A DNA stretch of 41,720 bases from Myxococcales bacterium (GTDB lineage: Bacteria; Myxococcota_A; Polyangia; Polyangiales; Polyangiaceae). The notes beneath the pieces were generated by a model. It did not search any database. It was not told the DNA's origin and saw only the letters and a program-made list of their open reading frames with translations. This document shows positions 1 through 41,720 of the stretch, one piece after another (position 1 is the first letter of the stretch; each line of letters starts with the position of its first letter). The position numbers and the translations under genes were made by a program. The stretch covers positions 1-41,720 of the forward strand of contig JAAFHV010000052.1 of the NCBI GenBank assembly GCA_013297655.1, written 5' to 3'.

Positions 1-190
1 GGGAGATCCGGGAGATCCGACCGACGGGAGATCCGACCGACGTTGGCGCCGGGGGAGATCCGACCGACGTTGGCGCCGGGAGATCCGACCGCCGGGAGAT
101 CCGACCCGGGAGATCCACCGACGTTGGCGCCGCGGGAGATCCGACCGACGTTGTCGCCGCGGCGAGAGGTGGGAGATCCGACCGATGTTG
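1..190. repeat. Degenerate tandem repeat, unit about 25 bp
   Basis: About eight or nine imperfect copies of a unit beginning GGGAGATCCGACCGACG and often ending TTGGCGCC. Some units are shortened to GGGAGATCCGACC. The array starts at the window edge, so its true length is unknown. There are no regular unique spacers, so it is not a CRISPR array. The 60-codon open frame through it is only the translation of the repeat. A degraded copy in the same orientation occurs near 6650-6700. Confidence 0.75.
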
Positions 191-194
191 GGAG

Positions 195-993
195 GTGCTC
201 CTCAAAGTTCTTCAACCGGAAATGACCCTCGGCTCACTGCCAGGAGCGACAGCCCTCTCGGAGGCTGTTCGCGCGACTCTGATCGGGCTCCCTGTCGACG
301 TCTACGCGGCCGAGCACGCGCGCATGCGGGAGGGCGCAAAAGCGGCAGCTCGCGAGCTCGCCTCCGAGCCCGGTGTCGCCGCGATGATCGAGCGCCTCCC
401 GCTGAAAATGGGAGCACGCGTCGTCGCGTTCGGCGACAGCCACACGTCCGATCCGCAGTCGTGGGTCGTGATCCTGAACGAGCTTTTGACCGCGCGCGGC
501 GTCTCGGTGGAGGTGAATGCGGCCCCTGGTGACACGACCACGCACGGGCTGATTCGCGTCGGCCAGGTTGTCGCGCAGCAGCCGGACTGGATTCTGTTTT
601 CATCGGCGCGAACGACGCGCGCAGACAATGGCTTAAGCCGAGCAAGACACTCGTCGATCACGAGGAGACCGTGCGGAACATGCGCGAGCTGCACACGCGC
701 GCCACGCAGGAGACGAACGCCAGCGCCTATGGATCACCCCGCCGGCCGTGAACGAGGCGCGGGTCGAAAGCCACTGGGGACTTTCGCGCTTCGGCGTGCG
801 TTTTCGTAACGAGAACGTGGCGCAGGTCGCGGCCGCCCTTCGCGACATCGGAGCTCCCACGATCGACCTGTTCTCGATTCTCGGTGCACCGCCCGCGCCC
901 GAGCTACTGCTGGACGACGGGCTCCACCTCACGCTCGCGGGTCAGAAGCGGCTCACGCTCGAGCTCATTCGCGGCCGGAGCAAGCTCTCGTGA
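195..993 (+). pseudogene. SGNH/GDSL-family hydrolase, broken by two frameshifts
   Basis: Three reading frames together give one SGNH/GDSL esterase-type protein. The first frame carries block I as VVAFGDSHTSDPQSW, with the nucleophile Ser in GDSH. The frame changes at about 598 inside a T run to give FIGANDARRQW (block III-like GxND). It changes again near 720-730 to the last frame, which ends with DDGLHLTLAG (block V, Asp and His of the catalytic triad). Each shift is explained by loss of one base, and a T4 where T5 restores the frame suggests a homopolymer sequencing error. ATG at 222 is an alternative to the GTG start used here. The stop overlaps the start of the NmrA-like gene (GTGA), so the two are probably co-transcribed. 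The substrate cannot be told. Confidence 0.7.
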
Positions 994-1838
994 CATGTCT
1001 CGTCACCGGAGCGACGGGGAACGTTGGCTCGCTCGTCACGCAGCGTCTGATCGATCGTGGAGACCGCCCTGCGGTGTTCGTGCGCGATGCCAAAACGGCA
1101 CGGAGGCTCTTCGGCGATGGCGTCGAGATTCGGGTTGGCGATCTCGCCGACATCTCGGGCGCCCTCGATGGCATCCGCGATCTCTTTCTCCTCAACAGCG
1201 GCCCCGATCTGGAGGTGCGCGATCGGGCCGCCGCGCTCGCCGCCAAGGCCGCGGGGGGTGCGCCATCTGGTCAAGCTCTCCACGCTGGACGTGAGCAGCG
1301 GGTAGGCACCGGGCCGTGGCACGCGCGTGGAGAACAGGCAGTCCGCGAGAGCGGCGTCCCGTTCACGTTCATTCGGGCCTCGGCGTTCATGTCCAACGCG
1401 CTGAGCTGGGCGTACACGATGAAGCGCGAGGGCGTTTTGCGAACGTCGACGGGTAGGGGAAAGATCGCGTTCATTCACCCCGACGACATCGCCGACGTCG
1501 CCGTAAAAGCGCTCACCACACGCGCTCACCAAGGCAAAGCGCTGGTGATCACCGGGCGGCGAGCGCTCACGTACCGCGCGATGGCCTCGAAGACTGGCGC
1601 GGCGATCGGCAAGACCGTGCGTCTCGAGGGAATCTCGGACGAAGACGCCCGGCCCGATTTCGAGCCCGCGTATGCCGATGCCCTCGTCGATATCTGGCGC
1701 GCCATTCGGGAGGGCCGCCTCGCGACGGTTACCGACGGCGTTCAGCGCGTGCTCGGACGTAAGCCCGTCACCTTCGATCGATGGGTCGAAGAAAACGCGG
1801 GAGCCTTCAGGCGGTCCGGCACGACGCGAGGCAAGTAA
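990..1838 (+). CDS. NmrA-like / SDR-type NAD(P)-binding protein
   Basis: The 282-residue product opens with LVTGATGNVGSLV, the glycine-rich GxxGxxG dinucleotide-binding motif of atypical short-chain dehydrogenases (NmrA / NAD(P)H-binding family). Further family features are GDLADISGALDGI and FTFIRASAFMSN, then IHPDDIADVAVKAL. The GTG start overlaps the stop of the GDSL gene by four bases. The stretch from about 1257 to 1303 is read in a shifted frame. An extra G in a G6 run and a missing G at GGGTAGG replace the expected VRHLVKLSTLDVSSG by an Arg/Gly/Gln-rich string. The two indels compensate, so the ORF stays open. The gene is convergent with the TetR gene and overlaps its end by about 30 bp. 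The role is probably a reductase or redox-sensing protein; the substrate is unknown. Confidence 0.8.
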   Translation: MTCLVTGATGNVGSLVTQRLIDRGDRPAVFVRDAKTARRLFGDGVEIRVGDLADISGALDGIRDLFLLNSGPDLEVRDRAAALAAKAAGGAPSGQALHAGREQRVGTGPWHARGEQAVRESGVPFTFIRASAFMSNALSWAYTMKREGVLRTSTGRGKIAFIHPDDIADVAVKALTTRAHQGKALVITGRRALTYRAMASKTGAAIGKTVRLEGISDEDARPDFEPAYADALVDIWRAIREGRLATVTDGVQRVLGRKPVTFDRWVEENAGAFRRSGTTRGK

Positions 1839-2373
1839 GCGCCGTCTGCACCGCTTCCTGCCTCACCAACGCGGGAGCCATCGGCAGAGGACGCTGCGAG
1901 ATGCCGTGCATGATCGCCTCGATCACGTTGGGGAGCACGAAGAGCATCCGCTCCGACGAGGTGACACGCTCGAAGGTCTTCCGGAGTGCGCGACGAAAAC
2001 CCATCGAACCCTCGGGCACCTGCTCCGAGACCAACTCGGAGCTCGGGTTCGGCGGCGTGCACATCGGCCAGGCCTTCTACGAGTGCGCGAGTGAAGTCGT
2101 CGAGAGAGCCCGAGTGCGCGGCGCTCGTTCACCTCGTGAACGTCTTCGACGTGGCGCTCGTGCAGCGCGCTGAAGATGGCCTTCTTGTCTGGAAAATATT
2201 GATAGAGCGAGCCGATACTCACACCCGCTGCTTCGGCGATGCGGTTCGTGGTGACGGCCTCGACACCCTCCCGCCGAATCACCGCGGTACCGCGCCCAGC
2301 ACCGCGTCTACCGTTTGCCAGGAGCGGCCTTGGCGGGGGCACGGCGGATACGCTCCGGGCTCGTGGGTCTCAT
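1807..2373 (-). pseudogene. TetR-family transcriptional regulator, frameshifted
   Basis: The minus strand encodes a clear TetR N-terminal DNA-binding domain: TTNRIAEAAGVSIGSLYQYF followed by PDKKAIFSALHERH. The C-terminal domain continues in another frame (RKTFERVTSSERMLFVLPNV, then PMAPALVRQEAVQ). The N-terminus MRPTSPERIRRAPAKA and the segment SWQTVDAVLGAV also sit in different frames. At least three indels (about 2330, 2290 and 2090) therefore interrupt it. The tail overlaps the end of the convergent NmrA-like gene. TetR repressors often control a nearby oxidoreductase, so the NmrA/GDSL pair is a candidate target, but no operator was identified. It may be a real pseudogene or a casualty of sequencing indels. 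Confidence 0.7.
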
Positions 2374-2446
2374 CCGCTTGGTTTTGTCACCTCGGAGCGG
2401 CACCTCGTGAAATGAGGAAGTCGCGGAGTCGCAAGGTGCCTCGCGC

Positions 2447-2752
2447 TCAGGGCACGGCGCCGCAGGGGAGCGCCCTGCGACCGACGACGGCCGAGAAGCT
2501 ACCGGGGAGATCGTCGGTCGCCAGGTGGTCGACGGTAGCGCTCGAACCGCACCCGACGACCTCGTAGCGGGTGCACGTGTACGGGTGCCCGCCACCTTCC
2601 CACGCCTCGCGCGCGATCCGCCGCGCCGCGAGCTTTTCACGCGGGCACCCGAGGACGCCGGAAGCGCGTGTGTACACCCCCGCCGGCGCGCCGCAGCCGA
2701 GCCCCCCGATGCCGACGAGAACGAGGGCCCACACGTGCCGCGACGGATGCAT
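2447..2752 (-). CDS. Small secreted lipoprotein, myxobacterial type
   Basis: A 101-residue protein with a hydrophobic N-terminus ending in a lipobox-like GGLGC (Cys20), so export and lipidation are likely. The mature part has the spacing ASGVLGCP, YTCTRYEVVGCGSS and PCGAV. This resembles the small Cys-containing lipoproteins common in myxobacteria, in which a GCP motif is followed by a GCG motif about 30 residues later. No catalytic motif is visible. It lies between the TetR gene and the large unknown gene on the same strand. The function is unknown. Confidence 0.65.
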   Translation of the reverse strand: MHPSRHVWALVLVGIGGLGCGAPAGVYTRASGVLGCPREKLAARRIAREAWEGGGHPYTCTRYEVVGCGSSATVDHLATDDLPGSFSAVVGRRALPCGAVP

Positions 2753-2828
2753 AACGCGAGGCTACCGGGTCGCGAGCCGCTCGTCGCGCTCAGGCTCTGC
2801 CGCAAGTGCCAACGCCGACCCCAGCCCC

Positions 2829-4072
2829 TTACCCGCGCCACCCATTCCGCCGCGCGTACGTCGTGAGGCCCGCCTTCACCTTCTCCGGCACCACCGCCAC
2901 GGCGCGCCCTATCGCTGCGTGCGCGACGTCGTCGTCTGCGCGATACGCGAGCGCCAAACAATACCCAAGTATCCGCTGTTGTGCCGCCCGCTGCGTCTTC
3001 TTCGCCAGGGAAGCCTCGAGCCTCTTCACGAGCTCCGCCGTCGAAACCCCCGACCGCGAAATCCCATAAGGCCCCTCGGCGCGGTGGTACCAGTGGTTCG
3101 AATCGCAGTCCTTCCGCTCCGCGCTCGCCTCGAAGATGGCCCACGCCTCCTCTGCCGCCGACGCATCTCCCGATTCGAACAGCGCGCGCATCGCGTGCGC
3201 GAGCCACCCCGGCCAAACGCCCGCCTCGCGTGCACCGAAACGCCGCGCGCGAGATCGAGCCAGGCCACGAGGCGAAAACATACGTGTAGATTCCCCGCGA
3301 CCAGATCCCAATGGGTATTCCCGAGGAACCCGAGGCGCTCGTCTTTCGAGCCGAACGCGGCGAGCTCTGCCAGCTCCGTCGCGAGCCAGCCCTCCGGCGC
3401 GATCCACGCCGACTCGGCGGCGATCGCGCGCACGATTTCGGCGTCGCTCGCCTCTGCCACCATCGACCACGCCGCGAGGTAGGCCTCGCGCTCCGCTTCG
3501 TCCACCTCCTCCAGCGCTGGCGGCGCGCCCGCGAAAGGCTTCGGAGCGGCCGCGATCGGGACGAGCTGGGTCACGTCCGCGGAGGCCGCGGCGATCGCGT
3601 CCACGACGTTCTCTTCCATCTTCGCACACTCGGCCCGCCCGGGCAGCTTGGCAGCGGCCGCCAGCTCCTTCTTCGTGAGCGCGCGCACGACCGGTTGGCG
3701 CGCGCCCACCTCCAGCACGTGACCGAAGGTCGGCACGTCGACGCCGTCGACCAGATACATCGTGCCCACTCCGCCGTGTGCTCCGGCGAGGCGAAACGCG
3801 CCAATCAGCGGCGCGGCGATGTCGTGCTGTTGGTGGTCGCTCATCACCGCGCGAATCGTCACCGTGCCGGCGCGCTCGTTCACCACCACGGTGCCGAGGC
3901 CCGCGAGCTCGGTCACGCGCTTTAGCGCGTCGCCGACGGTGGTGGCTCCCTGCAGCGTCCCGAGGTCCTTCGTTAGCTTGCCGACTTCCTTCTTGTCTAT
4001 CGTGGCCTTCCGCCAAGTGCGCACTTTGGTGAGCCCAGTCACGTCGGCGAAGAGGTAGATGGTCTCGCTCAT
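2829..4072 (-). pseudogene. Large hypothetical protein, one frameshift
   Basis: The first frame runs from MSETIYLFADVTGLTKVRTW to about 3225, and the rest continues in a second frame from GVWPGWLAHAMRALFES to the stop at 2829. Together they give about 410 residues with smooth codon use on both sides, so one indel is the simplest explanation. ATG at 4072 is preferred over the upstream extension to 4156, which adds an unconvincing leader. The C-terminal third is rich in helices with Ala/Leu repeats (EEAWAIFEASAERK, AAQQRILGYCLALAYR) and could be TPR- or HEAT-like. There is no signal peptide or recognised domain. Function not assigned. Confidence 0.55.
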
Positions 4073-4235
4073 GGCCTGCGCCTCCAGGGTCGAGGTGATG
4101 GTTCGCTCACTCGAGGGTACGCGTTCGACCCGGGGGAGGCGACCCACCTCCGACACGCGCCGAGCGGGAGTGGCGTGCGGAGCGGGTGTCGGGGCGCTCC
4201 GCCCCTAGCGAGGGGTCACTCGTCGCCACGGCCCG

Positions 4236-5051
4236 TCATCGTGGGGCGGGGGCGGAACGATGCCCATACTGCGCCGGCGTCATCCCGAAGCGGGCGCGGA
4301 AGGCGCGAAAGAAATACGAAGGGTCGTCGAAGCCGACCGCGGCCGCGAGCTCCGTCAACGCGAGATCGGGCCGCGTCCACGAGAGAAGGGCCGCCTCGTT
4401 CAGCCGCAACTGAAGGCGATACCTGACGGGAGTTACCCCAAAACGCGCCGCGAACTTCCGCGAGAATGTCTCCCCGCGCATGCCCGCGATCTCGGCCAAA
4501 TGGCGCACGTACAGAGGAGACCGGTATTCGCGGTCGAGTGCTCGCTTCGCGAGCGCCATAGGCTCGCTCGGCGTCGATTCCGCATTTCGAAGCACCATCG
4601 CCGCGACGGCGTCGGCGATCTGACCCTCGGGGATCGGACGGCCACGTTTTGCCTCTTCGTGCATCGCCCGGCACATGTCGACGAATCCGGGATCGTCGAG
4701 CGCCTTGCCGTCGGGAATGCGGAGCTCGCCGTCGAGCGTGCGTGTCGAGGGGTGCTGGTCGGGGTAGAAAATGAAGCCTAGCTGAAGTCCAGTCTCGTAG
4801 CGGGTGGCCGCAAACGAGGTCGCGTACGACTCCGACGGATTGATGTGGCAGATCGAGCCGGGGCGATAGAGCTTCGGCGCGTCGTCGCCGCTGCGATGGC
4901 GCCAGTCGCCGCGGAGCTGAACGGAGAGCTCGAGCCCGCTCGCCAAGCCCCCCGGCTCGCCCATCGCGGTCAGATTGGAATACTCGTACTCCCAGCCGAC
5001 GACCGCCGGACCAAACACGGCGCGATCGTACCGATTCGACCTCGGGCCCAT
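4236..5051 (-). CDS. AraC-family transcriptional regulator
   Basis: A 271-residue protein with the usual AraC layout. An N-terminal sensing domain of about 160 residues includes SICHINPSESYATSF. A C-terminal two-helix-turn-helix domain (about 168-265) carries LAEIAGMRGETFSRKFAARF and LTELAAAVGFDDPSYFFRAF, closed by GMTPAQY. The second helix-turn-helix and FFRAFRARFGMTP are diagnostic for the family. It starts 50 bp downstream of the GH5 glycosidase stop on the same strand, so it may be co-transcribed and could regulate that gene. The inducer is unknown; a sugar or aromatic ligand would be typical. Confidence 0.9.
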   Translation of the reverse strand: MGPRSNRYDRAVFGPAVVGWEYEYSNLTAMGEPGGLASGLELSVQLRGDWRHRSGDDAPKLYRPGSICHINPSESYATSFAATRYETGLQLGFIFYPDQHPSTRTLDGELRIPDGKALDDPGFVDMCRAMHEEAKRGRPIPEGQIADAVAAMVLRNAESTPSEPMALAKRALDREYRSPLYVRHLAEIAGMRGETFSRKFAARFGVTPVRYRLQLRLNEAALLSWTRPDLALTELAAAVGFDDPSYFFRAFRARFGMTPAQYGHRSAPAPR

Positions 5052-5100
5052 GATCGCCGTCGAGCTTACGGCGCGGGCACCGAAACGGAAACCTCGCCGT

Positions 5101-6372
5101 TCACGGCCGCTGTTTGATCGGCGCGATTCCCTTCAAGGCCGCGCTCAGCTCCGCGGACGCGGGCTTCGACCACGTCACGTCGAGGACGCCGTAGGTCTCC
5201 TCGGCGCCGAGGGAGCGGGTGGTCCCCGTCGCCTGCGTGCCGTTGATGGCCCAGTAGGCCCAGTCGATGTCGGCTTCGTCGAGGTACCGGCGGATGCTCT
5301 GGAACCACACCCCGCCGACCTCGGCCGGTTGGTGCGCGACCCCGAGCTCGGACACCCATACTGGCGCGGTGTAGGGCTGGTCCTGCACCAGGAGGAACCC
5401 CCACTTGTTTCCGAGGTCCGTCTTGAGCTGCTCGAAGTTGGTCAAGCCGGAGTGAAAGAAGGAGTAGTCGTGCACCGACCACACCAAGCGATTGGCCACC
5501 GCGAAGGAGATCGGGGTCGTATAGGCGCCGGTGAGGTCACTCGCGTAGGAGAGCCCTTGCACGAAGACCAAGAGCTTCGGGTTCTCCTCGAGGATCGCGT
5601 CACCGGCTCGCTTCGCGGCCGCGCGCCAGTCGAGCGCCGCATCCGAGCCGCCCCACGCCGGAGCGCGCCCGTCCGGCATCGCGCGCACCTCGTTTCGGAG
5701 GTCCGCGCCGACCACCGAAGGCGTTCCCTTGTAGCGCTTCGTCATGGTGCGCCAATCGTCGAGCCACTTCGACTCGGGATATTCTGGTGTGAACCAAAGG
5801 CCGTTTCCGTCCTTTTCGGTACAACACCAATCCGCGCGCGATACATGGTTATCGAGCACCACGACGAGCCCCTCGTGGGCCAGCGCCGCGATCACCGCGT
5901 CGAACACGTCGAGCGCGTTCTTGCCGACGAGGTTTGGATTCCGCGAAAGCCGAGCGGGGTCGACCCGCGGGTTCGTCTCGACGAGCTCGTTCGACCACGG
6001 CAACCGCACGCTGTTGAACCCGCCCGCGCGGATTTGCGCTGCGATGCTGGCGAGCGGCGCGCGATCGAGCCCCGCGACCACGAAGTCCTTCGATTCGGCG
6101 CCGTACCAATTAACGGACGCCAGCTTGAAGCGCTCGTTCTTCTCGTCGAGGATCCAGCGGCTGCTCGTATGAAACGGCACCGGAGGGAGGGGGACCGCCG
6201 GCGTAGCCACCTCGCCATCGGTGGGGAGCGGCGCACCATCGGGTGCCCGGCCCGCGTCGGCGACGACGACGCTGTCGTCCGGAGTGTCACGGGGAGCGGT
6301 CGCGCACGCCGGCACCGTTCCCGCGACCGCGCTCAACCCCACCATGGCAAAGAGACCAACGATAACGCGCAT
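5101..6372 (-). CDS. Secreted glycoside hydrolase family 5 (cellulase-like)
   Basis: A 423-residue secreted enzyme. A hydrophobic signal peptide (about 1-23, ending PAC) is followed by a Pro/Asp-rich linker to about residue 65. The catalytic TIM barrel shows the GH5 hallmarks: FNSVRLPWSNE, LDNHVS, the acid/base Glu in DLRNE (about E228), VWSVHDY and the nucleophile Glu in WVSELG (about E342). NGLWFTPEYPES is typical of bacterial GH5 endoglucanase-like enzymes. It should retain beta-glycosidic stereochemistry; the exact polysaccharide cannot be decided from sequence alone. The AraC gene follows on the same strand. The ORF is intact in a neighbourhood with many frame breaks. Confidence 0.9.
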   Translation of the reverse strand: MRVIVGLFAMVGLSAVAGTVPACATAPRDTPDDSVVVADAGRAPDGAPLPTDGEVATPAVPLPPVPFHTSSRWILDEKNERFKLASVNWYGAESKDFVVAGLDRAPLASIAAQIRAGGFNSVRLPWSNELVETNPRVDPARLSRNPNLVGKNALDVFDAVIAALAHEGLVVVLDNHVSRADWCCTEKDGNGLWFTPEYPESKWLDDWRTMTKRYKGTPSVVGADLRNEVRAMPDGRAPAWGGSDAALDWRAAAKRAGDAILEENPKLLVFVQGLSYASDLTGAYTTPISFAVANRLVWSVHDYSFFHSGLTNFEQLKTDLGNKWGFLLVQDQPYTAPVWVSELGVAHQPAEVGGVWFQSIRRYLDEADIDWAYWAINGTQATGTTRSLGAEETYGVLDVTWSKPASAELSAALKGIAPIKQRP

Positions 6373-7024
6373 ATGGGGGCCATAACACGCGGCCCGTCGA
6401 GGCGCGAGGCAAGCGCGATTTCGTCCATACCTGGAGTCACGTGCTCGGCACCGGCACTCCCGCAGGTTTTGTCACGAACGAGCTCCGCGCGATTGGGCCG
6501 CGGACCACTCGATGCCCGGGGAATGCTCAGCATCCCAGGAGTCTCGTGCCGTCTGCGCTACCTGCAAACGCGAGGGCCGCGATGAGTCGCGGCCCATGCT
6601 CGAGCCGCTCGCCGTCGACGAAGACTTCCTCGCGCGACCCTCGCCGCCCAGCGCGAGAGATCCGACCCGCGAGAGAACCGACCGGCGTTGGCGCTAAGCG
6701 TCCGGATTTGTTTGAAAAGTTCCATCGGCAGCCGAGCGGCCCGCCTGGAAGCGACCCGCAATCCGTCCGCGACGATGGGGCAGCTCGTCGAAACCATGGA
6801 CCAACTCGCACGCCTCCGGACGGCCTCCGTCCTCCCGCGCCGTTCGCCTCGTGCTCTTCGCCCTCGGCGCCGGCTCGGTGGGGTTTTGGGCGTATGGTCG
6901 CACGAGCGGCTGCACACTCCCGCACGTACGCGAACACGATGTGCAGCTCCTTGCACGCGCACTCTCCCGCGGCCCGAGAAATGCCTTTGCCGGTAGCTGG
7001 CGCGGCCGGTGCAATGCACCCCTC
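6373..7024. other. Gap without a convincing gene; contains a diverged repeat
   Basis: No frame here has protein-like composition. All open frames are Arg/Pro/Ser-rich shadows. At 6650-6700 the plus strand reads GAGAGATCCGACCCGCG followed by CCGACCGGCGTTGGCGC. This aligns well with the tandem repeat at the start of the window. The promoter of the GH5 gene must lie near 6373-6450, but no clear -35/-10 was seen. Confidence 0.5.
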
Positions 7025-7549
7025 ATGGTCAACCCGGTCGTGCGCGGCGCCGCTTCTGTGCTCTTGGGACTCGCCCTCTGTGTGGCGCCGGAGGTGGCTC
7101 GCGCGGACGACGACGCGGACGAGCCCTCGACCCCGCAATCCATCGAGGACTACCAAGAGGCGCTCGCCGAGCAGGAAAGGCAAGTACGCATCTCGCGTGG
7201 AGCTGCCGCGGTGAGCGCTCGAGCGCGCCTCGATAAGCTCCGCGCCAACTACGAACGCGACACCCGCAGCTACAGCTTCGAGACCACCGTCGCGGGGGTG
7301 GTCCTCACCGTCTTGGGAGCGGCAGGTACCGTGTTTGGACTCGTCGCCGAGGCTGGCTCCAAGAGCAGTGCCTCGTGGGACACGAGCGGTCTCGGGGTGC
7401 TGGTCTTCGCCGTGCCGTCCCTCTTGGGAGGCGTCGTCCCCGGCGTCATCATGATCAGCGTGGGAACGCAGCCCGTGCTTCGGCACCCGCCGCGCGCGCC
7501 GAGGGTCACGCTGTCGCTCGGTGTCGGTGCGCTCTCTGGGACGTTCTGA
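7025..7549 (+). CDS. Exported hypothetical membrane protein
   Basis: The 174-residue product has an N-terminal signal segment (SVLLGLALCVAPEVARA) ending in an Ala-x-Ala-like site. An acidic and then coiled-coil-like stretch follows (EDYQEALAEQERQVR, SARARLDKLRANYE). Two strongly hydrophobic helices come next (VAGVVLTVLGAAGTVFGLV and LGVLVFAVPSLLGGVVPGV). The ATG at 7025 is chosen because the signal peptide starts there; the frame is open further upstream. The C-terminus SLGVGALSGTF looks like the start of a beta strand, so the gene may be shortened. Similar two-helix exported proteins are common in myxobacteria. Function unknown. Confidence 0.6.
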   Translation: MVNPVVRGAASVLLGLALCVAPEVARADDDADEPSTPQSIEDYQEALAEQERQVRISRGAAAVSARARLDKLRANYERDTRSYSFETTVAGVVLTVLGAAGTVFGLVAEAGSKSSASWDTSGLGVLVFAVPSLLGGVVPGVIMISVGTQPVLRHPPRAPRVTLSLGVGALSGTF

Positions 7550-7688
7550 GCGGCGGATAGCCGTAGCCCCTCGCTTACCACGCCGACCTGTCTCGAGCGG
7601 GGGCGCTTCACGCAAGCTACGTAAACCGCAGCGCTAGTGAGCGCCGCCCGCGGTCGACCAGGTCGAGCGGTCGACGAAGCCCTCGCGC

Positions 7689-7950
7689 CTACGACCTCGC
7701 CGCCTCGCGCCGCGCGGCCCGAACCACCGCGCTCGTCAGCGCATAGAGACTGTGCCCCTCGACCACGAAGATGGATCCAGCCGACGACATTGGCGTGCCG
7801 ACCGTCGAGTCGAGTCCACGAATGTCGACGAGACGCTCACCCGTGGCCGCATCGAGAATGCCGAGGCCCATGATGCGCGTGTCGAACACCGCGGACGCAA
7901 GGAAGCAAGGACGTCGTCGTTGGAATCGAAGCGCATGCCTTGAACGCCAC
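7689..7950 (-). pseudogene. C-terminal fragment of a beta-propeller-like protein
   Basis: The minus strand holds a protein-like tail in one frame (LGILDAATGERLVDIRGLDS, then SIFVVEGHSLYALTS). It is preceded in another frame by GVQGMRFDSNDDVLAS. Together these look like the last blades of an SMP-30 or PQQ-like propeller. There is no start, signal peptide or N-terminal half; the frame upstream runs into the oppositely transcribed gene at 7977. This is probably a remnant with at least one frameshift. Confidence 0.4.
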
Positions 7951-7976
7951 GCCCGCGCGAGATATCGCTCCTCGTG

Positions 7977-8327
7977 ATGACCACGAAGATCTTCAACTTC
8001 ACGTTTCTCGTGCCCGTTCAGCGCGACCACGTGCTCGTCGTCACGCGGGTCGAGCACCGCTCGACGCGAACGTGGACCTACGTCGTCATCGATCAGACCG
8101 CGGGCGTCACCTATTGCAGCGACGCCTTGCACTCCACGCTTTGGTCGGACCAAGCCGCGTTTCACGATGCGCTCGCAGTGCTCGCGCGGCAGGGCTGGAA
8201 AGTGCACCCGAGCGAGATGGGCCGCGTCGTCTCCGTTCTGATCGCCACGAGCGACGAGCGCGACAACGCTTGTGTCCGGACGCGCGTCTTGCTGACACCC
8301 GTGGTCGCCGGCGAGCCCTATCGCTGA
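7977..8327 (+). CDS. Hypothetical protein, 116 residues
   Basis: Codon third positions are strongly G/C, as in the genuine genes of the window, and the protein has balanced composition. It begins MTTKIFNFTFLVPVQRDHV and ends TRVLLTPVVAGEPYR. The ATG at 7977 follows an in-frame GTG at 7974; either may start. There is no signal peptide, membrane segment or known motif, but it has mixed alpha/beta character (TWTYVVIDQTAGVTYC, AFHDALAVLARQGWKV). It is divergent from the propeller-like fragment on the other strand. Function unknown. Confidence 0.55.
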   Translation: MTTKIFNFTFLVPVQRDHVLVVTRVEHRSTRTWTYVVIDQTAGVTYCSDALHSTLWSDQAAFHDALAVLARQGWKVHPSEMGRVVSVLIATSDERDNACVRTRVLLTPVVAGEPYR

Positions 8328-8530
8328 CGCCCTCGCAGCTTGCACGTGGCGCGGTTCGGCCCCGCGCGGCGCAGACACTGCACGTAGGGGCAACTCGCTG
8401 GGACAGCGACGGCAACCACGCACACGCGCGACGACAACACGGAGCAACGGCGACGACAACCCACGAGTTTCTGCTGGAAACTAGACCGGAATGGCTTGCT
8501 CGGGCTCCGTCGCACGGCCACCCTCATCGC

Positions 8531-9607
8531 ATGACGCGCCTTCTTTCTCTCTCGCTGCTTGCGCTCTTTGCCTGCTCGAGCCCGGTCGAAGCATCGGCAC
8601 CGGAGCCCGCGACGCCGGGGACTCCCGGGCCGCGCTTGGTCGTCGTTCGGGCCGCGGTGGCGGGGGACGAGGTCGCTGTGGTTTGGGCGAGGGAGGAGCG
8701 GCCGCTCGTGCTCTCTCGCTTCTCGTTGACGGGGCAGCGTCGCGGCGAAGACGTGGTGCTCGCGCCCACCGCGCGGCTGGCGACCCTCGCGACCGACGGC
8801 GCACGTTACGCGGCGTGCTGGGGCACGGGACCGTCGCCCTCCGATGGCGACACCGACATTGCGTGTGCAACGGTGCCGGTTGGCGGCGGAGCGGTTTCCG
8901 TGCTCACCCCTTTTTCAGGGGTCGCCCCCGCGCTCACCCGCGGCCCGCGCGGCCTCGTGCTCGCGTACGGAAGCATCGAGTCACAGGCCACGAGTGGCAA
9001 AAGGTTTCGTATTCACCTCCGCGAGCTCGAGGGTACCGGCGCATCGTGGAGCTCGGAGGTACTCGAGACCCCGGCGCTCGCTGGGCTCCAGGTCACGTCC
9101 ACCCCGAGCGGCTTCTTCGTCGCGGCGTTGTATGGATCTATGGGATTTCGTTTGGCCCACGATCTGACTTCCGCCAAAGGCCCATTCCCCATTGGCGAGT
9201 CCTTCGGGACGCAGCCGGGCACCGAGAACATCGTCGCCATCGGCGACACGGTCGCCATCAACCGCGCCATTCCCTACAAGACCGCTTACACGGTTGTCGA
9301 TAGCTCGAATCGTGTCACCACGTCGCTCTTCGTGGGTGGCGGCGTGAAGCTCGGACATTCCGCGTTTCTCTGGGCGGAGGCAGGCTCGTTTCGCGCGGCT
9401 TGGCAAACGACCTTCGAGGGCGATTCGCTCCAGCGGCGAGACCTCCCGCTCGACGCCGGTCGAATCGAGGAGAACGGCGACGTCGATGAGCGGCGCCAAG
9501 AGCAGCACGGTAGCCGCATGACGGTCGTGGCCTCCCCCGCCGGCCCGCTGCTGGTGAAGGACGGCGCGACGGGAGTGGTCGTCGTGGCCCTCCCTCAGGC
9601 GCCCTAG
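8531..9607 (+). CDS. Secreted lipoprotein, probable beta-propeller
   Basis: A 358-residue product. The N-terminus LLSLSLLALFACSS is a lipoprotein signal with Cys15. A short Pro/Ala linker leads into a body of repeating beta-rich segments (VVVRAAVAGDEVAVVWA, TLATDGARYAACWG, GPRGLVLAYGSIES, GFFVAALYGSMGF, ENIVAIGDTVAINRA). Such segments, each with a short hydrophobic beta strand and Gly/Asp turns, are typical of myxobacterial surface proteins with propeller folds. No active-site motif is visible. The ATG at 8531 is chosen because the signal peptide begins there. The gene is isolated, with about 200 bp of non-coding sequence upstream. Confidence 0.75.
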   Translation: MTRLLSLSLLALFACSSPVEASAPEPATPGTPGPRLVVVRAAVAGDEVAVVWAREERPLVLSRFSLTGQRRGEDVVLAPTARLATLATDGARYAACWGTGPSPSDGDTDIACATVPVGGGAVSVLTPFSGVAPALTRGPRGLVLAYGSIESQATSGKRFRIHLRELEGTGASWSSEVLETPALAGLQVTSTPSGFFVAALYGSMGFRLAHDLTSAKGPFPIGESFGTQPGTENIVAIGDTVAINRAIPYKTAYTVVDSSNRVTTSLFVGGGVKLGHSAFLWAEAGSFRAAWQTTFEGDSLQRRDLPLDAGRIEENGDVDERRQEQHGSRMTVVASPAGPLLVKDGATGVVVVALPQAP

Positions 9608-9789
9608 AGCCAAGCCGTCGTCGCCGACCTGCCTCCGTAGCGCAGAACGAGGTTCGTCGCGCTCTTCAACGCCGCCCGTGCCCGCGCTCATCGCGCCTCC
9701 GAGCCAGCGCGCCAACGCGCCAACGCACGCGCGCGAGCCCGTGAACGCTGCGCCTTGACGGATGCCGATATGGGTATATGTTGGCGCTC

Positions 9790-10131
9790 ATGGCACGCGC
9801 CGCCACCACGTCGGACGTCTTCAACGCGATCGCGGAGCCGCAGCGACGGCAAATCCTCGTGCTGCTGCGCGGGGGTGAGCGGCCCGTGAACGAGCTCGCC
9901 GAGGAGCTGGGGCTCACGCAGCCGGGGGCTTCCAAGCACCTGCGTGTGCTGCGCGAGGTCGGCCTCGTGAGCGATCGTAAGGCAGGCAAGCAGCGCCTCT
10001 ACTGCCTGAACGCGCGCGGGCTTCGGCCGGTCCACGAGTGGGCGGGCGGGTTCGCGCGCTTTTGGAACGAGAGCTTCGATCGGCTGGACGCGTACGTGCA
10101 GGACCTCAAGAAGGCAAAACAGGAGAAGTGA
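9790..10131 (+). CDS. ArsR-family winged-helix regulator
   Basis: A small winged-helix protein: FNAIAEPQRRQILVLL, then the helix-turn-helix LAEELGLTQPGASKHLRVL and the wing VGLVSDRKAGKQRLYCL. No Cys metal-binding ELCVCDL box is present, so it is not an arsenic sensor. It belongs to the ArsR group that sits next to SRPBCC genes. It is followed after 2 bp by the SRPBCC gene and then, with a 1-bp overlap, by the RibD-like gene, so it should autoregulate this operon. An ATATGGGTATAT dyad at about 9769-9780 overlaps the alternative ATG at 9778 and may be part of an operator. For that reason the ATG at 9790 is preferred. Confidence 0.88.
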   Translation: MARAATTSDVFNAIAEPQRRQILVLLRGGERPVNELAEELGLTQPGASKHLRVLREVGLVSDRKAGKQRLYCLNARGLRPVHEWAGGFARFWNESFDRLDAYVQDLKKAKQEK

Positions 10132-10133
10132 CC

Positions 10134-10640
10134 ATGGCAGTGACGGGAAGCGACGGGCCGGAAAAGTCCGCGACCGCCGAGCGGGAGGTCGTGATCTCGC
10201 GCGTCATCGACGCGCCGCGGGAGCTGGTGTTCGAGGCGTTCACCGAAGTTCGGCACTTGTCGCACTGGTGGGGGCCGGCGGGGTTCACCACCACCACCCG
10301 CGCCTTCGAGTTTCGTGTCGGCGCAGAGTGGGACTTCGTGATGCACGGCCCCGACGGCACCGATTACCAAGAATGGATCTCGTTCACCGAGATCACCGCG
10401 CCCGAGCGGATCGCGCTCCTTCACGGGGAGTCGCGCGGCGATCCGAACGCGTTCGAGTCGGTGCTCACGTTCTTGCCCGAGGGCGCGGCGACCCGCATCG
10501 AGATGCGCACCGTCTTCCGCACCAAGGCACAGCGCGACGAAGCGGTCGAGAAATACCACGCGATCGAGGGCGGCACGCAGACGCTCGCCAACCTCGACGC
10601 TTACGTCACCAAGAACATCCGCAAAGGAGCCGAGAGCTGA
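10134..10640 (+). CDS. SRPBCC / AHSA1-family protein
   Basis: A 168-residue protein with the AHSA1/START-like fold. After a short leader, REVVISRVIDAPRELVFEAF, LSHWWGPAGFTT and GAEWDFVMHGPDG match the family core. EWISFTEITAPERIAL and LTFLPEGAATRIEMR continue the curved sheet, and a C-terminal helix follows. These proteins enclose a hydrophobic pocket and bind small lipophilic ligands or act as co-chaperone-like partners. It is the middle gene of a three-gene operon: 2 bp after the ArsR stop, with its TGA overlapping the ATG of the next gene (TGATG). The ligand is unknown. Confidence 0.88.
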   Translation: MAVTGSDGPEKSATAEREVVISRVIDAPRELVFEAFTEVRHLSHWWGPAGFTTTTRAFEFRVGAEWDFVMHGPDGTDYQEWISFTEITAPERIALLHGESRGDPNAFESVLTFLPEGAATRIEMRTVFRTKAQRDEAVEKYHAIEGGTQTLANLDAYVTKNIRKGAES

Positions 10641-11266
10641 TGGCCGGCAAAGTGTTTTTCAGCGTGTCGATGTCGCTCGACGGGTTCATCGCGCCGGTGG
10701 GGCGCATGGGTGATCCGGATTGGATCGCGCAGTGGATGGAGCTCCAGGCGTGGGTCCTCCCGCTCCGCTTTCTCCGCGAGAACCTGAAGCTCGGCGAAGG
10801 GGGCGAGGAAGGTCCCGACAACGACATCGCGCGTGCAACGTTCGAGCGCACCGGCGCGAGCGTGATGGGCAAACGCATGTTCGAGCTCGGCGAGAAGTCG
10901 TGGCCGGAGGACGCGCCGTTTCACACGCCGGTCTTCGTGGTCACCCACGAAAAGCATGATCCTTGGGAGCGAAAGGGGGGAACCACGTTCCACTTCGTCA
11001 ACGACGGCATCGAGCGCGCGCTGTCTCGGGCCCGCGAGGCCGCCGGCGACCGCGACGTGCGCATTGCGGGAGGTGGCGCGACAATCCTGGAGTACCTGAA
11101 CGCGGGCCTCGTCGACGAGTTTTCGGTCGCGCTGTCCCCCGTGCTCTTCGGCGCCGGAACGCGGCTCTTCGAAGGCATCGACGCGCGGCGCGTGGCCCTT
11201 CTGCCGATCGGCTCGCAGGCCACCAAGCGGGTGACGCACCTCACCTACGCGGTGCTGAAGCGGTAG
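10640..11266 (+). CDS. Dihydrofolate-reductase-like (RibD C-terminal) protein
   Basis: A 208-residue protein of the RibD C-terminal / DHFR-like family. It opens KVFFSVSMSLDGFIA, the usual start of the fold. ASVMGKRMFELGE follows, then VFVVTHEKHDPW, the glycine-rich VRIAGGGATILEYLNAGLVD that binds NADPH, and a closing SPVLFGAGTRLFEG. Most members are uncharacterised NADPH-dependent reductases rather than true folate enzymes. Translation is coupled to the SRPBCC gene by a TGATG overlap. The trio ArsR-SRPBCC-RibD recurs in many bacteria, so a joint role in handling one small molecule is likely but not proven. Confidence 0.85.
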   Translation: MAGKVFFSVSMSLDGFIAPVGRMGDPDWIAQWMELQAWVLPLRFLRENLKLGEGGEEGPDNDIARATFERTGASVMGKRMFELGEKSWPEDAPFHTPVFVVTHEKHDPWERKGGTTFHFVNDGIERALSRAREAAGDRDVRIAGGGATILEYLNAGLVDEFSVALSPVLFGAGTRLFEGIDARRVALLPIGSQATKRVTHLTYAVLKR

Positions 11267-11546
11267 CCGTTTCGACTTCGGCGTTCCCGTTCGCGTTCCT
11301 GGTCTGATCGCGACAACGGCCCGCGCCAAGCACACGACACGACTCCGACACGGAGCGCTCAGGTGCGCGCCACGTCGCGCCGCGAATCCGTGGAAACACG
11401 AGAAGGCGCCGGAGCCACCCCCGGAGGCGCGAGCGCTACGCGAGAGTCTCTGGGAGCCCGCGCTCGCCGCTGCGGCGTGAATCGTGCGGAGGCGTTCACT
11501 GCGCGGTCGTTTGTTGTTCTCGAACGGCGCGGTTCGGCGCTCGTTG

Positions 11547-12089
11547 CTACGCCTGGCTCATCCCTGTCGCATCCTGCGGCGCCTGCGCGTGAAGCGCGCG
11601 CGACGTCACGAGCCCTTCCTCCGGAACACCCAGGCGCGCGCGAAGCTCGCCCACCGTCAACGCGAGCAGCGCTTCGTAATCCGCTTCGGTGTCGCCTCCC
11701 GCGAACAGGGAAGGTACTCGTCCCGCCGACGCCTGCCACGCGGCGAGCGCGCGTCGTGGTGCGAGCAGCACGCCCCCGAGCGATCCGAACGCGACGATGG
11801 ACGCGACGTAGAGGCCGAGCGACCGAAGCCCACGACGTGCTTCCCAGAGCGAGATTTCTCCCTCGCCGCGCATGTCGGTTCCGTAGCCGGTCGCGACGTG
11901 GTGCAAATCGTGGAGCATGATCGCCCACGCGTGACGCTTCGTGTTCGGCACCTTGATGGGTATCCCGAAGATGGTCGCGTCGGTCCACTTCGCCGCGTAC
12001 GAAGCGACGGTGAAGCCGTTCTCTGCGAGATAGGCGTCCCGCGCTCGGCGAACGGTCCACGACGACGGATACGGACGGTCGAGCATCAT
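11547..12089 (-). CDS. Coq4-like putative metal-binding protein
   Basis: A 180-residue protein containing HDLHH (60-64) followed eleven residues later by Glu76 in MRGEGEIS. That spacing is exactly the HDxxH-x11-E zinc-ligand motif of the Coq4 ubiquinone-biosynthesis family. Upstream is KRHAWAIML, and downstream is a hydrophobic helix LGLYVASIVAFGSLGGVLL that could touch or cross the membrane. It is shorter than eukaryotic Coq4 and shows no targeting signal. The double ATG at 12084-12089 is used as start, because the longer frame upstream is Arg-rich and not protein-like. No quinone-biosynthesis gene is nearby, so the substrate is uncertain. Confidence 0.7.
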   Translation of the reverse strand: MMLDRPYPSSWTVRRARDAYLAENGFTVASYAAKWTDATIFGIPIKVPNTKRHAWAIMLHDLHHVATGYGTDMRGEGEISLWEARRGLRSLGLYVASIVAFGSLGGVLLAPRRALAAWQASAGRVPSLFAGGDTEADYEALLALTVGELRARLGVPEEGLVTSRALHAQAPQDATGMSQA

Positions 12090-12324
12090 CGCTTCACCTC
12101 GCTTGCGGTCAGAATAGGGCCAACCCACGCGGCGGCCATGGCCGTGAGCTTCTTTGGTCGGGTGCCGACGGCGAGGCCGGAGGAGTGCCGTAAATTCGAG
12201 CACTTGGCGGCGATGGTTGTTGCCTCTCCCAAGTGGAGGCGGAGCGCAGTTGGCGCCGACCCCGAGCGCACCGACGTCGCGGATACCGGCGCTCGATGCA
12301 CCACGCCGCATCAATGACCCATCG

Positions 12325-12603
12325 TCAGCGCGCTGCCGCGATCGCGCGCCTTGCGTTCTCCATCGCGCCCCACTGCTCGTGTACCGTCCGCCCCCGCCGA
12401 CACACCCTCCAACCGCGCGCGCATCGCTGCCCGCGCACCACCCCGAGCTCGTTCGTCGCTCCCTGGATTCCCCAGATCGCGGCGAGCTCTTGACCGTCCG
12501 ATAGGGCACGATCGAGCGCGGCGCACAGGAGCGATTCCGCGCCCGGCGTGCCCGTACGCGCCGCGATGCGCACCGGCGCGCCGACGAGCGAAGCGGGCAC
12601 CAT
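12325..12603 (-). CDS. Small hypothetical protein
   Basis: A 92-residue frame beginning MVPASLVGAPVRIAARTGTP. Its central part, LCAALDRALSDGQELAAIWG, has normal globular composition and G/C third positions. The C-terminal part is Arg-rich (CARGWRVCRRGRTVHE), less convincing, and could be out of frame. It sits between the Coq4-like gene and the next unknown gene on the same strand. No domain recognised. Confidence 0.35.
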   Translation of the reverse strand: MVPASLVGAPVRIAARTGTPGAESLLCAALDRALSDGQELAAIWGIQGATNELGVVRGQRCARGWRVCRRGRTVHEQWGAMENARRAIAAAR

Positions 12604-12650
12604 CGTCGCGTCGTAGGCACGGCGACACCGCCTCGGCGTGCCCGTGACGT

Positions 12651-13538
12651 TTACTTGGCGGCGCGCTTCGGTGCCTTGCGCGTCGAGGCAGGACGCTTCG
12701 CCGGCGCGCCACGTTTGGAAGGTTCGCGTTTCGCCGGCGGCGCGGGCAGGTTAGGCGCGACCCACTCCCGCGCGAGCCACTCGAGAGAGACTCGGCTCGC
12801 GCGGAGGGCGGCGTCGGTCGCGTTCGCTGCCTTGTTCTTGTTCGCCCCGCGCGCGCCAAAAGAGCGTGCATACAGCACCCAATTCGAGAGCTCGAAGCGA
12901 TGGAGGAGCGGTGCGTACGGGAGCTTGTCGATCTTGGCGAGCAGGGAAAGCGCCGCGTCGGCTCCGTTCTTTCCTGTCGATCCGTCGCACGCGTAGAGCG
13001 CCATCGCCGCTTGGAAGAGCATGCTGCGCACCTCCTCGAAGGCCGCGGCCGGGTCTTCGGCGACGCGCTCGAGGAGAGCGTGAAACTCGTCCGGACCGAG
13101 GCCGGCACCGGCGGCCGTCTCTGCCATCGCGGGGACTTGGGAGTCGAGGAACGACGAGCGCCCACGTTGACCGAGCAGGCGCCCCACGAGGTAGAGGTCG
13201 AACGCGCTCGCGATAGCCTCGCCCAAGAAGAGCGCCGCGGGGGAGAGGCGGCCCGGGCCAAGAGCTTTCGCCGCGAGGTGGTGCCATGCCACGTGCGCGA
13301 CCACGTCGGCTGGAATCGAGCGCTGCGCGAGAACGTCGCCCCCGTCGCTCGCGCCCCAGAACGTGAGATTCAAGAGCAGCGCACGGTCCCAACGGCCTGC
13401 GGCAGAAGCGGGGAGAACGCGGAATCGGTACTTGTCGGCGACCAGGATCGCCTTGAGATCGGCGTAGAGCTCGACGTTGCGGAGGGCGCGCTCGTCTTCG
13501 ATCGTGAGCGCGTCGAGACGGCAAAGAGAGAAGGGCAT
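12651..13538 (-). CDS. Hypothetical protein with basic C-terminal tail
   Basis: About 295 residues from the ATG at 13538; the frame also allows a GTG at 13553. It begins MPFSLCRLDALTIEDERALR. The middle contains DVVAHVAWHHLAAKAL and, about 16 residues on, FLGEAIASAFDLYLVG. The arrangement of clustered His with a following Glu in a helix recalls gluzincin-like metal sites, but the HExxH signature is absent. The last 35 residues are a Lys/Arg/Ala/Pro-rich tail (APPAKREPSKRGAPAKRPAS), likely disordered and suited to binding nucleic acid or acidic partners. There is no signal peptide. Function unknown. Confidence 0.7.
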   Translation of the reverse strand: MPFSLCRLDALTIEDERALRNVELYADLKAILVADKYRFRVLPASAAGRWDRALLLNLTFWGASDGGDVLAQRSIPADVVAHVAWHHLAAKALGPGRLSPAALFLGEAIASAFDLYLVGRLLGQRGRSSFLDSQVPAMAETAAGAGLGPDEFHALLERVAEDPAAAFEEVRSMLFQAAMALYACDGSTGKNGADAALSLLAKIDKLPYAPLLHRFELSNWVLYARSFGARGANKNKAANATDAALRASRVSLEWLAREWVAPNLPAPPAKREPSKRGAPAKRPASTRKAPKRAAK

Positions 13539-13630
13539 GAGGCGCTCTACCACACGGCGTGACGTTGACGCGGGACGCGCGCCGCGAGACGAGTGCGCGT
13601 GGCCGATCGCGGACCCCTTGCGGCTAGGGT

Positions 13631-14851
13631 TCAGAAGGCGGCGTCGACCTGCAGGATGAGCGGAGAGCTGCTCGGCACGCCCTGGAGTTGTCCGCGGTAG
13701 ACGGACAGCCCAACACCACCACCGCCGCCGCCGCCCGTCACGGACGACCGGCCCGGCTGACCGGGGGTAGCTCCGCCACTTCCGCCCGTACCGCCGTTCC
13801 CGCCCGAGTCCGTGCCTGCGTCATGGACGCCACCCGCCGCCGAGTTGACGCCCACGGAACGCCGGCCTGCAGGACCGGTTGCGCCGCCGTCGGCGCTCGC
13901 TCCGGCTGCGCCGCCCCCGCCATTCGCTGCGATCGTCGCCCCCGCCAACGAAACGAAGCCGATGGATTCCAGCCAGAGCATTCCGCCCGCCCCGCCTCCT
14001 CCGCCCCCTCCCAAAGCGCAGGCCTGGCCGCCTGCGCCGTTCGCGTAGAGGACGCCGTTGATACGCAAGCCCGTCAAGGCCGTGATTTGCAGAGCGCCAC
14101 CGCCGGCACCTCCGACGCAGCCTCGGCCTCCGCCGCCGCCTCGACCGCCGAGCGTTAGCGGAGTGGAGACCCCGACCGACGCGTCCGGCGAGGGCCTGGG
14201 GCCGCCTGCTCCCTGCCCCGCATCGCCGCCGTTGCCTCCCGCTCCGCCGTTCGCCGCCCCACCGCCGCCGCCCCCACCGCCGAATCCGCCGTCCACAGCG
14301 GGTTGTCCATCGGCCCGCGAGGGAAGGGCGCCGTCCGCCAAGACGTCCAGCTCACCTTCGAGATCGACGGTACGCGCGACGATGATCAATGGCGCGTCCT
14401 GTCGGATCCTCACGACGTCGCGCCCGCCGTCGCTCACTCCCGTCACGAAAGCGTCGAGCGATAGGACCATGCATCCGCAAGCGGGAATCCATCGCCACCA
14501 CTCGTCCGCGACGGCAACATTGCCGCCGAGCCCGTCGACGATCGTAAGTTTCTCGTCTTCGACCGTGATGGTGAAGGCGCCTCTGAGCGAGAACGTGCTG
14601 TCCCAACGGTAGGCGTTGGTGTCTGCCGTGAGGTGACTCGGGACGGGGAGCGCTGCCTCGACCTCCGCGTCTCGTGCGGTGTCACCGTCGGGACGAACGA
14701 GCACGTCGGGTGCGCCGTCCACGAGCGATCCGCCCTCTTCGGGGGCGACCACGCCATCGCCGATGCCAAACAAAGCGTTGCACGCCCAAGTCGCCCCGAC
14801 GAGCCCGGCGACGAGAGCCGTGTTGCGCAATCTGGCGCTGAATCCCTTCAA
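13631..14851 (-). CDS. Glycine-rich secreted lipoprotein, beta-helix-like
   Basis: 406 residues. The signal peptide LVAGLVGATWAC places the lipidated Cys at 24, followed by an acidic linker. A beta-rich domain (about 80-170) includes FTITVEDEKLTIVDGLGG. From about 185 to 385, Gly-rich loops (runs of seven or eight Gly) alternate with short hydrophobic strands such as LRINGVLYANG and VSLAGATIAANGG. This pattern suggests parallel beta-helix rungs separated by flexible glycine loops. The TTG start at 14851 is supported by GGAAG six bases upstream and by a TTGA overlap with the stop of the TPR-PEGA gene, implying coupled translation. It is the last gene of the kinase operon and is probably displayed on the cell surface. 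Confidence 0.75.
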   Translation of the reverse strand: MKGFSARLRNTALVAGLVGATWACNALFGIGDGVVAPEEGGSLVDGAPDVLVRPDGDTARDAEVEAALPVPSHLTADTNAYRWDSTFSLRGAFTITVEDEKLTIVDGLGGNVAVADEWWRWIPACGCMVLSLDAFVTGVSDGGRDVVRIRQDAPLIIVARTVDLEGELDVLADGALPSRADGQPAVDGGFGGGGGGGGAANGGAGGNGGDAGQGAGGPRPSPDASVGVSTPLTLGGRGGGGGRGCVGGAGGGALQITALTGLRINGVLYANGAGGQACALGGGGGGGAGGMLWLESIGFVSLAGATIAANGGGGAAGASADGGATGPAGRRSVGVNSAAGGVHDAGTDSGGNGGTGGSGGATPGQPGRSSVTGGGGGGGVGLSVYRGQLQGVPSSSPLILQVDAAF

Positions 14852-15837
14852 AACGTACTTCCAAAACCTAGACGCGATTGCCGAGTAGGCGGAGCCGAGC
14901 TCGTCAGCCAAAGAATACCCCCTCCGACGACCAGAATCACTCCGGCGACGACGAACGCGGTCGACAGCGAGCCCGCGTCGGCGGCGCGTGTCCAGCGGTC
15001 GGCGTCGGATTGAGTTCGGCACGCGAACCGATCCGGACACTGGTCTGCGGCAGCCGACTTTTGGCCTAGCGCGGATGCTCCGAACCCGATTCCGATTCCG
15101 AGTGCGAAGGCGCCGAGGCCCGTAGCTCCGAGACCAAGCGGACCGCGCAGGGATCGGGCGGGCGCCGGCTCGATGGGCACCGCGGGTGCCGGCATTGCCT
15201 TCACGGGTACGCTTACGAGCGGCGGCGGGACGACGCCTCCGGACTCGACTGGGACGGGCTTGGCGAGGCGAGGGATATCGAACGTCCGACGCTCGCCCTC
15301 CGCCAAGCGGACCGAGCCCTTCCATGACGTTTCGCGGTCCGTGACCTCGACCGTGTGGTCTCCGGCATCGACGCTCAGTGCGCCAGCGGGATCCACACGC
15401 GCGCCATCGAGCGAGACCACCGCTCCCTCACTCGGGTCGACGAGGGCGATTCGCAGCTCGGGGATGCGTGCATCGAGCGATTCGATTCTTTCGCTCGCCC
15501 TGCGTTCACTCTTGGGCTTCTTCGAGGCGCGAGCTTCGTCGCGCGCGCGGGTGAAGGCGACGCGCGCGTCGACGAGGCGCCCTAGACCTTCGTAGCACTC
15601 GCCGATGAGCAGGAGTGTCCCGACTGCGGGGTCGAGCTTCTGGCTGCGACCGAGCGCGTCGAGGGCGCGAGGGAAGTCTTTGGCGGACAAGAGTCGTTTG
15701 CCTTCCTGATAGGCACTCTCGGCGGCGAGCTCGTCCGCACGCCCGGCAGCGAAACAGGGGCGCGGAGCCGCCACGCCACCGACTCCCCAAATGACCATGA
15801 CAGTAACGATGACTGTGGCACGACCAGAAGTGTTCAT
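14848..15837 (-). CDS. TPR and PEGA-domain exported membrane protein
   Basis: 329 residues. A signal segment (about 8-31) precedes TPR-like helices (AYQEGKRLLSAKDFPRALDA and LLLIGECYEGLGRLVDARVA, about 36-105). A PEGA-like beta domain follows (about 127-190: IALVDPSEGAVVSLDGARV, then GDHTVEVTD). After a Pro/Val linker come two membrane helices (about 232-258 and 290-312). A Cys-containing loop between them carries DQCPDRFACRTQSDADRW. TPR-PEGA proteins of this plan are abundant in myxobacteria, often beside Ser/Thr kinases. The ATG overlaps the kinase stop by four bases (ATGA), and its own stop overlaps the next start, so the three genes form one tightly coupled operon. Confidence 0.8.
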   Translation of the reverse strand: MNTSGRATVIVTVMVIWGVGGVAAPRPCFAAGRADELAAESAYQEGKRLLSAKDFPRALDALGRSQKLDPAVGTLLLIGECYEGLGRLVDARVAFTRARDEARASKKPKSERRASERIESLDARIPELRIALVDPSEGAVVSLDGARVDPAGALSVDAGDHTVEVTDRETSWKGSVRLAEGERRTFDIPRLAKPVPVESGGVVPPPLVSVPVKAMPAPAVPIEPAPARSLRGPLGLGATGLGAFALGIGIGFGASALGQKSAAADQCPDRFACRTQSDADRWTRAADAGSLSTAFVVAGVILVVGGGILWLTSSAPPTRQSRLGFGSTF

Positions 15838-17522
15838 TCGCCGTGTCGATCCGAAGTGGGCTTGTTTCGCGGTTGGACTCCGCGCGGTTTCGCCGCAATC
15901 GAGCTCGCCGGGTTCGTCGCTATGGGCTCGACGCCGGTATCTGCGGCTCGCGGCGCGGCGATGGTATCCGCCGGCAAGGGGACGAGCGCCCCGTTCGATT
16001 CACGGGCGGAGGGGAGCGACGGCGCGCTCTCGCTAGACTCCGCGTGGGGCGCAGCTGGCGTCGAAGCTACCCGCGGCGAGAAAGCGAGCTTGGCCAGCAC
16101 TGCCACCAAGCCCACCACGACCAAACCGACGAGCAGCGGCAGACGACTTCGGGGCCGAGGCGGCGTAAGTGCGGGGCTAGAAGCTGGGAAGGGAGTGGGC
16201 GGGGCTTCCACTATTACCGGTTCATCCCTTGACGCCGCCGGGGGCGGCATGCGCGCCGTCGCCGTGAATCCGACGAGCCGCTCCGTGGTTTCCACCGAAC
16301 GGAAGGGCGCCGGCGCCTCGTCGTCGTCTCCATCGTGTCCGGCCGAATAAGCGTCCCGCTCCGTGACATCGGAGTCGACGTAGTCGACTGGTGGGGCAGA
16401 AGCCTCGTGCTCGGGCGTCGCGTCGCCCATTCGCTTTTCGACCTCGTCGATGACGCGAGAGAGCTCCATCGACGAACCCGTCGGTGAGCGCATGATGCCG
16501 GGGTCGTAGCTCTCCACTCTTCGCGCGATCGCAGCGCGCGCCGCGAGGCTGGCCTCGGCCACGTGCGCGACCCACGCCCCGACCTCTTTCGGTTTGGGAA
16601 GGACAGCCGCAGCTTCGATCGCGTTCGCCATTTCGTCGGCGGTGTCGAATCGTTGGTCGCGGTCCCGCTCGAGCGCTTTCATCACGATGGCGTCGAAGGC
16701 GTCGGATTCCGATCCGGCGAGGCTTGGCGCCTCGATAGGCAAGTTGAGGACGTTGGCTATCGTGGCAATCGGTGACGATGAGAGAAAGAGCGGTTTTCCG
16801 GTGAGCAACTCCCACAGAACGATTCCGGTGGCAAAGATGTCGTTGCGGCGGTCGACTCCCGTTTGCTGAAGTTGCTCCGGCGACATGTAGGCGATCTTGC
16901 CCTTGAGCTCTCCCGTCTCCGTTCCCTGGAGTCGCGAGCGGGCACGTGCGACTCCGAAGTCGAGAATCCGCGCGACGCCGTCGATTCCCACCAGTACGTT
17001 CTGCGGCGAAATATCTCGATGGACGATTTCGAGCGCGACACCGGACGAGTCGACCGCTTCGTGTGCAGCGTGGAGTCCCTGAAGGAGCTGCGCGACCACG
17101 TAAGCGGCTATGGCTTGGGGGAGCCTTTCACCGCGCGAGGCGAGGAGGTCCACGAGACGCTCCAGCGACTCCCCCGCTACGTACTCCATAACTACGGCGA
17201 GCGTGTCGTCTCCCTCCACGATTTCGAGCGTCGGCACCACGTTGGGGTGCCGGACGAGGGCGACGAGGCGAGCCTCGTCGAGGAGCATCGCGACGAACTT
17301 CGGGTCTCGCGCTACGTGGTCGTGGAGCTTCTTGATGGCCACGAGCCGCGAGAATCCCGCGCGCCCGGCGAGGCGGCCGAAATGAACCGAGGCCATGCCG
17401 CCTGACGCGATGCGATCGTACAGACGATAGCGACCGAGGGTCGTCCCTTCCGTTCGTCTTGGCGTACGAGCGTCGGCGTCCATCTCGAGGTCTACGGTAC
17501 CCGAGAGTACGTTCTGTCGCAC
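15834..17522 (-). CDS. Membrane-anchored serine/threonine protein kinase
   Basis: 562 residues with a complete Hanks-type kinase domain at about 32-305. It has the Gly-rich loop IASGGMASVHFG, the ATP-binding Lys in VAIKK (K64), the catalytic loop HRDISPQN (D170), DFG at 188-190 and the activation segment GKIAYMSPEQ. A Ser/Pro/Asp-rich region links it to one transmembrane helix (about 461-481, LPLLVGLVVVGLVAVLAKLA). An external tail of about 80 residues rich in Ala/Pro/Ser follows. The GTG at 17522 is preferred over the ATG at 17483 because GAGGAAG lies just upstream. It heads the three-gene operon, so the TPR-PEGA protein and the Gly-rich lipoprotein are likely partners or outputs. Confidence 0.92.
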   Translation of the reverse strand: MRQNVLSGTVDLEMDADARTPRRTEGTTLGRYRLYDRIASGGMASVHFGRLAGRAGFSRLVAIKKLHDHVARDPKFVAMLLDEARLVALVRHPNVVPTLEIVEGDDTLAVVMEYVAGESLERLVDLLASRGERLPQAIAAYVVAQLLQGLHAAHEAVDSSGVALEIVHRDISPQNVLVGIDGVARILDFGVARARSRLQGTETGELKGKIAYMSPEQLQQTGVDRRNDIFATGIVLWELLTGKPLFLSSSPIATIANVLNLPIEAPSLAGSESDAFDAIVMKALERDRDQRFDTADEMANAIEAAAVLPKPKEVGAWVAHVAEASLAARAAIARRVESYDPGIMRSPTGSSMELSRVIDEVEKRMGDATPEHEASAPPVDYVDSDVTERDAYSAGHDGDDDEAPAPFRSVETTERLVGFTATARMPPPAASRDEPVIVEAPPTPFPASSPALTPPRPRSRLPLLVGLVVVGLVAVLAKLAFSPRVASTPAAPHAESSESAPSLPSARESNGALVPLPADTIAAPRAADTGVEPIATNPASSIAAKPRGVQPRNKPTSDRHGE

Positions 17523-17625
17523 GGGTCTTCCTCACGACTGCCGCGCGGGACCGCCCCTCCAGCGAGCGCTCCGAGAGCGCGCGGGGCCTTGCGTGCTCGC
17601 GGGTCGGGAGGTAGCGTTTCTTGCG

Positions 17626-18780
17626 ATGAAACGAGCCTTCGCAGTCGGCCTCGGCCTCATCGCGGGCTGTTCGTTGTTGAACCCTCTCGACGGGTTTGCC
17701 GGCGGGACCGACGATGCGGGAAGCTTCGAGCCCGACGACGCGAGCAACGTGGTCGCGCCCGACGGCGCACCAGACACGGGCGAGCCGTGCAAAAGCGCCC
17801 GCCCTCCGGCGAGGCCCGCGCCGACCGTCGGCTCCGACGGTGGCAGCACCACGATCGTTTTGGCCGTCTCGTCGTTCGAGTTCGGGGATCCGACGGACCC
17901 CCTCAATCCGAATAGCCGCGGATACGATTTGGACCGCCTCTGCACGTGCCCGCCCTCATGTGCGGAAAACAAGACTTGCATTGTCTCCGAGGGGCGGTCC
18001 GCGCGGAGGGCGTGCGTCCCGGACGGCAAGACGAGTTGTGACTACCCGAATGGTGTAGATAACTCGGGAGGGCAATTCTGGTTGTCCATCTCGCGCGCGC
18101 TTGGACCTCAACTGAGTATCGCTTCGCGGCTGAAGACAGGAGAGGATGGTCTCATTATCCGGATTCGAAACTACAACGACATGCCAGACGACGATGCCGT
18201 CGAGGTCGGGATTTTCGACACCTTCGGGGTCGAAGGAGCGCAGCCGGACGCAGGACCTCTGCCGCCCCTCAAACAAGACGGTTCCGACCGCTGGACGATC
18301 GACCCCGCGAGCATGATCGGTCGCGGTCGCCTCGATACTTTTGCCTACGTACGGGGAGGGCAATTGGTCGCGACCATCGCCACTACATTCCGTATCGGGC
18401 AATTGGTCTTTCCGGTGTCCGACGGCATCTTGACGGGTAGGCTCGTCAAGGGCGCTGGCGGATATGTCCTGGAGGACGGAGTCTTGTCGGCACGCCTCTT
18501 TGCAGACGAGCTTCTGAAGTCCCTCGAGGTCATTCCGAGCCCCAATGGCAATTTCCTTTGTGGAGCGCGCGAACCTACGTTCCTGAGTCTCAAGGATAGC
18601 ATATGTTCGGCGCGTGACCTCCCCACGGACCCCTCCCTCGACGGCCTCGAGACTCCGTGCACAGGCGTGAGTCTGGCCGTGGCGTTCAGGGCGAACGCCG
18701 CGACGATCGGGCGCAACGTCGCCGCGGGCGACGGCGTCCACCCGTGTGGAGCCGACTGGAAACCGAGCTGTCTGGACTGA
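17626..18780 (+). CDS. Secreted Cys-containing lipoprotein
   Basis: 384 residues. The short signal ending GLIAGCSLLNP (Cys15) is a clear lipobox. It is followed by an Asp/Gly/Ala-rich linker typical of myxobacterial surface lipoproteins. A Cys cluster (LCTCPPSCAENKTC, RRACVPDGKTSCDYP) suggests disulfide bonds. The rest is beta-rich (FWLSISRALGPQLSIASRL, LVATIATTFRIGQLVFPVSD) and may be a concanavalin-like sandwich. It is divergent from the kinase gene with about 100 bp between them, so the two may share a regulatory region. The ATG at 17626 starts the signal peptide. No enzyme motif seen. Confidence 0.8.
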   Translation: MKRAFAVGLGLIAGCSLLNPLDGFAGGTDDAGSFEPDDASNVVAPDGAPDTGEPCKSARPPARPAPTVGSDGGSTTIVLAVSSFEFGDPTDPLNPNSRGYDLDRLCTCPPSCAENKTCIVSEGRSARRACVPDGKTSCDYPNGVDNSGGQFWLSISRALGPQLSIASRLKTGEDGLIIRIRNYNDMPDDDAVEVGIFDTFGVEGAQPDAGPLPPLKQDGSDRWTIDPASMIGRGRLDTFAYVRGGQLVATIATTFRIGQLVFPVSDGILTGRLVKGAGGYVLEDGVLSARLFADELLKSLEVIPSPNGNFLCGAREPTFLSLKDSICSARDLPTDPSLDGLETPCTGVSLAVAFRANAATIGRNVAAGDGVHPCGADWKPSCLD

Positions 18781-18936
18781 GTCGAGCCGTGGCAGGCTAA
18801 ATTCAACGTGTGGCCTTCGCCGGTTCCCCCGCACGATTGGCGTTGTGCGCGTGCCCGCGCTGGTCGAGGCGCGAAACGAGCCCTCCGCGGCGAGCTACCG
18901 CTGGTCGCCTCGGGGTTCCAGCACTAAGGACGGACC

Positions 18937-21465
18937 GTGCTCCCCGCTTGGCTATTGGATGTATCGTTCCTCCCCGACGACGTACGCGTCCGCACACGAG
19001 TCATCGCCGACGGCGCCCCCCAAAAGCGCCCGTACGTCCTCTACTGGATGCGCGTCGCGGTACGCGACCACGAGAACCCCGCCCTCGACGCCGCGGTCGC
19101 CGCCGCCAACGCGCTCGACGCGACGGTGCTCGTGTACCACGCCGTCTCGGAGCGATATCCGTACGCGTCCGACCGGCATCACACGTTCATCCTCGAGGGC
19201 GCGCGTGACGTCGCGCGGGGCCTGCGGCAGCGCGGGATCGCCTACGCGCTCCACGTCGAACGCCGCGCCACGGACGCGCGCGGGCCAACGCTGCGCGTGC
19301 TCGCCGAAGAGGCCGCCTTGGTGGTCACGGAAGACGCCCCCGTGCCGCCGCTCGCCGAGTGGACGCGGCGGCTCGCCGAGCACCTCGCCGCCAAAGGCGT
19401 GCCGTTTATCGCAGTCGATGCGTCGTGCATCGTCCCGATGCCGCTCGTCGGCAAGCGCTACGACCGCGCGTTCGCCTTCCGGAAGGACTCGCGTCGAATC
19501 GCCGCCGCGTCGCTCGCGCGTCCGTGGCACGACATCGAGCCCGCGCGCCCGGCGTGGTCGCCAAAGCTTCCGTTCGAGCCGATCGCGGCGGAGGAGCTCG
19601 ACGATCGCCGCATCGCGCGCCTCGTGGCCGAGTGCGACATCGACCACGGCGTCGGGCCCGTGCGCGAGCTTCGCGGCGGCTCGACGGCGGGGTACGCACG
19701 GTGGGAAGCGTTCCGCGGCGCCGGCCTCGCGAAGTACGCTGCGCGACGCAACGACGCGTCGATCGACGGGACGAGCCGCCTGTCTCCGTGGCTCCACTTC
19801 GGGCATGTGTCCGCGCTCCGCATCGCGCGCGAGGCGGCACGAGCGACAGGCGCCGGCGCCGATAAGTTCTTGGATGAGCTCTTGATTTGGCGCGAGGTCG
19901 CTTGGCACTTTGCGTCGCACACACCCGACCTCGAGTCGCTCGAGGCGCTTCCGGAGTGGGCACGCGCGACCCTCGAAGCTCACTCTGCCGACGCACGCGA
20001 CGTGCTCTCCCTCGAGCGCCTCGAGCGCGGTCGCACGGGTGACACGCTTTGGGATCTCGCGCAGCGCTCCCTCTTGGCGCACGGCGAGCTTCACAACAAC
20101 CTGCGCATGACGTGGGGCAAGGCCGTACCCGGCTGGACCGCCACCCCCGAGGACGCGCGCCGCACGCTCGTCGCGCTCAACCACCGCTACGCGCTCGACG
20201 GCCGCGATCCCTCCTCGTACGGCGGGCTCTACTGGTGTCTCGGGCTCTTCGACCGCCCGTTCGCGCCCGAGCAGCCGGTGCTCGGAGCGATCCGCCCGCG
20301 TCCAACGTCGGTCCACGCGGGCCGCCTCGATCAAGAGGCCTACGCCGCGCGGGCGCGACGGCCCACACGCAGCATCGGCCGCGTCGCGGTCATCGGCGCG
20401 GGAGTCGCCGGGCTCACCTGCGCGCGCACGCTCCTCGACCACAACGTCGACGTCGTCGTCTTCGACAAGGGAAAATCGCCGGGCGGCAGGCTCGCGAGCC
20501 GTCGCACCGAAGACCTCGCGATCGACCTCGGCGCGCAGTACTTCACCGTGAAGGAGCGTCGGTTCGAGCGCATCGTCGCGTCGTGGCGCGAGGACGGCGT
20601 CGTCGCGCCGTGGGCCGGCCGCATCCGCGCGGTCGATGGCCGCGGTGGACCGATGGTCGACACGGAGCCGGTCGAGCGCTTCGTCGCCACGCCGAGCATG
20701 AACGCGCTCGGCCGCCACCTCGCGCGCGACTTGGACGTCAAGGTCGGCCATCGTGTCGATCGCGTCGAGCGACGCGGCTCCACGTTCGTCCTTCGTCGCA
20801 CCGTCGCTCCCGCCGGGATTACCCTCGGTGTGCCCGATGTGTCAGCGGACGAGCAGCTCCTCCGCGAGCTCGGCGCGTTCGACGTCATCGTGATGTGCCT
20901 CCCGCCGGAGCAGGCGAGCGTGCTCCTCGACGGCGTCGATGAGAGGCTCGCGGCGAAGCTGCGCGAGCTGCGCTTCGATCCGTGTGTCGCGTACGGGTTC
21001 GTCGCCGACGACACCACGGAAGCTCTACGCTCCGCGCCGGTCGACGGGCTCTTCGTAGGGCGCGACGGCGATCCGGAACGTGTCATCGCTTGGGTGGCCC
21101 GCAACTCGAGCAAGCCCGAGCGTCCAGAGGGGGATGCTTGGGTGGTGCACGCCGCTCCCGAGTGGTCGAGCGCCCACCTCCGTGACGCCCCCGAGGACAT
21201 CGAGCGTGCGCTCCTCCACGAGCTCGCGCGCGTGCTCGGAGCCGGCCCCGTCCGAGCAAGAGCGAGCACGCTGCAGCGGTGGAGATACGCGCGCGCACCG
21301 TCGCCGCTCGACCGAGTGCTCTTCGACGATGAAGCGCGCATCGGCGTCGGCGGCGATTGGGCGGCAGGTGGGCGCGTCGAGGGCGCGTTCCTCTCGGGGA
21401 TCGCGCTCGCGGGGCGCGTGCTCGGCTTGCCCAATGTAGGTGTTTCTGCCACTCCGGCGTCTTGA
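18937..21465 (+). CDS. Class II photolyase-like domain fused to renalase-like flavoprotein
   Basis: 842 residues in one uninterrupted frame. Residues about 30-465 match class II DNA photolyases: YVLYWMRVAVRDHENPALDA, SPWLHFGHVSALRIA, LDELLIWREVAWHF, AHGELHNNLRMTWGKAV and SSYGGLYWCLGLFDRP. Residues about 481-840 form a second flavoprotein. It has VAVIGAGVAGL (Rossmann GxGxxG), FDKGKSPGGRLASRR, IDLGAQYFTVKE and a closing FAD-binding IGVGGDWAAGGRVEGAFLSG, as in renalase-like amine oxidases. The GTG start follows AAGGA by six bases. Photolyases use light and reduced FAD to split pyrimidine dimers. The attached oxidoreductase might keep the flavin reduced or act on another substrate; that is inference. 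Confidence 0.88.
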   Translation: MLPAWLLDVSFLPDDVRVRTRVIADGAPQKRPYVLYWMRVAVRDHENPALDAAVAAANALDATVLVYHAVSERYPYASDRHHTFILEGARDVARGLRQRGIAYALHVERRATDARGPTLRVLAEEAALVVTEDAPVPPLAEWTRRLAEHLAAKGVPFIAVDASCIVPMPLVGKRYDRAFAFRKDSRRIAAASLARPWHDIEPARPAWSPKLPFEPIAAEELDDRRIARLVAECDIDHGVGPVRELRGGSTAGYARWEAFRGAGLAKYAARRNDASIDGTSRLSPWLHFGHVSALRIAREAARATGAGADKFLDELLIWREVAWHFASHTPDLESLEALPEWARATLEAHSADARDVLSLERLERGRTGDTLWDLAQRSLLAHGELHNNLRMTWGKAVPGWTATPEDARRTLVALNHRYALDGRDPSSYGGLYWCLGLFDRPFAPEQPVLGAIRPRPTSVHAGRLDQEAYAARARRPTRSIGRVAVIGAGVAGLTCARTLLDHNVDVVVFDKGKSPGGRLASRRTEDLAIDLGAQYFTVKERRFERIVASWREDGVVAPWAGRIRAVDGRGGPMVDTEPVERFVATPSMNALGRHLARDLDVKVGHRVDRVERRGSTFVLRRTVAPAGITLGVPDVSADEQLLRELGAFDVIVMCLPPEQASVLLDGVDERLAAKLRELRFDPCVAYGFVADDTTEALRSAPVDGLFVGRDGDPERVIAWVARNSSKPERPEGDAWVVHAAPEWSSAHLRDAPEDIERALLHELARVLGAGPVRARASTLQRWRYARAPSPLDRVLFDDEARIGVGGDWAAGGRVEGAFLSGIALAGRVLGLPNVGVSATPAS

Positions 21466-21503
21466 AGCTCTCCCGCGACGCGAAGCACCCATCGCGCGAG
21501 CGG

Positions 21504-21660
21504 TCACGCGAGGTAGGCCCGCTTCCGCGCGACGGTCGACGCGAAGAGAAGGGCGCCGGCGATCGCGACCACGAGGGTGAGGACCACGAGCTGGCTCTGA
21601 ATCCCGGCGAACACGCCGTAGTAGAGATCGCCCAAGAAGGCTGCGAGGCGGCACGCTGTC
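21504..21660 (-). pseudogene. C-terminal membrane-helix fragment
   Basis: The minus strand encodes LYYGVFAGIQSQLVVLTLVV continuing into AIAGALLFASTVARKRAYLA, then stop. This is a convincing transmembrane helix with a basic cytoplasmic end. Upstream the frame turns Arg-rich and unconvincing, reaching only a GTG at 21782 beside the start of the methyltransferase gene. It may be the remnant of a membrane protein or a small single-helix protein starting at a TTG near 21635. Confidence 0.35.
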
Positions 21661-21787
21661 CCTCCGCGCTCCGAACGAGCCGTGGCAAGAGTCGGGACGC
21701 GTTCGGGACGGTCTTCGCGCTGGAAGGGCTCCCGGCCGCGCGCTGGGCGTTCGACAGGCACGCCCCGCGACGTGGTACCCACGAGGC

Positions 21788-23017
21788 TTGCTCCCCCGTC
21801 GGACCACGGACGATGCGCGCACGATCGCCGACGCGACCTTCGAACGCGCGTGCGCGTGCCTCGCTTCGGTGCGCGACATCGTGGAAGAGCGCGCCAACGG
21901 ACAGGCGCCTCCCAGGTGGTGCGAGGCGCGCGGATGGACCGAGTTCCTTCGCGCCCTTCGCGACGACGCGGTGACCGTGCTCGAACGCGATGGCCTCGGA
22001 GCGCACGTCGAGCTCATGGCCGATGCGCCCGCTTCTCTCGTGGCGGTGGCGCGCGAGGTCGGTCGCGCGACGACGCTGCCAAGAGCGACGGACGCGTCTG
22101 CGCACGGAGTCGCGAAGCGCCGCGCGTCGCCTCGAAAGCGCACCCAAGTGGCCTCGTTTGCGCGTCTCCTCGAGGGCCTCGCGCCGCACGCCTCGCGCGT
22201 GGTGGACCTCGGCTCGGGACACGGGCACCTCACGCGGCACCTCGCGCAGGAGCTAGGGCTCGTCGCCGAGGGGTGGGAGCGTGACGCCGCGCGCGCGCGT
22301 GTCGCGAGCTCGCTCGTGTCGGACGGCAACACGCGATTCGTCGTCGCCGAGGCACGCGACCTCCAGGGGGCGATCACGAGCGCCGATTTGGTCGTCGGTC
22401 TTCACGCGTGTGGCGAGCTCGCGGACGAAGCCGTCGAGGGCGCGGTCGCGGCACGAGCTTCGGTCGCGATCGTCGCGTGTTGCCCGCAAAAAAGAGCGGG
22501 TGGGCGCGCTCCCCTCTCGTCTACGAACGGAGCGCCGGCACGAGACCTCACGCTCCCTCATGCCGCCCTCGGCCTCGCCAACGTGCGCGACGGCGACACG
22601 CGCGTCGAGACGCACTGGGCAGACTGCGTCGACTCCCGAGTTCGCCGTATCGCCCTTAGGAGAGCGCTCTTGGCCGCAGGACACCCCGTCGCGCCGGGCG
22701 AGGAGATGCGAGGGATCAACCGGCGACGTGCGTCGGGACCGCTGCTCGATCTCGTGACCCGCGCGTTCGTGATGCGCGGGCTCCCGGACCCGTCACCGGC
22801 GCTCGTCTTCGAGAGCGAACGGGAGGCCCGAGAGGAGCACCAGCTCGCGCGCCGCTGGGAGCTCCCGCGCACGATGCTCGCGCGTCTCGTCGAGGTATGG
22901 ATCGCGTTGGATCGCGCCGCCTTCCTTCGCCAAAGTGGCTATCTCACCGACGTCAGGGAGCTCTTCGGCGCCGAAGTGAGCCCGCGCAACGTTGCGGTCG
23001 TGGGGCGACCAGCATAG
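21788..23017 (+). CDS. METTL25/RRNAD1-type SAM-dependent methyltransferase
   Basis: 409 residues. After an N-terminal helical region, the SAM-binding motif VVDLGSGHGHLTRHLA occurs at about 138-153. It is followed by VVGLHACGELADEAV (about 202-216) and VACCPQKR (about 229-236). The combination DLGSGHGH / GLHACG / CCP is the signature of the PF13679-type methyltransferases that include eukaryotic METTL25 and RRNAD1. The substrate of bacterial members is not established. The TTG at 21788 is the first start in the open frame but is poorly supported, and a start further in is possible. There is no signal peptide. Flanking genes give no hint of a pathway. Confidence 0.8.
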   Translation: MLPRRTTDDARTIADATFERACACLASVRDIVEERANGQAPPRWCEARGWTEFLRALRDDAVTVLERDGLGAHVELMADAPASLVAVAREVGRATTLPRATDASAHGVAKRRASPRKRTQVASFARLLEGLAPHASRVVDLGSGHGHLTRHLAQELGLVAEGWERDAARARVASSLVSDGNTRFVVAEARDLQGAITSADLVVGLHACGELADEAVEGAVAARASVAIVACCPQKRAGGRAPLSSTNGAPARDLTLPHAALGLANVRDGDTRVETHWADCVDSRVRRIALRRALLAAGHPVAPGEEMRGINRRRASGPLLDLVTRAFVMRGLPDPSPALVFESEREAREEHQLARRWELPRTMLARLVEVWIALDRAAFLRQSGYLTDVRELFGAEVSPRNVAVVGRPA

Positions 23018-23168
23018 TCAGGCCGTCCGAGATCCGCGGCGTGGGCGCGTCGCTCCTCGGCAGTCGTCCGCGCGATCCGGGCGCAGGTGCTCTCGCCGTC
23101 CGTGGTCGTCGGCCGATGCTCTGTCCTGGGTCATTTTCGGACGAGGCGCCAATCGGCGAGATCGTCGA

Positions 23169-23545
23169 TTACAGGAGCTTGGTCAGCTCTTCGAGCGACT
23201 CCCGATCGAGCCCGTGCCGCGTCGCGAGCTCGGCCCGCCACGCGGGTGCACGAAGGCGTACCGTCGCGTCGGCCAAGCGCGAAGCCCGCTGCATCGCGAA
23301 CGCGACGATCGGAGCGACGACGAGCGCCGTCGCATAGGGAAAATGCGCATCAAGAGCGCAAACTGAGCTTCACGCACCGCGAGCGCGAGCAACACTCCGC
23401 CAAGCACGGAGAAGACGATCCCGGGGACCAGTACGCTCATGCGTAGTCGCTTCGCTCGCGCGACGAGCACGGCGATCGCTTCCGCCTCGACGTCGGCCGG
23501 CTCGGACCGTTCGTCGGATTTACGATAAGCGTCCACGGTCGACAA
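23169..23545 (-). pseudogene. Small two-helix membrane protein, one frameshift
   Basis: One frame reads from a TTG at 23545 or a GTG at 23536: STVDAYRKSDERSEPADVEA. It continues through the helix MSVLVPGIVFSVLGGVLLAL to LLMRIFP near 23330. The next frame continues at once with YATALVVAPIVAFAMQRASR, LADATVRLRAPAW and LDRESLEELTKLL, then TAA at 23169. The join is at TTTTCCCTATG. One more C would restore a single frame of about 125 residues, so a homopolymer error is likely. Two transmembrane helices and a soluble helical tail; function unknown. Confidence 0.6.
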
Positions 23546-23699
23546 CGTAACACGGCCAAGCGTCCCGTCCGGCGATGGCGCGAGCGCGGGGGGCCGATGG
23601 CTCCGCAGGAAGCCGCCGGGGCACCTTTGCATTACCGAGTACGCCATTCCGCGCGATCTCGCCGAGGAGGTGACGGCGCCCGCGTGGTAGGAACGCGCG

Positions 23700-24224
23700 A
23701 TGGACCTCGCGAACGCGCAAACGGCAACGTTCACCCCTACCGAAACGCACACGCGCCTCGCCCGCCTCGCCGGCCGCTGGCGAGGCACCGCGAAGACCTA
23801 CGCCGATCCGAGCCAACCCGACGCCGCCGAGGTCGCGCCATGGGAGGGCACGATCGCGACGCTGCTCGGCGGCCGCTTCGTGCGCTTCATTTACGCCTCG
23901 CACGCGATGGGCCAACCGCTCGCCGGTGAGCTGACCATCGCCTACGAGAAGGGCGACCGGCTGTTCCGCATGTCGTGGATCGATAGTCTCCACACGAGCC
24001 CCGCCATTCTCGTCTCGGAGAGCAAGGCAATCCCAGAGAGCGGCGCGTTGGAGAAGATCAGCGCCTTCGGGACCTACTTCGCCGGCGAGGGACAGCCGCG
24101 GTGGGGCTGGCGAACGGAGCTCGACGACCGCGACGGAGCGCTAAGGATTCGCATGTTCAACGTCGCGCCCGGCGGCGAGGAGAGCCTCGGGGTGGACATC
24201 GAGCTCACTCGCGAAGTGGACTGA
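23700..24224 (+). CDS. DUF1579-family protein
   Basis: A 174-residue cytosolic protein. The pattern RLARLAGRWRGTAKTYADPS, GTIATLLGGRFVRFIY, GELTIAYEKGDRLFRMSWID, GTYFAGEGQPRWGWRTEL and FNVAPGGEES follows the DUF1579 family throughout its length. The family is thought to form a lipocalin-like barrel; its biochemical role is unknown. The ATG at 23700 gives a normal family length. It is a single gene with no obvious operon partner. Confidence 0.85.
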   Translation: MDLANAQTATFTPTETHTRLARLAGRWRGTAKTYADPSQPDAAEVAPWEGTIATLLGGRFVRFIYASHAMGQPLAGELTIAYEKGDRLFRMSWIDSLHTSPAILVSESKAIPESGALEKISAFGTYFAGEGQPRWGWRTELDDRDGALRIRMFNVAPGGEESLGVDIELTREVD

Positions 24225-24380
24225 TCCGTGGCGACGGAGCGGCGACCCCACCTCCGGTGCCGCGGTAGACGTCGAACGACGCGTCCTCCGTCCCGAGCAG
24301 CGTGGTGAGCAACCGCGGCTCCGCACGAGCCACGACGGCGACTCGAGTACCCACGAACGCGAGCATCCCGCGGCGCCGAC
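24205..24380 (-). pseudogene. Short protein-like fragment, unassigned
   Basis: On the minus strand the segment MLAFVGTRVAVVARAEPRLL, then TEDASFDVYRGTGGGVAAPS, has normal protein composition and ends at 24205. The frame upstream is Arg/Pro-rich and the segment overlaps the end of the DUF1579 gene. It may be a small gene of about 55 codons or the tail of a decayed one. Confidence 0.25.
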
Positions 24381-24482
24381 GTCCCTGTTGCACCCCGGCC
24401 TCCACCGCCGTCACCCCTCGCGCCGAAAAAAAACACGCAGGGGGTCGACGGAATCGGGCGGATCGCGACAAATGCGCGCAGG

Positions 24483-25467
24483 ATGAACCCCTTCCCGTCG
24501 CTCCTTCGCCCCGTTCGCCCCACGCTCGCGCTCGTTTTGGCTGCACTTTGCACGTTTTCGGCGGCCGCCCGCGCCGAGGGCAGCGCCGCGAGCGCAACCG
24601 GTCCCCGGGGGGGGGTCGAAGTGAGCTCGTCGCCCGCCACGGGCGAGGAGGCCACGAAGGCTGCTCCGGCTCCGCTCGCCGCCAAGACGGGGGGAGTCTC
24701 GGTGCACGTGGTGGAAGGGGCGCGCGTGCTCGTCGACGGCGCCGACGCGGGGCGAGCCGACCCGGCGCACCCGTTCGAGCTCACGCTCCCGCCCGGCGAC
24801 TACTCGATTCGCGTCGTCTACGACGGGGGCAGCAACGAAAAACGCAAGGTGCTCGTCACCGAAGGCCACGTGACCACCCTCGACTTCCGCGACCTCCCCG
24901 GTCTTCGCCTGCTCTTCGAAAAGCGCGACCGCTGGCTCATGGGATTCACCGTCGGCGGTGGCGTCTTCGCTTCCGACCTCGAGGGCAGCATCGGGCCGCA
25001 GTTCGAGGCGGGGCTCGTCCTCAATCGAGCGCTCACGAAGGCCGTCGAATTTCGTACCACGATTGGATTGCACGGGTGGGTCGCAGAGGCCCGTGGGCCC
25101 AACACGTTCGACCAGCAAGGGACCTACGTCGGCCGTGACCGCATCGACACCCTCGGTCTCGCGGTCTCCGTCGAGCCCGGATTCGTGTTTCACACTCGGT
25201 AGTGTCTATACGATGGGCGTGAGCGTGGCGGGCCGTCTCGGAGTGGGCATCCCGCTCTCGGTGCAGAGCGATTTCGGCAGCACCGCGCCGACCACCGCTG
25301 CGTCGTCCTTCCTCGTCGGTGTGGCTCCCCGCGCTTCGCCCCTCGGCTTCGCGTTCGGCGAGAGCCGCGAGCATCACATCGAGCTCGTAGGCGGCGCAAT
25401 CGTGTCCACTGTGGGTGGATTCGGATTGGACATGGGAGAGCTTCGTTACTCGCTTCTCTTCCTTTGA
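24483..25467 (+). pseudogene. PEGA-type outer-membrane protein, one frameshift
   Basis: The first frame encodes a signal peptide (LALVLAALCTFSAAARAEG) and a PEGA-like domain (VSVHVVEGARVLVDGADAG, LPPGDYSIRVVYDGG). A beta-barrel-like part follows (WLMGFTVGGGVFASDLEGSI, IDTLGLAVSVEPGFVFH) and hits a stop at 25202. The barrel continues directly in the next frame (SVYTMGVSVAGRLGVGIPLS, HHIELVGGAIVSTVGGFG) and ends with an aromatic-containing strand ELRYSLLFL, as expected for an outer-membrane barrel. One extra base at about 25198 explains the break. Without it the protein is about 327 residues. It is probably a surface or envelope protein. Confidence 0.65.
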
Positions 25468-25622
25468 TGGCGATGCATCGGCTGAGCGCAAACGGTCTTT
25501 CTTCATGGGGGCTTCGCTGCGCGAGACGACGCGCGAGCGCGAAACGAAGCACGGGCTCGGCGCGGCCCTCACGCTCGACTCCCTCGTTCGCGCTCGGCCC
25601 ACCCGCACGGAGCGCGCGGACC

Positions 25623-26049
25623 TTCTCTCGAGGAGCTGCTCGCGATGGACGAGCCTCGCAAACGGTACGCCGCCATGATGTCGGGGCTCGATATTCGCTA
25701 CGATCTCGGGGAAGGGCACCCGCTCCTCGGGCGGCGAATTCCCGATCTCGACCTCGTGACCGACGTTGGGCCGCGGCGACTGTTTTCCCTCCTCCACGAG
25801 GCAAGACCGGTGTTGCTCCACTTCGGTGAGCCCGCGCTCGAGAGCGACCCCTGGGCGAATCGGGTAAAGCGCGTCGAAGCGCGCTATTCGGGTGTCTGGG
25901 AGCTCCCCGTGATCGGAGTCGTCGCTGCGCCTACCTCGGTGTTGATTCGCCCCGACGGGCACGTGGCGTGGGTGGGGGAGGGCAGCGAAGAGGGCCTTCG
26001 CCGAGCTCTCACCACCTGGTTCGGTCTGCCGCACGCGAACGACGACTGA
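25623..26049 (+). pseudogene. Orphan C-terminal domain of an aromatic FAD monooxygenase
   Basis: From LEELLAMDEPRKRYAAMMSG to the stop, the frame matches the thioredoxin-fold C-terminal domain of PheA/TfdB-type FAD-dependent aromatic hydroxylases. Matching segments are IRYDLGEGHPLLGRR, LFSLLHEARPVLLHFG, GVWELPVIGVVAAPTSVLIR, PDGHVAWVGEGS and RRALTTWFG. The FAD-binding Rossmann part (GxGxxG, GD motif), which forms most of the enzyme, is absent. Upstream sequence after the PEGA gene is not protein-like. The open ATG at 25645 would make a 134-residue product. It is probably a truncated relic; a stand-alone functional domain is less likely. Confidence 0.65.
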
Positions 26050-26078
26050 GCGCGCGTAGCTGCGATCGCATCGATGAA

Positions 26079-26585
26079 TCAATCGATCGTGGCTGCCCTA
26101 GCTTCGGTCTCCGTCATGTCGACCAGCCGATCCGCCTGCGCGCAACGCCCGTGGACCTTGCGCCATGCATAGAGGGCCGCGACCGGCAGCGCGATCGCCG
26201 AGCCGAGGAGCCAGGGAGAGATCCGGATCAGGATCCCGAAGATCGAGAGGGGCGCTCCGACGAGGAAGCCGAGGAATGCGGCGAGGGGCGCGATGGAGAG
26301 CCACGCGCTCCGCACCGCCTTTGCGTCTCGCGCGCGGCACTTCGGGCACCGCGCGAGGCCCGCCAGCGCCGCACCTTCTCTCGTCAACCCCTCGAGCGCC
26401 CGAGCCCGCGCTTCGGTCCCTCGCTCTTCCGCGCCGATCGCGAGGGGAGCGCCGACGGCGACTCCGTAGCTCGTCGTGAGCACGCTCGCCCGTGCGCGCG
26501 CTCCGCAGTGTGCGCACGCGAAGTCGAGCTCCAGCAGGTCGGTGGCGGTCGCCGTGTGCGTGGTGGCGATCGGGACAATAGGCAT
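26079..26585 (-). CDS. Zinc-ribbon membrane protein
   Basis: 168 residues. Two CxxC pairs (FACAHCGARA and ARCPKCRAR), about 55 residues apart, can form one zinc ribbon in the cytoplasmic N-terminal half. Two hydrophobic helices follow (LSIAPLAAFLGFLVGAPLSI and WLLGSAIALPVAALYAW), with a short acidic tail. It resembles in plan the larger protein at 30545-31351. It lies beside and upstream of the initiator tRNA. Function unknown; such proteins are usually annotated as hypothetical membrane proteins. Confidence 0.75.
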   Translation of the reverse strand: MPIVPIATTHTATATDLLELDFACAHCGARARASVLTTSYGVAVGAPLAIGAEERGTEARARALEGLTREGAALAGLARCPKCRARDAKAVRSAWLSIAPLAAFLGFLVGAPLSIFGILIRISPWLLGSAIALPVAALYAWRKVHGRCAQADRLVDMTETEARAATID

Positions 26586-26685
26586 GGCGGGCGGAAGCTA
26601 TCCACACGCCGAAGCACGCGCAACACCAGCCCGGGGCCCGCGCGAGCCGCAAAAAAAACGCAAGAAGGTAAGAACGCAAGAACGC

Positions 26686-26716
26686 AAAAACCCGCGTCGC
26701 ACTAGGGCGCCGCGGG
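26686..26716 (-). terminator. Intrinsic terminator of the tRNA gene
   Basis: Read on the minus strand, CCCGCG (26716-26711), a 14-nt loop and CGCGGG (26696-26691) are followed at once by TTTTT (26690-26686). It lies just downstream of the tRNA and fits a rho-independent terminator for it. Confidence 0.7.
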
Positions 26717-26738
26717 CTTCACGTATCTGTCGTCTCTG

Positions 26739-26812
<74 letters not shown>

Positions 26813-26977
26813 AGGGCACCTTAATCACGCCCGAAGCCGACGTGCAAGCCTATCTGCGACGCGAGCGCGCAAAAGAGCGTCCGATGTGCCGTTTTTCCCC
26901 TCGGATTCGCGCGTCGCTCGCCTCCAACCTCACGGCAGCGGGTTGCGGGGTCTCGAAATCGTCGTCGTGAACGCACA

Positions 26978-28018
26978 TTGGGCAGCGTGTCGTCGCCGCC
27001 GAAGCGAGCGGAGCCTTTCTCGGCGCCGATGGAGGGCGGTGCCCACGTCGCTCACGCATCGACGCCGCGCACCCCTCGGCGCCTCGATTCGGTTCGGGTC
27101 CCTCCGTCGTGTCTCGTGCTGCGCGCACCGCGCACCGTCGCCGCGACGACGTCCGCGCACGTCGAGGTCGGACGGCTGACCGATCCGGCGCGCTCGATTC
27201 GTCCCGCGGTCGCCGCGCAGAGCGTCGCGCTCGGCGTCGATGACACGTTCGTCGAAGCCTCGCACGAACCTTCGTTCGTCATGGCGCGGCGACGTCGCTG
27301 GAGGTCGTCGGCAGGCCGCCAGCGAAGCCGCGAACCGCGGTCGACGATGGAACCTTCGTCGCCATCGACGTCACCAGCGTGCGCTGGTCTTCGAGCGAGG
27401 GGGCGCTCGGTGGCGTGCTCCGGGATACCAAATTTCGTTCGGCGAACGTCTCTGGCACCGACCTCGTGGTCCTCACGGACCGTGGCGAGCTCACCCTCAC
27501 GCGCAACGCGACGGGGCTCGCGCTGAAGGATCGCTTGCCCATGAAGTCCGGTTGCACCTACGACCACGGCTGCGTCCGCGTCGCGCCCGGTGTCATAGCC
27601 AATCTCGACATCTCGAACGTGGATAATCCCAAGGTCAGCCTCGCGGGGCCGTTTCCGCTCGACGCGGAGCCCGCTCGTATCGAATGCCCGAACCGACGCG
27701 GCCGCGCTGGCGTCGCGACGGACGGCACCTTCGTCTCGGTGACAGCCAACCAGATGGTGGTGCGGAACGTGCGTGCCTCCGAGCCGTGGCGCACGTTGCC
27801 ATTCGCGGGCACTCATCCCTACGACATCCGCGCGTGCCCGGGGTTCGTGATCGTCGAGGCGCAGAGCCAAGAGCGCTTCGATGTGAAGCGCGACGGCGGA
27901 CGGCAAAAAGCTCACCACGATCACGTCGGAGGCGAAGGCAGATATCCCCCCGTGCGCGTCCGTCCGCGAGCGCCTCGACGCCGATCCGAGTCGAACGACA
28001 CCGTCGGACGCACGATAA
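26978..28018 (+). pseudogene. Hypothetical beta-rich protein, two or more frameshifts
   Basis: Protein-like segments in successive frames read as one chain. RPAVAAQSVALGVDDTFVEA is followed after about 27285 by TAVDDGTFVAIDVTSVRWSS, SGTDLVVLTDRGELTLTRNA, TDGTFVSVTANQMVVRNVRA and RACPGFVIVEAQSQERFDVK. After about 27897 come KKLTTITSEAKADIPPCASV and the end at TAA 28016-28018. Repeated short beta strands suggest a propeller, like the lipoprotein that follows on the same strand. The start is uncertain because the first 170 bases are Arg/Pro-rich. It may be a decayed gene or the victim of two indels. Confidence 0.45.
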
Positions 28019-28127
28019 CGTCGACGGGAGGCGGGGCGGCGCGCGTCGGCCGCGCTCGAGGCGCCGCGCGAACGGAGCACGCGCCGATGCTGGAAGCGCG
28101 CGCCCTGACTCTATGGCATCGTGAGGT

Positions 28128-29423
28128 ATGGCTCGCCGTATCTTCCTTCTTGGCACTCTGCTCGTCGGCGCTTCGGCCCCCTTGGCCTGTTTGGATACCC
28201 CTGAAGTTTTTCCGGGCCCGGGTCCGCGGGGAACATCGAGCGCGCCGACATCGACCGCCACGGCGAGGGCCGACGCCGCTGCGCCTCCGAAGGTGAGCGT
28301 GCCCTTGGCGGGGGAGTGGGTGCCGCTCCCCGGGGTCGGCGACCAGTGCATCGTGCGAATGGCGAAGGATCCAGCGACCCTCCTGCCCGCCTTCGACTGG
28401 GAGCCGTGCACCGACGCCGGCCTCGGGTGCGAGCGGATCCGGGTCCCCAGAGTGGGCTCGTCTGGATTCGACGACTTCGGCCTCGGGATTCGGCAGGGCA
28501 TTCACGTCGACGGAGGTGGGGTGCACCTCGCCCTCCAGCGAAAGACGTCGAATGGCTACCTCCGTACGGTGCACACCGTCGGGCAACCCGGGCTCTTTGC
28601 GTTCTACTTCGACGACAAACAAACGTGCGTGGCCGACGCGAACGTCACGGCCGCGGGGATCGCGCTGTTCGTCTCGACGACCGGTTCGGCGGGCCCTTCC
28701 GAGCAACTCCAACGTCATCTCCTTCGCTCGCGCTACGAAGAGCCGCTCGCCCTCTCCACCATCGACATGTCCGCGCGTGTCGGCGGCCTTTGGTACGGCA
28801 TCGGCATGGTCGGCGACGGCTTCGTTAGCTATGTGTCGGAGCGCGTGGTGGGGCTCTTCGGCATCGGGGCGACCTCCCCCGTCGCGTCTGCGCCCCGTCG
28901 CAACGAGATGCCCGTGATCGTCCGAGGCGGCATCGTGACGAGCGACGAGCTCGACACGGCGCTCGACTACTACTCCGTGAGCGGCGAGCCCCCGAGGCGG
29001 ATCGCCGGAGCAGCCCAAGGCGCGAGCCTCGGGCGCCTCGCGGCCAGTCCGACCGGCGACATCATCACGTTCGTAGAGCAACCCTCGCTCGTGGAGGGCC
29101 CGCTCCTCTACGCGCTGCCGCTCGTGCCCGCCAACGCGCCGAAGCGCGCGATCACGCACATCGCAGCCTTCAGCGCGTTTCGATCTGTGTACCTCACGAA
29201 CGACGGATTCTTCGCGCACACCGACAAGGAGGGCCGCATCGTCGTCGTACGGTTGTCGGACGGCAGGTCGTGGCCCGCCATCTCGACCAGCGACGGCAGA
29301 GGCTTCAGGGAGCTCGTCTACGTCGACAAAACGTCGGTCTGGGGCATCGTCTGGGGGCAGGGGGGCGGTGCTGCGATCGAGCGCCACACGCTCGTCGGCG
29401 AGCCTACGATTCCGCCCTTTTGA
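28128..29423 (+). CDS. Secreted lipoprotein, probable beta-propeller
   Basis: 431 residues. The signal FLLGTLLVGASAPLACLD has a good lipobox (Cys21), followed by a Pro/Ser/Thr/Ala linker. The body consists of repeated beta units (GLFAFYFDDKQTCVADANVT, GLWYGIGMVGDGFVSYVSE, NEMPVIVRGGIVTSDELDTA, GRLAASPTGDIITFVEQPS, SVYLTNDGFFAHTDKEGRIV). Five or more such units with Gly/Asp turns suggest a propeller. A Cys pair (CTDAGLGCER) may form a disulfide. The gene is convergent with the lipoprotein at 29490. No catalytic motif visible; the ligand is unknown. Confidence 0.8.
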   Translation: MARRIFLLGTLLVGASAPLACLDTPEVFPGPGPRGTSSAPTSTATARADAAAPPKVSVPLAGEWVPLPGVGDQCIVRMAKDPATLLPAFDWEPCTDAGLGCERIRVPRVGSSGFDDFGLGIRQGIHVDGGGVHLALQRKTSNGYLRTVHTVGQPGLFAFYFDDKQTCVADANVTAAGIALFVSTTGSAGPSEQLQRHLLRSRYEEPLALSTIDMSARVGGLWYGIGMVGDGFVSYVSERVVGLFGIGATSPVASAPRRNEMPVIVRGGIVTSDELDTALDYYSVSGEPPRRIAGAAQGASLGRLAASPTGDIITFVEQPSLVEGPLLYALPLVPANAPKRAITHIAAFSAFRSVYLTNDGFFAHTDKEGRIVVVRLSDGRSWPAISTSDGRGFRELVYVDKTSVWGIVWGQGGGAAIERHTLVGEPTIPPF

Positions 29424-29489
29424 GGCCCCCTCTCTACAGCGACAGCGCGCACGCGTGAACCCGTGCGATCTGCACGTATTCTGGCCTCA

Positions 29490-30131
29490 TCAAAGCGGGT
29501 GCGAGAAGGCGATGCCCCACGCGCTGAGCTTCTTCGGCCGCGTCGCTTCGGTGCAGAGGGGGACGGCGCGATCACCGAAGTAGAGCTTTCCGCTCTTCAG
29601 CCGCATCAAGTCGTATTCCACCGGGCAAACCTCCCGCGCCGGGACGATGTTGCCGCAGCCTGTAGTCGTGACTCCGCGTTCTTCGCCGAGCTTCCACTCC
29701 GCGCTCGGGCACTCGCGCGCCAAGAGATCGAGCCCGGCCTGCGACGTGGGAACGATCCCCTTTTCGTCGATGAACACCCGAATATCGGCGGCGTACTTTA
29801 CCACCTTCGAGAGCCCGTCCACCTTCGAGCTTCCGCCCATGCGAATCGTCATCAGGCGCGACGCGGGCGCGCACGCGGAAGAGGAGAATCGATTCCAATC
29901 CGCGAACACGCCATTGGCCGCGATGCGATAGGTGCGAAGCTGGTAGGTGCCGTCCCCCACCGGCTCGCAGGCGGGGCTCTTCCAGGTGCCGAACGTGAGC
30001 GAGGGCTCCTTCGTGAGATCGTCCTCGCTGGTACCCTCTTCGGTCGCGGGCTCCTCCAGCGCGGCGCTGCAGCCCGCGAGCGTGACGAGGAAGGGAACGG
30101 CGATAAAGCAGAACGAAGCGCGAAGGTTCAT
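29490..30131 (-). CDS. Small secreted lipoprotein
   Basis: 213 residues. The signal FCFIAVPFLVTLAGCSAA (lipobox Cys21) is followed by an acidic linker TEEGTSEDDLTKEPS, a sequence style seen in many myxobacterial exported lipoproteins. The mature domain has six Cys (SPACEPVGDG, SSACAPAS, ARECPSAEW, TTGCGNIVP, EVCPVEYD, PLCTEATR), suggesting three disulfides. GAGGAG five bases before the ATG is a good ribosome-binding site. No known domain; probably a periplasmic or surface-exposed protein. Confidence 0.8.
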   Translation of the reverse strand: MNLRASFCFIAVPFLVTLAGCSAALEEPATEEGTSEDDLTKEPSLTFGTWKSPACEPVGDGTYQLRTYRIAANGVFADWNRFSSSACAPASRLMTIRMGGSSKVDGLSKVVKYAADIRVFIDEKGIVPTSQAGLDLLARECPSAEWKLGEERGVTTTGCGNIVPAREVCPVEYDLMRLKSGKLYFGDRAVPLCTEATRPKKLSAWGIAFSHPL

Positions 30132-30544
30132 GAGGGCTCCTCGGCGAGCCTACACGATGCCAGCCTCGGCAGTCGTGGTGGTCCGCTCGCGAATGGGTGT
30201 AGCGCGTCGCACCGGAGCCCCCATCCGCTGATTGGCGGACCGAGCTCCCCACCCGTGATCGTTGGTCGGCTGGTACCGATGGTAGCGGCCGAGCGACACG
30301 CGCATGCGCGTCGCGACGTGGAGGCATCCACCAAAACCAGATCGTTTCCCGGTCGCCGCGGAGTCGAGCCGCGTTGCCGCGGTGTCGCTCGCGTCCAGTG
30401 TTTTTTCCTTCAGAATGCAGGTCGAGGCTCGGGCCCGGCTACCCTCGCAAGCTCGGCGCCCCGAAGCGAGACATTCCCGGTTCGGCGGTTTCGTGATTTT
30501 GCGGCGCCCGCCGACGCCTTTCGACGAGGACCAGGTCGATCACG
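30132..30544. other. Non-coding gap between two leftward genes
   Basis: No frame with protein-like content. It must hold the promoter of the lipoprotein at 30131 and the 3' end of the zinc-ribbon gene. A tRNA T-arm lookalike at about 30350-30375 was examined and not accepted. Otherwise nothing recognised. Confidence 0.5.
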
Positions 30545-31351
30545 TCACGTGAGGTGGTGCTTCGGCGACAGCAGCACGTTGAGAACGCCGGCGGCGAGGA
30601 ACGAAACGAGCAAGACCGAGAAGAAGAGCTCGACGTCGCTGAAGCCGGTCCCGGCGCCGTACCCGGAGGCGGTCGCCGCGATCCCGGCCACGACCGCGAG
30701 CGCCGTTCCTGTCCCCGCCACGGTGAGCGAGACGAACAGCGCCCGGCTCCTCCGCGCTTCCCAGCCGTCGCTTCTGTCGCCGCGCACCCAAAGGTAGAAA
30801 GGCTCGGCATTCGGCGCCGGGCGGAGAGCGCGCCACAGCGCGTCCGGGAGGTGAACGCGCGTGTTGCAGGAGGTGCACGTCGGCGTCCGCGTCGTCCCGT
30901 CGACCTGAAGAGCCCCGCCGCACTCGGGGCATTCGAATGCAACGGGCGTTGCGGACGCGGCGGGTTTCTCGCGCGACGTCTCCCCCACGAGCGCGCTCCA
31001 CCAGCCGTTCCGGTCGATGCCGTCGGGGACCTTTCGCACGGTGATGACGTTGCCACATCCGCACCGCAGCTCGGATCGAACGAGGCCTCGCTCGATGGCC
31101 TCTTCCGCCGCGACCGCCCCGCAGATCGCGCACTTTACGTCCGACGGCTCGGCGACGCCCAACAGCGTCGTGCCCTCGGTCGCGCCACGCTCGGTGACAC
31201 GTTCGCGCGCGACCCAGGAGAACGCTCGAGCGTCCACCGGCGAGGCCGCGTCGCACGCCGGGCACGCGATGGGCAGGTGCGCCGAAACGAGCGGGATCGT
31301 GTGTCCGCAGGTCGAGCACGTCGTGCGGAGTCGGAGCTGCAGGGCCGGCAT
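30545..31351 (-). CDS. Multi-zinc-ribbon membrane protein
   Basis: 268 residues with five CxxC-type pairs: TTCSTCGH, IACPACDA, VKCAICGA, FECPECGG and PTCTSCNT. There is an extra Cys pair in LRCGCGN. They are enough for two or three zinc ribbons in the cytoplasmic part. Two C-terminal transmembrane helices follow (LFVSLTVAGTGTALAVVAGI and LFFSVLLVSFLAAGVLNVLL). The plan matches the smaller protein at 26079-26585, so the two may be related. No enzymatic motif; a role in metal-dependent regulation or protein interaction is possible but unproven. Confidence 0.75.
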   Translation of the reverse strand: MPALQLRLRTTCSTCGHTIPLVSAHLPIACPACDAASPVDARAFSWVARERVTERGATEGTTLLGVAEPSDVKCAICGAVAAEEAIERGLVRSELRCGCGNVITVRKVPDGIDRNGWWSALVGETSREKPAASATPVAFECPECGGALQVDGTTRTPTCTSCNTRVHLPDALWRALRPAPNAEPFYLWVRGDRSDGWEARRSRALFVSLTVAGTGTALAVVAGIAATASGYGAGTGFSDVELFFSVLLVSFLAAGVLNVLLSPKHHLT

Positions 31352-31436
31352 CGGGCGAACGCTAGCATCGACGTTCTCTCTGGGGCGGCGCGATCCGAGG
31401 GTCGGTCGCGCATACGGGCGGCCCCCCCGATTCGGC

Positions 31437-31937
31437 TCACCGATCGCCTGGAAATACCTCGTGCGAGAGCTTGGCCGCGGCGGGAAAATCCGGATGGCAA
31501 CCGGGGTATACGTTCTTCTCGCGCGGGCTCCGTCCTTCGTACCGTTCGTGCTTCCACGCGGTGCGATCGCTGACGAGGACGCCTCCTCGAAACGGCACGT
31601 ACAGGCGCGGGCCGAAGAATGCGGACTTCAACACCGCATCGAAGTCGCCCTCGAGCACCTCGTCGATGCGAAGAGTCGAGCGGTCTTCGTCGTAGGTAAT
31701 CGTGAGCAGCGCGAGCCTTCCGTCTTCCTGAAGGTGGTAGTGCTCGTGGTACCCTTTCCAGTTCGAGCTCGTGCGGTATGGCGCGTGACGCGGGGTAAAC
31801 CTCGCTACCCGCTCCCCCGTGCCCCAACCGTGGTTCTCCGCCGCCGGCTCGCCACGGATCAGCGCGTGCAAAGCCCAGTCGCCGAGCTCGAGAGCTGGGT
31901 GCGCGCAGGTGAAATGCTCGGGGCTTTGTGCTGTCAT
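31437..31937 (-). CDS. Hypothetical protein, 166 residues
   Basis: A soluble protein without a signal peptide: LELGDWALHALIRGEPAAEN, NWKGYHEHYHLQEDGRLALL, TITYDEDRSTLRIDEVLEGD and FFGPRLYVPFRGGVLVSDRT. It is rich in aromatic residues and His (YHEHYH), with alternating beta strands and normal GC3. It follows the zinc-ribbon gene's start on the same strand, with 85 bp between them. I do not recognise a family. Confidence 0.65.
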   Translation of the reverse strand: MTAQSPEHFTCAHPALELGDWALHALIRGEPAAENHGWGTGERVARFTPRHAPYRTSSNWKGYHEHYHLQEDGRLALLTITYDEDRSTLRIDEVLEGDFDAVLKSAFFGPRLYVPFRGGVLVSDRTAWKHERYEGRSPREKNVYPGCHPDFPAAAKLSHEVFPGDR

Positions 31938-32341
31938 GGGCTCGAGGATAAACGAAGCGTGGGCTTTGGACGCGGTCCTCGATGGCGCACGGCGCCACGC
32001 AGATGCGTCGAGCGCGTGTGCCTACCCCGTGCATCGTCGAGGGCATCGCCCGGCGCGCCTGGCTCGCACCTCGGCGCAGCGCACTGCCAACAAAACGAGC
32101 GCATCGTGATTGCGCAGTACAGCTCCGCCATGTGCGGGGCCAACGCGCCGGTCATGGAGAGGGGCCCCGGTGGTGCGCCGCTCCCGGGCGAGAAAGTACA
32201 CGCCGCACTCGAGCATCCGGGGGCGCCTTCGTGGCAATCGTCGTCGGCGCGCGGACCCCGTGCCGAAAACAACGGCTGCTGCGACCGACCAACCGACCTA
32301 CCTGCTTGATTCGGTCGCCTGGCTCGCGGATGATTCTCGTG
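31938..32341. other. Gap without a recognised gene
   Basis: Open frames exist on both strands but are Arg/Ala/Pro-rich shadows without protein-like pattern. The plus-strand frame from 31982 is simply open upstream of the true start at 32342. This is an intergenic region between divergent genes, so promoters are expected, but none was recognised. Confidence 0.45.
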
Positions 32342-32839
32342 ATGAGCACGACGTCGAAGAAGGCCGCCACCAAGGTTCCCTCGCCAGCGAAGGGGGAAGC
32401 TGCGGCGCCGTGGCTCGAAGACGTCATGCGCCCCGAAGGCCTCCTCGGGCTCAAGCTCGGCGCGTCGCTGGAAGTTGTGGTGAAGGCGCTGAAGGCCAAG
32501 GACGAGCCGAGGGCGTCCGGCTCTGACGTCGTGGTGACGGCGAAGCTCGCGGGGCGCGAAATCACCGCCACGATCGGCGAGGATGGCTTGTCCGAGCTCG
32601 CCGTCTTCATCGCCCACGCCGGGGGCAAGGAAGCGGAGCACAAGGCCGTCGCCAAGGAGCTCAAGGCCTTCGTCACCGCCCGCCACGGCAAGCCGGGTGG
32701 CCGCCCGAAGTTCCCCGAATGGCAAGTCGCGGGCGCTCCGCCTTACCGTCTCTGGATGTGCAGTTGGAAGGGCCGCGCCGACGACTTCGGAACCGGATCG
32801 TTCACCACGAAGGTGGTCATGGACGTTCACGTAGAGTGA
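32342..32839 (+). CDS. Hypothetical protein, 165 residues
   Basis: Begins MSTTSKKAATKVPSPAKGEA, a basic low-complexity leader. A globular part follows: EGLLGLKLGASLEVVVKALK, VVVTAKLAGREITATIGED, LSELAVFIAHAGGKEAEHKA, VAKELKAFVTARHGKPGG. It ends with WQVAGAPPYRLWMCSWKGRA. The ATG at 32342 is chosen; an ATG at 32330 in the same frame adds MILV. GC3 is strongly biased and the alpha/beta pattern is regular. No signal peptide; not a family I recognise. Confidence 0.65.
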   Translation: MSTTSKKAATKVPSPAKGEAAAPWLEDVMRPEGLLGLKLGASLEVVVKALKAKDEPRASGSDVVVTAKLAGREITATIGEDGLSELAVFIAHAGGKEAEHKAVAKELKAFVTARHGKPGGRPKFPEWQVAGAPPYRLWMCSWKGRADDFGTGSFTTKVVMDVHVE

Positions 32840-33023
32840 CCGCGCCACGAGCCATCGTATCGATGCAGGCGCACTGTTAACCGACGAGCCACGAATCGCG
32901 CCGTCGTCGCCGCGCTAGGCGAGCCCGCAGATGCGCTATCGCCGGCGTGCACCGGCACCGGAAGCGCCGAACGCCGCATGCCGCACGTACGCTCCCGCAG
33001 CCCGCCGAAAGGCCCGATGTGCG

Positions 33024-34025
33024 CTACCTCTTGCGCTCCGCCATGCAGGCCGCGTTCTCGGGCGCGTTCACATAAGCCTTTCCCACGACCGTGAGCTGCC
33101 CGTCGGCGCCGAGCAGGTCCACGTTCTTCACCTCGGTCGTCCTTCCCGAGAACCACGCATACCTCACCACCCGGGGGTCGCTCTCGAGATAGGCCACCGC
33201 GTCGCGCGCGAATCCTTCCGCGTCGGCGGGCGAAGCGGCGTCGTCGCAGGCGAGCTCGGTGAGCCAAATCGGCTGCGTGAAACGTCGCTCGTAGGTCTTC
33301 AGGTGGTCCACCATCCTCTTGGCGCGATTGCCGGCTTCGCCCTTGCAGCCCACGTAAATATGCACCGCGATCGCGTCGACGCGGCATCCGGGGCAGGCAG
33401 CGAAGAACGAGTCCAAATAGGCAAACGGGTCGGCGCCGTGGCAGCCCCCTCCGCAGAAGTTCACCGCCGGCGAGACGAGGGGGAGCCCGTGCGCGTCGGC
33501 CACCGCTTGCACGGCGGGCCAAGCTTTGGCAGCCGCTTCGGGCGAGAGGTTGGCCTGCGAGAAGAAGTTGGGCTCGTTGAACCCGAGCAGGGCCGGCGCA
33601 CCGGGCAAAATCTCCCTTTGGACCGCGGCCGGGTCCACCTTCGTGCCCCACACCATCGGCACGTAGGCGATTCCCTCGTTCGCGAACGTCGTGCGCACTC
33701 CCGTGTCGGGCAAAAATGCCCAGTTGTACCACCAGGAGATCCCCGGTTTCAGGGCCTTCATGTCGGCCTCGGAATGGTACCCATAGGCCACTCCACGTTT
33801 GCACGCGCTCGCTCCCTTCGATCCGGGAGTGGGCATTGGGCTCGTTCCGGGGCCCGTCGGCGCGGTCGTAGGCACGGGCGACAAGGCCCCCGGGGGCAGG
33901 GAAGCCGCGGGCGCGCTCGGGTCCGTCGGCGCTCCGGTCGCCGAGTCTCCGCAAGCGACGACGAGGCCAGCCAAGAGCGCGCAGAGGAGAGAGCCGCGCG
34001 CGTCGATTCGATCCATCGAAGTCAT
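33024..34025 (-). CDS. GH128-family (Asl1-like) beta-1,3-glucanase lipoprotein
   Basis: 333 residues. The signal CALLAGLVVACGDS puts the lipidated Cys at 25, and a Pro/Thr/Ser-rich linker runs to about residue 70. The catalytic barrel has GISWWYNWAF, VPMVWGT, LLGFNEPNF with the probable acid/base Glu151, VSPAVNFCG, VDAIAVHIYVGC and WLTELAC with the probable nucleophile Glu257. This is the signature of the glycosyl hydrolase catalytic core now called GH128, whose characterised members cleave beta-1,3-glucan. ATG at 34025 overlaps the TOS1-like stop (ATGA), so translation is coupled. It is the last gene of the sigma-factor run and probably sits on the outer membrane facing outwards. Confidence 0.87.
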   Translation of the reverse strand: MTSMDRIDARGSLLCALLAGLVVACGDSATGAPTDPSAPAASLPPGALSPVPTTAPTGPGTSPMPTPGSKGASACKRGVAYGYHSEADMKALKPGISWWYNWAFLPDTGVRTTFANEGIAYVPMVWGTKVDPAAVQREILPGAPALLGFNEPNFFSQANLSPEAAAKAWPAVQAVADAHGLPLVSPAVNFCGGGCHGADPFAYLDSFFAACPGCRVDAIAVHIYVGCKGEAGNRAKRMVDHLKTYERRFTQPIWLTELACDDAASPADAEGFARDAVAYLESDPRVVRYAWFSGRTTEVKNVDLLGADGQLTVVGKAYVNAPENAACMAERKR

Positions 34026-35347
34026 TTGGCCTCCGGAAGGCGCATCGCGGCGAGCGCATCCACCGTCGTCCGCGCGAGGGTCGCCGGCAGGGCGGGGAGC
34101 ACCGGCGCGGCAGCGGCAGGCACGTTCTCCGGATGCACGATCGCGACGTTCATCGACCGCGTCGCCTCGTCCAGAAGAACGACGAAGTAGCGATCGCCTA
34201 GCGGCCGTTTCCACACCGGGCAGCCATCGGCCTTGCCGCCGACCGGGATCACCGGACCTTTGGTGTAGGCCGTCTTTGCGCAGGCATCGACGACCTCGCT
34301 GTCGTCGGGGAACTGCCCTCGTGCGCACCCCGTACCACACACGTTTCCGCCCACGTGCCCGGCCTGATACGAGCGTACACCGGTGCTCGCGAACTCTCGA
34401 TTGCTGAACGCGTTGCCGTCCATGACCACCTCGAACAGGTTGATCTCCCCGCAGCCGTCGCCCACAGTCCCGGTCTTCGAATAACAATTGCAGGCGCCAT
34501 TCCATTTTCGCGCCCCGTCGCGCACCAGCTCGGAGGCCACGAGCGCCACCCACGGGCCCGGATGCGCCGCGCCGCCGCCGTTGCAGGAGGCCACCCCCGC
34601 GTCGTCGAACGTCGCCGAGGCGAGCATCACGAAGAGCTTCGAGCCGCGCCAGCCGAGGCGCTTCACGCCCGGATCCGCAGGGCAAAAATAGTCCTTTCCG
34701 TCACCGCACTCGAACATGGAGGTCTGCGCCGCGTAGCTCACGCAGTCGTTCTTCGCGAGCTCCCCCGTCGACGAGGTCTCTTGGTCCGGTCCGCGCGTGA
34801 AGCCGAGGTTTTGCCCGGCGCGCACACGACGATCCCACGCCGACACGAGCGCCCAATCGGTGCCCTGCGCGGCGGGTTGATACACCGCGAGCTGCTTCAA
34901 ATCGATCGCCTTGAGGACGAGCGTCATCTCCTCGTCGAAGGGCGCGAGTCTGTCGCTCGTCGACGCTTGTTTCTTCATGCAGCATTGGCCACCCCAGGTG
35001 TCTTTGCCGTCTTTGTAGTCGCACGCCGCGTCACCCGCCGGGCGGTTGATTCGGCGAGGCCAAAACCCGGGCGCGCCGACGTTCGTGAAGGTCATCGTGC
35101 CACCGCGGCTCTTCGGTGTGCTCGGCACCGGGTACGCCCCGAGTCCGGCCCCGAGTCCGGCCGGCGGCGGTGGGTCGTCCGGATGGCCGGGGGTGCCCGG
35201 AGCACCCGGCGACGTTGGCGTCGTCGAAGGCGCCTGCGCGTCGGGGTCATTCGCGGGGCCGCTGGCTTCGCCGCAAGCGGACACCGAGAGCACCGCGAGA
35301 AAGACCGCGCACGAGGAGGACGCCACGACGAACGAGGATCGCTTCAC
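34022..35347 (-). CDS. TOS1-like (DUF2403/DUF2401) lipoprotein
   Basis: 441 residues. The signal CAVFLAVLSVSACGE gives a lipidated Cys25, followed by a Pro/Gly linker. The DUF2403-like part (about 95-165) includes TMTFTNVGAPGFW and LAPFDEEMTLVLKAIDLKQL. The DUF2401-like part (about 195-420) includes AAHPGPWVALVASELV, WNGACNCYSKTG, CGEINLFEVVMDGNAFSNRE, SYQAGHVGGNVCGTGCARGQ and GDRYFVVLLDEATR. These domains make up fungal TOS1, a wall protein with a proposed glucanase-like fold. The GTG at 35347 starts just before the signal peptide. It is coupled to the GH128 gene, so it probably binds or acts on the same glucan. Confidence 0.82.
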   Translation of the reverse strand: MKRSSFVVASSSCAVFLAVLSVSACGEASGPANDPDAQAPSTTPTSPGAPGTPGHPDDPPPPAGLGAGLGAYPVPSTPKSRGGTMTFTNVGAPGFWPRRINRPAGDAACDYKDGKDTWGGQCCMKKQASTSDRLAPFDEEMTLVLKAIDLKQLAVYQPAAQGTDWALVSAWDRRVRAGQNLGFTRGPDQETSSTGELAKNDCVSYAAQTSMFECGDGKDYFCPADPGVKRLGWRGSKLFVMLASATFDDAGVASCNGGGAAHPGPWVALVASELVRDGARKWNGACNCYSKTGTVGDGCGEINLFEVVMDGNAFSNREFASTGVRSYQAGHVGGNVCGTGCARGQFPDDSEVVDACAKTAYTKGPVIPVGGKADGCPVWKRPLGDRYFVVLLDEATRSMNVAIVHPENVPAAAAPVLPALPATLARTTVDALAAMRLPEAK

Positions 35348-35396
35348 GTCGAGTGTGTCGCCGCCCGTGCTCCTTCCCGTGATCGAATCGACGCGC

Positions 35397-36398
35397 TCAG
35401 AAATGAAAGCTCGCCGAGAGGCCCACACGTGCGCCGAGCGCCGACACGCGCCCGAGGGACACGTTCGCAGGTCCGTTCGCGATCACGAGCTCCGGCCGCG
35501 TGAATGGAACTACCGCCGCAGCGTCGACCGCGAGCCCGAGGCGCGTCGTTCCGGGCACCAGCACCGTAAGCCCGGGCTCGAGCATGAGCACCGTCGCGCC
35601 GTCGCGGTAGGCCTCGGTGACCCCCGTTCCTTCGCCTTGCACGCGTGCGCCTCGGAGCGCGACGCAGCCGCCCACCGCAATTGCGGGAAACGCATGCAAC
35701 ATGCACGGACGTGCGGCGAAGGCGTAAATCACGAGGGTCGCGCCTACCTCTGGAAGCTCTGCCGCGGTCGTCGTCACCCTCGGCGCGAGCTCTCCCTCCA
35801 CGTCGAGTCGCAGCGCACGCCACGAAACGCGCGCCCCGATCGCGATCGCGGGCACGACGCCGGGAACGAGCGCGCGGGTGAAGCTCGCGCCCGCGAGCGC
35901 CGACACTCGGACCTCGGACGCGCGCGGCGTGGGAGGGATCATCGGCGGTGCGGGCAGGGGTCGCGTCGCTGGAGGTGCTGGCGGCGCCGGCTTGGGCGCG
36001 GAAGGCGCGGGCTCCGGCGGCGGTTCGAGTGAGGCCGACGGATCGACCGCGAGCGCCACCACGAGCGCCGCCCCGCGCGCGGCCGAATCGCACGTCGACG
36101 CATGCAGTGTGCGCTTTCCTTCCGCGCCGCCGTGGAGCTCCACCGTAACGTCGAAGCCTCCTTCGCGCTCTTCCACGACCGCGGTTGCGGACGTAGGCGT
36201 CTTCGGAGGCACGGTGACCATTCGCTCCACTTGCCCGAGCACGGCGCGCTCGTCGGGACATCCCGCCGGCGCGGTCCAGCGGAGCTCCACCTTTGGCTCG
36301 GCGTGCGCGAAGGGCGCCGCGAGAACGAGCGCGACGACGGCGAGGCACGTCGTACTCGCGCGCGCGCGCCTCCGAAACGTGCGTCGAGGAGGGCTCAT
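35397..36398 (-). CDS. Outer-membrane beta-barrel-like protein
   Basis: 333 residues. The signal peptide TTCLAVVALVLAAPFAHA is cut before EPKVELRW. A periplasmic domain (about 35-120) carries GCPDERAVLGQVERMV and FDVTVELHG. A Pro/Ala-rich linker of about 35 residues leads to a C-terminal region of amphipathic strands (VRVSALAGASFTRALVPGV, LRLDVEGELAPRVTTTA, LRGARVQGEGTGV, ALGARVGLSASFHF). The final Phe after alternating hydrophobic residues is typical of an outer-membrane barrel. It begins 44 bp after the anti-sigma-like gene and ends 49 bp before the TOS1-like gene, so it is likely part of the same transcript. Confidence 0.75.
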   Translation of the reverse strand: MSPPRRTFRRRARASTTCLAVVALVLAAPFAHAEPKVELRWTAPAGCPDERAVLGQVERMVTVPPKTPTSATAVVEEREGGFDVTVELHGGAEGKRTLHASTCDSAARGAALVVALAVDPSASLEPPPEPAPSAPKPAPPAPPATRPLPAPPMIPPTPRASEVRVSALAGASFTRALVPGVVPAIAIGARVSWRALRLDVEGELAPRVTTTAAELPEVGATLVIYAFAARPCMLHAFPAIAVGGCVALRGARVQGEGTGVTEAYRDGATVLMLEPGLTVLVPGTTRLGLAVDAAAVVPFTRPELVIANGPANVSLGRVSALGARVGLSASFHF

Positions 36399-36442
36399 GC
36401 GCGGCGCACCCTATCCGAGCGCGCGCGATTCTCGAACCGTGA

Positions 36443-37258
36443 TCATGGAAGGCCGCACGCCGAACGCACCCGCGCGACGAGCGGAGACGACGCGTGGCGC
36501 GAGACGAAGCGCTCCGCGAGCCCTTTGCCATCGCCGCGTTTCGCCTCGCACGCCGCCACCGCGCGAAGGCCCTCGCGCTCCGTCGCGAGCGCGCCACGGG
36601 GAAAACGCCGCGCATGGTCGTCGAGAGCGGCGAGGGCGTCGCTCGGGGAACGCCGCGCGAGGGCGCGTTGCGCGGTGCCGAGGAGGGCGACCTCGGCTTC
36701 GAGATCGTCGCTCCGCGCGCTCCCCTGAGGCGCCCCGTGCGAGGGCGAAGCGACGTGCGCCGTGGGCGCGGGAGGGCCCGGGATCGTGGAGGGGGCGGCG
36801 GTGGGCTCCAGCGGTGTCGACGGCGCTTCGGGGCTCGCGGTCACGCCGTTCGTGAAGGGCGTCGTCGGCGTGGCGGGCGTGGGCGGCTTGCTCGCGGGGT
36901 GGCCATCGGGTGGTGCCGTCGTGGCCGTCGTCGTCGTCGCCGTCGGGCCTTCGAGAGCGCCCTTTGCAGCGTAAATTCCAGCGCTTCCCGCGATGCCGAG
37001 GAGCACCACCGTGGCCCCGATCTTCCACCCGAAGAACGAGCTTGCCCCGGCGACGCCTTTGGCCGCGAGCCCCACGTTTGCGCTGGTGCCGACCGCGCTG
37101 GTACCCACGGTCGCGCCAGCTCCGATCGAAGCGACCGAGGTCGCGGTGACGGCGGCGATCACGCGCGCGCGCACGCGTGCTCGGTCGTGGGCCGTCGGAT
37201 CGTCGGCCGCGCGGAGAGCGTCGAAGAGGAATTTTTCGTCGGGTCCGAGGTCGTCCAT
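36443..37258 (-). CDS. Anti-sigma-like single-pass membrane protein
   Basis: 271 residues. A short cytoplasmic N-terminus (MDDLGPDEKFLFDALRAADD, then RARVRARVIAAVTAT) precedes one transmembrane helix at about 79-98 (KIGATVVLLGIAGSAGIYAA). A long Thr/Pro/Ala linker follows, with a C-terminal helical, TPR-like part (EAEVALLGTAQRALARRSPS, DALAALDDHARRFPRGALAT). No zinc HxxxCxxC anti-sigma motif is present. Its start overlaps the sigma stop (TGATG), and this pairing with helical periplasmic domains is frequent in myxobacteria. It probably tethers the sigma factor and senses an envelope signal; that role is inferred from position and topology. Confidence 0.75.
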   Translation of the reverse strand: MDDLGPDEKFLFDALRAADDPTAHDRARVRARVIAAVTATSVASIGAGATVGTSAVGTSANVGLAAKGVAGASSFFGWKIGATVVLLGIAGSAGIYAAKGALEGPTATTTTATTAPPDGHPASKPPTPATPTTPFTNGVTASPEAPSTPLEPTAAPSTIPGPPAPTAHVASPSHGAPQGSARSDDLEAEVALLGTAQRALARRSPSDALAALDDHARRFPRGALATEREGLRAVAACEAKRGDGKGLAERFVSRHASSPLVARVRSACGLP

Positions 37259-37920
37259 CAGCGAACCCTCCTTTCGCGAGCGCGAAGCCGCGCCACCGCC
37301 TCTGCGATTTCGATCCGAGCCGCACGAAGGCGGGCGTATGCGGTGTTCACGTTCGCCTCTACCGCTTCTGCCGCCTCCGGAACGCTCATCCCCTCGAGCT
37401 CCACGAGCATGAACATGGTGCGCTTGTCGTCGTCGAGTCGCGCGAGGAGCGCCTCCGCGATCCGCGCCGCCGAAGCGAAGCTCGCGGCCAGGTCCGGCCC
37501 AGCCGCTTCGTCGACCACGAGCTCCGGATCGAGGTCCTCACGGTCACGTTCGCGCCGACCCGCGGTGCGGTGGCGCATCAGGACCACGTTGTTCAAAATG
37601 CCATACACCCACGTCTTTACGCTCGAGCGCCCTTCGAACGCGGCGAGCTTCTGATGCACGATCACGAACACGTCTTGGCAAACGTCGTCGAGTGACGACG
37701 CCGGGATCCCGCGCCTCCGTGCCACGCGCCACACGAACGGGAAGAGCTCTTCGTAGAGCACTAGAAAGTCGAGCTTCGGGCGCTCGGCGGGTGAGCCTTG
37801 CGACGCGGGCACCGCCGACGGGGCGTCGAGAGACCGCTCCCCGGGCACCGGTTCGCTTCGCTCGGGGAGATCGGCGTTCACGTAAGACGATGTTGCCGCA
37901 CGCGGCGCAATCCGTGACAC
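37258..37920 (-). CDS. ECF-type RNA polymerase sigma factor
   Basis: 220 residues. The sigma-2 region (about 51-120) reads LYEELFPFVWRVARRRGIPA, SSLDDVCQDVFVIVHQKL, GRSSVKTWVYGILNNVVL. The sigma-4 region (about 155-205) carries DDDKRTMFMLVELEGMSV, PEAAEAVEANVNTAYARLRA. There is no sigma-3, as expected for group IV. The first 45 residues are a low-complexity leader from a GTG; the GTG before NADLPERSE is an alternative start. It is translationally coupled to the anti-sigma-like gene and diverges from the LamG-like lipoprotein 42 bp away. It probably drives its own operon, including the TOS1-like and GH128 genes. Confidence 0.9.
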   Translation of the reverse strand: MSRIAPRAATSSYVNADLPERSEPVPGERSLDAPSAVPASQGSPAERPKLDFLVLYEELFPFVWRVARRRGIPASSLDDVCQDVFVIVHQKLAAFEGRSSVKTWVYGILNNVVLMRHRTAGRRERDREDLDPELVVDEAAGPDLAASFASAARIAEALLARLDDDKRTMFMLVELEGMSVPEAAEAVEANVNTAYARLRAARIEIAEAVARLRARERRVR

Positions 37921-37962
37921 GAAAGCGTGGTCGGCTCGTTTCCTCGTGCTACGTGGCCTCCG

Positions 37963-38778
37963 ATGCGGCGCAGGTTCGGTGCAATCGTCTTAGGCGCGCT
38001 CGCGCTCTGCCTCGGCGAATTCAGCCTCATCGCGTGCAGCTCGGGCGCGATTTCCCTCGGCCGGATCGGCGACGAAGGCAGCATCGCCGTCGACGCGGCG
38101 GTCGACGCGCCGAACGAGGCCGGGGTATGCGCGCTCCCCGAACCCACACGCGACTACACATTCGACGGCACCGGAACCGCTGTCGTCGACGCGCGTGGTG
38201 GCCCGGCCGGGCGCCTGGTCGGCGGCGCGACGTTGAGCGGCACCGGCGAGGTCGCGCTCGACGGGGTCGACGACTACGTGGAGCTCCCGACCGACGTGCT
38301 CGCGGGTCTAGACGAAGCCACCGTGGCGATCTGGGTTCGGCGCCGCGGCGGGCCTGCATTCACGCGCGTGTTCGACTTCGGATCGCGCAACGCCGCAGCC
38401 ACCCCCGGCGGCCTGACGTACCTCGCGGCCACGCCGGCGACCGGGCAAACGCCGAGTGGGCTCGCGCTGCTCTTCTCTACGAACGGCGCCGCGGGGGAGG
38501 TGCTCGTGCCCTCGGCCGCCTCGCTCGACGGCGCGCTCCGTTCGGTGATCGTCGCGGTGTCGGCGACCGAGCTCGCGCTCTACTTCGAGGGCGCGCTCGT
38601 CGCACGGAGCGCGAACGCGGCCTCGCTCCGCGCGCTCACGGTCGAAAACGCGTGGCTCGGGCGCTCGCAATACGCGATCGATCCGTACCTCGGCGCCGAT
38701 TACGCCGACGCCCGCATCTATTCGCGCGCGCTCACGGCTTGCGAGGTCGCGAAGGTGTTCGCGGCGGGCCCGCGTTGA
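37963..38778 (+). CDS. LamG/concanavalin-like lipoprotein
   Basis: 271 residues. The signal GALALCLGEFSLIACSS gives a lipobox Cys25, then a short acidic linker. The mature domain follows the LamG/pentraxin jelly roll: TRDYTFDGTGTAVVDARGG, GEVALDGVDDYVELPTD, TVAIWVRRRGGPAFTRVFDF, SVIVAVSATELALYFEGALV and YADARIYSRALTACEVAKVF. DGVDDYVELP and the closing ARIYSRAL are typical of the family, which often binds sugars. It is divergent from the sigma gene and may share its promoter region, so it could belong to the same regulon. It could dock the cell onto a polysaccharide; the ligand is not known. Confidence 0.82.
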   Translation: MRRRFGAIVLGALALCLGEFSLIACSSGAISLGRIGDEGSIAVDAAVDAPNEAGVCALPEPTRDYTFDGTGTAVVDARGGPAGRLVGGATLSGTGEVALDGVDDYVELPTDVLAGLDEATVAIWVRRRGGPAFTRVFDFGSRNAAATPGGLTYLAATPATGQTPSGLALLFSTNGAAGEVLVPSAASLDGALRSVIVAVSATELALYFEGALVARSANAASLRALTVENAWLGRSQYAIDPYLGADYADARIYSRALTACEVAKVFAAGPR

Positions 38779-38794
38779 TACGAGAAGCTTCGGC

Positions 38795-40126
38795 TCAGAG
38801 ATCTTCTACGACCACGAACGCGCGCCGGCTCGCCGGGAGATACCCGCTTATCCGATACGTTCCGCGATCCTTGTCGAGCGGGATGAGCGCGGTCCCTTCC
38901 GAGCGGGGGAACCAGGCGTCGTCGCGCCATTCGTACCAGAGCTTCCCCTTCGTCACGAGCGGGCCGGTGCCCTCCTGCTCGTACACCGTCACGCGGTAGA
39001 GGTTCTCCTTCGGGATCGCGGGGATCGTGCCGGCGCGTACTTTGTCGCGCATCTTGTCGCGGAGCTCGGGCCAGGTGAACCCCTCGGCGTGCGCAACGCT
39101 GTAACCCTCGAGATCGCACCCGCCGCCGAACGGCTTGTCGAAGTTGCCGGGGAGGGTGTCGTCCCACTTGGCCACGTCGCGCATCGGCTTGCCCTTGTGG
39201 CCCCAATACTTGTGTCCGGGTGAGCCGATGCTCGCGTATCCGGGGAGCAACGTCTCGGCGAGATAATACGACTCGTCGCCGGGGAACTGCGTGCGGGTGA
39301 TCGGCACCGGCGCGGTGCCGAGGTTGATCATCGTGCAGCGCGGCTCGTCGCTCCACTTCTTGCGCCCGAGTGGCAAGTTTTTTGGAACGTACACTTTGCC
39401 GCTTTCGTCGACATAGAGGCCAAAACCGATCGCTTGGTTGATCTCTTTGGGATTCCATCCTCCGCGGTGGCGCGGCCAGGTCGTGTCCGGAGGAACGAAT
39501 GTTTTCATTTCGACCGACGCGCCGTTCTTCACGAAGCGCCAGGTGGGGCGAAACGCGCCGAAAATGTCGCCCTGATCGTCGTCGTAGTCCGTGAAGTAGC
39601 CATACTCGTAGCCCGGCTCCACATGATAAATGAATGGCAAAGCGCCAATTTCGCCGACCGTCTTCTTTATGTCGTGACCAATCGCCCAGCCGAGGTTGTC
39701 GGTGCCGGGGGTGAACGCCACCGCGTCCATCACGCCGGGCAAGTACGGCAGCTCGAAGTGGCTATCCACCACGTAGTGAGTCGCGGTCTCTTGCAGCGGG
39801 TAGGTCTTTCCCCTTCGCGCGTACGAGAGCACGTATTCGCACGGCGTCGCGGTGATCACCTCGTACGGTTTTCCCGCGTAGGTCGTCGTGCCTATCTTAC
39901 GAATCGAGAACGCGCCGTCCTTGCAGGCTCCTCCGTCGACCACGACTGGGGGAAGGGGAGTGGGGGCACCGGACGTCGGCACCGGGAGGGTGCCACCACC
40001 ACCTCCGTCGGTCGTCGCGCCGTCGCCGTCGCCGCTCCCTGGCTCGCTCCCGCAGCCGTGGAGAAAGGCACCGACGAAGAGAGCGAGTACGAGCGCCGCT
40101 GCAGAATCGGTCCGAGAGAGCTTCAT
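38795..40126 (-). CDS. Large secreted lipoprotein, unknown family
   Basis: 443 residues. The signal LVLALFVGAFLHGCGSE gives Cys25 as the lipidation site, followed by an Asp/Gly-rich and then a Pro-rich linker. The mature part begins at a Cys (GGACKDGAFSIRKIGT) and is rich in Trp, Tyr and Gly: GYEYGYFTDYDDDQGDIFGA, GWNPKEINQAIGFGLYVDES, PGHKYWGHKGKPMRD, KLWYEWRDDAWFPRSE. It ends with a beta strand ISGYLPASRRAFVVVEDL. Aromatic-rich surfaces of this sort often contact carbohydrate, but I recognise no catalytic motif. It is convergent with the LamG gene (16 bp apart). The IS element sits about 120 bp upstream of its start and may affect its expression. Confidence 0.75.
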   Translation of the reverse strand: MKLSRTDSAAALVLALFVGAFLHGCGSEPGSGDGDGATTDGGGGGTLPVPTSGAPTPLPPVVVDGGACKDGAFSIRKIGTTTYAGKPYEVITATPCEYVLSYARRGKTYPLQETATHYVVDSHFELPYLPGVMDAVAFTPGTDNLGWAIGHDIKKTVGEIGALPFIYHVEPGYEYGYFTDYDDDQGDIFGAFRPTWRFVKNGASVEMKTFVPPDTTWPRHRGGWNPKEINQAIGFGLYVDESGKVYVPKNLPLGRKKWSDEPRCTMINLGTAPVPITRTQFPGDESYYLAETLLPGYASIGSPGHKYWGHKGKPMRDVAKWDDTLPGNFDKPFGGGCDLEGYSVAHAEGFTWPELRDKMRDKVRAGTIPAIPKENLYRVTVYEQEGTGPLVTKGKLWYEWRDDAWFPRSEGTALIPLDKDRGTYRISGYLPASRRAFVVVEDL

Positions 40127-40211
40127 CCTCGGTCCTGTTGCCGGTCCGGCCCGGTCCCGTGATCGAATCGCACGACGGTCGCTCGAAGGTGCACGGCGCG
40201 GGCAGAACACG

Positions 40212-40247
40212 CAGCACGAGGCCCGCGCGGAGCGCGACGGGCTGCTG
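40212..40247. other. Strong imperfect palindrome next to the IS end
   Basis: CAGCA, GCCCG and CGCG pair with CGCG, CGGGC and TGCTG around a GAG loop, giving 14 base pairs with a four-base bulge on one side and one A on the other. It has no T-run, so it is not a classic terminator. It ends two bases before the inverted repeat of the IS element, and IS1111-type elements are known to target REP-like or attC-like hairpins. It lies in the upstream region of the lipoprotein gene. Confidence 0.6.
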
Positions 40248-40259
40248 ATATGGTGGGCC

Positions 40260-40511
40260 CTGTCAAGTCGGTCAGGTCTTTCTTTCGTTGCTCTTGGTTC
40301 GTCATCGCATCGGTGAAGGCAGCGGTCGACGAGGTCTTCGACGGTGGATCAGGCTGATATGCGCGGGTTGGGTACCGCATGACCTGGTTTCGTCGAGGGC
40401 TACCTCGGTCTAGCGACGGGAGTCGAAGGCAGACCTTCGTCCCTTAACAGCCGCGAGGATTCCCTTTCCGTCTGTCGACCGCTGGCTTCACCGATCCGAT
40501 TGGCACGAGGC
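40260..40511 (-). ncRNA. Candidate seekRNA/bridge-RNA region of the IS
   Basis: About 250 bp of non-coding sequence lies between the transposase stop and the inverted repeat. In IS1111-type elements the guide RNA that recognises donor and target DNA is encoded in this 3' position. Minus-strand segments such as AGGTCTGCCTT and GGTCGACAGAC could fold locally. The exact RNA ends and guide loops were not determined, so the call rests on position and family knowledge. Confidence 0.35.
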
Positions 40512-41627
40512 TCAAGCCGCCGCGGCCGCCGAGAGCTCAGGCTGGCGTGCGAGGTCCCAGATGAACCCACAGAGCTCGCGGGCCACTGCCGTAACGACCT
40601 GCTGTTTGTTCTTCCCGCGAGCAAGGAGCGCGCGGTAGCGGTCGTTCAGCCTCTTCTGAGCCTTCCAGCCAATCGCGCGAACGCCTTGAGAGAGTCCTTC
40701 GCTCCGCGCGCGCAACCGCGGCCCGATCGCGGGACGGAATCGATAGCTCCACGCCGACTCGATGAGGATGCGTCTCAGATGGCCGTTCCCCGCGCGCGTG
40801 ATGGCGCCGCGTCGTCGTCGCTCCCCGCTCGAGTGCTCCGACGGGACCAAGCCGAGAAAGGCCATCAGCTGGCGCGGGTGCTCGAATCGCGTGATGCAGC
40901 CGAGCTCCGCGGCGATGACGACCGCAGTGAGCGTCTGCACCCCGCGAAGACCTTGGAGCGCCCGAACGAGTGGCTTCGCGCTCCAAGTCTCCACGAGAGC
41001 CGCGATGTCCTTGTCGAGCCGAGCGACGCGCGCCGTAGCCTCCTCGACCGTGTGAGTGTAGTCTACAAGCACTCGATTTTGCGCTTCATGCTCGAACTTC
41101 TGCGCTCGGATCCAGGCGAGATGCGGCTCCGTCCAGGTGCCCTTCTTCGCGTAGTGGCGCCCGTGCCTCAGCAAGAACTTCGAGAGCTGGTGGCGAGCGA
41201 CGCGTTCCGCGTTCTTCGCGTCGTCGCGCGTGCGCTCCAGATCGCGCATCGCTTCGGTTTGCGCGTCCGGGACATACACGGCCGTCAAATCCCCTGAGCG
41301 GTGAAATCGAGCCAGGCGCACGGCGTCCCGGCGGTCCGTCTTTACCTGCGCTCCTGGCTGCTTGGGGATGAGCGATGGGGCGATCACCTTGCAGTCGATC
41401 TTCGCTTCGAGCAGCGCGCGGTAGAGCCCGAACCCCGTCGGTCCTGCCTCGTAGCAGGCGCGAATCTCGGCGCCTGCTCGTGCAAGCTTGCGTAGCTCTT
41501 TCACGAGGCGGGGGACGTCGTGCGGGATCTCGCAGACCACGCTCGGTTCCGAGCGGTCGTTGTCGGCGACTGCGATGACGATGCTGCTCTTGTGGACGTC
41601 GAGTCCGACGAATCGTACCTTGCTCAT
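40512..41627 (-). CDS. IS110-family transposase (DEDD plus Transposase_20)
   Basis: 371 residues from MSKVRFVGLDVHK. The N-terminal RuvC-like domain has the full DEDD set: Asp10 in GLDVHK, Glu60 in CYEAGPTG, and Asp98 and Asp101 in KTDRRDA. A coiled linker (about 120-230) precedes the C-terminal Transposase_20 domain, with LVRALQGLRGVQTLTAVVIA, QLMAFLGLVPSEHSSGERRR and the following GAITRAGNGHLRRILIESAW. The Ser in EHSSGE is in the place of the catalytic serine of IS110 recombinases. Length and motifs are normal, so it is probably active. The ATG at 41627 is chosen over the in-frame extension to 41669 because the family starts at this motif. Confidence 0.93.
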   Translation of the reverse strand: MSKVRFVGLDVHKSSIVIAVADNDRSEPSVVCEIPHDVPRLVKELRKLARAGAEIRACYEAGPTGFGLYRALLEAKIDCKVIAPSLIPKQPGAQVKTDRRDAVRLARFHRSGDLTAVYVPDAQTEAMRDLERTRDDAKNAERVARHQLSKFLLRHGRHYAKKGTWTEPHLAWIRAQKFEHEAQNRVLVDYTHTVEEATARVARLDKDIAALVETWSAKPLVRALQGLRGVQTLTAVVIAAELGCITRFEHPRQLMAFLGLVPSEHSSGERRRRGAITRAGNGHLRRILIESAWSYRFRPAIGPRLRARSEGLSQGVRAIGWKAQKRLNDRYRALLARGKNKQQVVTAVARELCGFIWDLARQPELSAAAAA

Positions 41628-41720
41628 GGGCCAGTCTCCTGCTGCGGCTCTGCGCCGTTTCTTTCCCAAGACGCAGCGTAACCCGCGCTCTCAGGTGCAC
41701 TGGCCCACCATCCTGTCTAG

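Follow-up and report, generated by a model that had tools for sequence, protein, structure and literature searches.

A probable beta-1,3-glucan cluster with Tos1-like, SUN-like and GH128 lipoproteins behind an ECF sigma factor in a myxobacterium

Background

Fec-type cell-surface signalling is built on the FecI-FecR-FecA arrangement, in which the receptor is TonB-dependent and carries a signalling plug. The glucanases of GH128 subgroup II are bacterial, and GluM is located at the outer membrane and used on fungi. GluM is described as a myxobacterial beta-1,6-glucanase (PMC10341360). The mechanism of two fungal wall families, SUN and Tos1, is under debate; SUN, described as fungal-specific in mBio 2026, has been weighed there as a binder, an unwinder or the partner of a glucanase (PMC13251364). 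A non-exhaustive literature search, from which most subscription journals were missing, turned up no report of bacterial Tos1 or SUN genes. Here we describe a cluster at positions 33024-40126 of a 41,720-nt stretch of DNA from a Myxococcales bacterium (GCA_013297655.1, contig JAAFHV010000052.1; hereafter, the window). The cluster probably is an ECF-controlled, outer-surface set for binding, loosening and cutting beta-1,3-glucan, most likely that of fungal walls.

Organization of the cluster

An earlier note on this DNA listed five tightly packed leftward genes and a divergent LamG lipoprotein, and this layout is real: none of the five leftward frames is interrupted, and the packing, checked on the sequence, agrees with the overlaps and spacings given there. 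On the minus strand, the gene for a GH128 endo-beta-1,3-glucanase-type lipoprotein (33024..34025) overlaps the stop of the TOS1-like lipoprotein gene (34022..35347) in an ATGA; 49 bp separate the latter from the gene for a putative outer-membrane protein (OMP; 35397..36398), which is followed after 44 bp by that for a putative membrane antisigma factor (36443..37258), overlapping the stop of the ECF sigma factor gene (37258..37881) by 1 bp. The plus-strand gene for a LamG_3 (concanavalin A-like) lipoprotein (37963..38778; PF13385, E 1.3e-17 in the Pfam scan) diverges from the sigma gene and is found in the same position in two relatives, with 46-50% identity. The divergence stands but the 42 bp originally given for it does not: the three-way alignment with the two relatives moves the sigma start from 37920 to a conserved GTG at 37881, leaving a gap of 81 bp (37882..37962). 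The earlier gene list was also incomplete, having overlooked the minus-strand gene for a SUN-like lipoprotein (38795..40126), which belongs to the same set as the other six genes and is its seventh member. A lipobox is visible by eye in the TOS1-like, GH128, LamG and SUN-like proteins, and no SusC/SusD pair was found among the seven proteins scanned with Pfam.

The GH128 and TOS1-like proteins

The GH128 protein matches PF11790 with 186.4 bits (E 8e-55) against a curated cut-off of 21; in the PDB, its best match, 6uax, spans the full-length domain (E 2.8e-103, 349 bits), and 8j3x is matched at 8e-57. It shares the motifs NEPNF and WLTELA, in aligned positions, with CBM6E; the first is the one altered in 8j3y, and E272 of CBM6E falls in the second. 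The depiction of GH128 as a fungal hallmark is not borne out, this copy being nearest to the subgroup II enzymes, which are bacterial. At the level of sequence, the family assignment with both catalytic Glu motifs is secure, and the protein is likely a beta-1,3-glucan-cutting enzyme. CBM6E, one of the structurally solved subgroup II enzymes that the present protein resembles most, has E168 and E272 as its catalytic residues (PMC10956234).

The TOS1-like lipoprotein shows the YJL171C/Tos1 N and C domains, PF10290 (E 5.8e-5) and PF10287 (E 0.003), both below the cut-off (24.2 and 17.9 bits, respectively, against a gathering score of 27); in the genome scan, PF10290 narrowly passed it (27.7 bits with neighbours). 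PF10290 followed by PF10287 was detected in all 44 aligned members at E<=1, with best values of 2.2e-11 and 2.5e-8. Judging by these profiles, the gene is part of a real bacterial branch of Tos1/YJL171C, with the window copy at the Pfam cut-off. The structure model, folded from an alignment of 43 sequences out of 53 loci plus the window copy, has a pLDDT of 84.8 and a pTM of 0.90 and no Foldseek match at E<=0.001; the best VIA matches, tied at Z 5.6, are the endo-1,3-beta-glucanase 3dgt, a GH16 enzyme, and a legume lectin, both common concanavalin-like folds. These matches are compatible with a predicted concanavalin-like fold and prove nothing, and the PDB sequence search gave no credible match. 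In place of the GH16 catalytic motif, E-x-D-x-x-E, the 44 bacterial members, compared among themselves, have G-[E20/Q24]-x-N-x-x-E (E-I-N-L-F-E in the window): the first Glu is Gln in 24 of the 44 copies, and the Asp position is Asn in every one. The motif of a GH16-like glucanase is therefore not reproduced, and a catalytic role is putative.

The SUN-like protein

The top three Foldseek PDB matches of the SUN-like model are yeast SUN domains (E 0.016-0.035, with none reaching 0.001); VIA aligned them with Z scores of 8.7-9.5 over 209-229 residues, on a poor model (pLDDT 60.8). The match covers model residues 38-419 and SUN residues 139-420, and hence both lobes, the sushi-like and the thaumatin-like one; the next structural match, the thaumatin-like TLXI (Z 5.7), spans only residues 239-419. 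The sequence signals are weak. PF03856, the one Pfam family that the SUN-like set matches, was detected in 12 of the 17 proteins (at best 15.8 bits against 25, and E 0.0098), with no match in the window copy at E<=10, and exceeds the gathering score in none of 183 genomes. Among the 27 sub-cut-off SUN rows in these genomes, 11 fall in SUN-like genes, and three that lie elsewhere outscore every SUN-like gene. Comparison of the SUN-like and SUN profiles gave a probability of 2.6% and an E of 0.017, a score that 1 of 100 shuffles exceeded; PDB sequence searches, run with the SUN-like profile and with a single member, yielded no credible match. The SUN cysteine pattern Cx5Cx3Cx24-27C is absent, the only two invariant Cys being 73 residues apart. 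In the profile alignment, the WP and RT-x-x-PG-x-E stretches are in register with SUN, and RTQFPG[ND]E, present in 16 of 17 members, is aligned with SUN4 RTDYPGTE, which holds the canyon residues T277 and E283; among the canyon-floor residues T277, D278, Y279, E283 and Q318, T and E are identical, Y corresponds to F and D to Q, and Q318 is not conserved. The alignment comprised 16 sequences and the window copy; the fragment in L083 and the split gene in L130 were left out of it, though counted among the 19 SUN-like partners below. On the fold matches and these weak sequence signals, 38795-40126 probably encodes a distant SUN relative.

Linkage across genomes

The co-occurrence of TOS1 and GH128, a check proposed in the earlier note, is strongly conserved. 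Among 183 genomes of the order, TOS1 was found in 34, GH128 in 35 and the SUN-like gene in 16 (in two of them as weak, partial matches); 27 have both TOS1 and GH128 (Fisher p 6e-19 without correction for relatedness), and all 16 genomes with SUN-like genes also carry TOS1. Absences in these searches are no proof, because only part of the first-look candidates was scored. Genome relatedness inflates co-occurrence counts. An early search of the phylum with a single sequence had detected TOS1 in just 2 of 282 genomes, that of the window included; limited sensitivity explains this low count at least in part, since the figure of 34 came from a two-sequence profile. TOS1 has 22 of 54 GH128 matches and 15 of 21 SUN-like matches within 2 kb, and the genome of the window contains one match of each of the three, all at 33.0-40.1 kb.

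At the level of loci, 39 of 56 TOS1 loci include at least one of GH128 (25), SUN-like (19), thaumatin (10) and GH64 (5), GH128 and SUN-like matches below 60 bits having been dropped and one thaumatin being weak (L133) and one GH64 a remnant (L131); the other 17, some of them on short contigs, have none of the four. Thaumatin and TOS1 are fused into a single protein in L095 and L096. Across 25 loci, TOS1 and GH128 distances correlate (rho 0.47, with 0 of 2000 permutations as high). Glucan as the target is well supported by this linkage, because the recurrent partners come from four beta-1,3-glucan-linked families.

The gene order is conserved in relatives as well: the full ECF-antisigma-OMP-TOS1-GH128 run with divergent LamG is present in the window and in two further genomes (L082 and L083), and this recurrence, with proteins 42-70% identical, puts the arrangement beyond chance. 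In this locus comparison, matches below 25 bits were left out, and some sigma, antisigma and OMP coordinates refer to a secondary stretch within the frame concerned.

The sigma-antisigma-OMP cassette

The sigma protein contains Sigma70_r2 (1.5e-13) and r4_2 (1.7e-8), both above the Pfam cut-off, and is 65% identical in two relatives. The antisigma-like protein, which has one hydrophobic stretch, a Pro/Thr-rich linker and a C-terminal region, is found at the same place there (42-45% identity), as is an OMP with 45-47% identity. Neither of these two proteins has a Pfam match at E<=1 or a significant NCBIfam match, so that both names are drawn from gene position and the look of the sequence. The trio precedes TOS1-GH128 in operon order in 3 of 56 TOS1 loci. 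L133 has a related trio, with a 45% identical sigma, divergently encoded on the strand opposite to TOS1-GH64-GH128 at a distance of about 2 kb; in Minicystis, a 49% identical sigma is encoded directly upstream; and in Nannocystis, a different ECF and a kinase-WD40 protein come before TOS1-GH128 at six loci. The OMP family is present in 25 of 39 genomes searched, with six matches in the genome of the window. At nine other OMP loci, taken from the best matches, sigma accompanies the OMP in eight and antisigma in seven, one of these weakly, and coordinate comparison found no TOS1 or GH128 match within 10 kb. We accordingly rejected the idea that the trio, multicopy, widespread and also found away from glucan genes, is specific to them. 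The proposal of a glucan cluster behind its own sigma factor is supported in the full ECF-antisigma-OMP-TOS1-GH128 order and in glucan as the target; a dedicated glucan sensor is conjectural.

Ahead of the sigma gene, intergenic blocks at 37943-37951, 37911-37926 and 37889-37900 are conserved in the alignment of the window, L082 and L083 and form a putative promoter region. An ECF promoter motif common to sigma and LamG, suggested as a check in the earlier note, was not seen by eye in this three-genome alignment. A regulon search with a derived promoter pattern showed no enrichment across the genome, with 5 sites where the backward control had 7, and was dropped.

Model and alternative explanations

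Given the layout of the trio, the membrane antisigma factor would hold the ECF sigma factor until a signal via the OMP frees it; sigma, once free, would then drive transcription of the operon it belongs to from the conserved stretch 37889-37926. The TOS1-like and GH128 lipoproteins, adjacent in the conserved synteny, would be made together by co-transcription, and the SUN-like gene, 3.5 kb away, presumably is on another promoter. GH128, with its family membership and catalytic motifs, is predicted to cut beta-1,3-glucan; the TOS1-like and SUN-like proteins would bind or loosen the chains, thereby helping it, a role suggested by the recurrent linkage, the TOS1-thaumatin fusion and the resemblance to the glucan-binding SUN domain. 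Through their lipoboxes, the four lipoproteins would stay attached to the cell envelope, presumably on its surface.

The glucan set could be real and the trio a generic envelope-stress or housekeeping cassette, unresponsive to glucan and placed upstream by chance or lending its promoter. We regard this as a real, if less likely, possibility: copies of the trio are found away from glucan genes and TOS1-GH128 mostly lacks the trio, but three genomes preserve the arrangement with divergent LamG despite a 35% difference between their sigma proteins, and the configurations in L133, Minicystis and Nannocystis also speak against it. It is unlikely that the SUN-like protein is merely of thaumatin fold, with no true SUN kinship; the subthreshold sequence support, the poor model and the TLXI match favour this, whereas the two-lobed SUN match, PF03856 as the sole Pfam family, the 11 SUN rows within SUN-like genes and the RTQFPG[ND]E alignment argue for kinship. 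Less likely still, the target may be another beta-1,3-glucan, for example curdlan, algal laminarin, plant callose or a polysaccharide of the bacterium itself. The DNA points to no particular organism as the source of the glucan, and the related CBM6E is described as curdlan-specific (PMC10956234); against this, both the TOS1-like and the SUN-like proteins have their relatives among fungal wall families, thaumatin is a recurrent partner, and myxobacteria are said to prey on plant pathogenic fungi (PMC10800785).

Under the favoured reading of fungal wall glucan as the target, the cluster suggests a switchable kit against such glucan and is a source of candidate tools for loosening fungal walls. 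It is possible, although we advance this tentatively, that Tos1 and SUN, thought to be (nearly) confined to Ascomycota, have linked myxobacterial relatives in one beta-1,3-glucan cluster. If the SUN kinship is true, a family described as fungal-specific is placed in bacteria. With bacterial relatives whose genes lie beside those of a true glucanase family, and with the thaumatin-TOS1 fusions, simple soluble proteins become available for direct tests of the 'helper for a glucanase' model.

Comparison with known systems

As in cell-surface signalling of the FecI-FecR-FecA type, an ECF sigma factor, a membrane antisigma-like protein and an OMP are encoded in one run, but the OMP here matches no TonB-receptor family (Pfam, E<=1). 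GluM is likewise a glucanase from a fungus-preying myxobacterium, although the linkage it cuts is beta-1,6 and the one predicted here beta-1,3. The GH128 protein resembles the subgroup II enzymes 6uax (ScGH128_II) and CBM6E (8j3x) over the full-length domain, with both catalytic Glu motifs, and differs in being a lipoprotein without CBM6 encoded together with a TOS1-like gene. The bacterial TOS1-like members share both domains, and their order, with the fungal Tos1/YJL171C wall proteins; here, however, the protein is a bacterial lipoprotein, and the GH16-type motif has the Glu-to-Gln and Asn substitutions noted above (24/44 and 44/44). The SUN-like protein, finally, shows a two-lobed fold match to the fungal SUN family (PF03856, GH132; PMC13251364), from which it departs as a bacterial lipoprotein that scores below the cut-off and has no SUN cysteine pattern.

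The gene cluster and its conservation

The position, order and spacing of the six genes, as first described, agree with the reading frames in the window: genes for an ECF sigma factor (37258–37881), an antisigma-like protein (36443–37258), an OMP-like protein (35397–36398), a TOS1-like protein (34022–35347) and a GH128 protein (33024–34025) lie on the reverse strand, and a LamG gene (37963–38778, forward strand) diverges from the sigma gene, the start of which is placed at GTG 37881 by alignment with two relatives. Family scans support the sigma, GH128 and LamG assignments; the TOS1-like protein, a bacterial relative of fungal Tos1/YJL171C, matches Pfam at the cut-off or slightly below it, and the antisigma-like and OMP-like proteins gave no significant family match in these scans. 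An adjoining gene overlooked in the earlier note (38795–40126, reverse strand; hereinafter SUN-like) counts as a member of the cluster. The genome is 9.9 Mb in size; the closest counterparts of its TOS1-like protein (69–72% identity) are encoded in genomes with the labels Polyangia, Labilithrix and Myxococcales 68-20.

Gene order is conserved in relatives: the full order, including the divergent LamG gene, is kept in a Labilithrix MAG (stretch L082) and in Myxococcales 68-20 (L083), with identities to the window proteins from 42% (antisigma-like) to 70% (TOS1-like; 65% for sigma). The five genes from sigma to GH128 are probably co-transcribed, and the lipoproteins of the cluster are putatively located at the cell surface.

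TOS1-like proteins and their genomic partners

A profile search identified TOS1-like genes in 34 of the 183 genomes of the order. The scan of named genomes yielded 53 loci, which together with the window and two further members of the order make up the 56 loci analyzed here; the hosts include Polyangium, Sorangium, Minicystis, Nannocystis, Enhygromyxa, Myxococcus, Archangium, many MAGs and three Rhizobacter genomes. The Rhizobacter (Burkholderiales) genes (L105, L108 and L111), possibly a case of transfer, have none of the four glucan-associated partners considered below in the stretch examined, and in L105 the gene is followed by genes for TetR and an ABC permease. In Deinobacterium chartae, a control genome outside Myxococcota, the family of the Tos1 N-terminal domain is matched with a score under the cut-off.

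Both Tos1 domains are matched at E<=1 in all 44 aligned members (best E-values 2.2e-11 and 2.5e-8). Confidence in the structure model is high (pLDDT 84.8, pTM 0.90), and structure searches with it gave no matches beyond common concanavalin-like folds. The catalytic motif of GH16 is E-x-D-x-x-E; at this place the window protein reads E-I-N-L-F-E. Among the 44 members, 20 have Glu at the first position and 24 have Gln; Asn invariably takes the place of the Asp, and the last Glu is always kept. If the motif positions correspond, binding would be the more likely role, ordinary GH16 catalysis being doubtful, at least for proteins of the Gln type.

At least one of GH128 (25 loci), SUN-like (19), thaumatin (10) and GH64 (5) accompanies TOS1 in 39 of the 56 loci, and none in 17. 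Searches of the 183 genomes gave 54 GH128 and 21 SUN-like matches. Within 2 kb and 10 kb of TOS1, respectively, lie 22 and 26 of the former and 15 and 18 of the latter; of the remaining three SUN-like matches, two are partial (~60 codons) and one is on another, short contig. These counts do not represent independent events because the genomes share ancestry. The spacing between TOS1 and GH128 is 20 to 1344 bp in all 25 loci, the distances of the two proteins are correlated across these loci, and the ATGA overlap of the two genes recurs in another genome (G177). Genes for GH64 beta-1,3-glucanases adjoin TOS1 and GH128 in four loci (L116:11364-12518, L120:3831-5228, L125:12254-13438 and L133:8250-9278); L131 retains a GH64 remnant. 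The SUN-like, thaumatin and GH64 partners all involve the thaumatin fold, and a 2026 paper on SUN proteins refers to a GH64-TLP superfamily (PMC13251364). Among the 56 loci, no combination of a SUN-like gene with thaumatin or GH64 was observed. Thaumatin (PF00314) and TOS1 domains are fused in one lipoprotein-like frame in L095:8909-10831 and L096:8906-11122.

In Enhygromyxa salina, GH128 (L122, about 9045-9842) reads NQPNF for NEPNF; since the first catalytic Glu is thus replaced by Gln, this protein may be a binder. In a Sorangium genome, a gene for a protein with RCC1 repeats and LDL-receptor-A (L090:4488-6605) immediately follows TOS1.

The SUN-like gene

Kinship of the 38795–40126 product with the fungal SUN family is suggested by several lines of evidence. 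Although the structure model is poor (pLDDT 60.8), its best three matches among 350,542 PDB chains are yeast SUN domains (E 0.016–0.035), and a second aligner gives Z of 8.7 to 9.5 over 209–229 residues spanning both lobes, followed by a thaumatin-like protein at 5.7 and then 4.2. PF03856 (SUN) is the sole Pfam family reached by the 17 SUN-like members (12 of the 17, best E 0.0098, the window copy not being among them). A SUN scan of the 183 genomes returned 27 rows under the cut-off, 11 of them inside SUN-like genes. Profile alignment with the deposited sequence of yeast SUN4 brings WP and RT-x-x-PG-x-E into register, and RTQFPG[ND]E is present in 16 of the 17 members; the matching SUN4 stretch includes T277 and E283, mutation of which impairs yeast cell separation (PMC13251364). 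Against this kinship, the profile comparison is weakly significant (probability 2.6%, E 0.017), with one of 100 column-shuffled controls scoring above the real alignment. The Pfam SUN cut-off is passed in none of the 183 genomes, and three unrelated rows outscore those inside SUN-like genes. The SUN cysteine pattern is missing from the aligned members. Given the weak sequence significance, the failure to pass the cut-off and the absent cysteine pattern, we name the gene SUN-like rather than a SUN family member. In Myxococcales 68-20, a fragment persists beside the ECF locus (L083:6331-6528), and another TOS1 locus of this genome (L129) carries a full-length copy.

The ECF trio and the overall reading

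Upstream of the sigma start, TAGCACGAG, GCTTTCGnGnCACGGA and TGCGGCAACATC are found in the window, L082 and L083, with a gap of exactly 10 bases between GCTTTCGnGnCACGGA and TGCGGCAACATC in all three. Elsewhere, the arrangement varies. A related trio of sigma, antisigma-like and OMP-like genes lies in the opposite direction about 2 kb from TOS1-GH64-GH128 in L133 (sigma 45% identical over 166 residues, the antisigma and OMP matches short); in Minicystis rosea, a sigma gene (49% identity) immediately precedes TOS1-GH128; and in six Nannocystis loci (L117, L123, L125, L128, L131 and L132), this pair is preceded by a different ECF gene and one for a protein kinase-WD40 repeat protein (domains read in one of the six; 1143 aa in L125, split in L131). 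Of the 56 TOS1 loci, 11 have OMP-family matches, a raw count in which several lie 3 to 9 kb from TOS1 and come from related genomes. Together, these arrangements suggest that the TOS1-GH128 pair may have come under ECF control repeatedly.

The OMP family itself is present in 25 of the 39 genomes searched, with six matches in the window's own genome. Nine other OMP loci include sigma in eight and antisigma in seven cases, and by coordinate comparison no match to TOS1 or GH128 lies closer than 10 kb to any of the nine. The trio thus is a portable signalling cassette that was recruited at the window cluster. The gene observations of the earlier note stand, and its beta-1,3-glucan reading, backed by gene linkage, is well supported; the trio, which also occurs without glucan genes, is a candidate rather than an established dedicated glucan sensor. 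The cluster proteins probably bind and cut glucan, and the target is presumably fungal. The larger point is that bacterial TOS1-like and SUN-like proteins, counterparts of fungal Tos1 and, more tentatively, SUN proteins, keep company with glucanases.
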